Part shown: in pieces, positions 1-64,000 of the stretch
Position numbering within the stretch: the first letter of the stretch is position 1
How the letters are laid out: each line of letters opens with the position of its first letter
Assembly (NCBI RefSeq): GCF_000240165.1
Contig: NC_017585.1
Coordinates: forward strand, 62,001-126,000
Source of the DNA: Streptantibioticus cattleyicolor NRRL 8057 = DSM 46488
GTDB lineage: Bacteria; Actinomycetota; Actinomycetes; Streptomycetales; Streptomycetaceae
DNA: 64,000 nucleotides
Direction of reading: 5' to 3'
Program-made: the position numbers and the translations under genes
Notes under the pieces: generated by a model
Told to the model about the DNA's origin: nothing
Seen by the model: only the letters and a program-made list of their open reading frames with translations
Databases searched by the model: none

Positions 1-2
1 CG

Positions 3-779
3 GGCATGCCGGGCGGATGCCGCCTGAGCGGACCGGCACAGGCGCTGGTGGGGATGGTCTACGTCCTGGCCGAGTGCGGCGACCAGGCCAGGCTGTTCTC
101 CCTCGGTGACGGTCCGCCGTCCCGCCCGGCCGGGATGATCGCCCTGCCCGGGTGCAACAGCGTGCGGCCGTACACCGCGGTGCGCCGGAGTCTGTCCGGC
201 TTCATGACCGTCCGTGGCTCCCGTCTGCTGGTCGGCTGCTATCTGGCCGATCCGGGTGGCGGCTCGCTCTACGTGTTGCCCGCGGGCACGGGCCGGCCGG
301 TCCCGCTGGACACGGCCGGGGCCGCCACCAACACGGTGGCCTTCGCCTCCGGGGTCGTGTACGGGCCGGCCAACCTTGTCCTGAGTTCGGACACGTTGTA
401 CCTGGTCAAGGGCGACAACCGCGCCAACGGCCGCACGGACGGCGTCATAGCGGTGGACCTCGCCACCGGACGGCAGCGCTGGAACACCACACTGCCGGGC
501 GCCTCCTCGGTCGCTCTGACGGCAGCCACCGACTCCGGCGTCGAAGTGCTGACCGGTACGGGCGACCACGCTTCGCTCCATACCGTGACCCGTACCGGTC
601 AGGTGACGCCGGCACCATCGTGGCCGACCGAGCAGGCCACCTCCTTCCGCTGGGACCCCCACGTCAACCCCCCTCGGGCCGCACGCACGGGAGACCGTCT
701 CGCCATCGCCTTCCCCGGCTCGTACGAACCTGACCGGACGAGCCTCGGGGTCCTGCCCCTGGGGGTGCGCCGTGGCTGA
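3..779 (+). CDS. PQQ-like beta-propeller protein, C-terminal part (5' end outside the window)
   Basis: The reading frame is open to the left edge, so the true start is probably outside. The visible part of about 257 residues has the alternating strand pattern of a PQQ/quinoprotein-like propeller: short repeats ending in phrases such as IAVDLATGRQRWNTTLPGA, where a value is assigned and then compared inside a W-containing blade. This fold is usually extracytoplasmic or fused to Ser/Thr kinases in streptomycetes. No catalytic motif is visible and the N-terminal portion that would tell a kinase or a lipoprotein is missing. A role in binding or scaffolding is inferred only from the fold. Confidence 0.6.
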   Translation, partial: GMPGGCRLSGPAQALVGMVYVLAECGDQARLFSLGDGPPSRPAGMIALPGCNSVRPYTAVRRSLSGFMTVRGSRLLVGCYLADPGGGSLYVLPAGTGRPVPLDTAGAATNTVAFASGVVYGPANLVLSSDTLYLVKGDNRANGRTDGVIAVDLATGRQRWNTTLPGASSVALTAATDSGVEVLTGTGDHASLHTVTRTGQVTPAPSWPTEQATSFRWDPHVNPPRAARTGDRLAIAFPGSYEPDRTSLGVLPLGVRRG

Positions 780-1019
780 GCCGACAGCGTGACCAGTGCG
801 CTGGGCACCCCGGTACGCCGCGACGGCGTCCCTCTGCGCCTCGGATGAGCGGTCGGAGCCCCTCCGTTCCACAACAGGGCCCAGCTCCGCCGAACCGCCA
901 GGTCTCCCATGCGTCGGAAAGCCCCCTCACATCCCGGACCCGTCACATTCCCGATCGCCGTACTGTTCAGCGATGGGCTCGCACCGGATACTGGCGTGGC
1001 CGCGACAGGGAAGGGCGAG

Positions 1020-1807
1020 ATGGCCAGAAAGCCTGTGGAACCATCGACTTCGGTGACGGAACTCGCGCGTACGCGGGGGTTCGGCGATCGCGTACGCAGC
1101 TTCACGCCGCGCCGGGCGAAGCCCGACCGGGCCGGGGGCGTCGGCTGCCTGCTGGTCATCGTCCTCGCGCCCGTCGGTGTGGTGCTGGCCGTGCCGTTCG
1201 CGCCGTGGACACCGGGGATGCATGTCGCCGGGTATGTGCTGACGTTCGTGGCGCTCGTGCTGCTGACGGTGGTCAGCAGCAGGGACAACAGGGCGCGGGT
1301 CCTCCACGGCGATCTGCACGTCTACCGGGGCGGCCTGGTCATGCGGTCCGCCGCCGCGCCCGACGCCGGTTTCTAAGCCCTGCCCTGGCCCGAGATCGTG
1401 CCGTACCACTGGACCGAGTACCACGCGGTGGGCTCCGCGGGCAACACGCAGGCCCGTCCCTACCTGCTGCTGACCACGCACGAGGACGCGAGGTGCGGCG
1501 TTTCTCGGGAACGGACGCGGTGCTGATCGCGAGACTCGCGACGGCGGACGAAGGCCCCAGGGCCATGCGGCGACTTGAGGAGACGGGCTCGGTCACCTAC
1601 GGCGCCTACACGGTGACCGCCGAATCACTGATCGTCCAGGACACGACGTACCCCTGGTCACAGGTGCGTCGCAAGCCGTTGCGGCCCGACAGCGTGGTCC
1701 AGACGCGCCAACCGAACGGCAAGTGGCGCGACTTGGAGATCCCGGAAGCGAAGACACCCCACAGCGCGGTGCTGCTCGACCTGATACGTCATCAGGTCGA
1801 TTCGTAG
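1020..1807 (+). pseudogene. Broken DUF6585-like membrane protein gene (in-frame stop plus frameshift)
   Basis: The likely start is the ATG at 1020, preceded by AAGGGCGAG. The N-terminal part has two adjacent hydrophobic stretches (about residues 38-55 and 62-78), followed by a strand-rich region beginning VLHGDLHVYRGGLVMRS. A TAA at 1374-1376 interrupts the frame. Translation past it continues plausibly (ALPWPEIVPYHWTEYHAV) to about 1490, where the frame must shift to reach the C-terminal part ending WRDLEIPEAKTPHSAVLLDL at 1807. The order of parts (two membrane helices, then a PH-like region with a W-x-E step) resembles Streptomyces DUF6585 proteins. That assignment is from memory of the family and is tentative. 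Two independent lesions argue for a real pseudogene rather than one sequencing error. Confidence 0.55.
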
Positions 1808-1843
1808 GCGGGGCCACCGAGTGCGAGGGGGCCGTCTGGTGCG

Positions 1844-2404
1844 TCAGCCGTCGGCGAGGCGTTGGATGGTGGCGCTCAGCCATGCCTGGAGGTCGGCGGG
1901 GTCGCCGAGTTCGGAACGCAGGACCCGGCGGCGGGTCGAGACGCCGAGCACGAAGGCGTCGATCGCCGCGGCTCGGTTGCGGGCGTCCGCGTCGTCCAGG
2001 CCACTGTCGCGCAGGTAGCCGTGGAGCGGATCCAGCGAGTGGGTGTCGAGGAAGGCGGCCAGCGCCTCCGCCGCCTCGGGACGTTCACCGGACGCGCGTT
2101 GCAGGATGAGCAGCGGATCCTTCCCGGGCGCGCCGAACCAGCGCTCGACGATGCCGGCCGCGAGGCGCGCACCCAGCGTGGAGAGGTCACCGTCGAGCGA
2201 GGTGGTGACCGGGATCTCGACCCGGGTCGCCGCCAGGAAAAGGCCCTCCTTCCCGCCGAAGTAGCGCGTGATGAGGTTGGGCGACACCCCGGCGGCGTCG
2301 GCCACGCCTTTGACCGTGATCGCCGCGTACCCGTGCTGGGCGAACTGGCGTTGTGCCTGCTCCAGGATCCGCTGGCGAGTGGAGGCCGCATTACGCGAAG
2401 TCAT
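1844..2404 (-). CDS. TetR/AcrR-family transcriptional regulator
   Basis: This 186-residue repressor has an N-terminal helix-turn-helix at about residues 8-52, with the TetR signature ITVKGVADAAGVSPNLITRYFGGKEGLF. The C-terminal ligand domain is all-helical. The frame runs further upstream, but the ATG at 2402-2404 (MTSRNAAST) is chosen because it gives the normal short N-terminus and leaves a clean divergent control region. It is transcribed away from a truncated epoxide hydrolase gene whose ATG lies 38 bases off. The intervening DNA carries four alternating GTGTA/TACAC half-sites, so it very likely represses itself and its neighbour. The ligand is unknown. Confidence 0.88.
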   Translation of the reverse strand: MTSRNAASTRQRILEQAQRQFAQHGYAAITVKGVADAAGVSPNLITRYFGGKEGLFLAATRVEIPVTTSLDGDLSTLGARLAAGIVERWFGAPGKDPLLILQRASGERPEAAEALAAFLDTHSLDPLHGYLRDSGLDDADARNRAAAIDAFVLGVSTRRRVLRSELGDPADLQAWLSATIQRLADG

Positions 2405-2441
2405 GTGTATCACCATACACATTGTGTGTACGCTGATACAC
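2405..2441. promoter_or_regulatory. TetR operator array between divergent starts
   Basis: Four half-sites alternate in orientation: GTGTA at 2405-2409, TACAC at 2416-2420, GTGTA at 2426-2430 and TACAC at 2437-2441. Their starts are 11, 10 and 11 bases apart, so they lie on one face of the helix. Together they form two adjacent inverted repeats, GTGTAT-N4-ATACAC and GTGTA-N6-TACAC. The array fills all the DNA between the regulator ATG (ending 2404) and the hydrolase ATG (2442), so a bound protein would cover both start regions. Confidence 0.72.
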
Positions 2442-2993
2442 ATGGACCACGGGTTGCTGGAACGAATCCAGCGGACGCGTCGTGTCACCACCCCTTGGAG
2501 TGACGACACGACGCGCGGCATCAGCGGCACTCACCTCGACGCACTGCTCGAACGCTGGGCGAACGGATACGACTGGGGTGTGCACGAGCGACGCATCGGC
2601 GCGCTCCCTTGGGTCACGGTGCGGGCAGGCGGCAGCGACCTGCGGGTGATCCACCAGCGGTCCGCGGATCCCGGCGCCCCGGTCGTCGTGCTGCTGCACG
2701 GCTGGCCGGACTCGGTGCTGCGGTTCGAGCGCGTCCTGCCTTTGCTCGCCGACATGCACGTGGTGGTTCCGGCGCTGCCGGGCTTTCCCTTCGCGGCCCC
2801 GCTCACCGTTCCCGGTATGTCGGCCAACCGGATCGCCGGGATCGTCGCGGACGCTCTCGACGAACTCGGCCACCCCCGGTACACGGTGTCCGGCGGCGAC
2901 GTGGGCGGCACCGTCGCCGAACTCCTCGCGGCCTGGGAACAACCCGAGCTCTACGTCGACGACCTGCGCCGCGCCGTCGAGCTGGGCCGCTGA
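2442..2993 (+). pseudogene. Epoxide hydrolase-like alpha/beta hydrolase with an internal deletion
   Basis: The 183-residue product keeps the N-terminal epoxide-hydrolase domain (GTHLDALLERWANGYDW), the oxyanion-hole motif LLHGWPDS and the nucleophile elbow SGGDVGG, whose Asp is the expected nucleophile. Immediately after, it jumps to AAWEQPELYVDDLRRAV, which looks like the extreme C-terminus of the same family (usually ...GGHFAALEEPELFVDDLRAF). Full-length members have roughly 350-400 residues, so the cap domain, the acid residue and the catalytic His are missing. The junction is near 2922-2935 and the frame is intact. The ATG at 2442 is inside the TetR operator region. It is almost certainly catalytically dead. 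Confidence 0.72.
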
Positions 2994-3054
2994 AACGTCA
3001 GCTCGCGGACGCTCCCACCCGGGCGGGCCACCCGGCCACATCCACCAACCACGC

Positions 3055-3717
3055 TCACAGCGGCGACGGCAGGTGCACCGCGGGCAGCAGCCCCCGCTCG
3101 ATCTCCCGGCGCGGCAGCGACAGCCCGAGGTGCTCCCCCACCGCCCCGAACAGCCGCCTCGCCAGCTCCTCGTCCTCGTCCTCGGGGTCCTCGCAGCCGG
3201 GGAAGGTCGCCCGCACCGCCCCGGCCCGGCGCATGGCCGCGTCCAGTGCGGCGAACGCACCGAGCCGGTCCTCGGGCGGGACCACGGTCTCCAGCAAACT
3301 GTCACCGGGCTCGGCGGAACCGAGTTCGCCGGCTGCGTCGATGTAGCACACCCACGGGTGCTCGTGCAGGAAGCGGTCCAGGCAGACGAGTTCCTCGCCC
3401 CGTCCCACGAGCGTGTCCTGGCCCAGCCGCTCGAGGAGGAGGAGATGCCAGGTGGACCGCTCGACCTCCAGGACGTAGGCCCACTCGCCGCTGTGGCCGA
3501 ACATCGCCACACTGTCGCCGGGGTCCACGCTCAGCCTGTCGAAGTCCCTGAAGAGTACGGGGTGTTCGGCCTCGCGGCGGTCCGCACCGAGGCGGACCAC
3601 GAAGTCCACCGCGTCCACACCGCGCACCGCCGTCAGGCAGATGTCCGAGAGCATGCCGTCCTTGACGATCGCACCGCTGTACCAGTGCTCGCCGATCCAC
3701 GACATGCCGTCCGACAT
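3055..3717 (-). CDS. DUF6461-like protein of unknown function
   Basis: A 220-residue soluble protein with no signal peptide or membrane segment. The region ICLTAVRGVDAVDFVVRLGAD, followed by a strand-rich GEWAYVLEVE segment and an acidic patch PEDEDEELARRLFG near the C-terminus, resembles Streptomyces DUF6461 proteins, which carry an LTxVRGLxxxEVLRRLGA-type motif. No catalytic residues can be named. It stands alone between the truncated hydrolase (convergent) and an oxidoreductase on the same strand 63 bases upstream. The family assignment is by pattern only. Confidence 0.65.
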   Translation of the reverse strand: MSDGMSWIGEHWYSGAIVKDGMLSDICLTAVRGVDAVDFVVRLGADRREAEHPVLFRDFDRLSVDPGDSVAMFGHSGEWAYVLEVERSTWHLLLLERLGQDTLVGRGEELVCLDRFLHEHPWVCYIDAAGELGSAEPGDSLLETVVPPEDRLGAFAALDAAMRRAGAVRATFPGCEDPEDEDEELARRLFGAVGEHLGLSLPRREIERGLLPAVHLPSPL

Positions 3718-3780
3718 CGTGCCGACCTTCTTCCTCGGGCTTCGCGCGCATGCTACCCAACCGCCACCGCGGTGCCGCCG

Positions 3781-4743
3781 TCACACCACGGACAGGACGA
3801 TCTTCCCCCGTGTCCGTCCGGACTCGCCCAGGGTGTGTGCCTTCGCGGCCTCCTCCAGCGGCAGCACCGTCTCGACGTGTACCCGTAGCCGGCCGTCGTC
3901 GGCGAGGGCCGCGATCTCCCGGAGGGCGGCGAGGTCGGGTTCGACCATCACGAAGGCGGCGCGGATCCCGGCGGCGGCGGCCCGGTCGGCGGGGAAGGCG
4001 GGGTCGAGCGGGAGGATGGAGACGAGCGTGCCGCCGGGTCGCAGGGTGTTCAGGGAGCGGGCCGGGTAGTCGCCGCCGACCGTCTCCAGGACGACGTCGA
4101 CGTCGCGGACGGCTTCGGCGAAGTCCTGGGTGGTGTAGTCGATGAGTTCATCGGCGCCCAGTTCGCGCAGGAAGTCGTGTTTGGCCTGCCGGGCGGTGGC
4201 GATGACGTACGCGCCGCGGGCTTTGGCGATCTGCACGGCCAGGTGGCCGACGCCCCCTGCCGCCGCGTGGATCAGGACCCGTTGCCCGGAGCGGACCTCG
4301 GCGGTGTCGACCAGCGCCTGCCACGCGGTGAGCCCGGCCAGCGGCAGGGCGGCGGCCTGGACGTGGTCCAGCCGCGCGGGCCGGCGGGCGAAGCGGCGGG
4401 CCGGTGCGGTGACGTACTCGGCGTAGGCGCTCGCCGGGTGCGGGAAGCGCGGCATGCCGAAGACTTCGTCGCCGGGACGGTGCACGGTGACGCCGATGCC
4501 CACCGCCTCCACCACTCCGGAGACGTCGAACCCGAGGGTGAACGGCGGCACTTCGCCGGTCAGGAAGGCACCGCGGGCCCGTGCCTTCCAGTCGGCGGGG
4601 TTGACGCCGGCCGCGTGCACCCGCACCAGGATCTCGGTGGGTCCGGGTCGCGGCCGGTCGGTCTCGACGACCCGCAGGACCTCGGGGCCGCCGGCCCGCT
4701 CCTGGCTGACGGCACGCATCCGGGCCGGTGTCTCCTGTGACAT
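3781..4743 (-). CDS. NADP-dependent MDR oxidoreductase (quinone oxidoreductase type)
   Basis: This 320-residue member of the medium-chain dehydrogenase/reductase superfamily lacks structural-zinc cysteines. It has the GroES-like N-terminal domain (VRVHAAGVNPADWKARARG) and a Rossmann domain with the nucleotide loop HAAAGGVGHLAVQIAKARGA. The motif GADELIDYTTQDF is typical of the QOR/zinc-binding-type group that reduces quinones or alpha,beta-unsaturated carbonyls with NADPH. The start has an AAGGATC ribosome site. It is divergent from a GlxA-type regulator, which is probably its controller. The substrate is unknown. Confidence 0.9.
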   Translation of the reverse strand: MSQETPARMRAVSQERAGGPEVLRVVETDRPRPGPTEILVRVHAAGVNPADWKARARGAFLTGEVPPFTLGFDVSGVVEAVGIGVTVHRPGDEVFGMPRFPHPASAYAEYVTAPARRFARRPARLDHVQAAALPLAGLTAWQALVDTAEVRSGQRVLIHAAAGGVGHLAVQIAKARGAYVIATARQAKHDFLRELGADELIDYTTQDFAEAVRDVDVVLETVGGDYPARSLNTLRPGGTLVSILPLDPAFPADRAAAAGIRAAFVMVEPDLAALREIAALADDGRLRVHVETVLPLEEAAKAHTLGESGRTRGKIVLSVV

Positions 4744-4829
4744 GACCTGATCCTTTCGACAGCGGTGACCGGGCGTGCACCCACGCCGCGCCCCGGTCGG
4801 TGCGTTCCCCAGCCTGCCCGGGACGCCGA

Positions 4830-4845
4830 CCGTCCAGTAGTGACC
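4830..4845 (+). promoter_or_regulatory. Conserved box upstream of the first GlxA-type regulator
   Basis: The 16-base box CCGTCCAGTAGTGACC matches 15 of 16 bases of the box at 19834-19849. Both end exactly 29 bases before the ATG of a GlxA-type regulator. It may be part of the regulator promoter or its own operator. Confidence 0.5.
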
Positions 4846-4874
4846 CGATGGTCATCATCTGAAAGGATCGGGAC

Positions 4875-5858
4875 ATGCATCGTGTCGCGGTCCTCGCCCT
4901 GCACGGCGTCGTTCCCTTCGAACTGGGCATCGCCGGGCGGGTCCTGGGCGCCGCGCGGGACGCCCGCGGCCGGCCGTTGTACACGGTGACGACGTGCAGT
5001 GTGGACGGCGGTGCGGTGCAGGCAGAGGCCGACTACGAACTGGCTGTCCACCACGACGCGTCGGTGCTGGGCGAGGCGGACACGGTGATCGTCCCGCCCT
5101 CGCACCGGCTCGGGACCATACGTGAACACGGCCTGCTGCCCGACGACCTGCGGGCGGCGCTGGCCGGGGTGCGCCCGGGCACGCGTATGGTGGCCATCTG
5201 CAACGGTGCCTTCGTGCTCGGGGCAGCCGGGCTGCTCGACCACCGTCCCGCCACCACGCACTGGCGCGAGGCCGACCTGCTGCAACGTCTCTTCCCCGCC
5301 GCCCGGGTCGATCCGGACGTGCTCTTCGTGGACGACGGCGACCTGCTGACCTCGGCGGGGGTCGCGGCCGGGATCGACCTGTGCCTGCATCTGGTGCGCC
5401 GGGACCACGGCAGCGAGGTCGCCAACGAGGTGGCGCGTTCCTGTGTCGTTCCGCCGTGGCGCGACGGCGGCCAGGCCCAGTTCATCCGCCGCCCGGTGCC
5501 CAGGTCCGCCGAGTCCGGTACGGCCCCCACCCGGGCCTGGGTACTGGAACGCCTCGCCGAACCGCTGTCACTGGCCGACATGGCCCGGCACGCCGGGGTC
5601 AGCGTGCGCACCTTCACCCGCCGCTTCCGCGCCGAGGTGGGCACCAGCCCCGGCCAGTGGCTCGTACGGCAGCGCGTGGAGCGGGCGCTGCACCTGCTGG
5701 AAACCACCGACTGGCCGGTCGACCTGGTCGCCGACCGCGCCGGATTCGGCACCGGTGCCTCACTGCGCCAGCACCTCAACGCGGTGGTGGGGATCACACC
5801 GCAGGCGTACCGCAGGACGTTCCGGGGCCGGCGCGGGCCGGTACCGGCCACCGTCTGA
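4875..5858 (+). CDS. GlxA-family transcriptional regulator (DJ-1/PfpI domain plus AraC domain)
   Basis: The protein has 327 residues. Residues about 1-165 form a DJ-1/PfpI-like domain, with MVAICNGAFVLGAAGLLDHR as the nucleophile-elbow region; the elbow Cys is present (C-N-G). Residues about 215-320 form an AraC/XylS DNA-binding domain with two helix-turn-helix units, the first LADMARHAGVSVRTFTRRF. GlxA-type proteins are cytoplasmic regulators; the amidase-like domain is thought to sense ligand rather than catalyse. It is divergent from the MDR oxidoreductase at 3781-4743, which suggests control of that gene. The ATG at 4875 has an upstream GAAAGGATC ribosome site. Confidence 0.9.
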   Translation: MHRVAVLALHGVVPFELGIAGRVLGAARDARGRPLYTVTTCSVDGGAVQAEADYELAVHHDASVLGEADTVIVPPSHRLGTIREHGLLPDDLRAALAGVRPGTRMVAICNGAFVLGAAGLLDHRPATTHWREADLLQRLFPAARVDPDVLFVDDGDLLTSAGVAAGIDLCLHLVRRDHGSEVANEVARSCVVPPWRDGGQAQFIRRPVPRSAESGTAPTRAWVLERLAEPLSLADMARHAGVSVRTFTRRFRAEVGTSPGQWLVRQRVERALHLLETTDWPVDLVADRAGFGTGASLRQHLNAVVGITPQAYRRTFRGRRGPVPATV

Positions 5859-6016
5859 CGCGACGCGCCGTCCTCGTGCTGTGTGGGGATGTCCGGCCGT
5901 CGGAACCGGTGCGGGCGGTGTTCCCCGTCGGCCGGGCGGCGAAGTCACACGCGGCCGTGGCAGCGGGGCCGCGCGGGGATCTGGCGGCACCGGCGGCCTG
6001 TAGGCACTGCGGCGGT

Positions 6017-6256
6017 TCAGGGGCGGACCTGGACGCGGTGAGCCGCAGGTGCGCCGTCGGCGGGAACCGCGCCGGCCGCCACCAACGCCTCGCCGGTGTC
6101 GGCGAACTCCCAGCGGGTGACGCACGTCCCACCCACGCGCAGCGCTGCGACAAAGGCGGGCTCCGCCTCGCCGTACTCCCACGGATCCTCGGCCTCGAAC
6201 CAGTTGTCGGCGTCCACGGGGAGACCGTGGAGCCGGGGGCGGGCCATCGATGGCAT
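6017..6256 (-). CDS. Small hypothetical protein
   Basis: A possible 79-residue protein, rich in W, E and A, with the segment VDADNWFEAEDPWEYGEAEPAFVAAL. The reading frame extends to 6307, but the ATG at 6254-6256 (or the one at 6245-6247) gives the more natural N-terminus. No family is recognised. It lies downstream of a GNAT gene on the same strand, with a 67-base gap. Its codon pattern is compatible with a real gene but the evidence is weak. Confidence 0.4.
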   Translation of the reverse strand: MPSMARPRLHGLPVDADNWFEAEDPWEYGEAEPAFVAALRVGGTCVTRWEFADTGEALVAAGAVPADGAPAAHRVQVRP

Positions 6257-6323
6257 GGGGCTCACCGCTCCCCCGCACCGGGGCCGTTCCGTCCAGGTCG
6301 ACCACACCGTCTCGCACCTCGTG

Positions 6324-7094
6324 TCACGCCGCGAACCCGGCCGCGGCTACGGGACGGTAGGTGAAGCCGAGACTCTCGTAGAGACGGATGGCGGCGCCGT
6401 TCCACTCGTCCACCATCAGCGCCGCGGTGCCGTGCGCTTCCACCGCCGCGGCGGTGACGAACGCGCACACCTCGCGGCCCAGGCCCCGCCCACGCGCCGC
6501 CGGGGCAACGGCGACCCCCGACAGGAACCCGACCCGCGGCGCCGACCAGGCAAGCGCCGCGACGGCGACCAGTTCCCCCGAGGTGTCGCGGATCCCGGCC
6601 CAGCGCTCGACGCCGGACACCCCTGGCGCCGCGTACGAGCTGGGGAAACCGTCCTCGATCACCCGCGTGACATCACCGGCGCCGTCGGGGGTCAGCCACA
6701 CCGGTCCGCCGGGGACCGGAACACCACAAGTGGTGTCCATCCAGCCGAACGCCCCTTGGACCCGCAGCCCAGGGATCCCCTCCACCAGGGCGTCGATGAG
6801 CCGCGGTGGCCCGAACGGACGGTAACTAGGCCCGAGTTCACGCAGCGCCACGGCGGCCACAGGGACCACAGCCTGCGGATCACCGTGAACGGCCAGACGG
6901 TCACGGCGCGAAATCCCCGGGGACGCCGCGACAACAGCACAACCATCCGCGCAGGCCCAAGCACGCGACCCGGGACGCTCAAGTCCACCCGCCGCCCACA
7001 CGCACAAGGAAGCCTCGTCACACAACACCGCAAGATGTTCGGCATCCCGAAGCTCGACGACCGTACCCGGTGAAGCGCACCCCATGCCCGCCAT
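6324..7094 (-). CDS. GNAT-family N-acetyltransferase
   Basis: This 256-residue protein has a GNAT fold in its last 110 residues. The acetyl-CoA pyrophosphate loop is GVAVAPAARGRGLGREV (R/Q-x-x-G-x-G/A type) and the C-terminal signature is AIRLYESLGFTYRPV. The first 130 residues form a less conserved N-terminal half, seen in two-domain GNAT proteins. It probably transfers acetyl groups to a small amine or a protein N-terminus; the substrate is not predictable. Two in-frame ATGs (7094 and 7085) are both possible starts. Confidence 0.85.
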   Translation of the reverse strand: MAGMGCASPGTVVELRDAEHLAVLCDEASLCVWAAGGLERPGSRAWACADGCAVVAASPGISRRDRLAVHGDPQAVVPVAAVALRELGPSYRPFGPPRLIDALVEGIPGLRVQGAFGWMDTTCGVPVPGGPVWLTPDGAGDVTRVIEDGFPSSYAAPGVSGVERWAGIRDTSGELVAVAALAWSAPRVGFLSGVAVAPAARGRGLGREVCAFVTAAAVEAHGTAALMVDEWNGAAIRLYESLGFTYRPVAAAGFAA

Positions 7095-7320
7095 CCTGCC
7101 AGACGGTCAACGACACGAGAACGGACAGTCCGCCTCGGCCACGACCGCATCGTCGCCCCGACCTCTCCCGGCAGGGCTCCGATCCGGCCGCCAACTCCCG
7201 CGCCACTTTGAGCCAACTTCACACCCGCCGAGGCCGGATTACCGGAATGGACCTTGTCATGTCTGCGACGAACCCTTTTACTGCGAGCAGCAGCTGAGTT
7301 CGAGGAGGCGCACCAGTCTC

Positions 7321-7908
7321 ATGATCAAGCGAATAGCCGCCCTGACGGCACTCGTCCCGGCCATGCTGAGCACCGCGGTCGTCACTCCGGCGCACTCCGC
7401 GCCACGCGCGACCGCGGCTGTGGTCACCCTCACCTACGACGCCAGCGATGCCGGTCAGTGGGCGGGCCCGATCGAGCAGGCCGTGCAGAACTGGAACAAC
7501 GCGGTGCACAACGTGCGCCTGGAACCGGCGAGCGACCCCAGCTCGGCCGACTACGTCTACGAGGCGACCAGCGGCTGGCCGCAGACCACGTTGGGGCCGA
7601 TCTTCCCCGGCGGCAGCGGCGAGGTGCAACTGGGCCAGCAAGCGGTGGACGAGGGCTACGACGCGACCCGGATCACGGCGCACGAAACCGGCCACATCCT
7701 CGGGCTGCCCGACGACTACAGCGGCCCGTGCTCGGAACTCATGTCCGGCCACGGCCCCGGCACCTCCTGCACGAACGCCAAGCCCGACGCGGCCGAAGCG
7801 GCACAGGTCGACGAGAACTACGCCGCCGGCACACCGAGGATCCGCCCCCAGCACCACCAGGTGGTGATCGACGTCTGGTCCGGCCGGGTCCTCACCAACT
7901 CGCGCTGA
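7321..7908 (+). CDS. snpA: Snapalysin-type secreted metalloprotease (M7 family)
   Basis: A 195-residue preprotein. A Sec signal peptide spans about residues 1-29 (MIKRIAALTALVPAMLSTAV, then AHSA). The mature enzyme has the M7 zinc motif HETGHILGLPD: H121, E122, H125 and D131 follow the HExxHxxGxxD pattern that defines snapalysin, the smallest known metalloprotease. Two cysteines (around CSEL and CTNA) probably form the family's disulphide. An AGGAGG site lies 12 bases before the ATG. Snapalysin genes often have a divergent LysR regulator; none is present here. The frame extends upstream of 7321, but the signal peptide fixes this start. Confidence 0.92.
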   Translation: MIKRIAALTALVPAMLSTAVVTPAHSAPRATAAVVTLTYDASDAGQWAGPIEQAVQNWNNAVHNVRLEPASDPSSADYVYEATSGWPQTTLGPIFPGGSGEVQLGQQAVDEGYDATRITAHETGHILGLPDDYSGPCSELMSGHGPGTSCTNAKPDAAEAAQVDENYAAGTPRIRPQHHQVVIDVWSGRVLTNSR

Positions 7909-8082
7909 CCGCACGGCAACACCCCTGCCGCGAGGACCGGCCACGCCGGAGAACCGACCTGTTGACGCGCGCCCGCGCCGACCTCGGCGGCCGGATCCGG
8001 CGTCGTCCGCGGGCGCACGTCCGGCGGCCGAACGCGCGATTCGGCCGCCGGCTCACCCGCCGCCGTCCGGGACGCCGCGATC

Positions 8083-9678
8083 TCATCGCGTCGGCCGCAG
8101 AACCCGTCGCGTGGCCTCGGACAGGGCCGTGGTGGTGTCGGGAGCGGCCTGCGTGGCGCGCCAGGCGATCACGTGGTCGGGGCGGACCAGGACGGCTCCG
8201 TGGTCGCCGATGCCGCAGAGGTCGGCCGCCGGTAACGTTCCCGCATCGGCCCGCCGGGGCAGCAGGGCCACGTCGAGGAACGCACCCCGTGGGTCCACAG
8301 CGCGGGCGGCCCGTGCCCAGTGGTGTCCTTCGGGCCCGGCGAGCAGCAGGTGGCGGCCGTCGCGGACCAGGTCGAGGGTCGATGCGCCGTCGTACGCGCC
8401 GGTGAGGAACGTGTGCGGCAGCCGGGTGCCGGGCTCGCCACGCCAGCGGCCCGGTTCGTCCGCCTGCGGCAGGCCGCGATCCGCATCGACGTCGGACATG
8501 CGGTAGCGGTAACCGATCGCCACCGCCGCCTCGCTGAGCAGCGGACGACTGCCTGCCGACGCTTCGGCGCGGTTGTCGAGGCGCAGCAGTGCCTGCTCGA
8601 CCGTGAGTGCGCCCACCGCGTGGCGCTCGGGCTCGTAGTCGTCCAGCAGTCTCGGGCCGGCGTCGCCGCGCAGTACGGACACCAGCTTGGCCGTGAGGTT
8701 CCAGGCGTCCTGGATGCCGGTGTTGGCGCCGAAGCCGCCGGTCGGCGGGGTGACGTGCACGGCGTCCCCGAGGAGGAAGACCCGGCCCGCGCGGTAGGAA
8801 TCGGCCACCCAACCACCCATCCGCCACGGCCGGGTCCCGGTGACCGTGAAACGCGACGCGGGGAGCCCGAGAGCGCGTGAGACGACGTCACGGCACCGCT
8901 CGGTGTCGAACGCGATCGCCGGGTCGACGGCCGCGGGGTCGTACGTCACCGACACCGTCCCGCGGTCGTGTGCGGTGTTCCACGAGAGGAAGGCACGTTC
9001 GGGCGCGTCGGTCCAGGCCAGGGCGAGGCGGCGGCCGTCCAGGACTTCGCGCAGGTCGGCCGTGAAGCCGATCTCCATCACGTGGGAGACCACCGCGCTG
9101 CCGCTGCGGCCGATGCCGAGCGCTTCCCGGATGGCGCTGCTGTTCCCGTCCGCCGCCAGCAGGTAGTCGGCCTGGACGGTGTACGGCTTCCCGGCCGCGT
9201 CGAGCACGTGGGCGACCACGTGGTCCTCGTGCCGGCCCAGGCGGAGAAAACGGTGACCGAAGCGCAGGTCGGCGCCGCGGGCTCGGGCGTGGGCGCGGAC
9301 CACCTCCTCCACGTCGGCCTGCTTGACGAGTGCGCTGGGACACGGCGAGACATCACCGAAGTCCTCCGCCGCGGGCAGCCGCCAGCGCCGCACTTCCGGC
9401 CCGGCGAGGGAGGTCACCACCGCTGCGTGATCGGCCGGCGGCACACTGTGCTGGACGGCGTAGACGTCCTGGTCAACCCCCACACTGCGGTACGCCTCCA
9501 TGGTGCGCGGATAGAACAGCTTGGCACGCAACCGGGTCGACACCGCCGTATGCTTCTCGACGAGGACGGGGGTGATCCCCCGTGCGGCGAGGAAGAGCGC
9601 CGCCGAGGCTCCGACGATGCTGCCGCCCACGATCAGGACGGCGGCGCGCTCTGTCGGTATCCGGGAATCCATGTTCAT
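8083..9678 (-). CDS. FAD-dependent aromatic-ring monooxygenase
   Basis: This 531-residue class A flavoprotein hydroxylase has three recognisable motifs. They are the N-terminal dinucleotide motif VLIVGGSIVGASAALFLAA, the DG motif ADYLLAADGNSSAIREALG, and the FAD ribityl-binding GD motif GRVFLLGDAVHVTPPTGGFG, which continues into NTGIQDAWNL. The C-terminal thioredoxin-like domain, with PDHVIAWRA near the end, is as in PgaE/RdmE/MhpA-type hydroxylases. It would hydroxylate a phenolic or polyketide substrate with NAD(P)H and O2. The start is taken at the ATG at 9676-9678 (MNMDSRIP), since upstream residues are unlike the family. It is not in a biosynthetic cluster; the role is probably catabolic or detoxifying. 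Confidence 0.9.
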   Translation of the reverse strand: MNMDSRIPTERAAVLIVGGSIVGASAALFLAARGITPVLVEKHTAVSTRLRAKLFYPRTMEAYRSVGVDQDVYAVQHSVPPADHAAVVTSLAGPEVRRWRLPAAEDFGDVSPCPSALVKQADVEEVVRAHARARGADLRFGHRFLRLGRHEDHVVAHVLDAAGKPYTVQADYLLAADGNSSAIREALGIGRSGSAVVSHVMEIGFTADLREVLDGRRLALAWTDAPERAFLSWNTAHDRGTVSVTYDPAAVDPAIAFDTERCRDVVSRALGLPASRFTVTGTRPWRMGGWVADSYRAGRVFLLGDAVHVTPPTGGFGANTGIQDAWNLTAKLVSVLRGDAGPRLLDDYEPERHAVGALTVEQALLRLDNRAEASAGSRPLLSEAAVAIGYRYRMSDVDADRGLPQADEPGRWRGEPGTRLPHTFLTGAYDGASTLDLVRDGRHLLLAGPEGHHWARAARAVDPRGAFLDVALLPRRADAGTLPAADLCGIGDHGAVLVRPDHVIAWRATQAAPDTTTALSEATRRVLRPTR

Positions 9679-9891
9679 GGCCTCATCGTGTGCGGCGCCC
9701 CGGCCAAGGCCCATTCACCAGCCGTGGGCCAGCAATATCCGACACGTTTCGCGCCCGTACCGGTGGAATCCGACTGCCACGGCGCCATCGGCTCTCAGAT
9801 CCTGCACACCGACAACGTCGGTGGATTCCGCCGCCGCGTGCCGGGATCGCGACTACAGTGTTTGCTTCATCGCAGGAGCAGGGGGGCGCAG

Positions 9892-10266
9892 ATGGGCAAG
9901 CAGGTTCCCAACGTGACCGACGAGCGCTTATGTTGGCTGGCGGTACGCGACTACGTCGACAAGAAGTCCCGCCGGACCGGCCCGTTGGGCGTGCTGTTCA
10001 TGGTGTTGGCGGCATCCGGTGGGACCGGTGGGCCCAACGGGTCGACGGTCGGCGGGCCGGCCGGCGCGGGGCTCGCGGGCGACCTGCGACGTGACAAAGC
10101 CAGTTCCCGCAAGGCCCGTTACGCCCTGGCCGTGGACATCGCGCCCGACACCCTCTCCGCGGACGAACGCAGACACCTGCGCGCCACCGGCGAGGTTCCG
10201 GCCTGGTTCCTGCCGGATGTCGAGCGCCGGGTGGCCGAGTTGAAGAAGCAGCGGCCGAAGCGGTAA
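9892..10266 (+). CDS. Hypothetical small basic protein
   Basis: A 124-residue protein of unknown family. It opens MGKQVPNVTDERLCWLAVRD, then has a hydrophobic glycine-rich stretch (GPLGVLFMVLAASGG), and ends in a charged helix VERRVAELKKQRPKR. An AGGAGCAGGGGG ribosome region precedes the ATG. It sits between the monooxygenase (divergent) and a MerR gene (convergent). No function can be assigned. Confidence 0.55.
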   Translation: MGKQVPNVTDERLCWLAVRDYVDKKSRRTGPLGVLFMVLAASGGTGGPNGSTVGGPAGAGLAGDLRRDKASSRKARYALAVDIAPDTLSADERRHLRATGEVPAWFLPDVERRVAELKKQRPKR

Positions 10267-10337
10267 CGGACGGGCAACTGCCGTCACGGGTGATGTCGCC
10301 GGAGACCGGGACGTCGGCCGAACGTCGAGCGCGACGG

Positions 10338-10718
10338 TCAGCGGGCCGCCGCGCGTTCGGCGACGTCGGCGGGGGCGGCGGCGATGACGTCGTCGAGTGC
10401 GCGGCGGGAGGTTCGCAGGTCGGTGATGGCCTGGGTGATCCTCTCGCGCTCCCTGAGCAGGTCGGCGAGGAGGTCGGGACAGGTCGGCACCAGCCGGTCC
10501 CGCTCCTGGCGCAGGCAGGGAAGGATGGTGGCGATGGTCGCGGTGTTGAGACCGGCGGCGAGCAGACCGCGGATGCGCCGCACGGTGTCCACGTCCGCCT
10601 CGTCGTATTCACGGTAACCGCTGGGTCGCCGCCGCGGGCTGAGCAGGTGCTGCTCCTCGTAGTAGCGCAGCAGTCGTTCGTGGACACCCGTTCTGCGGGA
10701 CAGCTCACCGATCCGCAC
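10338..10718 (-). CDS. MerR-family transcriptional regulator
   Basis: A 126-residue MerR protein with the winged helix at residues 1-70 (MRIGELSRRTGVHERLLRYY, then YREYDEADVDTVRRI) and a C-terminal dimerisation coiled coil (residues about 80-115). There is no metal-binding cysteine cluster, only a single Cys in LPCLRQERDRL, so it is more like a drug- or stress-responsive MerR than a metal sensor. It is divergent from an MFS transporter gene whose promoter has the long spacer and dyad that MerR proteins act on. Confidence 0.9.
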   Translation of the reverse strand: MRIGELSRRTGVHERLLRYYEEQHLLSPRRRPSGYREYDEADVDTVRRIRGLLAAGLNTATIATILPCLRQERDRLVPTCPDLLADLLRERERITQAITDLRTSRRALDDVIAAAPADVAERAAAR

Positions 10719-10759
10719 GCGGACCTCCTCATGGATCTCTTGAGCGCGGGCACCGCCGC

Positions 10760-10791
10760 TTGACTCTCACACCGATGTCAGACTCTAGCTT
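10760..10791 (+). promoter_or_regulatory. MerR-type promoter of the MFS gene
   Basis: A -35 TTGACT at 10760-10765 and a -10 TAGCTT at 10786-10791 are separated by 20 bases, the stretched spacer typical of MerR-activated promoters. The span 10762-10785 is an imperfect dyad (GACTCTCACACC against the reverse complement of the other half, 9 of 12 matching). The -10 lies 8 bases before the ATG at 10799, so the transcript is probably leaderless. Confidence 0.6.
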
Positions 10792-10798
10792 TCCGGCC

Positions 10799-11770
10799 AT
10801 GAGGAAGAGCTTCGCCCAGCTCGCCGCCTTGTGCGCGAGCGTCTTCGTTGTCGGTACGTCGGAATACCTGGTCGCGGGCGTGTTGCCCGAGATCGGCGCC
10901 GACCTGCACGTCTCGCAGGCCACCGCCGGGCAGGCGGTGACCGCGTACGCACTCGGCGTGGTGATCGGCGGCCCCGTGGTGACCATGCTGACGGGGCGGT
11001 TGCCGCGCAAGGGCCTGGCGATCGCCTTGATGCTGCTGTTCGCCGCGGGCAGCGCGCTCAGCGCGACGGCCACCTCGTTCGCGATGCTGTTGGCCGGGCG
11101 GGTGGTGTGCTCGCTCAGCCACGCGGCGTTCCTGGCGTTGGCCCTGGTGACGGCCACCAGCGTCGTTGCCCGGGAGAAGACCGGCGCGGCCATCGCCACG
11201 GTGGCGTCCGGGTTCACCGTGGCCACCTTGCTCGGCGTGCCGCTGGGTTCGCTGTTGGGGCACGGCGCCGGATGGCGCGCGCCGTTCGTGGCGTTGACGG
11301 TGCTCACCCTGGTTGCCGTCGCGCTGCTGGCACTGGTGCTGCCGCGTCGGCCGGCACCGACCGGTCGGCTGCGCGCGGAGTTGCGGGTGGTGACCCGCAA
11401 GCCGGTGCTACTGGCCGTCGCCAGCACGGCGGTCGGCTTCTCCGGCGTCGCTGTTGTCTTCACCTACATCGCCCCGTTGCTCACTCGGGTGTGCCACTTC
11501 TCCGCCGCGGCCGTCTCCGGGCTGCTGCTCGCCTACGGAGCCGGCAGCTTCCTGGGCAACCTGGCGGCGGGCCGGCTGACCGACACATCGATGTCCACGA
11601 CCGTGCGTGGCGTGTTCGGCGGCCTGCTGGTCGCCGCACACGCCCTACGCTGGACCGGCCTGGCCGGCGCCGCGCTGAGCCTCGCCGGCCTGGGGCTGAC
11701 CTACCTGGTCCTGCCGCGTACCTCCGCCGCCGAGCACACCGACGACACCGCGGTCACCGCTGCCTCATGA
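10799..11770 (+). pseudogene. MFS drug/sugar efflux transporter (DHA1/AraJ type) with an internal deletion
   Basis: The product (323 residues from ATG 10799) matches an AraJ/Cmx-like exporter through the first eight helices, including SEYLVAGVLPEIGADL in loop 1 and GRLPRKG in loop 2-3. After GSFLGNLAAGRLTDTSMSTT it passes directly to VFGGLLVAAHALRWTGLAGA, which normally belongs to helices 11-12. About 65-75 residues (helices 9-10) are missing, with the frame kept; the family is usually 390-410 residues. It may be non-functional. Starts at the TTG 10760 or ATG 10775 are possible, but the promoter geometry favours 10799. Confidence 0.65.
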
Positions 11771-11845
11771 ACCCTCGTTCGGGCTGATGCCGATGGCCAA
11801 ACGCGAGGTCCCGCCCGCCTGGCCGCCATGCGCTCCGGGCCGCGC

Positions 11846-12262
11846 TCAGCCCGCGTCGAACGCCTTCCCGACGGTCAGCGTGTCCTCGTACAGGTGCATG
11901 CGGACGATCCGGTTGTCCTCGACCACCAGGTGCATGGCCGCCGGTGTGGTGAATTCCCTCCCGCTGGACGCGACGGTGTGGGTGAAGACCGCCAGCAGCA
12001 CCACGTCACCACCGTCGACGATGACGCGCTCCAGCACGACCTTGCTCCTGCCCTGCGCGAAGTGCGGCCACATCGTGGTGAAGTACGGCGCGACCTCCTC
12101 CCGGCGGGTACGGCGCCCGGTCCAGGGCAGCGCGTCACTGCCGGGGACGTGCCAGTCGATCTCCTCGGCGAAGAGTTCCTGGATGCCGTCGGGGTCCTGC
12201 CTGCCGAGGCGCTCCACGAACTGCTCGGCCACGGTCCGCGAGGTCTGCGTATCTGTTGCCAT
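11846..12262 (-). CDS. SnoaL-like/NTF2-fold protein
   Basis: A 138-residue single-domain protein of the NTF2-like superfamily: an N-terminal helix VAEQFVERLGRQDPDGIQEL, the segment FAEEIDWHVPGSDALPWTGR, and three long strands ending VEDNRIVRMHLYEDTLTVG. Members include ketosteroid isomerase, SnoaL cyclases and many orphan proteins; the W-x-V-P-G element is common in the orphan SnoaL_2 group. It lies 67 bases downstream of an SDR on the same strand and is probably in its operon, so it may act on the same substrate. Confidence 0.82.
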   Translation of the reverse strand: MATDTQTSRTVAEQFVERLGRQDPDGIQELFAEEIDWHVPGSDALPWTGRRTRREEVAPYFTTMWPHFAQGRSKVVLERVIVDGGDVVLLAVFTHTVASSGREFTTPAAMHLVVEDNRIVRMHLYEDTLTVGKAFDAG

Positions 12263-12329
12263 CGTCCTTGTCCTGTCTTTGTCTTCTGTCGTTTCGTTCG
12301 GTGCTTGCCGCGCAGCGCGCCAAGGGCGT

Positions 12330-13082
12330 CTAGAGCTGGGTGGCGCCGCCGTCGACGAACAGTTCCGCGCCGGTGGTGAAAGTGCTCTGGTCGCCGGCCA
12401 GGTAGAGGGCGGCGGCGGCGACCTCGTCGGGGTGGCCGACGCGGCCGAGCGGGGTCGGTGGGGCGGGTTCGGCGGCGGTGGGACGGTCGCCGTGCGGGAA
12501 GGCGGCGAGGAGGTCGTCCAGGCCCGGGGTCTCGACGGGGCCGGGGGTGAGGGCGTTGACGCGGATTCCGCGGTCGGCCAGTTCGGCGGCCCAGGTGCGG
12601 GCGAGGCTGCGGATCGCGGCCTTGGTGGCGGCGTAGACACCCAGGCCCGGGGTGGCCCGCAGCGCCGAGCTGGAGGACAGCAGGGTCACCGAGGCGCCGG
12701 CCGTCAGCAGCGGCAGCGCCTTCTGGACGGTGAAGACCGTGCCCTTGAGGTTGACCGAGGTGGTGCGGTCGTACTCCTCCTCGGTGATCGCGCCGAGCGG
12801 GCCGTACTCCCCGACCCCGGCGTTGGCCACCACGATGTCCAGGTGGCCGCTGCGGTTCGCGATCTCGGCGAAGAGCCGGTCGAGATCGCCGAGGTCCGCG
12901 GCATCACCCTGGACGGCGATGCCGCGGGCGCCGACCTGCGCAACGGCGGCGTCCAGCGCGGCCTTGCGGCGCCCGGTCAGGTAGACGGTCGCGCCCTCGG
13001 CGGCGAAACGGCGGGCGATCGCCAGGCCGATGCCGCTGGATGCGCCGGTGACGAGGGCGATCTTGTCGTCCAGTTGTCCCAT
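12330..13082 (-). CDS. SDR-family NAD(P)-dependent oxidoreductase
   Basis: A 250-residue classical short-chain dehydrogenase. It has TGASSGIG at residues 13-20, VANAGVG at 85-91 and a catalytic Ser at about 137. The Tyr/Lys pair is Y150-AAT-K154 and the C-terminus ends FVDGG. Basic residues after beta-2 (TGRRK) suggest NADP. It is followed by the SnoaL-like gene. A perfect ATGTAAC-N7-GTTACAT operator lies 19 bases upstream of its ATG, and the same site precedes the neighbouring Rrf2 gene, so it is very likely repressed by that protein. Confidence 0.92.
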   Translation of the reverse strand: MGQLDDKIALVTGASSGIGLAIARRFAAEGATVYLTGRRKAALDAAVAQVGARGIAVQGDAADLGDLDRLFAEIANRSGHLDIVVANAGVGEYGPLGAITEEEYDRTTSVNLKGTVFTVQKALPLLTAGASVTLLSSSSALRATPGLGVYAATKAAIRSLARTWAAELADRGIRVNALTPGPVETPGLDDLLAAFPHGDRPTAAEPAPPTPLGRVGHPDEVAAAALYLAGDQSTFTTGAELFVDGGATQL

Positions 13083-13100
13083 GAGACTCTCCGATCCTTG

Positions 13101-13121
13101 ATGTAACCATTTTTGTTACAT
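13101..13121. promoter_or_regulatory. Rrf2 operator upstream of the SDR gene
   Basis: A perfect inverted repeat ATGTAAC-N7-GTTACAT in an otherwise GC-rich stretch. Its core GTAAC-N7-GTTAC recurs at 13641-13657 ahead of the Rrf2 gene. Confidence 0.72.
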
Positions 13122-13173
13122 TGCCGGGCGCGGGATGCGACCTCCTCGATCGGAGGAAGTCGACGATCCGAGG

Positions 13174-13617
13174 TCAGGCGGCTCTCAAGACGTCCCGCAG
13201 TACGTCCTCCAGCGTGGTTTTCGCCAACTCCCTACGCAGGGCGGCCTCCACCTTGTCGTACACGGCGGTCATCGCCGGCCCGATGCCGTGGCCCACGACG
13301 CACTCGTGGTCCGGTGTCGCGGGATGCAGGGCGAAGACAGGTCCCGGCTCGATCGCCTGGTAGACGTCGAGCAGGGTGATCGCCGCCAGGTCCCGCGCGA
13401 GCATCCAGCCCGCCCCCGCCCCCCGCCGTGAATCGACCAGGCCGGCCTTGCTCAACGTGGCCAGCAGGCGGCGGATCACCACCGGGTTGGTGTTGACGCT
13501 CGTCGCGATCTGCTCTGAGGTGGCGACCTCGTGGCCACGCCGCTGATACAGGCCGATCCACGTCAGGGCGTGCGCCGCGATGGTCAGCCTGCTGTTGGCG
13601 CTCACGTCGGACTCCAT
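13174..13617 (-). CDS. Rrf2-family transcriptional repressor
   Basis: A 147-residue Rrf2 protein with the winged-helix region TSEQIATSVNTNPVVIRRLL at about residues 34-53 and a wing in SRRGAGAGWMLARDLAAITL. It lacks the three-cysteine Fe-S cluster motif of IscR/NsrR (only one Cys, in HECVVGH), so it is of the cluster-free YwnA type that responds to electrophiles or redox-active compounds. It is encoded upstream of the SDR/SnoaL unit on the same strand. Identical operators before both imply autoregulation plus control of the SDR. Confidence 0.9.
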   Translation of the reverse strand: MESDVSANSRLTIAAHALTWIGLYQRRGHEVATSEQIATSVNTNPVVIRRLLATLSKAGLVDSRRGAGAGWMLARDLAAITLLDVYQAIEPGPVFALHPATPDHECVVGHGIGPAMTAVYDKVEAALRRELAKTTLEDVLRDVLRAA

Positions 13618-13640
13618 CTCCCTCGACCCCCGGCTCAGTC

Positions 13641-13657
13641 GTAACGATAGTTGTTAC
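13641..13657. promoter_or_regulatory. Rrf2 autoregulatory operator
   Basis: GTAAC-N7-GTTAC, the same spacing and core as the site before the SDR gene, placed 23 bases upstream of the Rrf2 start. Confidence 0.68.
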
Positions 13658-13889
13658 AACCGCATGCGGCAAGTGTTGTGGGGCCGGCCGGACCGCCCTC
13701 GTCGGCCCGCCTGGCGTCTGCGGCTCAACTCCCGGTAACGCGCCGGGCGTTCGGTCGATGCGCCATGGGCTACGGCAGGCCGTCCGGGGCGGGTTCGCAT
13801 GCCGCCCGCTCTCCGAATTCCGGCTGACGCCGACCCGATAGTGCGGGAGGATGTCCGCTTGCCGTAGTGACGAGCGAAAGGCAGTCTGC

Positions 13890-15863
13890 ATGCCGCCGCA
13901 CCCCGCACCCGCACCGCAGCCGACCCCCGAACCGACCGACCCGCTCACCGCCGAACTGGTGGTGGACGTCGCCGCCGCCGTGACACCGGCCATCTCGCCG
14001 GACGGCCGCCTGGTCGCCCACGGAGTGGTCGCGAACGGCGGAAAGGGCGGGCGTCCGCACGGGTCCATCTGGGTCACCGCCGCCGACGGCAGCACAGCCC
14101 CGCACAGGCTGACCGACGGCACGGCCCGCGACCTCGCCCCGAAGTGGGCCCCGGACTCGGCCTCCCTCTTCTTCACCTCCGACCGCGAGGAACAGGGCAC
14201 CGCCCAACTCCAGCGGATCCGTCTGGACGGCGGCGAGGACATCGCCGAGGCCGAGGCCTTGACCAGTTGGCGCGGCGGCATCTGCGACCACTTGCCGCTC
14301 TTCGACGGCCGCACCGTCGCCCTGCTCGCCGAGGACGAACCCACCGCGGAGGACGAACGCCGGGAAGCCGAGTGCGACGACGCCAAGGTCTGGGGCCGCC
14401 ACCTTCCGCCCACCCGGCTGCGCCTGCTCGACCTGGAGACCGGCGTGCTCCGCACCGTGGACGGCCTCGGTGACCGGCATGTGGTCGGGTTGGTCCAGCG
14501 TCCGGACGGCGGCCCGCTGGCGGTGCTGAGCTGGTCCACCCCTGAGCTCGACCCCGGCGTCATGACGGCGGAACTGCATGTGGTGGATCCGCACTCGGCA
14601 TCCGTCCACGACCTGGGTCCGGTCGGGATCGAGGCCCAGTCCCCGGCCTGGTGGCACCACGACGGTGTGTGGCATCTGGCCCACCTGGCGGTGACCCCCG
14701 AGCACCTGGTCGGCGGGCTCGCCGTGATCGACACCGTCCCGCCGGCGAGCGGCCCGGCCGTCGGACACCGCGACCTCACCGCCGGCATGTCCGTCAGCCC
14801 GAGCGAGTTGGTGCAGGTCGCGGACGGGCCCCCACTCGCGCTGTTCGCCGACGGGCTGGACACCGCGCTGTACCGGCTCCACCCGGAGTCCCTGCGGTTC
14901 CACCAGGTGTCCGCCGCCCCCGGCATGCTCGCCGGGCTCACCGCGAGTCGCGGCGGGGAAACCGTCGCCCTGCTGGCAAGTACGGCGTACGAGCCCAAGA
15001 ACGTCCACGCGGGACCCACCGGCGGACCACTGGTCCGGCTCAGCGACACCATGCCGGAACTGCGCAGGATCCGTTGGGGTGTCCAGGAGCGCCTTCACTA
15101 CCAGGCTTCCGACGGAGTCCAGTTGGACGGCCTGCTGATCCTGCCGGCCGGCCGGAGTCGGGACAACGGTCCGTTTCCGCTGGTCACCCTGGTCCACGGC
15201 GGCCCTTACTACCGCTACGCCGACGAATTCGCCCTCAACGCGATCGATTGCGGCCAGTGGCTGGCGACCGCCGGGTACGCGGTCTTCCTGCCCAACCCCC
15301 GAGGCGGCTCGGGGCACGGCCACGAGTTCGCCGCCGTGGTCGCGGGCGCGGTCGGCGGCGATGAGTGGACCGACATTCTCAGCGGGATCGACCTGCTGGT
15401 GGCACAGGGAGTCGCCGACCCCGAGCGTCTGGGGATCTCCGGATGGAGCCACGGGGGCTTCATCGCGGCCTGGGCGGCAGCCCGTACAGACCGGTTCAAG
15501 GCCGCCATGATGGGCGCGGGCATCAGCGACTGGGGCATGCAGGCCGGGACCGGCGACTGGGGGCTCCTCGACGCGGCGCTCGGCGGCAGCACCGGATGGG
15601 AGGGCCCGGGACCACACGTCCACGACCGGCACAGTCCCATCTCCTACGCCTCCGGCATCCGCACCCCGGTGCTGATCCTGCACGGCGAGGAGGACACCAA
15701 CGTCCCGCTCGGCCAGGCGATCCACTTCCATCGCGCGCTGCGCCACTTCGGGGTCGAGCACGAGTTGGTCGTCTACCCCCGCGAGGGCCATGGGCTCGAC
15801 GAGCGCGCCCACCAACTCGACGCCCTTCGGCGGATCCGCGCCTGGTACGACCGCTGGCTGTAG
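13890..15863 (+). CDS. S9-family prolyl oligopeptidase-like serine peptidase
   Basis: A 657-residue cytoplasmic protein with an N-terminal seven-bladed propeller of WD40/TolB type (VTPAISPDGRLVAHGV, then APKWAPDSASLFFTSD) and a C-terminal alpha/beta-hydrolase domain. The catalytic triad can be read as S520 in GWSHGG, D602 in HGEEDTNVP and H634 in REGHGLDE. It probably removes dipeptides or cleaves short peptides, as acylaminoacyl-peptidases and dipeptidyl peptidases of this family do. The ATG at 13890 is chosen because GAAAGG lies upstream. It has no obvious operon partner. Confidence 0.93.
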   Translation: MPPHPAPAPQPTPEPTDPLTAELVVDVAAAVTPAISPDGRLVAHGVVANGGKGGRPHGSIWVTAADGSTAPHRLTDGTARDLAPKWAPDSASLFFTSDREEQGTAQLQRIRLDGGEDIAEAEALTSWRGGICDHLPLFDGRTVALLAEDEPTAEDERREAECDDAKVWGRHLPPTRLRLLDLETGVLRTVDGLGDRHVVGLVQRPDGGPLAVLSWSTPELDPGVMTAELHVVDPHSASVHDLGPVGIEAQSPAWWHHDGVWHLAHLAVTPEHLVGGLAVIDTVPPASGPAVGHRDLTAGMSVSPSELVQVADGPPLALFADGLDTALYRLHPESLRFHQVSAAPGMLAGLTASRGGETVALLASTAYEPKNVHAGPTGGPLVRLSDTMPELRRIRWGVQERLHYQASDGVQLDGLLILPAGRSRDNGPFPLVTLVHGGPYYRYADEFALNAIDCGQWLATAGYAVFLPNPRGGSGHGHEFAAVVAGAVGGDEWTDILSGIDLLVAQGVADPERLGISGWSHGGFIAAWAAARTDRFKAAMMGAGISDWGMQAGTGDWGLLDAALGGSTGWEGPGPHVHDRHSPISYASGIRTPVLILHGEEDTNVPLGQAIHFHRALRHFGVEHELVVYPREGHGLDERAHQLDALRRIRAWYDRWL

Positions 15864-15920
15864 ACCCGAGCCGGGGCGCAACCACGACACCGCTGGTCCG
15901 CCTCTGGGCCGTGTCAACCG

Positions 15921-16598
15921 ATCGGACGGTTGCGGCCGCTCGCCGAGCGCGACTTCCACGTCGTCCTCACCGCGCGCGACCGCTCCGCGGCGGAGTCGCT
16001 GGCCGAGCGACTGCGCCAGGACGGATACGCGGCCACCGCCCTGCGCCTGGACCTCACCGACCGGGCTGGCATGGCCGAGGTGGCCGATCACCTCACCCGG
16101 GCCTTCGGCCACCTCGACGTTCTGATCAACAACGCCGGCGCCCTGCCCGACTTCCGCACCCTCTCCGCGCTGGAGGCCGACATGGACGCGGCGCGCACCG
16201 CGCTGGACGTCTCCGTGATCGGCCCGTGGGCACTGACCCAGGCGTTGCTGCCGCTGCTGACCGCCGCGCCCGCGGCCCGGATCGTGAACGTCTCCAGCCT
16301 CGCCGCCCAGCAGATCGCCACCGGACTCGATCTCGGCGCGCCGCTGCGCTCCCCGGCCTACTCGATGGCCAAGTACATGCTCAACGCGCTGACCACCGTG
16401 CTCGCCCGCGCCCTCGCGGAGACCCCGATCCTCGTCAACGCCGTCGACCCCGGCAACACCGCCACCCATCCGGAGCGCGGCGACGACGCCACCGACCGCC
16501 CGGCCGCCGAGAGCGCCCGTGACATCGCCCGGGCCGCCACCCTCGGTCCCGACGGCCCCACCGGACAGCTCTTCACCAACGGGTACCCGTCCGCCTGA
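15921..16598 (+). pseudogene. N-terminally truncated SDR oxidoreductase
   Basis: From a TTG at 15930 the frame encodes the body of a short-chain dehydrogenase: LINNAGALPD, IVNVSSLAAQQ, the catalytic YSMAK and NAVDPGNTATHP. The family's first strand and the TGxxxGIG dinucleotide loop are absent. Homology begins abruptly with IGR at about 15921, just past where the GxxxGIG loop should be. Without the loop the protein should not bind NAD(P). It lies 57 bases after the S9 peptidase stop, so the break may mark a deletion between the two genes. Confidence 0.68.
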
Positions 16599-16612
16599 AG
16601 GGCTCTCGCGTC

Positions 16613-16631
16613 AACTGACGTGGCGTCAGTT
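16613..16631. terminator. Hairpin between convergent genes
   Basis: A perfect inverted repeat AACTGACG-TGG-CGTCAGTT lies between the SDR remnant and the HxlR gene and includes the HxlR stop codon. It could terminate transcription from both sides. There is no T-run, which is common in streptomycetes. Confidence 0.5.
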
Positions 16632-17039
16632 CACTTGCTCGATACGGGCGTCGTACTCCTCACGGGCGGCGAGCACTTCCGCCGTGTGCCGCAGTGACCA
16701 CTCCGTGAGCACCTTCAGGGGCTCACGCAGGGTCCGACCGAGCGGAGTCAGCTCGTACTCCACGCGCACCGGCACCGTCGGGAAGACGGTTCGCAGGACG
16801 AGGCCGTCGCGTTCGAGGGCGCGCAGTGTCTGGGTGAGCATCTTCTCGCTCACGCCCGAGAGTCGTTTCCGCAGTCGGGTGAAGCGGGACGCCCCGTGTT
16901 CACCGAGCTCGCCGAGTACGAGGATCGACCATTTGTCGCCGATCCGGTCGAGCAGGTCCCGGGACGGGCAGCCGCGCGCGTACGGGTCCCACGGCGGTGT
17001 CGTCCCGGTCACGTCGTCGATGGTCTCCACGGCTCTCAC
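16626..17039 (-). CDS. HxlR-family transcriptional regulator
   Basis: A 137-residue winged-helix protein. The HxlR signature is [25 protein letters not shown] (a Cys at about residue 24), with [18 protein letters not shown] as recognition helix and [10 protein letters not shown] in the wing. The single Cys close to the helix-turn-helix fits the redox- or quinone-sensing HypR/QorR-like members. It is divergent from an NmrA/QorB-like NAD(P)H-binding oxidoreductase, the same arrangement as E. coli ytfH/ytfG (qorB). It probably represses its neighbour until electrophiles or quinones appear. Confidence 0.92.
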
Positions 17040-17055
17040 CTCGTTGCTATCCGAC

Positions 17056-17098
17056 AGGTGGCTACCTTACCTCAAGGTGGCTACTTCCCAACGGTAAG
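17056..17098. promoter_or_regulatory. Probable HxlR operator region
   Basis: The 10-base direct repeat AGGTGGCTAC occurs at 17056-17065 and 17075-17084. A wider dyad CTTACC (17066-17071) and GGTAAG (17093-17098) is interleaved. It lies between the divergent HxlR and oxidoreductase starts, where a repressor would be expected. Confidence 0.5.
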
Positions 17099-17159
17099 TA
17101 ACGAGGTCATCGTGGTTCCCGTGATGCCGCGAAGGACGCGGCGGGAATGGGGATCGTCC

Positions 17160-18017
17160 ATGTCAATCGTTGTGACCGGAGCCACCGGTCAGCTGGGCAG
17201 GCTCACCGTGGAGGCGTTGCTGCGGCGCGGGGTCGGCGCCTCGGCCATCGTCGCGACCGGGCGGGACATCGCCGGGATCGAGGACCTGGCCGAACGCGGT
17301 GTCGTGGTGCGCCGGGCCGACTTCGCCGACCCGGACAGCCTCGCGGCGGCCTTCGCCGGAGCCGAAAAGCTGCTCCTGGTCTCGACCACGTCCGTCGACG
17401 AGCGCCTCGCCAACCATCGACGCGCCATCGACGCCGCGCTGGCCGCGGGGGTGTCGCTGGTGGCGTACACGAGCATGGCGCACGCCGACACGGCCACCAC
17501 CATCCTCGCCGCCACCCATCGCGCCACCGAGGAGTACCTGCGTGAGCGCGACGTCCCCAGCGTGCTGCTGCGCAACAGCTGGTACCTGGAGAACTACACC
17601 GCCCAACTGCCGCTCGTCCTCCGGCAGGGCGCTGTCCTCGGGGCCGCGGGCGGGGGAAGGGTCAGCGCCGCGGCCCGGGCCGACTACGCCGAGGCCGCCG
17701 CGGTCGTGCTCACCACCGAGGGCCATCTGGGCGCGGCGTACGAGCTGGGTGGCGACGAGGCGTTCACCCTTGCCGAGTTCGCCGAGGCGGTATCCGCCGC
17801 CACCGGCAGGCAGATTCCCTACACCGATCTGCCGGCGCGGAAGTTGGCCGAGGCGCTGACCGCGGCGGGCCTGCCCGCCGAGTTGGCGCACGTGCTCGCC
17901 GACGCCGATCTCGGCCTGGGACGCGGTGAGTTGTTCACCGGCTCCGGCGACCTCGGCCGCCTGATCGGACGGCCGACCACGTCGCTGGCCGACGCGATCG
18001 CCGACGCGCTGCGCTGA
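17160..18017 (+). CDS. NmrA-like NAD(P)H-binding oxidoreductase (QorB/YtfG type)
   Basis: A 285-residue atypical SDR. It starts MSIVVTGATGQLGRLTVEAL with the GxxGxxG nucleotide loop and continues VVVRRADFADPDSLAAAF. The region LLRNSWYLENY is characteristic of type-2 NAD(P)H:quinone oxidoreductases related to QorB. It would reduce free quinones in the cytoplasm. The ATG at 17160 gives the standard N-terminus; the upstream extension is unlike the family. It is divergent from an HxlR regulator, the typical partner. Confidence 0.9.
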   Translation: MSIVVTGATGQLGRLTVEALLRRGVGASAIVATGRDIAGIEDLAERGVVVRRADFADPDSLAAAFAGAEKLLLVSTTSVDERLANHRRAIDAALAAGVSLVAYTSMAHADTATTILAATHRATEEYLRERDVPSVLLRNSWYLENYTAQLPLVLRQGAVLGAAGGGRVSAAARADYAEAAAVVLTTEGHLGAAYELGGDEAFTLAEFAEAVSAATGRQIPYTDLPARKLAEALTAAGLPAELAHVLADADLGLGRGELFTGSGDLGRLIGRPTTSLADAIADALR

Positions 18018-18419
18018 CCTGTGTTAGCGTTCACAACGTGACGTGACCCGCCGATTCAGGAACCCCTGCCGGGTTGGCGCCGACGGCCTTCGCCTCGCAA
18101 CCGCTCAAGAACACGCGCCTATCGGATCGACCGGCAAGGTCCCCAACCATGTCCACCCGGGGGCCGGCACGGTCACCGGCGTCGCGGTGAGCCGGGGCCG
18201 GTTGCCGGTTGCCGGTGACCAACTCCCAGATGGACACCTTCCTGCGCGGCGCTCCGCCGGCCAGGCCGGTGTTCACCGTCGAGAGCCTGCCGCTGCGCTG
18301 ACCGCCGGGCGGCGGCGAGCGGATGACGGCGGGAGCCTTCCGCTCGCCGCCCCGGCGATGACGGCGTCGCCGTCGTCCTCGACGTGTGAGGTCACGTCGG
18401 CGAACCGGCACAGTGTCCT
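18018..18419. other. Intergenic relic region with a LacI-type operator
   Basis: No intact gene is seen in these 402 bases. At 18022-18035 there is a LacI-like dyad TGTTAGCGTTCACA with the central CG. A short frame ending at a stop near 18301 (FLRGAPPARPVFTVESLPLR) looks like the last residues of a lost gene. A plausible reading is a deleted sugar-use gene that left its operator and its 3' end. Confidence 0.4.
18022..18035. promoter_or_regulatory. LacI-family operator-like dyad
   Basis: TGTTAGCGTTCACA has the TGT...CG...ACA symmetry of LacI/GalR operators. No LacI-family regulator or sugar gene is adjacent in the window. Confidence 0.45.
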
Positions 18420-19808
18420 TCAGGCCCGCCTCGCGGAGCGGCCCGGGAGACGGAAGGTGAGCGCGCACGCCACCGTGAGCAGGGCCGCGCCGACGAGCAG
18501 GCTCAGCCGCATGCCCGTCTCGAAGCCGTGGCCGAGGAGCGACCCGAACACCGCGATGCCCAGCCCGCCGGAGACCTGCCGGGCCGCGTTGAGCACCCCG
18601 GCCGCGAGCCCCGCCCGTTCCGCCGGTACGGCGTCCATCATCGCGGCCGTCAGCGGCGGCACGGTCAGCGCGCACCCCAGCGCCAGCGGGACCAGGAGGA
18701 CGGACACCAGCGGCGCCGGTGTGTGAGCGCTCACCACGAGCAGCACCAGCAGTCCGGCGACGGCCAGCGGCTGCCCGATCAGCATCGGCAACCGGGGCCC
18801 GTACCGGCCCGCGAGCTTGCCCGCCAGCACGTTGGTCACCGCGATCAGCCCCGTCATCGGCAGGAACATCAGCCCGGCGTAGAGCGCGGAGTGCCCCTGG
18901 ACCTGCTGGAAGAAGAGGGAGAAGACGAACACCATGCTGTAGAAGGCGACGCTGACCGCGCCTCCGGCCACGACCACGGCGACGACGGTCCAGTTGCGGA
19001 AGAGGCCGAGTGGCACCACCGGATGCGGCTGCCGTGCCTCGACGCGCAGGAAGACCGCGCCCGCGACGACGGCCACCGCCAGCGCGGCCCAGCCGGCCGT
19101 CCCGCCCTCGATCGCGGCGAACGTCAGCGCCACCAGGGCCACCACCGCCGTCAGCTGTCCGGGCAGGTCCAGCGGTGCCGGGCGCGGGCGGGAGCGCGGG
19201 GCCCGTACCAGCAGCACCAGGATGGCCGCGCCGAGCGGCAGGTTGACGAAGAAGATCCCGCGCCAGTCCCACACCGTGGTCAGCGCGCCGCCCGCGACCG
19301 GGCCGAGCGCCACCGCCAGCGAACCGCCCGCCGCCCACGCGGCCACCGCCCGGGCCCGCCGTGCCGGTTCCGGATACGCCTGCCGGACCAGGGCCAGCGA
19401 GGCCGGCAGCACCACGGCCGCCGCGACGCCCTGCACCACCCGCGCGCCGATCAGGGTCGGCAGGTTCGGCGCCAGCCCGCAGGCCGCCGACGCCAGGGTG
19501 AAGACAGCGGTGCCGAGCGCGAAGGCCCGGCTCGCCCCGGCCCGGTCCGAGAACGCGCCCGTGGACAGCATCAGCGCGGCGAACGCCAGCGTGTAGGCGT
19601 CCACCACCCACTGCAACGCGGCCATACCGCCGTCGAGGGAGGTGCCGATCGCGGGCAGCGCCACGTTCACCACGGAGGCGTCGAGGCAGATCAACGCGAA
19701 GCCGAGCAGGGCGGCGGTGAGGGTGAGGGCGGCGGAGGGCCTGGCGGGCTTCATGTCGTCGTCGCCGAGGGCGAGTTGATCCGCCGGTGACGTCTGGTTC
19801 GTGGACAT
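18420..19808 (-). CDS. DHA2-family MFS multidrug exporter (14 helices)
   Basis: A 462-residue membrane protein with 14 predicted helices. Motif C-like ALGPVAGGALTTVWDWRGIFF sits around helix 5, DRAGASRAFALG in loop 2-3 (motif A), and LDASVVNVALPAIG in helix 1 (motif D1, typical of DHA2/EmrB-QacA). It exports cationic or hydrophobic drugs with proton antiport. The start at 19806-19808 (MSTNQTSP) is chosen; MKPARP at 19752-19754 is an alternative. It is divergent from a GlxA-type regulator, which probably controls it. Confidence 0.92.
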   Translation of the reverse strand: MSTNQTSPADQLALGDDDMKPARPSAALTLTAALLGFALICLDASVVNVALPAIGTSLDGGMAALQWVVDAYTLAFAALMLSTGAFSDRAGASRAFALGTAVFTLASAACGLAPNLPTLIGARVVQGVAAAVVLPASLALVRQAYPEPARRARAVAAWAAGGSLAVALGPVAGGALTTVWDWRGIFFVNLPLGAAILVLLVRAPRSRPRPAPLDLPGQLTAVVALVALTFAAIEGGTAGWAALAVAVVAGAVFLRVEARQPHPVVPLGLFRNWTVVAVVVAGGAVSVAFYSMVFVFSLFFQQVQGHSALYAGLMFLPMTGLIAVTNVLAGKLAGRYGPRLPMLIGQPLAVAGLLVLLVVSAHTPAPLVSVLLVPLALGCALTVPPLTAAMMDAVPAERAGLAAGVLNAARQVSGGLGIAVFGSLLGHGFETGMRLSLLVGAALLTVACALTFRLPGRSARRA

Positions 19809-19833
19809 GCCCCCATCCTGCGGATCTTCGCCG

Positions 19834-19849
19834 CCGTACAGTAGTGACC
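19834..19849 (+). promoter_or_regulatory. Conserved box upstream of the second GlxA-type regulator
   Basis: CCGTACAGTAGTGACC differs by one base from the box at 4830-4845 and lies the same 29 bases before the regulator ATG. A -10-like TACAGT overlaps it. Confidence 0.5.
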
Positions 19850-19878
19850 TGAACGCCATACCTCCGGAGGTTCTGGCC

Positions 19879-20859
19879 ATGCCGCACCGCGTCGCCGTCA
19901 TCGCGCCCTCCCCCGTCTCGATGTTCAACGTCGCCATTCCCGACATGCTGTTCGGCAAGGTCGAGGTGGACGGAGGCCCCGGGTACGAGGTGCGGGTCTG
20001 CACCGCGGAACCGGGACCGGTGCCCACCACCGGCGGGGTCGACCTCTACGTCCGCCACGGGCTCGACACGGTGTGCGAGGCGGACACGGTGATCGTCGCC
20101 GGGACCGGCGCACCCTACGAGCCCGAGGCGCGGATCGTGGCCGCCCTCCGGGAGGCCGCCGACGCCGGCAAGCGCATCGCCTCCATCTGCAGCGGCGCCT
20201 TCCAGCTCGCCGAAGCGGGGCTGCTGCACGGCCGCCGGGCCACCACGTACTGGACGCACGCCGAGGAGATGCGCAGGCGCTACCCGCGGATCGAGTTGCA
20301 GGGGGACGTCCTGTACGTGCAGGACGGCCCGTACCTCACGTCCTCCGGGTACGCCGCCGGCATCGACCTGTGCCTGCACATCATCCGCACCGACTACGGC
20401 GCCGCCGTCGCCAACGAGGTCGGCCGCCTCGCCCTGGTCGCTCCCCACCGCCCCGGCGGCCAGACCCAGTTCACCCACACCCCGCTGCCGCCCGAGCGCG
20501 GCAACGCCTGCGCCGACACCCGCGCTTGGGCCATGCGCAACCTCGACAAGCCGCTCACCCTCACCGACCTCGCCCGGCACGCCGGCGTCTCGGTACGCAC
20601 CCTCACCCGCCGCTTCCACGCCGAGAGCGGGGTCAGCCCCCTGCAGTGGCTTCTCCACCAGCGCATCGAACGGGCCAAGGAACTGCTGGAGACCACCACG
20701 CTCCCCATGGACCAGGTGGCCGCCGCGTGCGGCCTCGGCACCGCCGACTCCCTCCGCGCCCACCTGGTCCGCCGCACCGGCCTCACCCCGAGCGCCTACC
20801 GCGCCCAGTTCAGCCGCCTGGCGGCCACCCGCCACCGCACCTCGTCCTCGGCGGCCTGA
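19879..20859 (+). CDS. GlxA-family transcriptional regulator (DJ-1/PfpI domain plus AraC domain)
   Basis: A 326-residue paralogue of the protein at 4875-5858. The DJ-1-like domain has GKRIASICSGAFQLAEAGLL with the elbow Cys (C-S-G). The AraC domain near residues 215-320 has LTDLARHAGVSVRTLTRRF. The two proteins share the same domain layout and the same upstream box, so they probably arose by duplication and took different divergent partners: a DHA2 exporter here, an MDR oxidoreductase there. CTCCGGAGG lies upstream of the ATG. Confidence 0.9.
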   Translation: MPHRVAVIAPSPVSMFNVAIPDMLFGKVEVDGGPGYEVRVCTAEPGPVPTTGGVDLYVRHGLDTVCEADTVIVAGTGAPYEPEARIVAALREAADAGKRIASICSGAFQLAEAGLLHGRRATTYWTHAEEMRRRYPRIELQGDVLYVQDGPYLTSSGYAAGIDLCLHIIRTDYGAAVANEVGRLALVAPHRPGGQTQFTHTPLPPERGNACADTRAWAMRNLDKPLTLTDLARHAGVSVRTLTRRFHAESGVSPLQWLLHQRIERAKELLETTTLPMDQVAAACGLGTADSLRAHLVRRTGLTPSAYRAQFSRLAATRHRTSSSAA

Positions 20860-20884
20860 CCGGTCGCGCGCCAGGGTGTCCTCG

Positions 20885-21391
20885 TCAGCCGGTGTGGCCG
20901 GTGACCGGCTTGACGTAGCGGTGCGTCGGTACGGTCACGGCTTCCTGGCCGTCCGGCGCGACGTGGTCGTAGGGGCCCTCGTCCGTCCAGCCCTGGCGGG
21001 CGTAGAACGCGCGGGCCCGGGCGTTGCCCGGTACGACGACGAGCCACGCCCGCCGGTGACCGCCGGCCGCGACCATGCGTTCCGCCTCGTCCAGCAGGGC
21101 CGTGGCCACCCCGCCGCCGCGGTGCCGCTCCGCCACGTACACCTGCTCCACCTCGTCGCCGATCACGGTCACGAACCCCGCCACCTGTCCGCCGACCACC
21201 GCCACCACGGTGTCGGCGATCCGGGGCACCACCCGCGCGTCGAACGACTCCCGCGTCCGCAGCGCGACCAGGGCGTCGGGAACGTTGCCCAGGTGCGCGT
21301 CACACCATCCGCGGTACCAGACGTCCGCGATGGCGGCCCCGTCCTCGGGACGCGCGGGACGCAGCTCGATCTTCGTGGTGTCGGTCGTCAT
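20885..21391 (-). CDS. GNAT-family N-acetyltransferase
   Basis: A 168-residue compact GNAT. Strand 4 and the CoA loop are VEQVYVAERHRGGGVATALLDEAE (R-x-x-G-x-G/A) and the C-terminal signature is ARAFYARQGWTDEG. N-terminal IELRPARPEDGAAIADVWY is standard. The ATG at 21389-21391 is chosen over longer upstream frames because it gives this N-terminus. It probably acetylates a small amine or amino acid; no specific substrate can be named. It stands alone between convergent and divergent regulators. Confidence 0.9.
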   Translation of the reverse strand: MTTDTTKIELRPARPEDGAAIADVWYRGWCDAHLGNVPDALVALRTRESFDARVVPRIADTVVAVVGGQVAGFVTVIGDEVEQVYVAERHRGGGVATALLDEAERMVAAGGHRRAWLVVVPGNARARAFYARQGWTDEGPYDHVAPDGQEAVTVPTHRYVKPVTGHTG

Positions 21392-21440
21392 GGACCACCA
21401 ACTTACTGGAGTGGCCACGGGGTTGACCGGTTCACGTGAA

Positions 21441-21470
21441 AACAACGTTCGTGGTGTAAGGAGCGTTGTT
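21441..21470. promoter_or_regulatory. Inverted repeat upstream of a TetR gene
   Basis: AACAACG at 21441-21447 and CGTTGTT at 21464-21470 form a perfect 7-base dyad separated by 16 bases, 45 bases before the TetR ATG. It is a candidate operator. Confidence 0.45.
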
Positions 21471-21503
21471 CGTCGCTCGTGGAACAGGGTTCGTCGGGTC
21501 CGG

Positions 21504-21509
21504 TATGCT
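21504..21509 (+). promoter_or_regulatory. -10 element of the TetR gene
   Basis: TATGCT lies 6 bases before the ATG at 21516, the spacing at which transcription would begin on or next to the start codon (leaderless). No convincing -35 is seen. Confidence 0.45.
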
Positions 21510-21515
21510 CGGACC

Positions 21516-22229
21516 ATGCCACCCACTCCCCAGCAACGGCGCGCGGCGCGGAACCATCAGCCCGTTCCGGAGGCGGGCGCGGCGTCGGGGCGGGGGCGGC
21601 GGGCGAAGCCGATCACGGTGGAGGCGATCGTCGAGGCGGCGCTGGACATCGTGGCGCGCGAGGGGTACGAGGCGCTGACCATGCGCCGGGTGGCGGCCGC
21701 GCTGGAGACGGGGCCGGCGTCGTTGTACGCCCACGTCGTCAACAAGGGCGATCTGGACGAGCTGCTCATCGGCCGCCTGTGCGCCGGGATCGTCCTGCCC
21801 GAGCCGGACCCGGCCGCGTGGCGGGAGCAGATCACCGGCATCTGCGTCCAGGTGCGCGACCAGTATCTGCGCTACCCCGGTATCTCCCGGGCCGCGCTCG
21901 CCACCGCCCCCACCAACGAAGACACGCTGCGGCTCAGCGAAGGCATGCTCGCCATCCTGCTCGCCGCGGGCATCGCCCCACAGACCGCCGCCTGGGGCAT
22001 CGACTCCCTGACGCTCTACATCAACGCCTACACCCTGGAGATCTCCCTGCTCCGCGACCCGGGCAACGAGTGGGTCGTCAGCCGGGACGAACTGCTGGGC
22101 CGGTTCTCCAGCCTGCCCGACACCTTCCCGCACACCAAGCGCTACGCCGCCGAACTCACCGCGGGAACCGGCCACGAGCGCTTCGACTTCACCATCAAGC
22201 TGATGCTCGACGGCCTCGCCCGCCACTGA
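21516..22229 (+). CDS. TetR/AcrR-family regulator with TetR_C-type ligand domain
   Basis: A 237-residue protein. After a 35-residue basic, disordered N-terminus, the helix-turn-helix is IVEAALDIVAREGYEALTMR followed by RVAAALETGPASLYAHVVNK. The Y-A-H-V-x-N-K-x-D-L motif and a C-terminal domain with WGIDSLTLYINAYTLE match the classical TetR_C subgroup, which often controls efflux pumps or flavin monooxygenases. It is 156 bases ahead of an MHS-type transporter on the same strand, a plausible target. Confidence 0.9.
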   Translation: MPPTPQQRRAARNHQPVPEAGAASGRGRRAKPITVEAIVEAALDIVAREGYEALTMRRVAAALETGPASLYAHVVNKGDLDELLIGRLCAGIVLPEPDPAAWREQITGICVQVRDQYLRYPGISRAALATAPTNEDTLRLSEGMLAILLAAGIAPQTAAWGIDSLTLYINAYTLEISLLRDPGNEWVVSRDELLGRFSSLPDTFPHTKRYAAELTAGTGHERFDFTIKLMLDGLARH

Positions 22230-22385
22230 ATCCGGCCCGCGCGGGCGGTACGGGCGTGTTGTCACTGGTTCGGGGGACTCGGCCGCCGTTCCCCGGGGCG
22301 CGGGCGGTGCCGGGGCTAACGTCGAAGGCGCCAGGGAGTCGCGGGCGCGGACGTCGGTGTCCTGAGAGCGGCAGGGGGCGTTGGT

Positions 22386-23816
22386 GTGCGGGGCGGTCAG
22401 GGTGTGACGGGTGACGAGGCGCCCGGGGAACAGGTGGCGGTCCCGGCCGGCGGTGACGTGGAGGCGGTGAAGGCATCCCCCGGCGAGGCGGGTGGGGGCG
22501 CCGATGTCGCGGGCTCGCGTCCTGGGCGGCGGACGGTGGCCGCCAGCATGGTGGGGACGGTGTTGGAGTGGTACGACTTCAACCTCTACGGTTTCGCCGC
22601 CGCGGTCGTCCTCGGTGAGCAGTTCTTCCCCCGCACCTCACCCACCGCGCGGGTGCTGGCGTCGTTCGCGACGTTCGCTGCCGGGTTCGCGGCCCGGCCG
22701 GTGGGCGGTCTGCTCTTCGGCCACTTCGGCGACCGGCTCGGGCGCGCCCGGATGCTGGTGGTGACGATGGTGGTCACGGGGTGCTCCAGCGCGTTGCTCG
22801 GGCTGTTGCCCACCTACCGGCAGGCGGGCTGGCCGGCGCCGGTCGGGCTGGTGGTGCTGCGTGTGGTGCAGGGCGTGGGGGTGGGCGGCGAGTTCGCCGG
22901 AGCGGCGCTGATGACGATGGAGAACGCGCCGCCCGGCCGGCGGGGGTTCTTCGGTGCCGTCCCGGCGATGGGTACGGGCGCGGGCTTCGTGCTGGCGGCT
23001 GCCGCCTTCGCGCTCGCCGCCCGGTTGCCGGGGCAGGCGCTGATGGCGTGGGGGTGGCGGCTGCCGTTCCTGGGCAGTCTCGTCCTGGTCGCGTTCGGGT
23101 TGCTGGTGCGGCGGCGGCTGCCGGAGACCGCCGAGTTCACCGCGCGGGCCCGCGCTCGCGGCCGGGCGGAGACGTCCCTGCTCACCGCGGTGCGCGGCTG
23201 TCCGGGGGCGGTCGTGCGCACCATGGGTGTGTCGGTGTCGTGTTTCATCTGGGGCTACATGATCCAGGGCTTCGTCGTGCACTACGGCGCGACCGAGTTG
23301 CACATCGCCAGGTCGACGCTGTTGTGGGCGCTCGCCGTGGCGTCCGCCGTGAGCATCGGTACGCTGCCGATGTGGGGCGCGGCCTCGGACCGGTGGGGAC
23401 GGCGTACCGTCATCACCGTGGGGCTGGTCGGCACGGTGGCTTACGCGTGGCCGTTCTTCGCCCTGCTCCACACCCGTTCCCCGCTGTGGATCCTCGTCGC
23501 CTTGGTCGTGGCGCTGCCGGTGCTGCGGGATCTGGTGTTCGCGCCGCAGGTGGCGCTGTGCGCGGAGATGTTCGACACCGGTGTGCGCTACACCGGTCTC
23601 TCCGCGGGGCGGGAGTTCGCCGGAGCGCTCTCGGGCGGCACCGCGCCGTTCGTCGCCACCGCGTTGCACGCCGCCACCCATCGCGTCTGGCCGGTCGTCT
23701 GCTATGTCGTCGCCGGATGTGCGGTGACCGCCGTCGCCGTTCTGCTGCCGACGTCACGCCCTGGCGGTGACGCGCACGGGCCGGTCCGTGCGGTGCCCGG
23801 TCAGGGCCGGGGCTGA
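22386..23816 (+). CDS. MFS metabolite:H+ symporter (MHS family, proline/shikimate-like)
   Basis: The protein has 476 residues. A polar N-terminus of about 50 residues precedes 12 helices. MHS hallmarks are visible: VLEWYDFNLYGFAAAVVLG in helix 1, PVGGLLFGHFGDRLGR in loop 2-3 and GVGVGGEFAGAALMTMENAP in helix 4-5. The family imports carboxylates, betaines or aromatic acids with protons. GTG 22386 is used as start, but an internal start nearer the first helix is possible. It follows a TetR gene; the substrate is unknown. Confidence 0.88.
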   Translation: MRGGQGVTGDEAPGEQVAVPAGGDVEAVKASPGEAGGGADVAGSRPGRRTVAASMVGTVLEWYDFNLYGFAAAVVLGEQFFPRTSPTARVLASFATFAAGFAARPVGGLLFGHFGDRLGRARMLVVTMVVTGCSSALLGLLPTYRQAGWPAPVGLVVLRVVQGVGVGGEFAGAALMTMENAPPGRRGFFGAVPAMGTGAGFVLAAAAFALAARLPGQALMAWGWRLPFLGSLVLVAFGLLVRRRLPETAEFTARARARGRAETSLLTAVRGCPGAVVRTMGVSVSCFIWGYMIQGFVVHYGATELHIARSTLLWALAVASAVSIGTLPMWGAASDRWGRRTVITVGLVGTVAYAWPFFALLHTRSPLWILVALVVALPVLRDLVFAPQVALCAEMFDTGVRYTGLSAGREFAGALSGGTAPFVATALHAATHRVWPVVCYVVAGCAVTAVAVLLPTSRPGGDAHGPVRAVPGQGRG

Positions 23817-23880
23817 GAAGGTACGGCCCCGGCGCCGGTCGGACGCCGGGGAAGCGTTTTCGTGGAGGGGCCTTCGCCGG

Positions 23881-24624
23881 TCAGGCGCGGCAGCGCAGCA
23901 TCTCCAGCGGCGGCTTCGCGAGGACGTCCGCCCAGAAGTCCTCGCCGAATTCACGGATTCCGGCGTCCGACACCCGCAGCGGAACCCACTCCACGTCGCT
24001 GAACCCGGCCGCCGCCAGGCACCGCTCGTAGACTTCGCGGCGCGGGACCGTGCTGACGATGCTGATCGGCCGCGGGTCGAGAAGCGCCGTGACCCGTACC
24101 CGCGGACCCATCTCGGTCTCCTCGCCGGTCGGCTCGCAGCGGAACCCGTACTTCTCCAGCGACAGGCAGTCGAACCGGTAGTCGGGCTTCTGGGCGAAGA
24201 CGAAGAACTCCCCGCCCGGCGGCAGGCTTTGGTGGATGTTGCGGCACATCCGTTCCAACGCCGTGGCGCTCTCGGCGTAGTTGAGGCACTGCACCCCCAG
24301 CGCGATGTCGAAGCGCCGGTCGGTGGGGCGCAACTCGGTCACGTCACCGACGTCGTAGCGCACCCCGAGCGGTTCGCGTTCCTCCATCTGCCGGGCGACG
24401 GCGATCATTTCGGCGGAGATGTCGACGCCGAAGACATCGGTGGCGCCGCGCCGCTTGAACTGCCTGCTGTAGAAGCCGGTGCCGCAGGCCAGGTCGAGGA
24501 CGGACTTGCCGCTGACGTCCCCGACCATGCCCAGGAAACTCGGTACCTCCCCGTAACGTATCAACGGCAGGGCCTTGAACCCCTCGAACGCCTCACCGAT
24601 CTCGTCGTACTGCTGAACACTCAC
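23881..24624 (-). CDS. Class I SAM-dependent methyltransferase
   Basis: A 247-residue methyltransferase. Motif I is SVLDLACGTGFYSRQFKRRG, with the acidic end of beta-2 in VFGVDISAEMIAVARQ and motif II-like FDIALGVQCLNYAES. The GTG at 24622-24624 (MSVQQYDEIGEAFEGFK) is preferred because an AGGGGGAG site precedes it; the frame extends to an earlier ATG. N-terminal YDEIGEAFEGFKALP resembles small-molecule methyltransferases of natural-product loci. It is divergent from another methyltransferase 394 bases away; the two are only distantly alike. Confidence 0.88.
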   Translation of the reverse strand: MSVQQYDEIGEAFEGFKALPLIRYGEVPSFLGMVGDVSGKSVLDLACGTGFYSRQFKRRGATDVFGVDISAEMIAVARQMEEREPLGVRYDVGDVTELRPTDRRFDIALGVQCLNYAESATALERMCRNIHQSLPPGGEFFVFAQKPDYRFDCLSLEKYGFRCEPTGEETEMGPRVRVTALLDPRPISIVSTVPRREVYERCLAAAGFSDVEWVPLRVSDAGIREFGEDFWADVLAKPPLEMLRCRA

Positions 24625-24871
24625 GTGGCTCCCCCTTGTGTGTCTCGTCCTGCGCGTGGACACGACCGACCATCCGGATCCAGCGGCTCACCGCTTCCGG
24701 TCGTGGCAGGCAGTCTCCCCCGCCCCGCCTCCGCCGCCGTACTGGCAGATGACACGAAGAAGTCGCCGTCCCACCGGCGAAGCCACCATCTCCCGACGCC
24801 AGCGGTGGCGGGACCACACGCCTGCGCCTAGGGTGAATAAGCAGTGGGGGCAGCCATCTGTGTGGTGTGAC

Positions 24872-24884
24872 CTCACCCGGTGAG
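24872..24884. promoter_or_regulatory. Palindrome between divergent methyltransferase genes
   Basis: CTCACC-C-GGTGAG is a perfect 13-base palindrome in the 394-base divergent region between the two methyltransferase genes. The rest of that region shows no gene; a run GGTGAATAAGCAG near 24832 is the only AT-richer part. Confidence 0.4.
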
Positions 24885-25018
24885 CGTGGGCCGATGGCCG
24901 CTCCCGGTGACGCGAGCCGTGTCGGCCGCCCGTTGCCCCGCCGGCGTTCAGACGAGCTCCCTCCGGCCCGGTTCCCGAATCGACGAGCCCGGCGGCACGT
25001 GTGCGAAGGGAGCACCCA

Positions 25019-25873
25019 GTGGCCCAGGCGTCCCCTCTCTCGTCATCGTCCTCCCGGCTCGGGGAGTGGTACGACACGGCCTCCGCCGTGGTCGCCAAGG
25101 CCTTCAACGGCCATCTGCACATGGGCTACTGGACGAGTTCGACCACCACCCTGGCCGAAGCCGCCGAGGCGATGACCGACCAGCTCATCGCCCGTACCCC
25201 TGTCAAGGCGGGGCAGCGCGTCCTCGACGTGGGGAGCGGGACCGGCCGTCCCGCCCTGCGCCTGGCCCGGGCCACCGGGGCCCAGGTGCTGGGCATCTCG
25301 CTCAGCCAGGCCGAGACCGACCGTGCCAACGCGCTCGCCGGTGCCGACCCGCCACCGCCACCCGGCGGCACGCGGTTCGAACGCGCCGACGTCATGGCGC
25401 TTCCCTATCCACCGGATTCCTTCGACGCGGTGTGGGCCGTCGAATCACTGGCCCATGTGACCGACCGGGCCGAGGCTCTGCGGCAGATCGCCCGCGTGCT
25501 GCGACCGGGCGGCCGGCTGGTCCTCGCCGACGGATTCCTGCGGTCGGCGGCCGACCGTGACGACACGGCCGTGACCACCGCGCACACCACCTTCTTCATC
25601 GCCCCGGTCATCACCCTGGCCGCCTTCACCCACCTGCTCAGGAACGCGGGGCTGCCCCCGACCACCATCACCGACGCGACCGATCACGCACGCCGTTCCA
25701 TGACCGCGTGGGCCGCCGTCGTCCGCGACCACCCGGCCGACTACATCCCCTTGTTCGGCGAGACCGGCTTCCGCCAGCTGCTGGAGTGCTGGGCGCGGGA
25801 GAACGACCTGTGCGACGTCATCGGCTACGTCCTGCTCACGGCGCGGCGAACGGCAACTCCCCGCGTCGAATGA
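25019..25873 (+). CDS. SAM-dependent small-molecule methyltransferase
   Basis: A 284-residue protein. The N-terminal HLHMGYW segment is typical of the sugar/sterol/polyketide O- and C-methyltransferase group (tocopherol and rebeccamycin sugar methyltransferases are relatives). Motif I is GQRVLDVGSGTGRPALRLA, post-I is VLGISLSQAETDRAN, and motif II is FDAVWAVESLAHVTDRAEAL. GTG 25019 has AAGGGAG at the right distance; GTG 25001 is an alternative. No tailoring partners such as glycosyltransferases or PKS genes are adjacent. Confidence 0.88.
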   Translation: MAQASPLSSSSSRLGEWYDTASAVVAKAFNGHLHMGYWTSSTTTLAEAAEAMTDQLIARTPVKAGQRVLDVGSGTGRPALRLARATGAQVLGISLSQAETDRANALAGADPPPPPGGTRFERADVMALPYPPDSFDAVWAVESLAHVTDRAEALRQIARVLRPGGRLVLADGFLRSAADRDDTAVTTAHTTFFIAPVITLAAFTHLLRNAGLPPTTITDATDHARRSMTAWAAVVRDHPADYIPLFGETGFRQLLECWARENDLCDVIGYVLLTARRTATPRVE

Positions 25874-26003
25874 CGAGTTGGCCGCTTGTCGGCCGATGCC
25901 CGGTCCGTCCGGCGACCGGGACCGCGCCTGCCCGGGGTGCACGCCTGGGCGCTGGTCCCCGCGATCCCGTCACCTCCACCCTCTGGACTATCGCGAGCAT
26001 TCC

Positions 26004-26009
26004 TATACT
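26004..26009 (+). promoter_or_regulatory. Probable -10 of the tetronate operon
   Basis: TATACT lies in a marked AT-rich island (about 25995-26022) upstream of the seven-gene operon. It is a perfect match to the usual actinobacterial -10 shape; the -35 is not clear. Confidence 0.4.
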
Positions 26010-26068
26010 ATTTTCCTACTCACCCGAGCACTGCCCCTCACCCTCCGACCGACAAGGAGAACCCCGCG

Positions 26069-27055
26069 TTGACTGACACACAACACGTACTGGTGACGAC
26101 CACATGGCTCCGCCCCGGCGACGAGGTCCACCGGTACCTTCTCGACGCGGGGTTCTCGGTCGCCCACGGGTCGTCCAGGGATCGGGAGGCGGTCGCCGGA
26201 TGTGACGCGGTGATCGCGGGGACGGATCGGTTCGACGCGGAAGTGCTCGCTGGGGCGCCGCAGTTGAGGGTGATCTGCCGGACCGGGGCCGGATACGACA
26301 ACGTCGATGTGGAGGCGGCGACCGCCCGGGGGGTCGCGGTGTGTACCACGCCGGGGGTGAACGGGCAGTCGGTGGCCGAGCACACGATCGGTCTGTTGTT
26401 GAGTGCCGCCCGGGCGATCCCGCAGAATGTCGCCGCCGTCCGCGCGGGACGCTGGGAGCAAGGCGGCGGGCGGGAGTTGGCGGGGGCCGTTCTCGGTGTG
26501 GTCGGCTTCGGGGCGATCGGACGCCGGGTGGCCGCCATGGCCCGGGGGATCGGTATGGACGTGGTGGCTCATGACCCCGTCGCGGACCGGGGGTTCGCGG
26601 AGGCCAACGGGGTCCGGCTGTTGTCACTGGAGCAGTTGCTCGCCTCGTCCGACGTCGTCACCCTGCACCTGTCGCTGACCCCCTCGACGCGTCACCTCAT
26701 CGACGCCGGTGCCTTCGCCCGGATGAAGCCCGGCGCCTACCTCGTCAACGCGGCGCGGGGCGGCATCGTCGACGAGGAGGCGCTCGCCGACGCGCTCGCC
26801 TCCGGAAGACTGGCCGGCGCCGCGCTGGACACCGTGGAGACGGAGCCGCTGCCGAGCGGTCACCGGCTGCGCGCGTTCGACAACGTGCTGGTGACCGCGC
26901 ACATCGGGGCGGCCACCAGGGAATCGCGGGCCCGGTCCGGCATGCTGGCCGCCCGCTCGGTGGTGGAGGTCCTGGCCGGCGGCATCCCCGGCACGGTCGT
27001 CAACCCCGGGTTCGCCGGGCACCGTACCTCCGTTGAGCGGGGGAAGACGGCATGA
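26069..27055 (+). CDS. D-isomer-specific 2-hydroxyacid dehydrogenase (candidate tetronate dehydrogenase)
   Basis: The protein has 328 residues from a TTG start with AAGGAGA upstream. It has the split catalytic domain and a Rossmann core, with the NAD loop VVGFGAIGRRVAAMARGIGM. Catalytic residues are the Arg in LVNAARGGIVDEEAL, a Glu in ALDTVETEPLP and the His in TAHIGAATRE. This SerA/PdxB-type family oxidises or reduces at C2. PdxB itself acts on 4-phosphoerythronate, so oxidation of a free tetronate to 2-oxo-tetronate is a reasonable inference from the operon. Known tetronate pathways instead use LtnD- or DenD-type enzymes. The stop overlaps the next start (ATGA). Confidence 0.88.
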   Translation: MTDTQHVLVTTTWLRPGDEVHRYLLDAGFSVAHGSSRDREAVAGCDAVIAGTDRFDAEVLAGAPQLRVICRTGAGYDNVDVEAATARGVAVCTTPGVNGQSVAEHTIGLLLSAARAIPQNVAAVRAGRWEQGGGRELAGAVLGVVGFGAIGRRVAAMARGIGMDVVAHDPVADRGFAEANGVRLLSLEQLLASSDVVTLHLSLTPSTRHLIDAGAFARMKPGAYLVNAARGGIVDEEALADALASGRLAGAALDTVETEPLPSGHRLRAFDNVLVTAHIGAATRESRARSGMLAARSVVEVLAGGIPGTVVNPGFAGHRTSVERGKTA

Positions 27056-27840
27056 CGGAGATGCGTTTCGCCGCGAACCTCAAGTGGCTGTTCACCGAGG
27101 TGGAGTTCGAAGCCCGCTTCGACGCGGCGGCGGCGGCCGGGTTCAGCGGCGTCGAGTACGCCTCCCCGTACGCGCACGAACCGGCCGAGCTGCGGCGGCG
27201 GCTGGGTGACGCGGGGCTGACCCAGGTGCTGATCAACACGCCGATGGGCGCGCCCGGGACGCCCACCCGGGCGGGGCTGGCCTGCGTACCGGGTCTGGAG
27301 TCGGAGTTCCGCGCGGGGGTCGAGCGCGGTCTGGAGTACGCGGACGCGCTCGGCTGCGGTCTGTTGCACGTCGTCGGTGGTGTGGTGCCGCCGGGCGTCG
27401 GCCGCGACGAGGCGTTCGCCCGGTATGTCGCCAACATCGCGTGGGCGGCGGAACGGGCGGACGGCACCGGGGTCCGCCTCGTCCTCGAAGCGCAGAACAA
27501 GCGGGACGTCCCGGGGTTCGTCCTCGACTCGCAGGCCCAGGCGGCGGCGGTGGCCGAGGCGGTCGGCGCGGACCGGGTCGGGCTGTTGCTGGACTTCTAC
27601 CACCTCCAGGTCGACGAGGGCGATCTGATCCGCACCTACCGGCGGTTCGCGGACCGTGTGTTCCACCTCCAGGTCGCCGATCCGCCGTACCGTCACGAGC
27701 CGGGCACGGGGGAGATCGGGTGGCGTGGTGTGTTCGCCGCCGTTCGCGCGTCCGGCTACGACGGCTGGATCGGGTGCGAGTACGCGCCCGCCGCCGGGAC
27801 CGTGGCGGGCCTGGGCTGGATGCGGACGGTGGCGGAGTGA
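27052..27840 (+). CDS. otnI: Hydroxypyruvate isomerase-like sugar isomerase (2-oxo-tetronate isomerase)
   Basis: A 262-residue TIM-barrel protein of the Hyi/xylose-isomerase-like family. It begins MRFAANLKWLFTEVEFEARF, the family's standard N-terminus. Metal ligands expected on the barrel rim are visible as Glu in LVLEAQN, Asp in LLLDFYHLQ and the final Glu in GWIGCEYAP. OtnI-type members convert 2-oxo-tetronate to 3-oxo-tetronate. It is translationally coupled to both neighbours by ATGA and GTGA overlaps, which supports one pathway. Confidence 0.88.
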   Translation: MTEMRFAANLKWLFTEVEFEARFDAAAAAGFSGVEYASPYAHEPAELRRRLGDAGLTQVLINTPMGAPGTPTRAGLACVPGLESEFRAGVERGLEYADALGCGLLHVVGGVVPPGVGRDEAFARYVANIAWAAERADGTGVRLVLEAQNKRDVPGFVLDSQAQAAAVAEAVGADRVGLLLDFYHLQVDEGDLIRTYRRFADRVFHLQVADPPYRHEPGTGEIGWRGVFAAVRASGYDGWIGCEYAPAAGTVAGLGWMRTVAE

Positions 27841-28487
27841 GCGCCCCGCGCATCGCGCTGATCAGCGCGGTTCCGGCGGCGATCGCCCCGGCGGCGGAGG
27901 CGTTGCGCGAGCGCTTCCCGGCGGCGGTGGTGTGGAACCTGCTGGACGACCGTCTGCTGGCGGACGCGGACGAGCGCGGCGGGCCGGACGGCGACCTGTA
28001 CGCCAGGATGGAGCGCCTCGTCGAGTACGCCGTCCGCGGTGGTGCCGACGGTGTCCTGCTGACCTGTTCGCTCTACGGTGCCGTCGCGCGGCGTGCGGCG
28101 GTCGGGGTGCCGGTCCTCGCGCCGGATCAGGCGGCCTTCGACGAGTTGTGCGCGCGACGCTTCGGGCGGGTGCTGGTCGTGGCGTCCTTCGCGGGGGCGA
28201 GGGACGACTCGGCGGCTCGGCTGCGGCAGGCGCTGCGTCGTTCCGGTTCCGCCACCGACGTGCGCGGGGTGGCCGTGCCGGGCGCGGTGGGTCCGCGGGA
28301 CGTGCCGGGGCTGGTCGCCGCGCTCGCCGAGGGCTGCGCGGAGGTGATGGACGGGGTCGGCGCGGTCTTCCTCGCCCAGTTCTCGCTGGCTCCGGCGGCT
28401 CGCGGCCTCGCGGCGGCCCTCGGTGTGCCCGTGGTGTCCGGCCCGGTGAGCGCCGCGGACGCCCTGCGTTCGGCGCTGGGGTACTGA
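27837..28487 (+). CDS. Asp/Glu racemase-fold protein with a single catalytic cysteine
   Basis: A 216-residue protein of the Asp/Glu/hydantoin racemase superfamily. The N-terminal active-site Cys is C77 in GVLLTCSLYG. At the place of the second Cys the protein has Q181-F-S183 (AVFLAQFSLAP), so the usual two-cysteine racemisation cannot occur. One-cysteine relatives include arylmalonate decarboxylase and maleate-isomerase-like enzymes, although those keep different cysteines. In the operon it might epimerise, isomerise or decarboxylate a tetronate intermediate; this is inference. GTG start overlaps the upstream TGA. Confidence 0.82.
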   Translation: MSAPRIALISAVPAAIAPAAEALRERFPAAVVWNLLDDRLLADADERGGPDGDLYARMERLVEYAVRGGADGVLLTCSLYGAVARRAAVGVPVLAPDQAAFDELCARRFGRVLVVASFAGARDDSAARLRQALRRSGSATDVRGVAVPGAVGPRDVPGLVAALAEGCAEVMDGVGAVFLAQFSLAPAARGLAAALGVPVVSGPVSAADALRSALGY

Positions 28488-28586
28488 CCCCGCGCTCGTC
28501 CTTTCCGTTGTCCCGCGCTCCGGGCGCGTCTTCCGAACGGGTGCGGTCGACACATCCCCGCCGGCCCCCGAACAGAGAGGTTCAGT

Positions 28587-29987
28587 GTGGTCGCGACATC
28601 CGAGGCCGGCCTGCTCGCCACCGGCGTCATCGGCATCATCGCCGTGATCGTGATGATCACGACACCACTCAAGGTCCATCCGTTCCTCGCCCTGGTCATC
28701 GGGTCGCTCGGGATCGGGCTCGTCGCGGGTGAGAAGCCCGCGGCGCTCATCGATTCGGTGACCGGCGGCGCGGGAGGGACGCTCGGCAGCACCGGGCTGA
28801 TCCTGGTGCTGGGGACGGTCCTCGGCACCGTCCTCGCCGAGTCGGGGGCGACCAGGCGGCTCGCGGAGGTGCTGACCCGTGGCCGCACGCTGCGCGGCAT
28901 TCCGTGGATGGTGAGCCTGCTCGCCTTCATCGTGGCCCTGCCGCTCTTCTTCGAGGTGGCGCTGGCGGTGCTGCTGCCGCTGCTGTTCGGCATCGCCCGG
29001 CAGGTGGAGACCACGATGCTCGACGGCGAGGGCCGCGATCCGAAGGGGCGGAAGACCTCGCCCTATCTGCTCGTCGGCGTCCCGGCGTTGGGAACGGTCG
29101 CCTCGGTGCACGCGCTCGTACCGCCGCATCCCGGGCCGACGGCCGCGGCGAGCGCCCTGCACACCGACATCGGTGCCGTCGTGGGCTTCGGTGTGCCGAT
29201 CGCGGTGATCACGATGGTGGTGGCGGGCCAGGTCTTCGCCGGGCCGATGGCGCGCAGGATGTTCCCGGTACCGCCGCGAAGGCTCGTCGAGCAGTTCACT
29301 CTCTCCCGTGACGAGCGCACTCCGCCGCCTCTGACATGGGCGATCGTGCCGGTGGTGCTGCCGCTGGCGCTGGTCGTGACGCAGTCGGTGGTGACGGTCA
29401 CGCACCGGTCCGGGGCGTGGGCCTCCGTGGTGGTGTTCGCCGGTCAGCCCGTCGTGGCGTTGCTGATCGCCGTCCTCGTCGCGATGGTGGGCCTCGGCTG
29501 GGCGCGTGGCACCGGTGGTGGTCGGCTCAACTCCCAGGTGGCGGAGGGCATCGCGGCCATCGCGCCGATCCTGCTGATCATCGGTGGCGGCGGCGCGCTC
29601 AGCAAGGTGATGGTGGACTGCGGGATCGGGAAGGCCATCGCCCACGCCACGCATACGCTCGGGATCTCCCCGCTCGTGCTGGCGTGGCTCGTCGCGGTGC
29701 TGATCCGGCTGGCGGTCGGCTCCGCGACGGTCGCCATCATCACCGCCTCGGGGATCGTCGCGCCGGCGGTCGCCACCACGCCGGGGGTCCATCCGGCGCT
29801 GGTCGTGCTGGCCCTCGGCTGCGGCTCGATCATCTTCCCGCACATCAACAACGCGGCGTCCTGGCAGGTCAAGGAGAGTTTCGGGATGTCGCTCGGGGAG
29901 ATGTTCGCGTCCTTCACCGTCATCGAGTCCACCGTCTCGGTGCTGGGTTTCGGATGCGTGCTCGCCGCATCCGCCCTCATCCGGTAA
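28587..29987 (+). CDS. GntP-family gluconate/tetronate:H+ permease
   Basis: The protein has 466 residues and about 12-14 hydrophobic segments. GntP hallmarks are seen: LKVHPFLALVIGSLGIGLVA near the N-terminus, PLFFEVALAVLLPLLFGIA, VPPHPGPTAAA, and NNAASWQVKESFGMSLGEMF near the C-terminus. The family imports gluconate and similar sugar acids with protons. Position within the catabolic operon makes a four-carbon sugar acid the probable cargo. GTG 28587 has AGAGAGG upstream. Confidence 0.93.
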   Translation: MVATSEAGLLATGVIGIIAVIVMITTPLKVHPFLALVIGSLGIGLVAGEKPAALIDSVTGGAGGTLGSTGLILVLGTVLGTVLAESGATRRLAEVLTRGRTLRGIPWMVSLLAFIVALPLFFEVALAVLLPLLFGIARQVETTMLDGEGRDPKGRKTSPYLLVGVPALGTVASVHALVPPHPGPTAAASALHTDIGAVVGFGVPIAVITMVVAGQVFAGPMARRMFPVPPRRLVEQFTLSRDERTPPPLTWAIVPVVLPLALVVTQSVVTVTHRSGAWASVVVFAGQPVVALLIAVLVAMVGLGWARGTGGGRLNSQVAEGIAAIAPILLIIGGGGALSKVMVDCGIGKAIAHATHTLGISPLVLAWLVAVLIRLAVGSATVAIITASGIVAPAVATTPGVHPALVVLALGCGSIIFPHINNAASWQVKESFGMSLGEMFASFTVIESTVSVLGFGCVLAASALIR

Positions 29988-30030
29988 TCACCCGTCAACC
30001 ACCGTCAATCACCGAAGGAACCGTCATCCC

Positions 30031-31296
30031 ATGATCGGTGTGATAGCCGACGACGTCACCGGCGGCACGGACGCCGCCGCCGCCTTCCGGCGCCAGGGTC
30101 TGCGGACGCTGTTGTGTTTCGGCCTCCCGGACGGACCCGTAGCAGGGCAGGGGCCCGCCGCCGACGCCGTGGTCGTCACCCTCAGGACCCGCACGGCCCC
30201 GGCGGCGGACGCCGTACGCGACAGCCTGGCCGCCGCCCGTCACCTCACGGCCGCCGGAGCCACCCAGCTGTACTTCAAGTACTGCTCCACGTTCGACTCG
30301 ACACCGCACGGCAACATCGGCCCGGTCCTCGACGCGTTGGGCGACCTCACCGGGGCCGGGCCGGTGGTCACCACCCCCGCCTCCCCCGAGCACGGGCGCA
30401 CCCAGTACCGGGGCCACCTCTTCGTCCACGACCAGTTGCTGGCCGAATCCCCCATGCGCCACCACCCGTTGACGCCCATGACCGACTCGCTGCTCCCCCG
30501 GCTCATGGACGCGCAGACCGCGTGCCCCGGCAGCGTCGTCCTCGGCCACGAGACGGTCGTGGCGGGGCCGGAACGCATCAAGGCAGCGCTCGGCCAACTC
30601 GCGGGGCGGGCCCGTTACGTCTTCGCGGACGCGCTGGACGACGGCGACCTGCTGCGGATCGCCCGCGCGGTGGCCGACGCCCCGCTGGTGGCGGGTGCCG
30701 CCGGTCTCGCCGGTGCGCTCGGCGCGGTGCGGGCCGAGCGGGGCCTGCCCGGTCGTCCGGACGGGCCGGGGCCCGTCGCCCCGCCACGTGGCCGGGGTGC
30801 CGTGCTGGCCGGCAGCTGTTCGCGCCGCACCCTGGAGCAGATCGACGCCGTGCGTGCCGCGGGCCGCCCCGTCCACCTGCTCGACCCGCTGGCCGAGCCG
30901 GATCCGGACGCGCTCGCCGACCGGGCCCTGCGGTGGTACGACACGGTGGACGCCGCCGGAGCGCTGATCCACGCCTCCCGCCGCCCGGACGAGTTGCGTG
31001 CCGTGCAGGAGGTGCTCGGTGTCGGCCGCTCGGCCCGGATCCTGGAGGAGGCGATGGGCCGGATCGCCGTCGGGCTGGCCGCGCGCGGGGTGGAACGGCT
31101 GGTGGTCGCCGGTGGTGAGACGTCCGGCGCGGTGGTGGCGGCGCTCGGGATCGGAGGCGGTGAGGTGGGCGCCGAGGCCGCGCGCGGGGTTCCGTGGATC
31201 CACCCGGCGTCGGGGCCGGCCATCCTGCTGAAGTCGGGGAACTTCGGTGACCGGGAGCTGCTGCTGACCGCGTCGGCGGCGGAGGCGGACGCGTGA
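30031..31296 (+). CDS. otnK: 3-oxo-tetronate kinase (DUF1537 family)
   Basis: A 421-residue member of the four-carbon acid sugar kinase family. The N-terminal domain opens MIGVIADDVTGGTDAAAAF (IADDxTG motif) and binds the acid sugar through YFKYCSTFDSTPHGNIGPV. The C-terminal nucleotide domain has VLAGSCSRRTLEQI and GGETSGAVVAALGI. OtnK phosphorylates 3-oxo-tetronate at C4 with ATP. The order kinase then aldolase-type decarboxylase, with GTGA overlap, is as in characterised otn loci; this gene and its partner are the strongest evidence for the pathway. Confidence 0.93.
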   Translation: MIGVIADDVTGGTDAAAAFRRQGLRTLLCFGLPDGPVAGQGPAADAVVVTLRTRTAPAADAVRDSLAAARHLTAAGATQLYFKYCSTFDSTPHGNIGPVLDALGDLTGAGPVVTTPASPEHGRTQYRGHLFVHDQLLAESPMRHHPLTPMTDSLLPRLMDAQTACPGSVVLGHETVVAGPERIKAALGQLAGRARYVFADALDDGDLLRIARAVADAPLVAGAAGLAGALGAVRAERGLPGRPDGPGPVAPPRGRGAVLAGSCSRRTLEQIDAVRAAGRPVHLLDPLAEPDPDALADRALRWYDTVDAAGALIHASRRPDELRAVQEVLGVGRSARILEEAMGRIAVGLAARGVERLVVAGGETSGAVVAALGIGGGEVGAEAARGVPWIHPASGPAILLKSGNFGDRELLLTASAAEADA

Positions 31297-31919
31297 GCCC
31301 CGCCGAGCCGCGCGCCCAATTGATCGCGGCGGCACGTTCGTTGTACTCCCGTGGCCTGACCCACGGCAGCACCGGCAACCTGTCCCTGCGCACCGCGGAC
31401 GGCATCCTGGTGACACCGACGGGGTCCAGCCTGGGCACCGTCACGGCGGACCAGCTGTCGCTGGTGGACGAGGACGGCCGCCACCTCGCCGGGCCCAGCC
31501 CCTCCAAGGAGGCGTTCCTGCACGCCGCCGTCCTGCGGGTCCGCCCCGCCGACGGCGCGGTCGTCCACACCCACTCCACCCACGCGGTGGCGGTCTCCTG
31601 CCTCGCCGGCATCGACGAGCGGGACGTGCTGCCGCCGCTGACCGCGTACTTCGCGATGCGGATCGGACGCCTGCCCATGCTTCCCTACCACGCGCCCGGG
31701 GACCGCCGGTTGGGGGCGGTGGTCGAGGAGACCGCACGGCGGCATCGCGCACTGCTGCTGCGCAACCACGGCCCGGTCGTCGCGGGCCGCGGTCCGACGG
31801 AGGCGATGGACGCCGTCGAGGAACTGGAGGAGACGGCGAAGCTCTTCCTCCTGCTGCGCGGCCTGCGCACCCGGCCGCTGACGGACGCCCAACGCGCCGC
31901 GCTGGCACCGCCGTTGTGA
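31293..31919 (+). CDS. otnC: 3-oxo-tetronate 4-phosphate decarboxylase (class II aldolase/adducin fold)
   Basis: A 208-residue class II aldolase family protein. Typical elements are GLTHGSTGNLSLRTADGILVTPTG, zinc ligands in VVHTHSTHAVAVS (H-x-H) and the third His in LLLRNHGPVVAG. In otn loci it removes CO2 from 3-oxo-tetronate 4-phosphate, giving dihydroxyacetone phosphate. An L-fuculose-phosphate-aldolase role is the usual alternative for this fold, but the kinase partner favours OtnC. Start GTG overlaps the kinase stop. Confidence 0.9.
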   Translation: MSPAEPRAQLIAAARSLYSRGLTHGSTGNLSLRTADGILVTPTGSSLGTVTADQLSLVDEDGRHLAGPSPSKEAFLHAAVLRVRPADGAVVHTHSTHAVAVSCLAGIDERDVLPPLTAYFAMRIGRLPMLPYHAPGDRRLGAVVEETARRHRALLLRNHGPVVAGRGPTEAMDAVEELEETAKLFLLLRGLRTRPLTDAQRAALAPPL

Positions 31920-31974
31920 CCGGCACCATCTCCCACTCCCCCGCCCCTCGACCCGGAAGGCGATCCGGCACACC

Positions 31975-32676
31975 ATGACCACCACCGCCCGTTCCCTCAC
32001 CCTGTTCAGCGCGCTCGCCGTGCGCAAGGCGTACGACGACGGCCTCCTCGACGCGTTCGAGGCCGCGTCCGGCACGCCGGTCACCGCTGTCTTCGACCCG
32101 ACCGTCCCGCTCCTGCGCCGGATCGAGGCGGGCGAGGCGTTCGACGTGCTGGTCGCCGTCACCGGGTCCCTGGCCCCGCTCGCCGAGCGTGGCGTCATCG
32201 ACCCCGCGACCCGTACCGCCGTCGCCCGGACCGGGGTCGGCCTCGCCGTGCCGCCGGGCGCGCCGCACCCGGACGTCAGCACCCGGGCCGCGTTCGTCTC
32301 GGCGCTGCGCGCGGCCCGCAGCGTCGCCTACTCGCGCACCGGCGCGAGCGGCATCTACTTCGCGCGGCTGCTGGAGGACCTGGGCATCGCCGAGGAGGTC
32401 AACTCCCGGGCGACCGTGATCGACAAGGGGTTCACGGCCGAGGCGGTCGTGGACGGCCGTGCCGACATCGCGATCCAGCAGATGAGCGAACTGCTCTTCG
32501 TGCCGGAGGCCGAGATCGTCGCCCCGCTCCCGGACGAGGTGCAGCACCACACCGAGTTCTCCGTCGCGCTGAGCGCGGCGGCGTCGTCCGATCCTGGCGC
32601 CCGGGCGCTCCTCACCCATCTCAGCGGGGACCGGGCCGCCGCCGCCTACCGCCGCACCCACCTCGAAGTGATGTGA
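31975..32676 (+). CDS. ModA-like type 2 periplasmic-binding-fold protein without signal peptide
   Basis: A 233-residue protein with the two-lobed fold of ModA-like binding proteins: LTLFSALAVRKAYDDGLLDAF, then VAYSRTGASGIYFARLLEDLGI and IQQMSELLFVPEAEIVAPLP. It begins MTTTARSLT and shows no signal peptide or lipobox, so it should stay in the cytoplasm. No ABC permease or ATPase is adjacent. In this operon it could bind a pathway acid or act as an enzyme on that fold, but no function is established. The 55-base gap from otnC suggests it is the last gene of the unit. Confidence 0.8.
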   Translation: MTTTARSLTLFSALAVRKAYDDGLLDAFEAASGTPVTAVFDPTVPLLRRIEAGEAFDVLVAVTGSLAPLAERGVIDPATRTAVARTGVGLAVPPGAPHPDVSTRAAFVSALRAARSVAYSRTGASGIYFARLLEDLGIAEEVNSRATVIDKGFTAEAVVDGRADIAIQQMSELLFVPEAEIVAPLPDEVQHHTEFSVALSAAASSDPGARALLTHLSGDRAAAAYRRTHLEVM

Positions 32677-32698
32677 ACCGTGCCGCGGTCCGGACGGC

Positions 32699-33388
32699 TC
32701 AGGCGGTCCGGACCGCGCCCTTGGCATCGAGGATGCGGGCCTTGGCGTTGGACAGGTGACGACGCATCAGCTCCGAGGCTCGCTCCGCCTGGCGCCGCTC
32801 CAGCGCGTCGCAGATCGCCCGGTGCTCCTCGACGGCGTGTGCGGCGCCGGTGTGGCCGCGCTTGGTGAACAGCCGGAACCGGTGCATGTGGCCGCCGAGC
32901 GAGAGGAACGCCTGCTCCAGGAAGGCGTTGTCGCTCTGGGTGGCGATGAGGCGGTGGAAGGCGTCGTCGGAGGTCCAGTAGTGCTGGAACCCCTCCGGCC
33001 CGGTGTCCGCGCCGGCCGCCGACGCGTCCAGCTCCTCGACCGCCTCGCGGAGGGTGTCCAGGAACTCCGGTGTCGTCCGGAGCCCGGCCTCCAGGGTGAG
33101 CGCGGGTTCCAGGACGAGCCGCGCGTCGAAGAGCTTGCCGACCTCACGGGCCGACAGCGCGTCGGCCACCCGGTATCCCTTGAGGGCTTCCCGCTGGACG
33201 AGCCCGGTGTGCTCCAGCCGTGCCAGCGCCTCGCGCAACGGGGTCTGGCTGACGTCGAGTTCGCGGGAGAGGGCACCGATGTTGAGCGGTGACCCCGCGA
33301 CGCGCTCCCCCTGGAACAACTGCTGGAGCAGCACGTTGTACATACGGTCGGCGATGGGTTCGCGTGTGGAACGGGGCCTGGGTGACAC
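32699..33388 (-). CDS. GntR-family regulator, FCD subfamily
   Basis: The protein has 229 residues. The winged helix at about residues 10-75 includes IGALSRELDVSQTPLREALA and the wing VQREALKGYRV; the FCD domain has LFDARLVLEPALTLEAG with the Asp/Arg and later His residues (FHRLIA, HRAICDAL) that usually hold a metal and a carboxylate ligand. GTG at 33386-33388 has GAGGAGGA upstream. It converges on the tetronate operon and is its probable regulator; sugar acids are classic FCD ligands. A perfect CGATC dyad lies 22 bases before its start. Confidence 0.92.
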   Translation of the reverse strand: MSPRPRSTREPIADRMYNVLLQQLFQGERVAGSPLNIGALSRELDVSQTPLREALARLEHTGLVQREALKGYRVADALSAREVGKLFDARLVLEPALTLEAGLRTTPEFLDTLREAVEELDASAAGADTGPEGFQHYWTSDDAFHRLIATQSDNAFLEQAFLSLGGHMHRFRLFTKRGHTGAAHAVEEHRAICDALERRQAERASELMRRHLSNAKARILDAKGAVRTA

Positions 33389-33410
33389 GGTCCTCCTCGG
33401 ATTCGGCCCT

Positions 33411-33426
33411 CGATCATACACGATCG
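33411..33426. promoter_or_regulatory. GntR operator candidate
   Basis: CGATC-ATACAC-GATCG is a perfect 5-6-5 inverted repeat just upstream of the GntR start. It lies beyond the stop (33444) of the upstream esterase-like gene, so it does not interrupt that coding sequence. Confidence 0.55.
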
Positions 33427-33443
33427 CCGCACATCCTGTACGG

Positions 33444-34673
33444 TTACCGGTCGCCCTCATCGGCGTTCCCGGCCTCGCTCCGCCGGGTGTCCTTGACGAA
33501 GACGAGCCCGTCGATCCCCGTCAGGTGGGCCGGGTCGAGCGGGGCGTAGCCGAACCACGGGGACACCCGGGGCGCCGGCGGTGTGTCGCCGAGGGCGGCG
33601 GCCAGGCGCGCGGTGTCGACCAGGCAGCGGTCCTCCGGGAGCGCGTACAACAGTCCTTCGAGGGTGTCCGGCGGCGGCGTGTCCACCCCCTGGTGACGGA
33701 TCGTGCCCAGGGCCGTGGCCACGAAGGCGTATTCCGCGCCGAGTTCCGCGCCGACCAGGGCACCGGCGCTCCACCACGCCACCGTCCCCTGCCACATCCG
33801 CATGGTGCTCTCCTCCCGCTGGAGATGGGAGTTGTGGGCGTGGAGGAGCACCGGGCCCCGCTCGGCGAGGGCGAGGATGTCGTGGGCCATCATCAGGTCC
33901 CGCAGCGCGCACAGCCGGGTCATGCGGGCCGGTGTGGTGTCGGCCATCGCGTGGTGGTAGCGCAGCAGGCCGGTGGCGGTACGCCCGTACCGGCGCACCC
34001 GGTCCCAGTCGTCCGGTGAGGTCACCGTGCGCAGGTGCGGTGCCCGCGCGTCGAGCAGCGCCACCAGGTCGTCGGCGAGCAGCCGCAGTTGTCCGGCCTC
34101 GGCGGACCGTCCCACCGAGCGGGCCGGGTCCGTCATCGCGTCGGGGTCGGTCCACCGGTCGTCGGCGCCGATCAGGCGGTCGAGCGTTTCGGCGGTGCAG
34201 GGGAGCAGGCCGGCGTCGACGTGGGCCGCGAGGTAGCCGTGGAGCGCGGTGAGGACCGGCCGGGGGCTCGCGGCGTGGGTGATCTCCAGCGGGCCGTCGA
34301 AGCCGGCGAAGCGGACCCGTTCGGACGCGGGCCGGCCCTCGTTGTGGGCACGCATCCAGCGCACCAGCTCCCGGTTGGCCGGGAAGGCGCCCCAGCCGTG
34401 GCTGAACCCGTGCTCCATGACGTCGTCGAGGCTGCCGGTGCCCGAGGTGACGTAGTCGTCCACGGCCATCCCCGCCACGCAGTCGCTCTCGATCGCGATC
34501 GTCCGGTAGCCCTCCTCCTCGACGAGTCGCCGGAAGAGTTCGTTGCGCATGCCGAGCAGGGTCTCCTCGCCGTGGGTCGGCTCGCCCAGGGCGAGGACGC
34601 GGGGCCGGGACGGAAGCAGCCCGATGACGGCGGCAGCTTCGACGGCATGGGTGTGTGCGATGTCGGTCGCCAT
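33444..34673 (-). CDS. Erythromycin esterase-family protein
   Basis: A 409-residue cytoplasmic protein of the EreA/EreB/succinoglycan-biosynthesis superfamily. Family motifs are present: LGEPTHGEETLLGMRNELFR (active-site His and Glu near residues 33-37), IAIESDC, MEHGFSHGWGAF with the second His pair, and LLHAHNSHLQR. Such enzymes hydrolyse macrolactones, but most genomic members have unknown substrates, so resistance to erythromycin cannot be claimed. It is divergent from a two-domain MerR regulator; a strong palindrome overlaps its leader. Confidence 0.88.
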   Translation of the reverse strand: MATDIAHTHAVEAAAVIGLLPSRPRVLALGEPTHGEETLLGMRNELFRRLVEEEGYRTIAIESDCVAGMAVDDYVTSGTGSLDDVMEHGFSHGWGAFPANRELVRWMRAHNEGRPASERVRFAGFDGPLEITHAASPRPVLTALHGYLAAHVDAGLLPCTAETLDRLIGADDRWTDPDAMTDPARSVGRSAEAGQLRLLADDLVALLDARAPHLRTVTSPDDWDRVRRYGRTATGLLRYHHAMADTTPARMTRLCALRDLMMAHDILALAERGPVLLHAHNSHLQREESTMRMWQGTVAWWSAGALVGAELGAEYAFVATALGTIRHQGVDTPPPDTLEGLLYALPEDRCLVDTARLAAALGDTPPAPRVSPWFGYAPLDPAHLTGIDGLVFVKDTRRSEAGNADEGDR

Positions 34674-34676
34674 GGC

Positions 34677-34694
34677 TTCAACGGTATCGTTGAA
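34677..34694. promoter_or_regulatory. Palindromic operator between esterase-like and MerR genes
   Basis: TTCAACG-GTAT-CGTTGAA is a perfect 7-4-7 palindrome starting 3 bases upstream of the esterase ATG. Its right arm touches TTGAAC (34690-34695), a possible -35 for the MerR gene. Confidence 0.58.
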
Positions 34695-34731
34695 CCTTCA
34701 GTGGAAACTTTCCCGCGATAGTGTCGGGATC

Positions 34732-35451
34732 GTGGGACGAAACCTTCAAAGGAGTCAACGACTCAGGCCCGTCGATCTGGCGCGCGGTCACGGTCTGTCG
34801 ACGCAGGCGGTCAGGAACTACGAGGAGGCCGGCATCCTTCCGGCCGCCGAGCGCACACCGAGCGGCTACCGCGCCTACACCTCGCTGCACGCCGCCGCCC
34901 TGCGCGCGTTCCTCGCCCTGGTGCCCGGCCACGGCCACCGGACGGCGGCGGCGGTCATGCGGGCCGTGAACGACGGCGCGGACGACGAGGCGTTCCGGCT
35001 CATCGACGGCAGCCACGCCCAACTCCTCGACGACCGGCGAACCCTCCAGGCCGTGGAGAACGCCCTGCGCGACCTCGATCCGGCCACGGCGCCCGAGCCC
35101 GGGTCCGGCGGCACGTTCATCGGCCCGCTGGCGAAGAACCTCGGTGTCCGGCCCGCGACACTGCGCAAGTGGGAACGCTCCGGGCTGGTGCGTCCGCGCC
35201 GCGATCCGCGCACCGGCTACCGCGTCTACGCCGAGTCCGACGTACGGGACGCCCGGCTCACCCACCAACTGCGGCGCGGCGGTTACCTGTTGGAGCAGAT
35301 CGCCCCGCTGATCGCCCAGGTACGCGCGGCCGGCGGCCTGGAACCGCTGGAGGCCGCGCTCCGCGACTGGCACCGCCGGCTCTCCGCCCGCGCGCGGTCG
35401 ATGCTGACCGGGGCGGCGGAACTGGAGGCGTACCTGCGCGAGCGCGGATGA
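34732..35451 (+). CDS. MerR-family regulator with two DNA-binding domains (TioE-like)
   Basis: The protein has 239 residues from a GTG. Two MerR-type winged helices occur in tandem. The first is VDLARGHGLSTQAVRNYEEA followed by PSGYRAY, at about residues 15-55. The second is IGPLAKNLGVRPATLRKWERSG followed by RTGYRVYAESDV, at about residues 123-172. No effector domain follows, as in TioE-like double-MerR proteins. The divergent esterase-like gene is the likely target. The motif AACCTTCA is repeated at 34693-34700 and 34741-34748 around the start. Confidence 0.85.
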   Translation: MGRNLQRSQRLRPVDLARGHGLSTQAVRNYEEAGILPAAERTPSGYRAYTSLHAAALRAFLALVPGHGHRTAAAVMRAVNDGADDEAFRLIDGSHAQLLDDRRTLQAVENALRDLDPATAPEPGSGGTFIGPLAKNLGVRPATLRKWERSGLVRPRRDPRTGYRVYAESDVRDARLTHQLRRGGYLLEQIAPLIAQVRAAGGLEPLEAALRDWHRRLSARARSMLTGAAELEAYLRERG

Positions 35452-35524
35452 CGCTTCGGCGGGCCGCCCGGCACCACGCCGAACGACCACGGGCGCCGGG
35501 TGCCGGTTGCCGGGTGCCGCCACA

Positions 35525-35549
35525 TGACGCCGGATGACGTCACGTGACG
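35525..35549. repeat. Three phased TGACG repeats
   Basis: TGACG occurs at 35525, 35535 and 35545, exactly 10 bases apart, in a gene-free stretch (35452-35720). The same pentamer forms the dyad 35690-35712 next to the RHH gene. The region also holds the hairpin AGCGGCC/GGCCGCT (35641-35647 and 35659-35665) and a 22-codon frame (MSRITILTFPQVRAALAEKA) of doubtful meaning. Confidence 0.5.
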
Positions 35550-35689
35550 CCACACGGCATCACCACATGCCGCCACAGCCGCCACGCACCGGCGGCGTCA
35601 CCATGTCCCGGATCACCATCCTCACGTTTCCCCAGGTCAGAGCGGCCCTCGCCGAGAAGGCCGCTATCTGACACCACTCCGGACTTGCG

Positions 35690-35712
35690 CATGACGTCAC
35701 TATGGCGTCATG
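35690..35712. promoter_or_regulatory. Probable operator of the RHH/efflux operon
   Basis: CATGACG-N9-CGTCATG, a perfect 7-9-7 dyad, ends 8 bases before the start of the RHH protein gene. RHH proteins bind pairs of short repeats, so this is a likely autoregulatory site. Confidence 0.6.
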
Positions 35713-35720
35713 ATGAAGCC

Positions 35721-36239
35721 ATGGACCTCACCCCGTATGTCGAGACCCTCCGCCGCGAACTGGCGGTGGCCGCCGAAGCCGGCGGGGAACACACCCGTGA
35801 GCTGGCCGAGAGGCTCACCGCTCCGCTGGAGTCGGCGACCCGGCTGACCATGCTCAACGTGCTCTCCGCCGCGATGGACGAGATCACCCGTGAACTCGCC
35901 CCCGGCTCGGTCGACGTACGGCTGCGCGGGCTGGACCCCGACTTCGTGGTGACGCTGCCGCCCGCCGACGGTGGCGTCCACGCCGAGCCGGCCGCGCCCG
36001 TCGAACCCCTTGTGGCGCAGGCGCCGGCCGACGGCGACGAGGGCGGCACCGCGCGGGTCAGCCTGCGCCTGCCGGTCCACCTCAAGGCCCGCGCCGAGGA
36101 CGCCGCGAACCGCGAGGGCCTGTCGGTCAACGCCTGGCTGGTCCGCGCCGTGGCCAACGCGGTCGACGGCGGCACCCGGCCGCGTACGCCGGAGAGGACC
36201 CAGGCCATCGGGCAGAGCATCACCGGCTGGGTGCGGTAG
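35721..36239 (+). CDS. RHH/HicB-type DNA-binding protein heading an efflux operon
   Basis: A 172-residue protein. The C-terminal 50 residues hold a ribbon-helix-helix motif, RVSLRLPVHLKARAEDAANR then EGLSVNAWLVRAVANAVDGG, as in Arc/HicB antitoxin-type proteins. The N-terminal half (helical, LTPYVETLRRELAVAAEAGG) is specific to this Streptomyces operon type and probably gives oligomerisation. No HicA toxin is encoded nearby; instead DUF4097 and an ABC exporter follow. It is inferred to repress the operon through the adjacent TGACG dyad. Confidence 0.82.
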   Translation: MDLTPYVETLRRELAVAAEAGGEHTRELAERLTAPLESATRLTMLNVLSAAMDEITRELAPGSVDVRLRGLDPDFVVTLPPADGGVHAEPAAPVEPLVAQAPADGDEGGTARVSLRLPVHLKARAEDAANREGLSVNAWLVRAVANAVDGGTRPRTPERTQAIGQSITGWVR

Positions 36240-36324
36240 CCGCGCGCCCAGCCCCCGCACCACCTCACCCACCCCACGTCCCACCAGCGGGGACGCCCTG
36301 AAGACCCAAGAGGACGGGACAGCC

Positions 36325-37167
36325 ATGCCTTCTTTCGACACCCCCGAAGCGATCTCGGTCACCGCGCACGTGGAGGCCGGTTCCATCCGGTTCGCCGCGG
36401 ACGACCGCCTCGACACCCTCGTCGACGTGCGGCCCCGCGACCCGAAGAGGGAACTGGACGTGCGCACGGCCGACCAGACCGAGGTCACGTACGCGGGCGG
36501 CACCCTGACCGTCCGGACGCCCAAGCCCAATCTGTTCGGCCGCACCGGTGTCGTCGACGTGACGGTCGAACTGCCCACCGGATCGCGCGTCGACACCACC
36601 GGCGCCTGGACCCAGGTGTACAGCGAGGGCCGGCTCGGCAAGGTCCGCGTCAAGACCTCCTCCGGCGACGTCCGCCTGGACACCACCGGTCCGCTGCACC
36701 TGAAGGCGTCGCACGGCTCGATCACCGTGGACCGGGTGGAGGGCACGGCCGAGATCACCACCAGCTCCGGCAGCCTGCGCGCCGGCCTCCTCGACGGCCC
36801 CGCCGTCCTGAAGAACTCGCACGGCACCACCACCGTGGAGGCCGCCACCGACGAGCTGCGGGTGAGCGGCGCCAACGGCGACATCGAGATCCGGCGCGCC
36901 GCCGCCTCGGTCACCGCCACCACCGCGCACGGCACCCTGCGCGTGGGTGAAGTGGCGCGCGGCACCGTCCAGTTGGAGACCTCCTACGGCGCCATCGAGG
37001 TCGGGGTCCGGGAGGGGACGGCCGCCTGGCTCGACGTCAGCTCGGGCGCCGGCCAGGTACGCAACACGCTCACCTCGTCCGGGTCCCCGGAGGAGACCGA
37101 GGAGACCGTCACGATCCGCGCCCGTACCCGGTACGGCAACATCGACGTCCTCCGCGCCAAGGTCTGA
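36325..37167 (+). CDS. DUF4097-family beta-strand repeat protein
   Basis: A 280-residue protein made of short repeated strands with S/T-S-G-D and S-H-G-S/T turns: VKTSSGDVRLDTTG, LKASHGSITVDRVEG, ITTSSGSLRAG, LKNSHGTTTVEAAT, TAHGTLRV and TSYGAIEVGV. This is a right-handed beta-solenoid (adhesin-like DUF4097). It has no signal peptide. It occurs regularly between an RHH regulator and DrrA/DrrB-type transporters in streptomycetes; its function is unknown, perhaps a scaffold or modulator of the exporter operon. Confidence 0.88.
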   Translation: MPSFDTPEAISVTAHVEAGSIRFAADDRLDTLVDVRPRDPKRELDVRTADQTEVTYAGGTLTVRTPKPNLFGRTGVVDVTVELPTGSRVDTTGAWTQVYSEGRLGKVRVKTSSGDVRLDTTGPLHLKASHGSITVDRVEGTAEITTSSGSLRAGLLDGPAVLKNSHGTTTVEAATDELRVSGANGDIEIRRAAASVTATTAHGTLRVGEVARGTVQLETSYGAIEVGVREGTAAWLDVSSGAGQVRNTLTSSGSPEETEETVTIRARTRYGNIDVLRAKV

Positions 37168-37226
37168 CACCGCGAGAGCCCGGCCCCACCTCACCTCATC
37201 ACGTCAACCTTCCCCCGGGAGGATCC

Positions 37227-38209
<983 letters not shown>

Positions 38210-38213
<4 letters not shown>

Positions 38214-39001
38214 GCTCCCTCGCCCTCGCCGTCCGCGACTCGTCCACCATGCTGCGGCGCAACCTCCTGCACGCCCGCCGCTACCCGTCGATGACCTTGA
38301 ACCTCCTGCTGACGCCGATCATGCTGTTGCTGCTGTTCGTCTACATCTTCGGCGACGTGATGAGCTCCGGCATGGCGGGCGGCGGCACCGGGCGCTCCGC
38401 GTACATCGCGTACCTCGTCCCGGGCATCCTGCTGATGACCATCGGCGGCACCACCGTCGGCACCGCGGTGTCCGTCTCCAACGACATGACCGAGGGCATC
38501 GTCGCCCGCTTCCGTACGATGGCGATCCACCGCGGCTCGGTGCTCATCGGGCACGTCGTCGGCAGCGTGGTGCAGGCGCTGATCAGCGTGGTGCTCGTCG
38601 GCGCCGTCGGCGTGGCCATCGGGTTCCGCACCACGAACGCCACCGTGCTCGACTGGCTCGCGGCGTTCGGACTGCTCGCGCTCTTCGCCCTGGCGCTCAC
38701 CTGGATCGCCGTCGGGATGGGCATGGTCAGCCCCAACGCGGAGGCGGCGAGCAACAACGCGATGCCGCTGATCATCCTGCCGCTGATCTCCAGCGCCTTC
38801 GTCCCGGTCCACGCGATGCCCGGCTGGTTCCAGCCGATCGCCGAGTACCAGCCGTTCACCCCCGCCATCGAGACCCTGCGCGGCCTCCTCCTCGGCACGC
38901 ACATCGGTGACAACTGGTGGATCGCCGTCGTCTGGTGCCTGGGCCTGACGGTACTCGGCTACCGGTGGTCGAAGGCACAGTTCAACCGCGACCAGAAGTA
39001 G
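38210..39001 (+). CDS. DrrB-type ABC-2 permease
   Basis: A 263-residue ABC-2 type membrane protein with six helices. The N-terminal coupling region is SSTMLRRNLLHARRYPSMTL, and the family motif EGIVARFRTMAIHRGSVLIG follows helix 2. The C-terminal region has PVHAMPGWFQPIAEYQPFTP, seen in nearly all DrrB-type exporters. It pairs with the ATPase upstream, with which it shares a four-base overlap. Substrate is not predictable from sequence; both genes are under the presumed RHH control. Confidence 0.93.
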
Positions 39002-39101
39002 CCACCACACCGGCGCACCGCGTCCCGCCCGAGGGCGGCGTACCCCGGCACCACGCCGGCGTACGCCGCCGGCGTCGGCTTCGCCGGGCACGACAGCGTC
39101 C

Positions 39102-39569
39102 TCAGCCGAACGCGGCGAGCACCGCCGCGAGGGCCAGCAGCCCCAGCCCGACGAGGACGCAGTCGACCGCGGCCCGGATGAGCCGGAACTTGCGCGTGGC
39201 GAGGGCGGCCATGAACCTCAGGAGCTCCACCTCGTACCCGGACGCCAGACGTCCACGCAACTGGTCGCCGCTGAGCCGGGGCCAGGCCGTCCAGCCGGTG
39301 CCCTTGAGGTCCGGGCGGACCGCGAGCAGCAGGATCACGACGGCGGCCAGCAGGGCGGCCCCGCCGAGGTATCCGGGCACCGCGACGGGGACCGGCAGAC
39401 GCCGGCTGGTGGCCACCGACACCAGCGCCGCCAGGGCCGCTCCGGCCAACGCGAGCAACAGGCTCGCCTTGCCTTCGGCACGCGCCAGGTCACTTTGTAT
39501 CGCCACGGCCGCCGCGGCGATCCGCTCCGGTGCCCCGTCCCGACCCGGTTCCGGTGTGATGACCGCCAT
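39102..39569 (-). CDS. Pycsar effector-like (PycTM) membrane protein
   Basis: A 155-residue protein. Residues about 18-60 read AIQSDLARAEGKASLLLALA followed by GAALAALVSV. Two more hydrophobic segments follow (GYLGGAALLAAVVILLLAV and VDCVLVGLGLLALAAVLAAFG) around a YEVELLRFMAALATRKFRLI helix. This layout matches the PycTM/DUF5706-type proteins that act as membrane-disrupting effectors of cyclic-pyrimidine (Pycsar) phage defence. No pyrimidine cyclase is adjacent, so a defence role is unproven; such orphan copies are common in streptomycetes. Confidence 0.7.
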   Translation of the reverse strand: MAVITPEPGRDGAPERIAAAAVAIQSDLARAEGKASLLLALAGAALAALVSVATSRRLPVPVAVPGYLGGAALLAAVVILLLAVRPDLKGTGWTAWPRLSGDQLRGRLASGYEVELLRFMAALATRKFRLIRAAVDCVLVGLGLLALAAVLAAFG

Positions 39570-39695
39570 CGCCTCGTCAACTCCCGCCTCGTCGGCCCGC
39601 CGTGGTCTCCGCTGACGTCCAGCACACCACGGCGGGCCGCGCGGTTTCCGTGGTTTCGCCGGAACGGCGGGCGGTAACGGCGGGCAGGCGGTGGC

Positions 39696-40457
39696 CTACC
39701 GGCGGCTCGGGAGCATCGCGAGCGCCTGCGACCGCTGGGCGACCAACGCGTCGTAGGTGCCGTCGCGTTCGGCCCACCGGTGCGTCAGCACACCCTTGAC
39801 GAGGACCTCGCGCGGCGTGGGGTCGCTGCCGAGCAGGTCCATCACCTCGGTGGCGAACGCGTCCAGGTCCAGCGCCTTCGGGTTGAGCCGGGCCTGCTCC
39901 CCGGTGGTGGCGACGGCCGGGGGGACGAGTTCGCACACCTCGACGCCGGTGCCGTCCAGTTGTGCGCGCAGCGCCTCACTGTAGGCGTGCACCCCGGCCT
40001 TGGTGGCGGCGTAGGTCGGCATGGGCGGGAACGGCAGGAACCCGATCCCCGAGGTGACCGTGACGATGGTGCCGGTGCCGCGTCCGATCAGGTGCGGGGT
40101 GAAGGCGTCGATGACGCGGATGGTGCCCAGGAGGTTGGTGTCGACCGTCTTCCGCGCGGTGTCGAAGTGCGCGGGGTCGCGGAGGTCCTCCAGGAGCATG
40201 ACCCCGGACATCGTCACGATCGTGTCGAGGCCCGGGTGACCGGCCAGCACCGTGTCGCGGGCCCGGTCGACGCCGTCCTGGTCGGTCACGTCGACGGGGA
40301 CGGTGGCGAACCCCTCCGCCGCGAGTTCGTCGAGCAGGTCGGTGCGGCGGCCCCCGACGACGACCGTGCTGCCGGCCGCGGCGAACCGGCGGGCGAGCTC
40401 CCGGCCGATCCCTGAGGTGCCGCCCGCGATGAAGACGGTGCGGTTGCTGATGTCCAT
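39696..40457 (-). CDS. SDR-family oxidoreductase (DltE-like)
   Basis: A 253-residue SDR. It has the nucleotide loop GGTSGIG at residues 12-18, GGRR after beta-2 (NADP preference), a catalytic Ser at about 136, and Y149-AAT-K153. The usual NNAG after beta-4 is replaced by TMSGV, as in the DltE/YvaG subgroup of Gram-positive SDRs. The long substrate loop LVPPAVATTGEQARLNPKAL fits that subgroup. It is divergent from an MmyB-type XRE regulator 314 bases away, its probable controller. Confidence 0.9.
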   Translation of the reverse strand: MDISNRTVFIAGGTSGIGRELARRFAAAGSTVVVGGRRTDLLDELAAEGFATVPVDVTDQDGVDRARDTVLAGHPGLDTIVTMSGVMLLEDLRDPAHFDTARKTVDTNLLGTIRVIDAFTPHLIGRGTGTIVTVTSGIGFLPFPPMPTYAATKAGVHAYSEALRAQLDGTGVEVCELVPPAVATTGEQARLNPKALDLDAFATEVMDLLGSDPTPREVLVKGVLTHRWAERDGTYDALVAQRSQALAMLPSRR

Positions 40458-40771
40458 TGATTGCTCCTGCTCAGGGCGTCGACAGCGGCGAGCCGACGGT
40501 GCGGTCGGCGCGGGTCTTCGGTGTCGTGCCGGGGTTTCACGGTGTGGATCGGCCCGGGCGCGGTACGTGGTCGTACGGCGGCCGTGCCGAGCGGTCCGTG
40601 GGCGGGACGCCGGTCCCGTCGGCGACCGGCGTGGTCTTCGGTGTCGCCGTCCTCGGCCCCGGTCCGGTACGGCGATGTCTTCAGTCTCGCCGCGTTCCCC
40701 GGCCGCCGGCAGTGCCCCTGTCTTCCCAGGTCCTGCCAGGACCCCCCTTCGCCGAGGGGCCCTGAACTACG
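40458..40771. other. Divergent intergenic region with a 14-base direct repeat
   Basis: These 314 bases contain no convincing gene. The exact repeat GGTCTTCGGTGTCG occurs at 40513-40526 and 40633-40646, 120 bases apart. It could be part of the control region for the SDR or the XRE gene, or a trace of local duplication. Confidence 0.35.
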
Positions 40772-41614
40772 ATGCCGGACATGAGCGACGACGACCGCGC
40801 CAACCAGCTCGGCGGCTACCTCCGCGCCCGGCGGGCACTGGTCACCCCTGAGCAGGCCGGGCTCGCGGCGGGCGGGAACCGCCGCGTTCCGGGGCTGCGC
40901 CGGGAAGAGGTCGCCATGCTCGCGGGCATCAGCGCCGACTACTACCTGCGGCTGGAACGCGGCCGGGACAAGAACCCCTCACCCCAGGTCCTCGCCTCGC
41001 TCGCCCGGGTCCTCCACCTGGACGAGCCGGAGCAGGAATACCTGCTCGGCCTGACCGCCCCGCGCCCCAAGCCGCGGCGGCGCCGGAAGCCCGAACGCGT
41101 ACCCGCGCGGTTGCACCACCTGCTGGCAAGCGTCCAGGTTCCCGCGTTCGTCGAAGGCCGCGCGTTCGACGTGCTGGCCTCCAACCAGCTCGCGGTCGCC
41201 CTCTCCCCACGCCTGCCCCCCGGGCACAACCGCCTGCGATCGCTGCTCCTCGACCCCGAGGAGCAGGCGTTCCAGCAGGACTGGACACGCGCCGCGGAAG
41301 GGTTCGTCGCCGCCTTCCGGAAATCCATCGGCGACGACGTCGACAACCCCCGCTTCGTGGAACTCATCGGCGAACTCGCCCTGTCGAGCGAGCGCTTCCG
41401 CACCCTGTGGGCCCGCCACGACATCCGCAACCTCGAAGGCGGCACCATCACCGTCAACCACCCCGTCGTCGGCGAGCTCCACCTCCACCGCGACAAACTC
41501 CCGGTGGCCGACCTCCTCCTCGTCGTCTACTACGCCGACCAGGGCAGCGACACCGACGAGAAACTCCGCCTCCTCGCCTCCATGACGGCACCGCCCACCA
41601 CGCGGCGGACCTGA
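40772..41614 (+). CDS. MmyB-type XRE-family regulator
   Basis: A 280-residue protein. The XRE helix-turn-helix includes VPGLRREEVAMLAGISADYY followed by LRLERGRDKNPS at about residues 37-69. The C-terminal MmyB-like ligand domain (from VPAFVEGRAFDVLASNQLAV) ends with the TRRT tail. MmyB domains are PAS-like and have been reported to bind fatty acids. It is one of three such regulators in this window and is divergent from an SDR. Confidence 0.9.
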   Translation: MPDMSDDDRANQLGGYLRARRALVTPEQAGLAAGGNRRVPGLRREEVAMLAGISADYYLRLERGRDKNPSPQVLASLARVLHLDEPEQEYLLGLTAPRPKPRRRRKPERVPARLHHLLASVQVPAFVEGRAFDVLASNQLAVALSPRLPPGHNRLRSLLLDPEEQAFQQDWTRAAEGFVAAFRKSIGDDVDNPRFVELIGELALSSERFRTLWARHDIRNLEGGTITVNHPVVGELHLHRDKLPVADLLLVVYYADQGSDTDEKLRLLASMTAPPTTRRT

Positions 41615-41626
41615 CCCGGCCGGGTC
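41613..41626. terminator. Palindrome between convergent genes
   Basis: GACCCGG-CCGGGTC, a perfect 14-base palindrome overlapping the XRE stop codon and 11 bases from the end of the convergent reductase gene. It may pause or terminate transcription from both sides. Confidence 0.4.
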
Positions 41627-41637
41627 CGGGCGTACGG

Positions 41638-42198
41638 CTACGCCTGGTCGGCGGGGCCGTAGACGACGTGCAGGACGCCGGTGGTGAAGGCGGCGGAGGA
41701 GAGCAGCTTGAGGGGGACGGGGTCGGCGGTGTCGTCGAAGAGGCGCAGGCCACGGCCGACCGCGATCGGGTGGACGAACAGGTGGAGTTCGTCGATGAGT
41801 CCGGCGGCCAGCAGCTGGCGGACGACGGAGACCGAGCCGGACAAGGCGATGGGGCCGCCCGGCTCCGCCTTCAGCTTGGTGACGGACTCGATCAGGTCGC
41901 CCTGGAGCTGCTCGGAGTTGCGCCAGGTGAACTCCAGCGGGGAGCGGGAGACCACGATCTTGCGGGCGTCGCCGAGGGACTTGGCCATGGCGTCGTCCGC
42001 GTCCGCGGCCTCCCGGGCCGGCCACGCGCCGACGAAGGTGTCGTAGGTGACACGGCCGAGCAGGATGGTGTCGGCCGTGCCGAGCTGCGCGGTCACGGCG
42101 GCGCCCATCTCGTCGTTGAAGTACGGGAAGTGCCACTTGTCGGGGCTCTCCACGACGCCGTCGGCGGCGATGAACATCCCGGCGGTGATCTTCCTCAT
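41638..42198 (-). CDS. Dihydrofolate reductase-family (RibD C-terminal-like) protein
   Basis: A 186-residue protein with the RibD_C/DHFR-like fold: MRKITAGMFIAADGVVESPD at the start, TILLGRVTYDTFVGAWP, VVSRSPLEFTW, the glycine-rich cofactor loop IALSGSVSVVRQLLAAGLID and ELHLFVHPIAVGRGLRLFDD. These features mark the YyaP/YwjB-type family, thought to be NADPH-dependent reductases of unknown substrate. The ATG at 42196-42198 is chosen for its fit to the family N-terminus. It converges with the XRE gene. Confidence 0.9.
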   Translation of the reverse strand: MRKITAGMFIAADGVVESPDKWHFPYFNDEMGAAVTAQLGTADTILLGRVTYDTFVGAWPAREAADADDAMAKSLGDARKIVVSRSPLEFTWRNSEQLQGDLIESVTKLKAEPGGPIALSGSVSVVRQLLAAGLIDELHLFVHPIAVGRGLRLFDDTADPVPLKLLSSAAFTTGVLHVVYGPADQA

Positions 42199-42364
42199 GT
42201 GTTCCTCCCAGCAGGGTCGGGTATCGGTCGCTTCATCTGGTGGGACGGGGCGCCCCGGCACAACTCATCGCTGTTCGGCGGTGTTTCCCGGAGTTTTTTC
42301 GCGGCCCCCGGGACGTTCGGTGTCGCACCGATGAGTCGAGGGCGCCCGGGCGGTCCGAACGGGT

Positions 42365-42700
42365 ATGACGACTGTGGTGTTCACGGTGGGGCAGCTCCGT
42401 TGTGGGGCCGGGCCTTTCCTGTGCGACCAGTTGGCCGCGTCGCTGGCGGACCGGCCGGAGGCGGTGGTCGTGGTCTGTGATGTCTCCGCCGCCGACCGGC
42501 CCACCCCGGCCGACCTCGACCATCTGGCACGGCTGCGGACGACGGCCCGGCGCATGGGGTGCGATCTCGTACTGCGCGGGGCCTCGCCGCGGCTGCGGCT
42601 GCTGCTGGCGCTCACCGGTCTGGAGGAGGGCTTCGGCTACGGGGACGACGCGTCAGACCCCGGCGGCGTCGGCGGTCAGCCGCGTCGGCAGGTTCCATAG
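42365..42700 (+). CDS. STAS-domain protein (anti-sigma factor antagonist-like)
   Basis: A 111-residue protein with a STAS-like fold: VVFTVGQLRCGAGPFLCDQL as first strand and helix, VVVVCDVSAADRPTPADLDHL as the central strand and loop, then TARRMGCDLVLRGASPRLRL. In SpoIIAA-type proteins a Ser/Thr in the central D-x-S/T loop is phosphorylated; here DVSAAD offers S. The last 48 bases overlap the 3' end of the convergent sigma-factor gene. No anti-sigma kinase is adjacent, so the partner is unknown. Confidence 0.75.
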   Translation: MTTVVFTVGQLRCGAGPFLCDQLAASLADRPEAVVVVCDVSAADRPTPADLDHLARLRTTARRMGCDLVLRGASPRLRLLLALTGLEEGFGYGDDASDPGGVGGQPRRQVP

Positions 42701-43642
42701 CGGGAACAGCCGCTCGGTGTCCATGTGGTTGGTCATGACGTCGATCCTGCCGTCGGTGATCTCCAGCACCGTTATCCCCCACGGCGTCCAGCCGTCGCCG
42801 TCCTCGGCGGGCCGGTACTGGGCGAACGCGGGCGTCCCGTTCGCCCGGACGGGCACCAGCCGCGAACCCCGGCAGCCGGAACCCGTACCAAGCCACCACG
42901 CCCGCAACTGATCGATGCCGCGCAGCCACAGCCGGTAGGGCGGCATGTTGAGGACGGCGTCCTCGTGCAGCAGCGCGGTAAGGGCGTCGATGTCGAACGC
43001 CTCGAAGGCGCTGACGTACCGGGCGAGCAGCGCCCGTTGCCCTTCGTCGAGCGGTTCGGCCGGGTCGCTCGCCGGCACCTTGCCTTCGGCGAGCGTGGCC
43101 CGAGCGCGTTGCAGGGCGCTGTTGACCGAGGCGACGGTGGTCTCCAGCAGCTCGGCGGTCTCCGCCGCCGACCAGGCCAGCACCTCACGCAGGACGAGCA
43201 CGGCGCGCTGCCGTGCCGGGAGCCTCTGCAACGCGGAGACGAACGCCAGCCGGATCGTCTCCCGCTCCACCGCGACCTCGGCGGGGTCACCGCGCAGCAC
43301 CCGCTCGTCCGGGACCGGCCCCACCCAGATCCGTTCCTCCAGCCGCGCCAGGTCGGGCGCGGTGGCGGAGCCGGGCGAGAAGAGGTCCATGGGCCGGGCA
43401 CGGCGCTGCGCGGCCGGCGCCATGTCCAGGCACACGTTGGTCGCGATCCGGTACAACCAGGTGCGCAGCGCCGAACGCCCCTCGAAACCGGCGAACTTGG
43501 ACCACGCGCGGACCAGCGTCTCCTGCACCGCGTCCTCGGCCTCGAACGCCGAACCGAGCATGCGGTAGCAGTAGCCGGTCAGCTCCCGCCGGTACGGTTC
43601 GAGCTGCTCGATGACGTCATCACGGTCTCGGGTCACAGACAC
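42653..43642 (-). CDS. ECF sigma factor with C-terminal SnoaL-like domain (SigG/SigX5 group)
   Basis: The protein has 329 residues. Region 2 is YCYRMLGSAFEAEDAVQETL followed by VRAWSKFAGFEGRSALRTWL, and region 4 has RLPARQRAVLVLREVLAWSA, then AETAELLETTVASVNSALQR. The last 130 residues form an NTF2/SnoaL-like domain (VSAFEAFDIDALTALLHEDA, WTPWGITVLEITDGRID), as in the actinobacterial TIGR02960-type sigma factors. These act without a classical membrane anti-sigma, the extra domain providing control. The ATG at 43640-43642 has no upstream extension. Confidence 0.92.
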   Translation of the reverse strand: MSVTRDRDDVIEQLEPYRRELTGYCYRMLGSAFEAEDAVQETLVRAWSKFAGFEGRSALRTWLYRIATNVCLDMAPAAQRRARPMDLFSPGSATAPDLARLEERIWVGPVPDERVLRGDPAEVAVERETIRLAFVSALQRLPARQRAVLVLREVLAWSAAETAELLETTVASVNSALQRARATLAEGKVPASDPAEPLDEGQRALLARYVSAFEAFDIDALTALLHEDAVLNMPPYRLWLRGIDQLRAWWLGTGSGCRGSRLVPVRANGTPAFAQYRPAEDGDGWTPWGITVLEITDGRIDVMTNHMDTERLFPLWNLPTRLTADAAGV

Positions 43643-43693
43643 GGCAGCACCATAGCCGCCGGGTCGGACAACGCCCGGCGCTCGGCGGACGCC

Positions 43694-44598
43694 TCAGAAG
43701 AGTACGGCGATCTTTCCCGACGGGCCGCCCCGGGCGAAGCGCGCGTGCGCGGCGTGGATCTCCTGGAGGCCGAAGGTGGCGTGCACACGCGGTGTCAACG
43801 AGCCGCGGTCGACCAGTTCGGTGAGCCGGCGCAGTGCGGGGCCGTCCTCGCGTACCTGGTTGACGGTGGTGCGCACGCCGCGCGACGACAGGTCGGGCAC
43901 CGGGCCGGCCTGGGTGGCGACGGACGCGTACCGGCCGCCGTCCGCCACCGCGTCGGTGACGAACGCGCCGAAGGTGTCGAAGACCGCGTCGTAGTCGCGG
44001 CCCCGCAGGGCGTGGGGGTCGGTGGTGACCACGCCGGCACCGTGCTCGCGGGCGAAGGCGGACTGCGCCTCCCGGGAGACCAGGGCGTCGACCCGCACAC
44101 CACGCGCCCGGGCGATCTGCAACGCCAGCCCGCCGACCGCGCCGGCCGCCCCGGCGACCAGCGGCCGCTCGCCGGGCTGGACCGCGAGCCGGTCCAGGTC
44201 TGCCAGGCCGTCAGCCCGGGCAGCGGCAAGGTGACGGCCTCGGCCAGGCTGACGTCGCGCGGGGCGAGGGCGACGGCATGGGCCGGCAGCGCGACGAGAT
44301 CGGCCCAGGTGCCCCGGCCGGAACCGAGTTGGTGCGACATGGCGACCACGCGTTCCCCGGGGCGCAGGCCGCTGCCGCCGCCGTCGACCACGATGCCGGC
44401 CAGGTCCCAGCCGAGCGTGATCGGCGCCGGCGGTATGCCGTCGCCGAAGAGCCCTTCACGTGTCTTGTCGTCGACGGGGTTGATACTGGTGGCGACGGCC
44501 CGGATCAGGACGTCCCCGGTGTCCGGCCCGGGCTCGGGGACGTCGGCGACGCGGAGGACGTCGGGGGTGCCGAAGCGGTCGATCTGTATGGCGCGCAC
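43694..44598 (-). pseudogene. MDR oxidoreductase gene with a single-base frameshift
   Basis: The N-terminal half runs from GTG 44596-44598 (MRAIQIDRFGTPDVLRVADV, GroES-like) to LTAWQ. The C-terminal half runs from DLDRLAVQPGERPLVAGAAG to GGPSGKIAVLF (stop at 43694). The halves are in different frames. Loss of one base in the CAG/GAC junction near 44200 explains it: restoring one G gives LTAWQ-DLDRLAVQPG, a normal MDR sequence. GGAAGG precedes the GTG. Without the shift it would be an intact zinc-free NADPH:quinone reductase of about 300 residues. A sequencing error cannot be excluded. Confidence 0.8.
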
Positions 44599-44861
44599 GA
44601 AGGGCCTTCCACCCGACTGGTGCTGACGCCGATGGCCAACACCCGAGCTGATCAGGGAATTCCCGCACGCGTCGTGGTGTGGTGCGCCGTCCAGGTGATC
44701 GGCGGCGCGGGGCGGGACCGTCGGCCCGGTCCGGCCGGGCCGGGATGCCAGGCTGGCGCCAGGCGACGGCACGCCATGGCCGGAAGCGGACCGTTTGCGC
44801 TGCCCGCTCATGGGCTACCCGGCCTCGCGGACCCGTCCAACCATCTCGTGCGGAGGGCACA

Positions 44862-46061
44862 ATGGCGTTCAACCCCCTGGAGCAGCGGGGCATCCCGCTC
44901 GACCATCAGGTGCGCAACTGGCGTGAGCTGAACGTGGAGCCCATCGACCCGGACCACTGCGACCCGTACACCCGGTGCCGGATCATCACCATGAACGGCA
45001 TCGAGGTGGAGGCGATCCTCTTCAGCCACCAGTTCGCCCGCCACTGTCCGGACCCGGAGGTCAAACGGCGGCTGGCCCAGCTGCGCTACATGGAGGCGCA
45101 GCAGCAGAAGGTGGTGAACTGGCTGCTGCCGGGTGTCTCCTCGGTGCTGGAGACCACCATCGCCTACGAGCAGGTGGCGGTGGACCTGACCGCGTGGGTG
45201 GCCCGGATGGAGCCGGATCCGTATCTGCGGCAGGCGTACCAGTTCGGTGTGCTGGAGGACTTCGACCACCTGTACCGGTACGCCAACCTGTACGAGATGA
45301 TCGAGCACCGCAAGGCGGAGGAGGTCGTCGACCGGCTCACCGAGGTGATGCCCGGCCGCCCGACGGCGTTGCACCACCGTGACCCGCTGGACAACGTGCG
45401 CGACCCGTACGACCGCACCAAGGCGAGCCCGCTGTCGAAACTGCACGCGCTGACCGTGATGTCGGCCGAGCAGCAGACGATGAACTTCTACATGAACACC
45501 GGCCCCACCTACATGGAGCCGATCGCCCGCCAGCTCTACCAGGAGATCGGGCTGATCGAGGAGGAGCACGTCACCCACTACGAGTCCCTGGTGGACCCGG
45601 GTGAGACGTGGTGGGAGCAGTGGGTCAACCACGAGTACAACGAATGCTACCTGTACCACTCGTTCATGGAGACCGAGTCCGACCCCAGGATCAAGGCGAT
45701 CTGGGAGCTGCACCTGAACATGGAGCTGGAGCACCTGCGCATCGCCTGCGACCTGATGCGCCGCCACGACGGACGCCAGCCGGCCGAGGTCCTGGCTCCG
45801 GAGCTGCCCGCCCCGGTCACCTTCGAGCCCAACAAGGCGTACCTGCGGGAACTCATCGCCGACCAGCTCGACCTGACCACCCTGGGCGCCGGTTACGTCC
45901 GCGAGGCCCACGAGCGCTTCGAGGCGATGCAGCGCGCGCTCAACGGGGATGAACGGCCGCCGAGCGACCGTGTGATGTCGATGCACCAGGACCGGCTCGG
46001 CCGTGAGTACCGCGTCGAGACCGAAGGCGAACACCCCGTTCCCTCGCTGCGTGAGCGCTGA
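44862..46061 (+). CDS. Ferritin-like di-iron protein with a duplicated helical domain, unknown function
   Basis: A 399-residue, strongly helical, soluble protein. The C-terminal half shows the spacing of a ferritin-like di-iron site: E203 (SAEQQ), then E233-x-x-H236 (EEEH), E258 or E261 (HEYNE), then E288-x-x-H291 (ELEH). The N-terminal half contains similar elements (RYMEAQQQK, AYEQVAVDL, VLEDFDHLYRYANL), so the protein may be two ferritin-like units. No family name is recognised. It lies 26 bases before a hemerythrin gene on the same strand, which supports a shared iron, oxygen or peroxide function. A C-terminal tail with REYRVETEGEHP follows. Confidence 0.78.
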   Translation: MAFNPLEQRGIPLDHQVRNWRELNVEPIDPDHCDPYTRCRIITMNGIEVEAILFSHQFARHCPDPEVKRRLAQLRYMEAQQQKVVNWLLPGVSSVLETTIAYEQVAVDLTAWVARMEPDPYLRQAYQFGVLEDFDHLYRYANLYEMIEHRKAEEVVDRLTEVMPGRPTALHHRDPLDNVRDPYDRTKASPLSKLHALTVMSAEQQTMNFYMNTGPTYMEPIARQLYQEIGLIEEEHVTHYESLVDPGETWWEQWVNHEYNECYLYHSFMETESDPRIKAIWELHLNMELEHLRIACDLMRRHDGRQPAEVLAPELPAPVTFEPNKAYLRELIADQLDLTTLGAGYVREAHERFEAMQRALNGDERPPSDRVMSMHQDRLGREYRVETEGEHPVPSLRER

Positions 46062-46087
46062 CCACCCCGGTACGGCTGGAGGACCCC

Positions 46088-46672
46088 ATGGCACACCAAG
46101 GCATCCCCGCGGCACCCGACCCCGACCAGGACGTGGTCGCGCTGCTGATCGCCCAGCACGGTGAGATCCGTACCCTCTTCGACGAGGTCGAGCGCTCCGA
46201 GGGCGACCAACGCCGCGACGCCTTCCGGCGCCTGGTACGCCTGCTCGCCGTCCACGAGACGGCCGAGGAGGAGATCGTCCACCCCTACCTGCGCCGGGCC
46301 GTGGACGGCGGGGCCGACATCGTCGAGGACCGGCTGCGGGAGGAGAGGCAGGCCAAGGAGGCGCTGCGCCGCCTGGAGGACATCGGCACCGACGACCCCG
46401 CGTTCCCCGGCCGGCTCCTCGCCCTGCGCAAGGCGGTGACCGAACACGCCCGGGCCGAGGAACGGTACGAGTTCACCCTCGTCCGGCGCACCGCCGACGC
46501 CGGACGGCTCGCGACCATGGCCAAGAGCCTGAAGGCAGCCGAGGCCACCGCACCCACCCACCCCCACCCGGGCGTCGAATCCGCCACCGCCAACGTGCTG
46601 GCCGGACCGTTCGCCGCCGTCGCCGACCGCACCCGCGACGCCATCCGCAGGACCATCGGCAAGGACCGCTGA
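46088..46672 (+). CDS. Hemerythrin HHE-domain protein
   Basis: A 194-residue protein. The cation-binding pattern is H24 in LLIAQHGEIRTLF, H56-xxx-E60 and H65 in LLAVHETAEEEIVHPYL, and H120-xxx-E124 in VTEHARAEERYEF, matching the carboxylate-bridged di-iron site of hemerythrins. A polar C-terminal tail of about 60 residues follows. Such proteins bind O2 or NO or handle iron in the cytoplasm. A GGCTGGAGG ribosome site precedes the ATG. It almost certainly forms one operon with the ferritin-like gene upstream. Confidence 0.9.
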   Translation: MAHQGIPAAPDPDQDVVALLIAQHGEIRTLFDEVERSEGDQRRDAFRRLVRLLAVHETAEEEIVHPYLRRAVDGGADIVEDRLREERQAKEALRRLEDIGTDDPAFPGRLLALRKAVTEHARAEERYEFTLVRRTADAGRLATMAKSLKAAEATAPTHPHPGVESATANVLAGPFAAVADRTRDAIRRTIGKDR

Positions 46673-46797
46673 CCTGCCGCTGCTCACCGCGTCCACGGTG
46701 ACACGGCGGGGAACCTCGGATTCCGCTCAAGCGGCGGGTGAATGTCCTTGCCGTGGTGCACACTTACCGTACGAAGTGATGACGTAGGGGGCGGGAC

Positions 46798-46989
46798 ATG
46801 ACGAACATCCTCAGCAGGGCCGTGGCATTCCTGCGTGACGGGCTCTCCGGGCGGCGCCGGCTGGCGCGTTACACCGATCCGGAGGCGCACCGGCGGGGCC
46901 CGAACGTGCGGGACAGCGAGACGGTCGAGCGGTACCGGGGCACGGCTGTGGGCCGGAGCACCGACCTGGGCCCGTTCGGTCTCCGCTGA
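46798..46989 (+). CDS. Small basic protein of unknown function
   Basis: A 63-residue protein, MTNILSRAVAFLRDGLSGRR then many Arg residues, ending GRSTDLGPFGLR. The ATG has a GGGGGCGGGA site. No domain is recognised. Similar short Arg-rich proteins are scattered in Streptomyces genomes. It might be a nucleoid or RNA-binding peptide, but that is speculation. Confidence 0.5.
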   Translation: MTNILSRAVAFLRDGLSGRRRLARYTDPEAHRRGPNVRDSETVERYRGTAVGRSTDLGPFGLR

Positions 46990-47070
46990 GGTCCGGGGGC
47001 CCACGACGCCGTGGCCCCCTCGTCGCCCGAAAGGGCCGTGGGCGGGCCCTGGTCGTCGTTGCGGCGGCCG

Positions 47071-47826
47071 TCACCGTTGGGCGGTGGGCCGTACCACGAT
47101 CTCGTTGACGTCGATCTGGTCCGGCTGGGCGATCGCGTAGGCGATGGCGTCCGCGATCGCGATGGGGTCCATGGCGATGGCGTCGCGGCGGGCCGTCATG
47201 GCGGCGCGGGCGTCGGGGTCGGCGACCGCGTTGACGAAGTCGGTGTGGACGAAGCCCGGGGAGACGATGGTGACGCGCAGGTCGCCGACTTCCTGACGCA
47301 GTCCTTCGCAGACGGTGCGGACGGCTGTCTTGGTGGCGGCGTAGACGGCCTGGCCGGGGGCGGTGCGGTAGGCGGCGGTCGAGGCCACGGTGACGAGGTG
47401 TCCTGCCCGGCGGCGGCGGAAGACGGGGAGGGCGGCGGCGATGCCGTGCAGGACGCCGCGCAGGTTGACGTCGATCATGTCGTCCCATTCGTCGACGCGC
47501 AGGTCCTCCAGTGGGGAGATGGGCCCGATCCCGGCGTTGTTGACCAGCACGTCGAGGCGGCCGAATGCGCTCACTGCGGTGTCGGTGAGGCGGACGAGGT
47601 CCGCGCGGCGGCGTACGTCGGTGGGCACGGCGACGGCACGGCCGCCGTTTTCCCGGATGCCGGCGGCGACTTGCTCGACGCGGTCGGCGTTGCGGGCGCC
47701 GAGGACGACCGTGGCTCCGCGTTCGGCCAGGGCGAGGGCGGTGGCCCGGCCGATGCCGCTGCCGGCACCGGTGATGGCGACGACCTTGTCCAGGGGGTGG
47801 TGTGCCGTGGTGCGGGTGTCTGTCAT
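47071..47826 (-). CDS. SDR-family NAD(P)-dependent oxidoreductase (YdfG-like)
   Basis: A 251-residue classical SDR. It has TGAGSGIG at residues 19-26, GARN after beta-2, VNNAGIGPISPLEDL, a catalytic Ser at 149 (VAST) and Y162-AAT-K166. The C-terminus VNEIVVRPTAQR is characteristic of the YdfG/serine-3-dehydrogenase-like group. It probably oxidises hydroxy acids or reduces ketones. It is divergent from an MmyB-type XRE regulator, and the 142-base region between them holds three TTCANNCTGG repeats. Confidence 0.92.
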   Translation of the reverse strand: MTDTRTTAHHPLDKVVAITGAGSGIGRATALALAERGATVVLGARNADRVEQVAAGIRENGGRAVAVPTDVRRRADLVRLTDTAVSAFGRLDVLVNNAGIGPISPLEDLRVDEWDDMIDVNLRGVLHGIAAALPVFRRRRAGHLVTVASTAAYRTAPGQAVYAATKTAVRTVCEGLRQEVGDLRVTIVSPGFVHTDFVNAVADPDARAAMTARRDAIAMDPIAIADAIAYAIAQPDQIDVNEIVVRPTAQR

Positions 47827-47911
47827 GGGTCTGTTTCTCCTGGGGTCGGGCGCCGGGTGGGCCGAGCCCGTGCCGGCGGCGGGGGCGGGAGCCGTACTGC
47901 CTCACCCGGGG

Positions 47912-47960
47912 TTCAGTCTGGGATAGATTCAGCCTGGTATACAGAGCCCGTTCATTCTGG
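47912..47960. promoter_or_regulatory. Three TTCA-NN-CTGG repeats upstream of the XRE gene
   Basis: TTCAGTCTGG at 47912-47921, TTCAGCCTGG at 47928-47937 and TTCATTCTGG at 47951-47960 are direct repeats with start-to-start distances of 16 and 23 bases. They end 8 bases before the GTG of the XRE regulator. They are candidate binding sites for it. Confidence 0.55.
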
Positions 47961-47968
47961 AACCGAAG

Positions 47969-48781
47969 GTGTCATCCGAGATGCGGCAACCGCAGGATCA
48001 ACGCCGTGAGCTGGCCGCTTTCCTCCGCAGCCGCCGGGAACGGCTCACCCCGGACCAGGTGGGGTTGCCGAGCACCGGCCGGCGCCGGACGCCGGGGCTG
48101 CGCCGGGAGGAGCTGGCGCTGCTCGCCGGGATCAGCGCGACCTGGTACACGTACCTGGAGCAGGGCCGGGACATCCGCGCCTCGGACCAGGTGCTCGACG
48201 CCCTCGCCACGGCACTGCGGCTCGACCGTCCCGAGCGCGACCACCTCTTCCGCCTCGCCGGGCACACCTCCACCGCCACCGCCGGGGAACCCGAACCGCT
48301 CACCCCGGAAGTCGCGGCCGTCCCGCACCTCCTCCAGCCGCAGCCCGCCTACGTCATCGGCAACGACTACGACGTCCTCAGCCACAACAAGGCAGCCGCC
48401 GACCTGTTCCCGAACCTCACCACGGCGGCGGACCGGACGCCGAACCTCGCCCGCTGGACGTTCCTCGACCCCGCCGCCCGGGACGTCGTGGTCGACTGGG
48501 AAACCGAGGCACGCGGCCTCCTCGCCCGGCTGCGCACCCTCACCGCCCGCCACCCCGGCCACCCCCGGTACACACAACTCATCGACGAGCTGAAGGCAGG
48601 CAGCCCGCAGGTGCGTGCCTGGTGGCCGCGGTACGACGTACAGGTCCGGCACAGCGGACGCAAACGGCTGCGGCGCCCGGGCGGTGAGACCGTGGAGTTC
48701 GCCTACACCGCGTTCCACCTGGCCGACCAACCCGAACTGACCCTGGTGATCTACACCGAGGCGCGGCAGCCGGCGCGGTGA
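47969..48781 (+). CDS. MmyB-type XRE-family regulator
   Basis: The protein has 270 residues from a GTG (RBS-like CCGAAGG). The helix-turn-helix includes PGLRREELALLAGISATWYT then YLEQGRDIRASDQVL; the MmyB domain begins at about PAYVIGNDYDVLSHNKAAAD and continues through LARWTFLDPAARDVVVDWET. The GTG is accepted since GAAGG precedes it; an ATG four codons on is an alternative. It is divergent from an SDR gene, its presumed target. Of the three MmyB-type regulators here this has the clearest candidate operators. Confidence 0.9.
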   Translation: MSSEMRQPQDQRRELAAFLRSRRERLTPDQVGLPSTGRRRTPGLRREELALLAGISATWYTYLEQGRDIRASDQVLDALATALRLDRPERDHLFRLAGHTSTATAGEPEPLTPEVAAVPHLLQPQPAYVIGNDYDVLSHNKAAADLFPNLTTAADRTPNLARWTFLDPAARDVVVDWETEARGLLARLRTLTARHPGHPRYTQLIDELKAGSPQVRAWWPRYDVQVRHSGRKRLRRPGGETVEFAYTAFHLADQPELTLVIYTEARQPAR

Positions 48782-48829
48782 GCCTGGTACCTGCCCACGG
48801 CGTGGTCGCGGACTGCCTCCAACTTCCGG

Positions 48830-48835
48830 TATGAT
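48830..48835 (+). promoter_or_regulatory. -10 element upstream of the tRNA-like RNA
   Basis: TATGAT, preceded by CCGG, is one of the best -10 matches in the window. It would start a transcript near 48842. No coding gene follows within 300 bases, so it fits a noncoding transcript. Confidence 0.5.
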
Positions 48836-48868
48836 CAATGTCGTTCGGGTGCACAGCACGCGAGCCAG

Positions 48869-48940
48869 GCGTTCGTGGTCCAAGTCAAGACGCCCACCAA
48901 CCGGTGGGAAATGCAGGTGCAAGCCCTGCCGGGCGCTCCA
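48869..48940 (+). ncRNA. tRNA-like RNA with encoded CCA and non-canonical loops
   Basis: A 72-base stretch can fold as a tRNA-like element. Acceptor GCGTTCG (48869-48875) pairs with CGGGCGC (48930-48936), with two G-U pairs, followed by U and a genomic CCA (48938-48940). The T-arm is GCAGG-TGCAAGC-CCTGC (48913-48929). An anticodon-like hairpin CCCAC-CAACCG-GTGGG (48893-48908) has a six-base loop without U33. The D-arm is weak (GTC/GAC, loop without GG). The T-loop has G at position 55. A -10 box and a terminator flank it. It may be a tRNA unfit for the ribosome, a decaying tRNA gene, or a structured leader. Confidence 0.52.
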
Positions 48941-48945
48941 TCACG

Positions 48946-48980
48946 AAAGGCGCCCTCGTCACCGAGACGGGGGCGCCTTT
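48946..48980 (+). terminator. Terminator hairpin after the tRNA-like RNA
   Basis: AAAGGCGCCC (48946-48955) and GGGCGCCTTT (48971-48980) form a perfect 10-base stem. It starts five bases after the CCA, as is usual for streptomycete tRNA genes. Confidence 0.72.
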
Positions 48981-49155
48981 GTCGTGTCGCGGCGGCCCGT
49001 TGTCGGGTCACGCGGGCTCCGAAAGGAAAAGGCGAGGAGAACCCACTCCTCGCCACTCTCAACATATAGCGCACCGGGGGGCTTGCGGCAAGGCCCCGGT
49101 CGTACCGCAGAATCGGCGGCCGGAAGCCAGGACCTGCGGGAATGGGAGTTGTGAC

Positions 49156-50379
49156 GTGCGGGTGTTGTTGACGTCGTGGGGGTCGCGCGGGGACGTGGAG
49201 CCGCTGGCCGGGCTGGCGGTGGCGTTGCGGGAGATGGGCGCGGGGGTGCGGGTGTGCGCGCCGCCGGACGAGGAGTTCGCGGAGTTGCTGGCGCGTGCCG
49301 GTGTGCCGTTGGTGCCGCTCGGGCCGACGGTGCGTTCGGTGGTCGCCGGCCCGAGGCCGCCGACGGCGGAGGACGCGTTCCGGCTCGCCCCGGAGCTGGT
49401 CGCGGCGCGGTTCACCACGCTCGGCACGGCGGCGCGGGGGTGTGACGCGTTGCTGGCGACGGGCCTGATGCCGGCCGGCGCACGGGACGTGGCCGAGAAA
49501 CTGGGCATCCCCTACGTGCTCGCCTGCTTCCACACCCTGGGGCTGCCGTCACAAAACGTCCCTCCCGGGTCGCGGCCGGGCAGGCGGTCCGCGCCGGGCG
49601 AGACCGACAACCGGGTGCTGTGGGAGCAGGACGCCCAGCGGGTGAACGGCTTGTACCGCGAGGCGCTCAACAGCCATCGGACGGCGATCGGCCTGCCGCC
49701 GGTGGACAACGTGCGCGACCACGTCCTCACCGGCCGGCCGTGGCTGGCGGCGGACGCGACGTTGTGTCCGTCGCGGGGCATGACGGATCTCGACGTCGTG
49801 CAGACCGGGGCGTGGATCCTGCCCGACGACCGTCCGCTCCCGGCGGGGCTGGCGGCGTTCCTCGACGCGGGGGCGCCGCCGGTGTACGTGGGCTTCGGCA
49901 GCATGGCCGCGCACGCCCCGGAGGGCATCGCCCGGGTGGCCGTCGAAGCGTGCCGGGCGCTCGGCCGCCGCGTCGTCCTGGCCCGTGGCTGGGCGGGGCT
50001 GTCCCCGGTCGACGACGGTGACGACTGCTTCGTGGTCGGGGAGGTCAACCAGCAGGCGCTGTTCCGCCGGGTGGCCGCCGTCGTGCACCACGGCGGGGCG
50101 GGCACCACGACGACGGCCGCCCGGGCCGGCGCGCCCCAGGTGGTGGTCCCCCGGATCGCGGACCAGCCGTATTGGGCCTCCCGGGCGGCCGAGTTGGGCA
50201 TCGGCGCCGCCCACTACGACAGGACACCGACCGTCGGTTCCCTGTCCGCCGCGCTCGCCACGGCCCTGACCGACGAGACCCGCGCGCGGGCGAAGGCCGT
50301 GGCCGGCACCATCCGCCCCGACGGCGCGATGGTGGCCGCGAAGCTGCTCCTCGACGCGGCCGGCCGGAACGCCGGGTGA
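49156..50379 (+). CDS. GT1-family glycosyltransferase (MGT/rhamnosyltransferase type)
   Basis: The protein has 407 residues from a GTG. It has the GT-B fold, with N-terminal VRVLLTSWGSRGDVEPLAGL (usual SxGxRGDVxP motif) and a C-terminal donor-binding region containing VGFGSMAAHAPEGIARVAVE and VHHGGAGTTTTAARAGAPQVV. A PRIADQPYWA segment follows. It transfers sugar to a lipid, sterol or macrolide; the acceptor is unknown. No sugar-biosynthesis genes are near, so a self-resistance or modification role is as likely as a biosynthetic one. Confidence 0.92.
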   Translation: MRVLLTSWGSRGDVEPLAGLAVALREMGAGVRVCAPPDEEFAELLARAGVPLVPLGPTVRSVVAGPRPPTAEDAFRLAPELVAARFTTLGTAARGCDALLATGLMPAGARDVAEKLGIPYVLACFHTLGLPSQNVPPGSRPGRRSAPGETDNRVLWEQDAQRVNGLYREALNSHRTAIGLPPVDNVRDHVLTGRPWLAADATLCPSRGMTDLDVVQTGAWILPDDRPLPAGLAAFLDAGAPPVYVGFGSMAAHAPEGIARVAVEACRALGRRVVLARGWAGLSPVDDGDDCFVVGEVNQQALFRRVAAVVHHGGAGTTTTAARAGAPQVVVPRIADQPYWASRAAELGIGAAHYDRTPTVGSLSAALATALTDETRARAKAVAGTIRPDGAMVAAKLLLDAAGRNAG

Positions 50380-50775
50380 CGGCGCCGGAGCCCGCGTCAG
50401 CGGCCCCGGCCGCGCGTGCTCAGGCCAGGACGTGCTCGTTCACATGGAGCCGGACGCCGACCAACTCCCTGGCAACCAACCAGTTGGATGACCGCGATGT
50501 GATTCCGGCATGAGCGCCACCAGCCGCTCGCAGGACACCCGCACCCGCTTGCCGGCGGCGGCCCGCGCCGAGTTCTGGGCACCGTCTCCGCCGACCCCGC
50601 CGACCTGCGCGCCCATCTCGTCGCCATGGCGAACGCCCTGAGCGGTGGCGGGAGTTGCGCGGCGGGCGGCCGGGGCGATCGTGACGGTCCTATGACATTG
50701 TCCGGGACGATCATGGGCACGCAAGGAGGTGACGAGGTCCGGCGGGAGAGCCCCGGGCCGTCGAGGAGAAACGGA
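50380..50775. other. Gene-free stretch with fragments of possible lost coding sequence
   Basis: These 396 bases carry no intact frame with a good start. Short open pieces, such as LRAHLVAMANALSGGG near 50610-50650, look protein-like but do not assemble into a known family. It may be the remains of a gene or leader DNA of the secreted protein that follows. Confidence 0.35.
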
Positions 50776-51291
50776 GTGTCCGTGATGGGCATCACTCGGA
50801 AGACCGCCGTCATCGCCGCCGTCACCGTGCTGGCGGGCGCGACAGGGGCGGGGTTGGCGCAGGCGGCGCCGCCCACGGGCGGCCATCAGGCGCCCTCCGC
50901 CTGCCGTCCGGCGAACCACACCGCCAAGGTCACGGTCGACCGCCCCTCCGCCGGGCACCGCCACTACCGGGTCACCCTGACCGCGGCGCGCGGGTACGAG
51001 CCGTGCCAGCTGGCCGGGTCGCCGACCGGCGTGCGCTTCTACCACCACGGTGCGCTCGACGGGGTCACCGCCGGCCACTACGGTCAGCAGAACAAGAAGG
51101 TGACGTTCGGCCCGGGCCACCCGGTGCACTTCGACATCCAGGTGCCCAACTCGCCCGGCGGTGCCCGCGCCGAGCGGACGACCTTCACCCTCAAGGCTCC
51201 GGGCGGGGTGATCCCCGGTGAGTCCTCCGCCTCCGGCCCGCTCACCGTCGACTTCGGTACCGTCGTCGGCCCGGTCCAGCCGGGGGCCTGA
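50776..51291 (+). CDS. Secreted DUF4232-family protein
   Basis: A 171-residue preprotein. GTG 50776 has GAGGAG seven bases upstream; ATG 50785 is an alternative. A signal peptide (KTAVIAAVTVLAGATGAGLA, cut near AQAA) is followed by a DUF4232-type domain: CRPANHTAKVTVDRP, then YEPCQLAGSPTGVRFYHHG, with two cysteines that can pair. These domains are abundant in actinomycete secreted and lipoproteins; function unknown. There is no lipobox, so it should be released or cell-wall associated. Confidence 0.82.
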   Translation: MSVMGITRKTAVIAAVTVLAGATGAGLAQAAPPTGGHQAPSACRPANHTAKVTVDRPSAGHRHYRVTLTAARGYEPCQLAGSPTGVRFYHHGALDGVTAGHYGQQNKKVTFGPGHPVHFDIQVPNSPGGARAERTTFTLKAPGGVIPGESSASGPLTVDFGTVVGPVQPGA

Positions 51292-51335
51292 CCCCGCGCG
51301 GCACGGCGCTCGCGGGCACCTGGGTGCCGTCGGCC

Positions 51336-52286
51336 TCAGGTGCCCGCGAGCCGTGTGGGACGCGGGCGGATCCGGTGGTCGAGGGCGGCGCCGACGTCGG
51401 GGCAGTTGACGCGGACGGTGTCGAGGAACGCGCTCAGCACCGGGGAGTCGTCCCGGGCGGCGAAGGAGAGCACCAGATCGGGCAGGGACGTACGCGGGGT
51501 GACCTCGCAGAACCAGGTTCCCGGCCGCGGAGCCGCCAGCATCCGCGACGGTCCCAGACCGACGCCCACACCACAGGCGGCGAGGCCGATGATGGTGTGC
51601 ACGTCCCGGGCGACGGTCGCGCCGGCCAGGGCGGTGGAGTCCCGGCCCAGCAAGGCGAGCAGTCCGGCGGCCACGGCGGGTTCGTCCTCACCCGCCGACA
51701 CGATCAGCGGCTGCCGCCGCAACTGGCCGACACCGACCGACGGCCGGCCCGCGTAGGGGTGGGCGGTGCTCACGACGGCGACGAGGTGGTCGTGTCCGAT
51801 CGGTACCGAGACGAGGTGTTCGGCACCGGCACCGCGTGGCGGGCCGAGGGTGACGGCCACGTCGAGTTCCCCGGCGACCAGGGCGGCGGTGCTGCGGCTG
51901 GTCGCCATTTCATGGAGTTCCAGCCGGACGTCGGGGTGTTCGCGACCGAACCGGCCCAGCACGGCCGGGAGGGGTTCGAGCAGCGCCGAGGCGATGAAGC
52001 CCAGCCGCAGACGGCCCGTCTCGCCGCGCGCGGCCCGGCCCGCGTCGACCGTGGCCGCCGCGATCTCGTCGAGCGCCCGGCGGGCCCGGGTGAGGAACGC
52101 CTCCCCCGCGGCCGTCGGGAACACCCCGTGCCGGGTGCGGTCGAAGAGCCGGGCGCCGACCTCGCGTTCCAGGTCGGCGATCTGCTTGGACAGCGGCGGC
52201 TGGGCGATCCCGAGGGCTCGGGCCGCCCGGCCGAAGTGCTGGTGTCCGGCGAGGGCGACCGCGTACCGCAGGTGGCGCGCTTCCAT
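51336..52286 (-). CDS. LysR-family transcriptional regulator
   Basis: The protein has 316 residues. The N-terminal winged helix has MEARHLRYAVALAGHQHFGR then AARALGIAQPPLSKQIADLE; the periplasmic-binding-like effector domain starts at about residue 93 (LRLGFIASALLEPLPAVLGR). It resembles the CatR/BenM-like group of aromatic or small-acid sensors. It is divergent from an alpha/beta hydrolase gene and the 97 bases between them hold a TATC-type dyad, so it is the probable regulator of that hydrolase. Confidence 0.92.
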   Translation of the reverse strand: MEARHLRYAVALAGHQHFGRAARALGIAQPPLSKQIADLEREVGARLFDRTRHGVFPTAAGEAFLTRARRALDEIAAATVDAGRAARGETGRLRLGFIASALLEPLPAVLGRFGREHPDVRLELHEMATSRSTAALVAGELDVAVTLGPPRGAGAEHLVSVPIGHDHLVAVVSTAHPYAGRPSVGVGQLRRQPLIVSAGEDEPAVAAGLLALLGRDSTALAGATVARDVHTIIGLAACGVGVGLGPSRMLAAPRPGTWFCEVTPRTSLPDLVLSFAARDDSPVLSAFLDTVRVNCPDVGAALDHRIRPRPTRLAGT

Positions 52287-52302
52287 GGCCTGCCGCCTCC
52301 CC

Positions 52303-52325
52303 GGCGATATCCCCGATGTATCGCC
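52303..52325. promoter_or_regulatory. LysR-type operator
   Basis: GGCGATA-N9-TATCGCC is a perfect 7-base dyad containing T-N11-A geometry, 17 bases upstream of the LysR start. LysR proteins bind such sites for autoregulation and divergent activation. Confidence 0.58.
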
Positions 52326-52383
52326 GACCAGCTTCTCAGATCTCGCACTGGATGACATCTCCGTCACCGTGTGGGGTGGGGGC

Positions 52384-53229
52384 ATGACCGAAACCCCTTT
52401 GTCCGGCAGCGTTTTCGTCCTCGTGCACGGCGCCTGGCACAGCTCCGCGCAGTGGGCGCCGACACAGCGCGCACTGGCCGCGCTCGGCGCGGCGAGCGTT
52501 GCCGTCGACCTGCCCGGGCACGGCTTCGACGCGCCGCTGCCCAGCGGATACCTGCGGCCCGGCCAGCCCGGCCTGTCGACCGAGAGGTCGCCGCTCGCCG
52601 CCGTGACGATGGACGACTGCGCCGAGGCCGTGCTGGACACGCTGCGCCGGTCGCGCCGTTACCGCGACGTCGTGCTCGTCTCGCACAGCGCGGGCGGCGG
52701 TCCGGCGTCGCTGGCCGCGGAGCGGGCGCCCGAACTGGTCGACCGGATCGTCTACGTGTCGGCGTTCGTGCCCGGCGGACGTCCGCGGTTCTTCGACTAC
52801 CTCGGCGCGCCGGAGAACGCCACCGCGCTGGGCGGCGGCCTCACCCTCGGCGATCCCGAGGCGCTGGGCGCGGTGCGGATCAATCCGCTCTCCCCGGACC
52901 CCGGTTACGTCGAGGAGTTGCGGCGGACGCACTACCACGACACGCCCGCGGACCGCTTCGACCGCTGGCGTCACGCGCTCACCCCCGATCTGCCGTGGGC
53001 GGTCCCGACGACCCCGGTGACCCTGACCGCTCGGCGCTGGGGACGCCTCCGGCGGACGTATCTGCGCTGCGCCGATGACCGGGCGCTGGCCCCGGCCGCG
53101 CAGGATCTGATGGTCGCCGAAGCCGACCGGGCGTTCCCCGCCGACCCGTTCACCGTCCGGACCCTTCCCGGCAGCCACAGCCCGTTCGCGGCCCGGCCGG
53201 ACGACCTCGCGGCGGCGCTGGTGGCGTGA
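52384..53229 (+). CDS. Alpha/beta hydrolase
   Basis: A 281-residue hydrolase. The oxyanion region is FVLVHGAWHSSAQW, the nucleophile elbow is VVLVSHSAGG (S-H-S-A-G), a candidate acid is in YLRCADDRALAP, and the His is in LPGSHSPFAARPDDLA. The first half is close to the salicylate-esterase/haloperoxidase group, whose members hydrolyse esters of small acids. GGTGGGGGC precedes the ATG. It is divergent from the LysR gene. Confidence 0.9.
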   Translation: MTETPLSGSVFVLVHGAWHSSAQWAPTQRALAALGAASVAVDLPGHGFDAPLPSGYLRPGQPGLSTERSPLAAVTMDDCAEAVLDTLRRSRRYRDVVLVSHSAGGGPASLAAERAPELVDRIVYVSAFVPGGRPRFFDYLGAPENATALGGGLTLGDPEALGAVRINPLSPDPGYVEELRRTHYHDTPADRFDRWRHALTPDLPWAVPTTPVTLTARRWGRLRRTYLRCADDRALAPAAQDLMVAEADRAFPADPFTVRTLPGSHSPFAARPDDLAAALVA

Positions 53230-53260
53230 GCCGGTGCCGGGTCCCCGACGGTGGCGCGGT

Positions 53261-54118
53261 TCAGCCGACGCGGTGGTCGCCGGTGGTGACCTCCTGGCTG
53301 CCCAGGACGTCGAGCAGCGCGAGCTTCTCGGCCGCGTCGCCGCCGACCGGTGCGGTGAACCACAGCAGGCGTTGGCTGCCGTCCTCGCTGAGCAGGCTGA
53401 GGCAGTCCAGTTCGAGGACGCCGAGTTCCGGGTGGATCAGGCGCTTGCGGTCGGCCCGGCGCACGGCGACCTCGTGGCGTGCCCACAGGTCGGCGAACTC
53501 CGCGCTCACCGACAGCAGTTCACCGACGAGACCGGTCACCTCCTCGTCCCCGCCGCGCCGGGCCGCCACGGCGCGAAGGTCGGCGACGAAGACCCGGGAC
53601 TGGTGGTCGTGCTCGTCCGGGTGGTAGCGGGCGCGGGCCTGGGGATCGGTGAACCAGCGGTGGACGAAGCCGGCCTCGCGGCCCTTGGCCTCGCTGACCG
53701 GGCCGAGGAGCGCGGTGGCGAGGCGGTTCTGGACGAGGGTGGCGTGCAGGTCGGTGATGACCGCCGCGGGTGTGCCGGGCAGCCGTTCCAGCAGGTCGAG
53801 CATGCCCGGGTGGACGTGCGCGGAGAGGCTGTGCCGTGGCGGGACCGGGCGGCCGGCCAGGAAGTACAGATAGTTCCGCTCGTCCTCGGTGAGCCGGAGC
53901 GCGCGGGCCAGCGCCGCCACCATCTGTTCCGACGGCTGCGCGCCACGGCCCTGCTCGAGCTGGTTGTAGTAGTCGACCGACGCGCCGGCCAGCACGGCCA
54001 CCTCGTCCCTGCGCAGTCCCGGGACCCGCCGCCGCGCCCCCACCGGCAACCCCACCTCACCGGGGCGGACGCGGTCACGCCGTGACCTGAGGAACTCACC
54101 GAACTCACGCACGTCCAT
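53261..54118 (-). CDS. MmyB-type XRE-family regulator
   Basis: A 285-residue protein. The N-terminus MDVREFGEFLRSRRDRVRPG is followed by PGLRRDEVAVLAGASVDYYN and QLEQGRGAQPSEQMV; the MmyB domain carries LVQNRLATALLGPVSEAKGR and FADLWARHEVAVRRADRKRL. The family pattern R-x-R-R-x-x-x-P-G-L-R is present, as in the other two members here. It lies downstream of an oxidoreductase and a SnoaL-like gene on the same strand, 139 bases after the former, so it could regulate them in trans rather than divergently. Confidence 0.88.
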   Translation of the reverse strand: MDVREFGEFLRSRRDRVRPGEVGLPVGARRRVPGLRRDEVAVLAGASVDYYNQLEQGRGAQPSEQMVAALARALRLTEDERNYLYFLAGRPVPPRHSLSAHVHPGMLDLLERLPGTPAAVITDLHATLVQNRLATALLGPVSEAKGREAGFVHRWFTDPQARARYHPDEHDHQSRVFVADLRAVAARRGGDEEVTGLVGELLSVSAEFADLWARHEVAVRRADRKRLIHPELGVLELDCLSLLSEDGSQRLLWFTAPVGGDAAEKLALLDVLGSQEVTTGDHRVG

Positions 54119-54257
54119 ACCTCCATATCTCGGCCATCGCCGCTCCGGGAGGCAGGCGGTGCCGTCGCCACCCTGAGCCGGAACCTGGTGGGCCGCGACG
54201 CCATCCGAAGTGCCGCCGGGACGGAGGGGCCCGCTCCGCCCGGCGGCCACCGTCCGC

Positions 54258-55175
54258 TTACGGCCGCACGACGACCTTGCCCTTGACCTGGCCCGTGGCG
54301 AGGTGGTCGAACGCCTCGGCGGCCTCGGCCAGCGGAACCGTCCGGCCGATGACGATCTCCAGCCCCGCGTCGGCTTCGGCGACGACCTTGGCGAGGCGGC
54401 CGGCGTCGGACCGGTGGAAGAGGAACTCGGCGCGGACCCCGCGTTCGGCGGCGCGCTCGGCGTCCGGCGGCACGTTGACGCCGATGAGCAGGCCGGACGG
54501 GCGCAGGACGGCGAGGGAGGCGGCCTCGGTGTCACCGCCGACCGGGTCGATGACCACGTCCGCGCCGGAGACCTCGGGGCGGAAGTCGGTGGTGGTGTAG
54601 TCGATCACCTGGTGGGCGCCGAGCCTGGCGGCGATCTCGGCGCCGGCCGGTGAGACGGTGGTGACGACGCGGGCGCCCGCCCTGCGCGCGAACTGGACGG
54701 CGAAGCCGCCGACGGCCCCGGCGCCGCCATGGACGAGCACCGTCTGCCCGGGCTTGACCTCCGCCGTCTCGACCACCGCCTGCCACGCGGTGCCCGCCGC
54801 GGTCGCCAGGCAGGCGGCGCGGTCGAGCGGGACCGTGACCGGGGCCGCGGCGAGGGCGGTGGCGGGGACGAGGGCGTACTCGGCGACGGCGCCGCCCACC
54901 GTGGGATCGGTGCGGGCGATCACCGCGTCCCCGGCGCTCCAGCCGGTCACCCGCGGCCCGGTCCGCTCGACGGTTCCGGCGAGGTCGGTGCCCACCACCG
55001 AGGGCAGGGTGACCGGGAAGAAGTCCCGCATCGAACCGGTGCCGATCTTGACGTCCAGCGGGTTGAGGGCGGCCCCGGCGACCCGGACCAGGACCTCGCC
55101 CGGCCCCGGTTCCGGCACCGGGATGTCGTGCAGGACCGGTCGGACGCCGTACGCGGTGTAACGCAGTGCCTTCAT
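54258..55175 (-). CDS. NADP-dependent MDR oxidoreductase
   Basis: A 305-residue zinc-free MDR. It has the GroES-like domain (PGEVLVRVAGAALNPLDVKI) and TAWQAVVETAEVKPGQTVLV, then the nucleotide loop HGGAGAVGGFAVQFARRAGA. IDYTTTDF near residue 200 and the C-terminal GQVKGKVVVRP are as in the QOR2-like group. It probably reduces quinones or unsaturated aldehydes. It follows a SnoaL-like gene by 30 bases and is probably co-transcribed with it. Confidence 0.92.
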   Translation of the reverse strand: MKALRYTAYGVRPVLHDIPVPEPGPGEVLVRVAGAALNPLDVKIGTGSMRDFFPVTLPSVVGTDLAGTVERTGPRVTGWSAGDAVIARTDPTVGGAVAEYALVPATALAAAPVTVPLDRAACLATAAGTAWQAVVETAEVKPGQTVLVHGGAGAVGGFAVQFARRAGARVVTTVSPAGAEIAARLGAHQVIDYTTTDFRPEVSGADVVIDPVGGDTEAASLAVLRPSGLLIGVNVPPDAERAAERGVRAEFLFHRSDAGRLAKVVAEADAGLEIVIGRTVPLAEAAEAFDHLATGQVKGKVVVRP

Positions 55176-55205
55176 GGGTGTCGCTTCCTCCTGGTGTCTG
55201 GTGGT

Positions 55206-55631
55206 TCAGCGGGCGGGGTCGGCGTCGACCTGCCGGAACCAGTCGAGCCAGTCCTCCAGGTGCCAGGTGCGGACGATGCGTCCGGCGCGGACCTCGTGGA
55301 ACTCGTGGATGCGGACGCCGACTTCGCGGCCGGTCGGCGCGACACCGAACATCTCGCCGGTGTGCACACCCCGCATCTGCCCGCGGACGGCGACGAAGCC
55401 GTCGCCGTCGGCGCCCCGCCCGTCGACGATCTGGTGCACCACGATGTGGAAGCCGTCGAACGCCTTGGTGATCCCCTCGATGAGCGGGGTGGCCCCGGCA
55501 CGTCCCGGCGGCTGACCGGGGTCCGCCGGGATGTCGTCCCAGTCGTCGGCGACGATGCCGTCGAGCAGTTCTGGCCGGCCGCTGAACGCCTCGTAGAAGG
55601 TGCCGATCAGCTTGTCGATGGTGTCCGTCAT
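55206..55631 (-). CDS. SnoaL-like ester cyclase/polyketide cyclase
   Basis: A 141-residue NTF2-fold protein: KLIGTFYEAFSGRPELLDGI, DDWDDIPADPGQPPGRAG, then IVVHQIVDGRGADGDGFVAV and a final VRTWHLEDWLDWFRQVDA. The pattern D-W-x-D-x-P and the final H-x-E-D-W-x-x-x-x are typical of the ester-cyclase (SnoaL) group. The ATG at 55629-55631 follows an upstream AGGAGACAGG. It is the first gene of a unit with the MDR oxidoreductase. Substrate unknown. Confidence 0.85.
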   Translation of the reverse strand: MTDTIDKLIGTFYEAFSGRPELLDGIVADDWDDIPADPGQPPGRAGATPLIEGITKAFDGFHIVVHQIVDGRGADGDGFVAVRGQMRGVHTGEMFGVAPTGREVGVRIHEFHEVRAGRIVRTWHLEDWLDWFRQVDADPAR

Positions 55632-55862
55632 GACCTGTCTCCTGCGGTGTTCCGGCGGCTGTGTCGCACCCTGCCTGGGAACACCACGGTGGCCTGGCAC
55701 GGCCGGCCCGGGAAGGCGCGGTCGACCCTGGTGACGCCGGCACCACCTTGGCCGTCACGTGGCTGTGACCTGGAACACCGTTGAGGTTGACCTCGGGGCA
55801 GGGTGGAGGCTCGTCGCAGCGGCCCGGTACCGAACCGGGCACGGCAGACGTGGAGGAGCACC

Positions 55863-56981
55863 ATGTCCATCCCCTTTTCCGTCCAGGGTCCGGACCGCCC
55901 GGAGTTGCGGCAGGCGATCGAGGAGATCGTCGCCTCCGGTTTCCTCGGGGTGCAGTTGCGGGTGAACGACGAGCGGGGCGAGTGGGTCGGCGGCGCGGGG
56001 GCACGCCGACTCGAGGGCGACACGGCACCGTTGACCGACGGCCACTTCCGCATCGGCAGCAGCACCAAGAGCTTCGTCGCCACCACGGTGCTCATGCTGG
56101 TGGCCGAAGGCAGGATCGGCCTGGACGCCCCGGCCGCCGACCACCTGCCCGGCTTCGGACTGGACCGGCGGATCACGGTCCGGATGCTGCTCCAGCACAC
56201 CAGCGGTGTCTTCAACCACACCGGCGAGCTCCACGAGGACGGTACCTTCGCGCCCGGCGTCCCCTGGCGTGGCAAGGAATGGGTGGACAACCGGTTCCGC
56301 ACCTACCTCCCCGACGAGCTGGTACGGCTGTCGTTGTCCAGGCCGGCGAGGTTCGCGCCGGGCACCGGCTGGAGTTACGCCAACACCAACTACGTTCTCG
56401 CCCGGATGGTGGTCGAGCAGGTCACCGGCGTTCCGTTCGCCGAGGAGCTGCGCCGGCTGGTCCTGGAGCCGCTGGGGATGACCGGCACCGTGGCACCGGG
56501 CACCTCACCGGAGGTCCCCGAGCCGCACCACCACGGCTACTACCGCTACGAGGACGCCGGGCGGGAGAGGACGGTCGACGTCACCCGTCACAACCCCTCC
56601 TGGGTTTCGGCCGGCGGCGACATGATCTCGACCACCCGGGATCTGCACACCTACTTCGCCGCGCTGATGGGCGGCAAGCTCCTGCCGGCCGCACTGCTCG
56701 CCGAGATGCGCACGCCCGATCCCCGCGCCGGCTACGGCCTGGGGGTGTTCGTCCAGGACACGGGGGCGCGCGGCGGCGTGATCTACCACCACAACGGCGC
56801 CACCATCGGCTCCGCGGCGCTGATGTACAGCTCACCCGACGGCGGCACGACCCTGACCGCCGGGCTGAACCACGTGGACGACGCCGACGTGTCCATAGCG
56901 GCGGCGTTCCACGGCGCCCAACAACGTCTGGTCGGCGCGGTGTTCGGCGGTGGCCACGCCGGGCCCGGGCACGAGGCATGA
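55863..56981 (+). CDS. Serine hydrolase of the class C beta-lactamase/DD-peptidase fold
   Basis: A 372-residue protein without a signal peptide. Catalytic motifs are S66-S-T-K69 (SxxK), Y172-A-N174 (YxN) and H-N-G in YHHNGATIG in place of KTG. LLQHTSGVFNHTGE is a usual motif of EstB/D-aminopeptidase-like members. The lack of a signal peptide suggests an esterase or amidase acting in the cytoplasm rather than a secreted beta-lactamase. GGAGGAG precedes the ATG. It ends eight bases before a MerR gene on the same strand. Confidence 0.9.
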   Translation: MSIPFSVQGPDRPELRQAIEEIVASGFLGVQLRVNDERGEWVGGAGARRLEGDTAPLTDGHFRIGSSTKSFVATTVLMLVAEGRIGLDAPAADHLPGFGLDRRITVRMLLQHTSGVFNHTGELHEDGTFAPGVPWRGKEWVDNRFRTYLPDELVRLSLSRPARFAPGTGWSYANTNYVLARMVVEQVTGVPFAEELRRLVLEPLGMTGTVAPGTSPEVPEPHHHGYYRYEDAGRERTVDVTRHNPSWVSAGGDMISTTRDLHTYFAALMGGKLLPAALLAEMRTPDPRAGYGLGVFVQDTGARGGVIYHHNGATIGSAALMYSSPDGGTTLTAGLNHVDDADVSIAAAFHGAQQRLVGAVFGGGHAGPGHEA

Positions 56982-56988
56982 TGAGCGG

Positions 56989-57765
56989 ATGACCAACGGA
57001 GTCACGATCGGGCAGGCGGCGGCGTTCGTCGGCGTCACGGTGAAGACAGTGCGGCACTACCACAAGCTCGGCCTGGTAGAGGAGGCGGAACGGGACGGCT
57101 CCGGTTACCGGCGTTACGGATCGGCCGACCTGCTGCGTCTGGTGCGGGTACGGACGCTGGCCGCCGCCGGGGTGCCGCTGGCCGAGATCGGGTCCCTGCT
57201 CGACGCCGGCGCCGAGCGGTTCGCCGCCGCCCTCGCCGACGTCGAGCGGCGGCTGACCGACCGGATCGCGGAGTTGGCCGCGCGCCGCGACACGCTGCAC
57301 CGGCTCGCCGAGGGCGACCGGGCCCTGCTGCCCGACCGGGCGTGCGCCGTCCTCGACCGGATGCCCGGCCTCGGCTTCGGCCCCGACTACGTCGCCGCGC
57401 AACGCGAAGCGCTGGTGCTGGCCCGGGCGCTGGTGCCGGAGGGGTTCGAGGGCTTCCTGACCCAGCTGGAGAACGGGCTCGACGACCCCGGTTTCGTGGA
57501 CCTGGCCAAACGCGGCTGGGAGGCGGAGAGTTGGGACCCGGACGACCCGAGGATCGAGGAACTGGCGATCGCGATGGCCGACCACTACCTCGCCAACCCC
57601 GCGCTGCTGGGGGACCCCGCCAGCCTGCGGGCATGGGCCAGGGCCTCCGCCCAGTACCGGCTGATCAACCACCACCGCGCGGACCAGGCACCGGTCTCGG
57701 CCCGGCTGACCGCGCTCACCGAGGCCAGGCTCCGCGCCGCCGGCGTGCCCGCCCCCCGTCCATGA
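56989..57765 (+). CDS. MerR-family regulator
   Basis: A 258-residue protein. The MerR winged helix is at about residues 5-70 (IGQAAAFVGVTVKTVRHYHK then SGYRRYGSADLLRLV). A coiled-coil linker and a helical C-terminal domain of about 150 residues follow, with LENGLDDPGFVDLAKRGWEA. This size is unlike metal sensors and like the larger MerR group whose C-terminal domain binds unknown ligands. It is seven bases downstream of the serine hydrolase and probably shares its transcript; it may control that unit. Confidence 0.88.
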   Translation: MTNGVTIGQAAAFVGVTVKTVRHYHKLGLVEEAERDGSGYRRYGSADLLRLVRVRTLAAAGVPLAEIGSLLDAGAERFAAALADVERRLTDRIAELAARRDTLHRLAEGDRALLPDRACAVLDRMPGLGFGPDYVAAQREALVLARALVPEGFEGFLTQLENGLDDPGFVDLAKRGWEAESWDPDDPRIEELAIAMADHYLANPALLGDPASLRAWARASAQYRLINHHRADQAPVSARLTALTEARLRAAGVPAPRP

Positions 57766-57897
57766 GGCCGGCCGGGACGGGCTGAAACGGATTGTTATGG
57801 CGCCGGTCACGCCGCCGAGACGTGGGTTAACAGTGGCTGCCTAGCGTGGGAGGGGCCCGCCGGTCACGGCGTCATGCCCTTCCCAGGAGGATCCCCG

Positions 57898-59139
57898 ATG
57901 CCCAAGAGACTTCGGTCTGCCCGCGTACTGGTCACCGCTGTGGCCTCGATGGCCGCCGGTCTGCTGCCGGCCGCTTCCGCTTCGGCCGCTGCCGGTGCCG
58001 CCGCCCACGGTTCCGCCGCGGGGGCGCTGCCGCTCGCGCCGCTGAGCGTCACGGTCCAGCACGCCGATGCCCACCGCGGTGACCTGTTCGTCGCGCCCAA
58101 CGGCGTTCCCGGGCGGTACGCGTCCGGGGTGGAGATCCTGAGCCCGGACGGCAGGCACGTCGTCTGGTCGCACACCCTGCCGCAGGGGACGCAGGCGGCG
58201 GACTTCCGGGCCCAGACCTACCACGGCGAGCCCGTACTGACCTGGTGGCAGGGGACCGGCCTGGGGGCGTTGGCCAGCGGCGTCGACGTCGTCTACGACC
58301 GGCACTACCGGAAGGTCGCCGAGGTGCGCGCCGGCAACGGCTACACGGCCGACGGCCACGAGTTCCTGATCACCCGTCACAACACCGCGTTGATCCTCGC
58401 CTACGCCAAGCGCACCGCCGATCTGCGGGCCATCGGCGGGCCCGCCGACCAGCAGGTGATCGACGGTGTGGTGCAGGAGATCGACATCCCCACCGGCAAG
58501 GTGCTCTTCCAGTGGAAGGCCGCCGACCACGTCCCGTACGCGCAGAGCAAGCAGCCGCTGCCGAAGTCGGCGACGTCCCCGTGGGACTGGTTCCACATCA
58601 ACGCCGTCAAGGAGGACACCGACGGCAACCTGCTGATCGACGCCCGCAACACCTGGACGACGTACAAGGCGGACCGGCGCGGCGGCCGGGTGCTGTGGCA
58701 ACTGGGCGGCAAACACAGCTCGTTCACGCTGCGCACGGCGTTTGGGCAGAAGCTCGACGACGCGGGCGAGTTCTTCGCCTGGCAGCACGATCCCGAGCCG
58801 CTGGGTGACGGCCGCTACACCGTCTTCGACAACGAGTCGGCGGGCGTGGCCAACACCGGCGCGGGAGCCGTGAGCGAACTGCCCTACAGCCGTGTCGTGA
58901 CGTTCCGCCTCGATCCGCGCACCCACCGGGCGACCCTGCTGCGCACCGACGACCAGCCCACCGGCCTCAGCGCCACCTCACAGGGCAACGCCCAACCCCT
59001 GCCCGGCGGTCACACCCTGGTCGGCTGGGGTTCCCTCCCCTACCTCTCCGAGTTCTCGCCCACCGGCAAGCTCCTCTTCCACGCCCGCTTCCCCGAGGGT
59101 GTCAACACCTACCGCGCGTACCGCTTCGACTGGCGCTGA
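57898..59139 (+). CDS. Secreted arylsulfotransferase-family protein (ASST-like)
   Basis: A 413-residue preprotein. A signal peptide with RLRSARVLVTAVASMAAGLL ends near ASASAAAG. The mature part resembles the six-bladed arylsulfotransferase propeller: YHGEPVLTWWQGTG, VVQEIDIPTGKVLFQWKAAD, DWFHINAVKEDTDGNLLID, FFAWQHDPEPLGDGRYTVFD. ASST enzymes move sulfate between phenols and use a His nucleophile; the His in DWFHINAV and HDPE are candidates. Many actinobacterial relatives have no tested activity. CAGGAGG precedes the ATG. Confidence 0.88.
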   Translation: MPKRLRSARVLVTAVASMAAGLLPAASASAAAGAAAHGSAAGALPLAPLSVTVQHADAHRGDLFVAPNGVPGRYASGVEILSPDGRHVVWSHTLPQGTQAADFRAQTYHGEPVLTWWQGTGLGALASGVDVVYDRHYRKVAEVRAGNGYTADGHEFLITRHNTALILAYAKRTADLRAIGGPADQQVIDGVVQEIDIPTGKVLFQWKAADHVPYAQSKQPLPKSATSPWDWFHINAVKEDTDGNLLIDARNTWTTYKADRRGGRVLWQLGGKHSSFTLRTAFGQKLDDAGEFFAWQHDPEPLGDGRYTVFDNESAGVANTGAGAVSELPYSRVVTFRLDPRTHRATLLRTDDQPTGLSATSQGNAQPLPGGHTLVGWGSLPYLSEFSPTGKLLFHARFPEGVNTYRAYRFDWR

Positions 59140-59171
59140 GTCCGCGTCCGCCCTGGCCGGAGGGGATGCGC

Positions 59172-60173
59172 TCAGCCGGTGTAGCGGGGGGCCAGTTCGC
59201 GCAGGGCCGCCGCCTCGCGGTCGAGGTCGGCGCGTACGCGGTCGAGGGCCGCCGCGTGGGCGTGGATCGCGGTGTTCTGGTAGTCGGACTCCACCGCGAA
59301 CCACACGCCGACCAGGTCGGTGCGGGTCTTGCAGGTGACGTCGGCGGTGGCCTGGGCGATCTCGGCGTGGCCGGGGTGGCCGTCGCGCGGGGCGGGGAGG
59401 CCGGCGGCGGCCCGCAGGGGGTCGGTGACGTGGTAGCCGGCCGCGCGCATGCACGCCGACCAGGCGGTGAAGACGCGGGTCACCCGGGGGTCCGTGCGGG
59501 ACGCCTGGAAGCTGTCCTGCTTGATGGTGGCCACCAGCCCGCCGGGGCCGGACTGCGGGCCCTGCGGGCTGGTGGTGTCGCCGCCGCCGAGTCGCCGGTC
59601 GGCGTCGCCCACGCAGCCGTGCGACGGCACCGTCCGGCCGCCCTCCCGGGTCACCACCGCGCCGGTGCCCGGGTCCACACCCAGCAGCACCCGCCGGGCC
59701 GCCGGGGTCAGGTCGGCCAGGCGCACCCCGGCCGCCGGGTCCGTGGCGGGGTGCGCCGGACGCGGCACCCGGTACCCCCACACCCGTACCGAGGCCGGGT
59801 CGGTGATCCCGTAGCGCCGGTAGGTCACGGTGTAGGCGGCCAGTTCGTCCGGGGTGGGGGCGGTGCGGGGCGGCGCCGGGTAGGCGAGGCCGAAGGCGTG
59901 CATGCAGTCGTGGATCAGCCCGCCGCGGACCCGGTCGTAGACCGCCGACACCGCCGGTGGCAGCAGATACACCTCGATCGGCAGGTGCAGCCGGCTCACC
60001 GGTGTGGCCGCCGGCGGGGTGGGCACCCCGGAGGGCGGCGGCCCCGGCACCGCCGTGCGGGCCGCGCAGCCGCCGAGCACCGCGATCAGCACGGCGGTGA
60101 CGCCGGCCGTCCGCAGCGCCTTCGCCCCGCGCGGGCGGAACGTGTCGTGGCCGCCGGTGCGTGCCTCGCGCAT
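59172..60173 (-). CDS. Lipoprotein of unknown function
   Basis: A 333-residue protein. The signal peptide ends in the lipobox LGGC (C36). The mature part begins with a proline-rich linker (PGPPPSGVPTPPAATPV). Six further cysteines are visible, including LIHDCMHAFG, VPSHGCVGDAD, WSACMRAAGYHV and DVTCKTRTD, consistent with two or three disulphides. The C-terminal part ends in a charged helix VRADLDREAAALRELA. Proteins of this layout are common in Streptomyces, with no known function. Confidence 0.82.
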   Translation of the reverse strand: MREARTGGHDTFRPRGAKALRTAGVTAVLIAVLGGCAARTAVPGPPPSGVPTPPAATPVSRLHLPIEVYLLPPAVSAVYDRVRGGLIHDCMHAFGLAYPAPPRTAPTPDELAAYTVTYRRYGITDPASVRVWGYRVPRPAHPATDPAAGVRLADLTPAARRVLLGVDPGTGAVVTREGGRTVPSHGCVGDADRRLGGGDTTSPQGPQSGPGGLVATIKQDSFQASRTDPRVTRVFTAWSACMRAAGYHVTDPLRAAAGLPAPRDGHPGHAEIAQATADVTCKTRTDLVGVWFAVESDYQNTAIHAHAAALDRVRADLDREAAALRELAPRYTG

Positions 60174-60285
60174 CGCGCTCTCCTCTCGGCCGTACGGCCG
60201 TCGTCGCCGGAAGTACCCCGCACGGACCGGGCCGCGCGGGCGACCCGGCGGGCGGGTCGTCCACGCGGCTCCGGTACCGGGACCG

Positions 60286-60744
60286 TCAGCCCATGCCGGT
60301 GCCCGGGCAGTGGGTGTTGTCGTCGACCGAGATGGACGCCTCGTTGTTGCGCAGGAACGTCAGGTTGCCGCCCATCCACGGGCTGAGCCACTCCGAGTCG
60401 CCGGTGAAGTCGGTGGAGTACCAGATGCCGACGTTGCAGTTGGAGACGTCCTCGGCGGAGGCGGCGTTGTTGCGCACCACCTGACCGGCGCCGGCACCGT
60501 CGTTGGCGTACCGGTAGTTGCCGAGGTCGTGGATGTCCGCGTCGGCGTGCGGGTAGCCCAGCGAGGCCCCGGAGGCGTCGGGCGAGTAGTACAGGCAGAA
60601 CCAGTTGACGGTGTTGCAACGGCCGCTGTACCAGGTGGAGATGTTGTCACTTCTCGCCTCGGCGGTGCCCGCCACGGCGCCGACCGCGAGGCCGACGGTG
60701 GCGGCCACCACGCCGAGCCGGGACGCGAGCTTCTTACCGGCCAT
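60286..60744 (-). CDS. Secreted peptidase-inhibitor I36-like protein
   Basis: A 152-residue preprotein with a signal peptide cut near GTAEA-RS (residue 30). The mature domain is of the SMPI/I36 beta-gamma-crystallin type: FCLYYSPDASGASLGYPHAD, IHDLGNYRYANDGAGAGQVV, and LTFLRNNEASISVDDNTHC. Four cysteines (about C43, C50, SNCNV, THCPG) probably pair. SMPI itself inhibits metalloproteases, a nice match to snapalysin elsewhere in the window, but crystallin-fold proteins have many other roles. Confidence 0.85.
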   Translation of the reverse strand: MAGKKLASRLGVVAATVGLAVGAVAGTAEARSDNISTWYSGRCNTVNWFCLYYSPDASGASLGYPHADADIHDLGNYRYANDGAGAGQVVRNNAASAEDVSNCNVGIWYSTDFTGDSEWLSPWMGGNLTFLRNNEASISVDDNTHCPGTGMG

Positions 60745-60849
60745 CTGATGTCCTTCCACGAGGAACACTCGGTGCTGACGACGGTGATCCTGGGGCCTGC
60801 CCGCCCGCCGGTCTTGTACGAACGCGTCACCGCGACGGAGGTGGTTGGT

Positions 60850-60867
60850 CCGCTTCCGCTTCCGCTT
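60850..60867. repeat. Three tandem CCGCTT repeats with an adjacent hairpin
   Basis: CCGCTT is repeated three times without gaps. The last copy overlaps the hairpin CCGC-TTTT-GCGG (60862-60873). It lies in the 223-base region between the divergent I36 inhibitor and AraC genes. Confidence 0.45.
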
Positions 60868-60967
60868 TTGCGGAGGCGGCCGTTCCCGGTGCGGGACCCG
60901 TTCGCCACGCCCTACCATCACCGCGGCGTCCGTCCGGCGCCGTCGGTACGGGGGGTTGGGGGAACCG

Positions 60968-61867
60968 ATGGACGCGCCTGCCCGGAGACCGCAGCGCACC
61001 GGGCAGCCGGAGGCGGAACTCGTCCGGTGCCCGCCCGCGGCACCGCTGCGCGGCCCGGTACTCGGCTACCGCGGGTTCCGCATCGGCGTCCGGCGTACCC
61101 GGCAGCGGCTGATGCTCCCGGACGGGATCGTGAAGCTGATGATCGGCTTCGGTGATCCGGTGCGCGTGGTGGACGCGGTCGACCCGCGGCAGGACGTGCG
61201 GGCGGTGTCGATGGCCAACCCCGTCCGGGTGCGGGCGGCGGTCGGCGAGCACACCGGATCCCTGCACGGGGTGACGGTGCTGCTCACCCCGCTCGCCGGT
61301 TACCGGCTGTTCCGGGTGCCCATGGCCGAGTGGTCGGACCTCGCGCTGGACCCCGCCGACCTGCTGGGGCCCGTGGTGGGCCAGCTCTCGGACCGGCTGG
61401 CCGAACTGCCGTGCTGGGCCGACCGGTTCGCCCTGCTGGACCGGGTGCTGGCGACCTGGCTGGCAGAGGGCCCGGTGCCGTCGCCGGAAGTCGTCCACGC
61501 CTGGCGGGAGTTACGGCGTACCGGCGGCCGGATCCGGGTGGAGGAGCTGGCGGCGGAGACCGGGTGGAGCCGGCGCACCCTGGAACGCCGGTTCCGCCAG
61601 CAGATCGGGCATCCGCCGAAGGCCGTGGCGCAGATCGTCCGGCTCCAGGGCGCGCTGCGGCTGCTGGAGGCCGGCGGCTCCTGCGCCCGGGCCGCCGCGG
61701 AGGCCGGCTACCACGACCAGGCGCACTTCGACCACACCTTCCGTGCCATGACCGGCCGCACGCCCGGGCAGTTCCGCCGCGCCCGGGCCCACGCGGATCC
61801 GGCCGACCCGTCGGACTTCGTACCGGACCAGGTGACCAGCGTGCTGCTCGCCGGTGCCCGGGGGTGA
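60968..61867 (+). CDS. AraC-family transcriptional regulator
   Basis: The protein has 299 residues. The N-terminal half is a cupin-like sensor (LPDGIVKLMIGFGDPVRVVD, GVTVLLTPLAGYRLFRVPMA) of the type with a C-terminal AraC domain: VEELAAETGWSRRTLERRFR then EAGYHDQAHFDHTFRAMTGR, with the F-x-R-x-F/T-G-x-T-P-x-x-F/Y-R signature at RAMTGRTPGQFRRAR. It is divergent from the I36 inhibitor gene. The start ATG 60968 has GGGGGTTGGGGGAA upstream. Confidence 0.9.
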   Translation: MDAPARRPQRTGQPEAELVRCPPAAPLRGPVLGYRGFRIGVRRTRQRLMLPDGIVKLMIGFGDPVRVVDAVDPRQDVRAVSMANPVRVRAAVGEHTGSLHGVTVLLTPLAGYRLFRVPMAEWSDLALDPADLLGPVVGQLSDRLAELPCWADRFALLDRVLATWLAEGPVPSPEVVHAWRELRRTGGRIRVEELAAETGWSRRTLERRFRQQIGHPPKAVAQIVRLQGALRLLEAGGSCARAAAEAGYHDQAHFDHTFRAMTGRTPGQFRRARAHADPADPSDFVPDQVTSVLLAGARG

Positions 61868-61900
61868 TCCTGGGCTGGACGGCAGGCATCGGTCAGGCGG

Positions 61901-62785
61901 TCAGGCGGTCAGGCCGAGCCCGGCCAGGCGCTCCGGGTCGGTGAGGATGTCGAGCCCGGTGACGCGCCCGTCGCGGATGGTGAACGACATCACGGACAGC
62001 GGCCGGCCGTCGGCGAACGCGACGACCCCGGGGGTGCCGTTGACCAGCACCGGGCGCGCCTCCGCGGCGAAGCGGGCGAACATGATGGCCTGGGACGCCA
62101 CATCGGCCGCGCCGCGCCGCAGGACGCTCGGCACGAGCGCGCCGCCGTCGGACCGCGCGACCACGTCGGGGTCGAGCACGGCCAGCAGCGCTTCGAAGTC
62201 ACCGCCGCGGGAGGCGGTCAGGAAGGCGTCGACGACGCCGCGTTTGCGGACGTTGTCGGTGTCGGCGGCCGGGGTGGCGCCCTGGACGCGGCGGCGGGCG
62301 CGGCTGGCGAGCTGCCGGGTGGAGACCACGGTGCGGCCGAGGCCCGGGGCGATGTCGTCGAAGGGCACGTCGAACATGTCGTGCAGCACGAAGGCGACCC
62401 GCTCGGCCGGACCGAGGGTTTCCAGCACGACCATGAGGGCGATGCCCACCGAGTCGGCCACCAGGACCTCCTCCTCGGGGCCGACCCGGGCCGACGCGGT
62501 GACCACCGGGTCCGGCAGCCGCACCCATCCCTCCTGCTCGGGCATGGGGTCCTCGCGCCGCGAGGCACGCGAACGCAGCATGTCCAGGCAGACCCGGCCG
62601 ACGACCGTGGTCAGCCAGGCGCCCAGGTTCCGCACCCCGCCCACGTCCGCGCGGTCGAGCTTGAACCACGCCTCCTGGACGGCGTCCTCGGCCTCCGCCA
62701 GCGACCCCAGCATCCGGTAGGCCACCGCCCGCAGCCCCGGCCGCTCCGCCTCGAAGCGCTCGGCCAGGGACGTCTCGTCGTTCAC
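61901..62785 (-). CDS. ECF41-type sigma factor (SigJ-like) with SnoaL-like C-terminal domain
   Basis: The protein has 294 residues. Region 2 is VAYRMLGSLAEAEDAVQEAW, and region 4 is LGPAERVAFVLHDMFDVPFD. The C-terminal SnoaL-like extension includes LAVLDPDVVARSDGGALVPS and ends LDILTDPERLAGLGL, a degenerate form of the ECF41 NPDKL motif. In ECF41 sigma factors the extension controls activity in place of a separate anti-sigma factor. ECF41 genes usually neighbour a COE-type redox gene (carboxymuconolactone decarboxylase, oxidoreductase or epimerase); none is adjacent here, which is unusual. Confidence 0.92.
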   Translation of the reverse strand: MNDETSLAERFEAERPGLRAVAYRMLGSLAEAEDAVQEAWFKLDRADVGGVRNLGAWLTTVVGRVCLDMLRSRASRREDPMPEQEGWVRLPDPVVTASARVGPEEEVLVADSVGIALMVVLETLGPAERVAFVLHDMFDVPFDDIAPGLGRTVVSTRQLASRARRRVQGATPAADTDNVRKRGVVDAFLTASRGGDFEALLAVLDPDVVARSDGGALVPSVLRRGAADVASQAIMFARFAAEARPVLVNGTPGVVAFADGRPLSVMSFTIRDGRVTGLDILTDPERLAGLGLTA

Positions 62786-63003
62786 CAGTCATACCCCCGT
62801 CGTGGAATCCGTCGGACCGATGTCAGACGCTAGCCGATCACGGCTGCTCAGGCGCCGGTCACCCGCCGCGCACCGGTCGGTGGACACGCAGGCACCAAGC
62901 GGTGTCCGGACAGGCATGAAGACACCCGCACGCGTCCGGGCGGGTCGCGGACCGGTGCGAGGATTCCCCCATCCCCCGGCCGTTCTCCCCAAGGAGTCCA
63001 CGC

Positions 63004-63585
63004 ATGTCACCATCCTCTCCGTCGACGGTCGCCGAGTGGCGCGGGTTCCTCGAGGACTACAGCGCCAAGTTCCTCGCCTCGGACTACCTCCGGCAGGCCG
63101 AGGCGGACGGGCAGGCACCGTTTCCGGTGAGTGACACCCAGCGCGAGTCCGGCTGGCTGGGCCGCGAGCCGGCGACCGAGGAGGAAGTCCGGGCCGCCGA
63201 GGAACGGCTCGGGGTCCGGCTGCCGCCCGCGTACCGCAGCTTCCTGCTGACCAGCAACGGCTGGAACTCCATCGGCCCGGTCGATCTGCTCAAGGCCGAC
63301 GAGATCGCCTGGTTCGCCGAACGCGAGGCGTGGCTCGTCGACGCCTGGTCCGAACCGGGCGAGGACTTCTTCATCGGTGACTTCGCGATGCTCGACCGCT
63401 GCCTGGTGATCGCCAACGACGACGGCGGCGGCGGTTGTTACTGGCTGCTCCACGCGGACGGCGCCCGGGGGAACGGTGAGTGGACCGCGTACGAGTGGTG
63501 GCCGGGCGACGGCGACGTTCCCCAGGGCTCCGTCTCCGGTGACTTCGCCGCGCTCGTCACGAGCACGGCGGAGAACATCACGTAG
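63004..63585 (+). CDS. SMI1/KNR4-family protein
   Basis: A 193-residue protein. SMI1/KNR4 (SUKH) signatures are present: EEEVRAAEERLGVRLPPAYR followed by SFLLTSNGWNSIG, then IANDDGGGGCYWLLHADG. Members occur as immunity proteins of contact-dependent toxins and as regulators. No toxin is adjacent in the window. An AAGGAG site precedes the ATG. It may be a solitary immunity gene or a general-purpose SUKH protein. Confidence 0.88.
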   Translation: MSPSSPSTVAEWRGFLEDYSAKFLASDYLRQAEADGQAPFPVSDTQRESGWLGREPATEEEVRAAEERLGVRLPPAYRSFLLTSNGWNSIGPVDLLKADEIAWFAEREAWLVDAWSEPGEDFFIGDFAMLDRCLVIANDDGGGGCYWLLHADGARGNGEWTAYEWWPGDGDVPQGSVSGDFAALVTSTAENIT

Positions 63586-63640
63586 GGAGCGGCCGGGCAC
63601 CGGTCCTCGGGGCGGGACGGGGACGGCCGACCGGTCGCCG

Positions 63641-64000
63641 TCATCTCGTTCCGTGTGACCAACGCCGCTGCGGGCCCACGGTGACCGCCCACAACAGCAG
63701 GGCGGCGCAGCTGAAGGCGGTTCCCAGCACGGACACCCCGGTCCACCCGGCCGCGGCGTACGCCAGTGAGGATCCGACGGCACCGAGGGCGCTGCCCGCC
63801 GAGTAGAAGACCATGTAGCCGCCGATGATCCTGCTTCCGGCGTCCGGGCGCACCGCGTAGATGAGGGACTGGTTGGTGACGTGCACGGCTTGGACGGCGA
63901 AGTCCAGCAGGAGCGCGCCGATCGCCAGCGCCCACAGCGAGTGCCCGGTGAACGCCAGCGGGAGCCATGACACCGCGAGCAGGACCAGCCCGGCGCCGGT
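63641..64000 (-). CDS. MFS transporter, C-terminal part (5' end outside the window)
   Basis: The frame stays open to the right edge. The visible 120 residues contain about three helices: WALAIGALLLDFAVQAVHVT, IIGGYMVFYSAGSALGAVGS and WTGVSVLGTAFSCAALLLWA. The motif HVTNQSLIYAVRPDAGSRI is typical of helix 10-11 loops of YnfM/DHA1-type exporters. No substrate can be inferred. Confidence 0.75.
   Translation of the reverse strand, partial: TGAGLVLLAVSWLPLAFTGHSLWALAIGALLLDFAVQAVHVTNQSLIYAVRPDAGSRIIGGYMVFYSAGSALGAVGSSLAYAAAGWTGVSVLGTAFSCAALLLWAVTVGPQRRWSHGTR

Follow-up and report, generated by a model that had tools for sequence, protein, structure and literature searches.

The window, i.e. the whole 64,000-nt stretch of DNA analysed here, comprises positions 62001-126000 of the megaplasmid pSCAT of Streptantibioticus cattleyicolor NRRL 8057, a replicon of 1,812,548 bases in an 8.1-Mb genome of two contigs. 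It carries a tRNA-like unit of 72 nt on the forward strand, flanked by the gene of an XRE-type regulator (47969-48781) and by a glycosyltransferase gene. Both ORFs were named from their sequence, and similar plasmid genes are annotated likewise. The pSCAT record NC_016113.1 matched all 16,000 of the 16,000 bases that surround the unit. The features are as follows, in positions of the window:

48830..48838 (+): promoter box TATGATCAA with the -10 hexamer TATGAT (48830-48835), starting 39 nt 5' of the unit; seen in the sequence and corresponding to the conserved TATGATCAT / TANNNTTGATC element of the family
48869..48940 (+): whole cloverleaf, including U73 and an encoded CCA; MFE fold, covariance model (75.4 bits, E 6e-17), relatives in more than 100 genomes
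48869..48875 (+): acceptor 5' strand GCGTTCG, pairing with CGGGCGC at 48930-48936 (7 bp, two G-U)
48878..48891 (+): D-arm, stem GTC/GAC and loop CAAGTCAA; seen in the sequence and in the D-loop tally of 187 sites
48893..48908 (+): hairpin at the anticodon position, CCCAC-CAACCG-GTGGG, a six-base loop without U33 in which CC is kept (subtype B); covarying pairs
48913..48929 (+): T-arm GCAGG-TGCAAGC-CCTGC, with G55 instead of T/psi55 and with the pairs G49-C65 and A51-U63
48937..48937 (+): discriminator U73; seen in the sequence, a bacterial glycine identity element (PMC9976931)
48938..48940 (+): encoded CCA; family tally of 187 sites
48946..48980 (+): intrinsic terminator with a 10-bp stem, AAAGGCGCCC (48946-48955) pairing with GGGCGCCTTT (48971-48980), and T's at its end; seen in the sequence

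The unit reads GCGTTCG TG GTC CAAGTCAA GAC G CCCAC CAACCG GTGGG AAAT GCAGG TGCAAGC CCTGC CGGGCGC T CCA, with U8-G9 between the acceptor and the D-arm, a D-stem of 3 bp only and AAAT as the variable region. Folding of this single sequence yielded exactly the cloverleaf as the MFE structure (-29 kcal/mol). The initial annotation had described a 72-base unit with a fully paired acceptor containing two G-U pairs, a perfect T-stem and a CCA, as well as a six-base loop lacking U33, a D-loop without GG and a T-loop TGCAAGC with G55, the whole being preceded by TATGAT and closed by a 10-base terminator stem. All of these elements were found as described. T54-psi55-C56 and a 7-nt loop with U33 are both absent from the unit. 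The fold energy itself was unexceptional (z -1.27, with 23 of 200 shuffled sequences folding equally well), and it is therefore homology that raises the unit above chance. No tRNA was called by ARAGORN anywhere in the window, no match to the unit was obtained with Rfam at gathering score, and a scan of the genome with RF00005 gave 64 places at E <= 0.1, from which the unit was absent.

A DNA search of 395 Streptomycetaceae genomes gave matches in 177 of them at E <= 0.01 (best E 3e-25), the weakest of these probably being other tRNAs. Many of the best matches begin with the acceptor's first base and stop at about the discriminator, so that they coincide with the boundaries of the unit. A short exact pattern was found in 125 of the 395 genomes, with one to six dispersed copies each, and occurred outside the window's own genome in a single large genus only. 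A scan of named genomes yielded at least 120 stretches, and all 80 titles among the matches listed were from Streptomyces; exact-pattern scans using the T-loop and acceptor letters of the window copy itself yielded nothing elsewhere. Copies lie on chromosomes as well as on plasmids: 69 Streptomycetaceae plasmid records (68 Streptomyces and one Streptantibioticus) contained 135 places, the smallest carrier being a circular S. angustmyceticus plasmid of 21 kb, and no match to the family was found among 50,697 phage records. In the S. clavuligerus plasmid records NZ_CP027859.1 and NZ_CP032054.1, four to eight copies share a single plasmid. Three copies were also seen within 8 kb in S. mangrovisoli (L116), with unrelated flanks. 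Between copies of one genome, similarity ended near the promoter and the terminator, both of which were diverged, and a comparison of occupied and empty plasmid sites gave no clean pair. The multiple copies and the carriage on plasmids may reflect dosage, and they hint at a process worth finding.

Two subtypes could be distinguished by the loop at the anticodon position. Subtype A, to which most copies belong, has the 7-nt loop CUUCCUG and is reported as tRNA-Gly(tcc) by ARAGORN; it retains U33 together with a UCC anticodon and could in principle decode. Subtype B, which includes the window unit, has a six-base loop CANCCG and a remodelled closing stem and is not called; in this subtype U33 and one loop base are lost. 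The tally of 187 sites comprised CTTCCTG (143), CTTCCCG (15), CAGCCG (11), CAACCG (10), CATCCG (3), CTCCAA (3) and others (2). The loop CUCCAA of one genome (G340, loci L297 and L298) was shortened independently, and CC was again kept. Standard tools either miss the genes of this family or file them as ordinary tRNA-Gly(UCC).

The relatives sought by the initial annotation, together with compensatory changes in the stems, were indeed found. The covariance model that recovered the window unit had been trained on subtype A members alone. In 32 distinct sequences the pairs of the cloverleaf were 99.5% standard, and five stem pairs were changed on both sides. Double-changed cells numbered 44, as against 15.2 in shuffled alignments, and 44 was reached in none of 500 shuffles; when partners were slid out of register, pairing dropped to 34-48%. 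At acceptor pair 6-67, subtype A carries G-C where subtype B has C-G or U-G, and four types were seen for each of the two inner pairs of the anticodon stem. The unit was 98.5-100% identical at six orthologous sites, among others downstream of tsaD, mdh and groEL, a comparison in which part of the 5' half is fixed by the search pattern and the T-arm lies outside it, while identity dropped to about 50-90% in the flanks (73-93% over 80 nt upstream and 67-75% over 60 nt downstream). Judged from these sequences, strong purifying selection acts on the unit as a cloverleaf.

Transcription signals of the same kind accompany the relatives. In about 100 of 147 a TGAT(C/T) box with a -10-like TANNNT preceded the unit at a distance of 30-60 (mostly 38-48) nt, and the TATGATCAT/TANNNTTGATC box was kept before about two thirds of the units. 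A strong hairpin followed the unit in all 147, the 62 nt on the 3' side folding with a mean of -37.4 kcal/mol compared to -21.9 kcal/mol after shuffling. A TGATC motif was also observed to overlap or follow the -10 box at a nearly fixed distance in about two thirds of the units. This motif might be the site of a regulator, beyond a role in the promoter alone.

Bacterial glycine identity resides in U73, G1-C72, C2-G71, C35 and C36 (PMC9976931). In the 187 flank-distinct sites of the tally, collected with a search expression that put no constraint on the T-loop, T-stem, anticodon loop or positions 71 and 74, G1-C72, C2-G71, G3-C70 and U73 were all present; G1-C2-G3, C72 and U73 were fixed in that expression, and they were the same in similarity- and model-based matches. 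The acceptor end was GCG/CGC in all members, and CC was found at 35-36 in every loop type. G55 was present in 187 of 187 T-loops, which were of the UGCAAG or UGCGAG type, pair 49-65 was G-C in 187 of 187 and pair 51-63 was A-U in 182 of 187. The canonical tRNA-Gly of the genome (GCC, CCC and UCC) share G1-C72, C2-G71, G3-C70, U73 and CC at 35-36 with the family but differ from it in having TTC in the T-loop, G49-U65, G51-C63, GG in the D-loop and 7-nt anticodon loops. G49-U65 and G51-C63 have been described as strong pairs for EF-Tu (PMC4052509), and it is these that are replaced. Features required for charging are thus conserved, while those required for EF-Tu and the ribosome are not, which, as far as sequence can tell, is what is expected of an extra-translational glycine donor and is unlike decay.

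Two of the oddities pointed out in the initial annotation are real in the window copy but proved not to be traits of the family. A full CCA was encoded in only 75 of the 187 sites with C74 being invariant, a pattern that points to constrained 3' processing. GG at 18-19 of the D-loop, lost in the window copy (AAGTCAA, with G19 gone), was kept in about 185 of the 187 (CAAGGAAA in most relatives). The window copy itself could be a drifting one.

The genome holds a complete canonical glycine set, and the window gene is thus unneeded for decoding. A second odd tRNA-Gly(UCC) was found in the core genome (G000:C2:3540437-3540508, minus strand; L296 2637-2709), directly upstream of the tRNA-Gly(GCC) gene, and was missed by ARAGORN in S. 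cattleyicolor. A pattern for this core gene matched 105 of 150 Streptomycetaceae genomes in 14 of 17 genera, the matched copies of two genera having TTC and not UGC, and 0 of about 260 other Actinomycetes. Streptomycetes accordingly hold a widespread, mostly single-copy odd tRNA-Gly and, in part of the genus, an accessory multi-copy family. A tRNA fragment with a perfect T-arm, the 3' strand of the acceptor, CCA and a degenerate 5' half was also observed in the genome (L243, G000:C2:2408192-2408261; 27.5 bits), resembling the remnant of a tRNA 3' end left by an integrated element.

Ligases of the FemAB type were detected in 394 of 395 Streptomycetaceae genomes, with a single gene in S. cattleyicolor. 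Because FemAB is universal, its co-occurrence with the RNA is not discriminating; and as the RNA family is not universal, FemX does not require it. An adjoining partner gene, be it FemX, VanK, a Fem-like enzyme or another enzyme using tRNA, was rejected on three grounds: clustering of the neighbours of 80 loci revealed no shared protein family beyond repeats of orthologous sites (tsaD, mdh, hsp20 and groEL, named from sequence), no FemAB homologue was found among 521 ORFs neighbouring the units, and the annotated plasmid contexts of the units were unrelated.

The explanation that we consider best, and on balance probable, is that the unit encodes a glycine-accepting tRNA that evades EF-Tu and gives its glycine outside the ribosome, with its own promoter and terminator, and that, as a member of subtype B, it is a working small-RNA gene. 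The RNA would be transcribed from its own promoter, ended at its own terminator, trimmed like a tRNA and completed with CCA. The ordinary glycyl-tRNA synthetase (GlyRS) would then load it with glycine, since G1-C72, C2-G71, G3-C70, U73 and CC at the anticodon position are kept; no report of GlyRS charging an RNA with a six-base loop was found in the literature. EF-Tu would be expected to bind it poorly, owing to G49-C65, A51-U63 and G55, and normal decoding would be impossible for subtype B with its six-base loop lacking U33, so that the glycyl-tRNA would be left free as a donor. The glycine would be taken by a non-ribosomal aminoacyl-transferase, most plausibly a FemX-type peptidoglycan ligase or a Fem-like or GNAT-fold enzyme of natural-product synthesis. 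As the RNA is apparently built for glycine uptake and not for the ribosome, it probably provides glycine for another use, e.g. the cell wall. The natural variants of the anticodon loop would then separate what charging needs (CC) from what decoding needs. The initial annotation had left two alternatives, a tRNA charged for non-ribosomal use and a tRNA gene decaying at its loops; covariation, selection, identity elements and T-stem pairs favour the former, while decay is at odds with 98.5-100% identity at orthologous sites.

A bolder proposal, put forward tentatively and with some doubt, is that streptomycetes possess a second, accessory tRNA-Gly system that is mobile, multi-copy and plasmid-borne, in which decoding has been abandoned (a tetraloop-like ANCC in subtype B) and which might feed a dedicated new pathway of non-ribosomal glycine transfer, beside a near-universal core odd tRNA-Gly serving peptidoglycan.

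The RNA might instead be an accessory tRNA-Gly(UCC) that still decodes and boosts the reading of rare GGA codons, e.g. in plasmid or late-expressed genes, with subtype B as a broken form. U33, the UCC anticodon and the ARAGORN call of subtype A agree with this, but we regard it as unlikely given the invariant G55, T-stem pairs unlike those of all canonical glycine tRNAs of the genome, a possible C32-G38 pair, position 37 being a pyrimidine in almost every subtype A loop, the conservation of the six-base loop at subtype B's own sites, and the canonical tRNA-Gly(UCC) already present.

Mimicry of tRNA in the service of regulation or protection is known from tRNA-Other of Bacillus cereus, and the family could likewise act as a decoy for a toxin attacking glycyl-tRNA, a sensor of glycine charging or a competitor for GlyRS. 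Retention of GlyRS identity with loss of decoding would be in line with such a role, multiple plasmid-borne copies would suit a protective decoy, and toxins specific for U73/G71 of Gly-tRNA, such as TacT, have been described (PMC9976931). No toxin or regulator was linked to the units, however, and the changing architecture of the loop speaks against a decoy for anticodon nucleases, leaving a mimic improbable.

Decay of a tRNA gene at its loops, with the stems persisting, would account for the lack of the relatives' D-loop GG in the window copy and for the failure of generic tRNA models to detect it. A pseudogene is nevertheless quite unlikely in view of the compensatory changes, the purifying selection seen at orthologous sites, the invariant G55 and a promoter box and terminators conserved across the family, and for the family a single decaying tRNA was rejected on the basis of covariation and orthologous-site conservation.

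It is very unlikely that the unit is a selfish repeat, i.e. a hitchhiker on mobile elements or a site at which they attach: dispersed, plasmid-borne and tandem or near copies, such as those of S. mangrovisoli, would be expected of one, but within a genome the similarity stops near the diverged promoter and terminator, and no integrase or transposase regularly adjoins the units.

A twister-sister self-cleaving ribozyme is hardly credible and was rejected. A permissive Rfam scan matched RF02681 to the 3' two thirds of the unit at 19.7 bits (E 0.14 in 601 bases), with exact agreement at GGUGCAAGCCC and GGGCGCUC, because the UGCAAG loop and the GGCGCUC strand agree. This is below the gathering score of 34; scores of 19-26 bits occurred in 90 of 298 related genomes without ever passing the cut-off and arise by chance about once per few genomes in this high-GC family; five homologous loci tested gave no match at E 0.5; and A63 and the active-site strand, as established by the crystal structure (PMC5660989), are out of register.

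Among known RNAs, the core odd tRNA-Gly(UCC) resembles the accessory family in glycine identity, UCC, a UGCAA T-loop with G55, A51-U63, an altered D-loop and the lack of an encoded CCA. It differs in being a single-copy gene beside tRNA-Gly(GCC) in most genera, in its normal anticodon loop and in an extra U that bulges the T-stem, and it scored only about 43-47 bits with the model of the accessory family. As regards possible partners of a glycyl-tRNA donor, the users of Gly-tRNA known in Streptomyces are peptidoglycan ligation of the FemX type and Fem-like enzymes of natural-product synthesis, namely DhpK and Orf11 (PMC12945691). The literature searched, largely without subscription journals, gave no description of these Streptomyces genes; a tRNA-Gly that evades EF-Tu is of a known kind, while the streptomycete family, its carriage on plasmids, its copy number and the shortened-loop subtype are undescribed in that literature.

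A close precedent is the non-proteinogenic tRNA-Gly(UCC) found in Staphylococcus (isoacceptors NEW/P1-P2; Giannouli 2009, reviewed in PMC4052509), and the proposed function would make the two a case of convergence. The two T-stem pairs 49-65 and 51-63 are changed in the staphylococcal RNA; in S. aureus, A49-U65, A51-U63 and replacement of GG18-19 are associated with escape from EF-Tu (PMC4052509). Common to both are glycine identity, changed 49-65 and 51-63 pairs, non-standard D- or T-loop elements and a place outside the decoding set. The streptomycete RNA differs in having G49-C65 instead of A49-U65, a T-loop with G55, GG18-19 in most copies, and a six-base loop without U33 in subtype B. It is also multi-copy, dispersed, often plasmid-borne and missing from many species of the genus, and it has no link to a pentaglycine bridge. 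The withholding of aminoacyl-tRNA from the ribosome for cell-wall or antibiotic synthesis is understood mainly from Staphylococcus, and the family would be a separate solution to this problem, spread over more than 100 species of the main antibiotic-producing genus.
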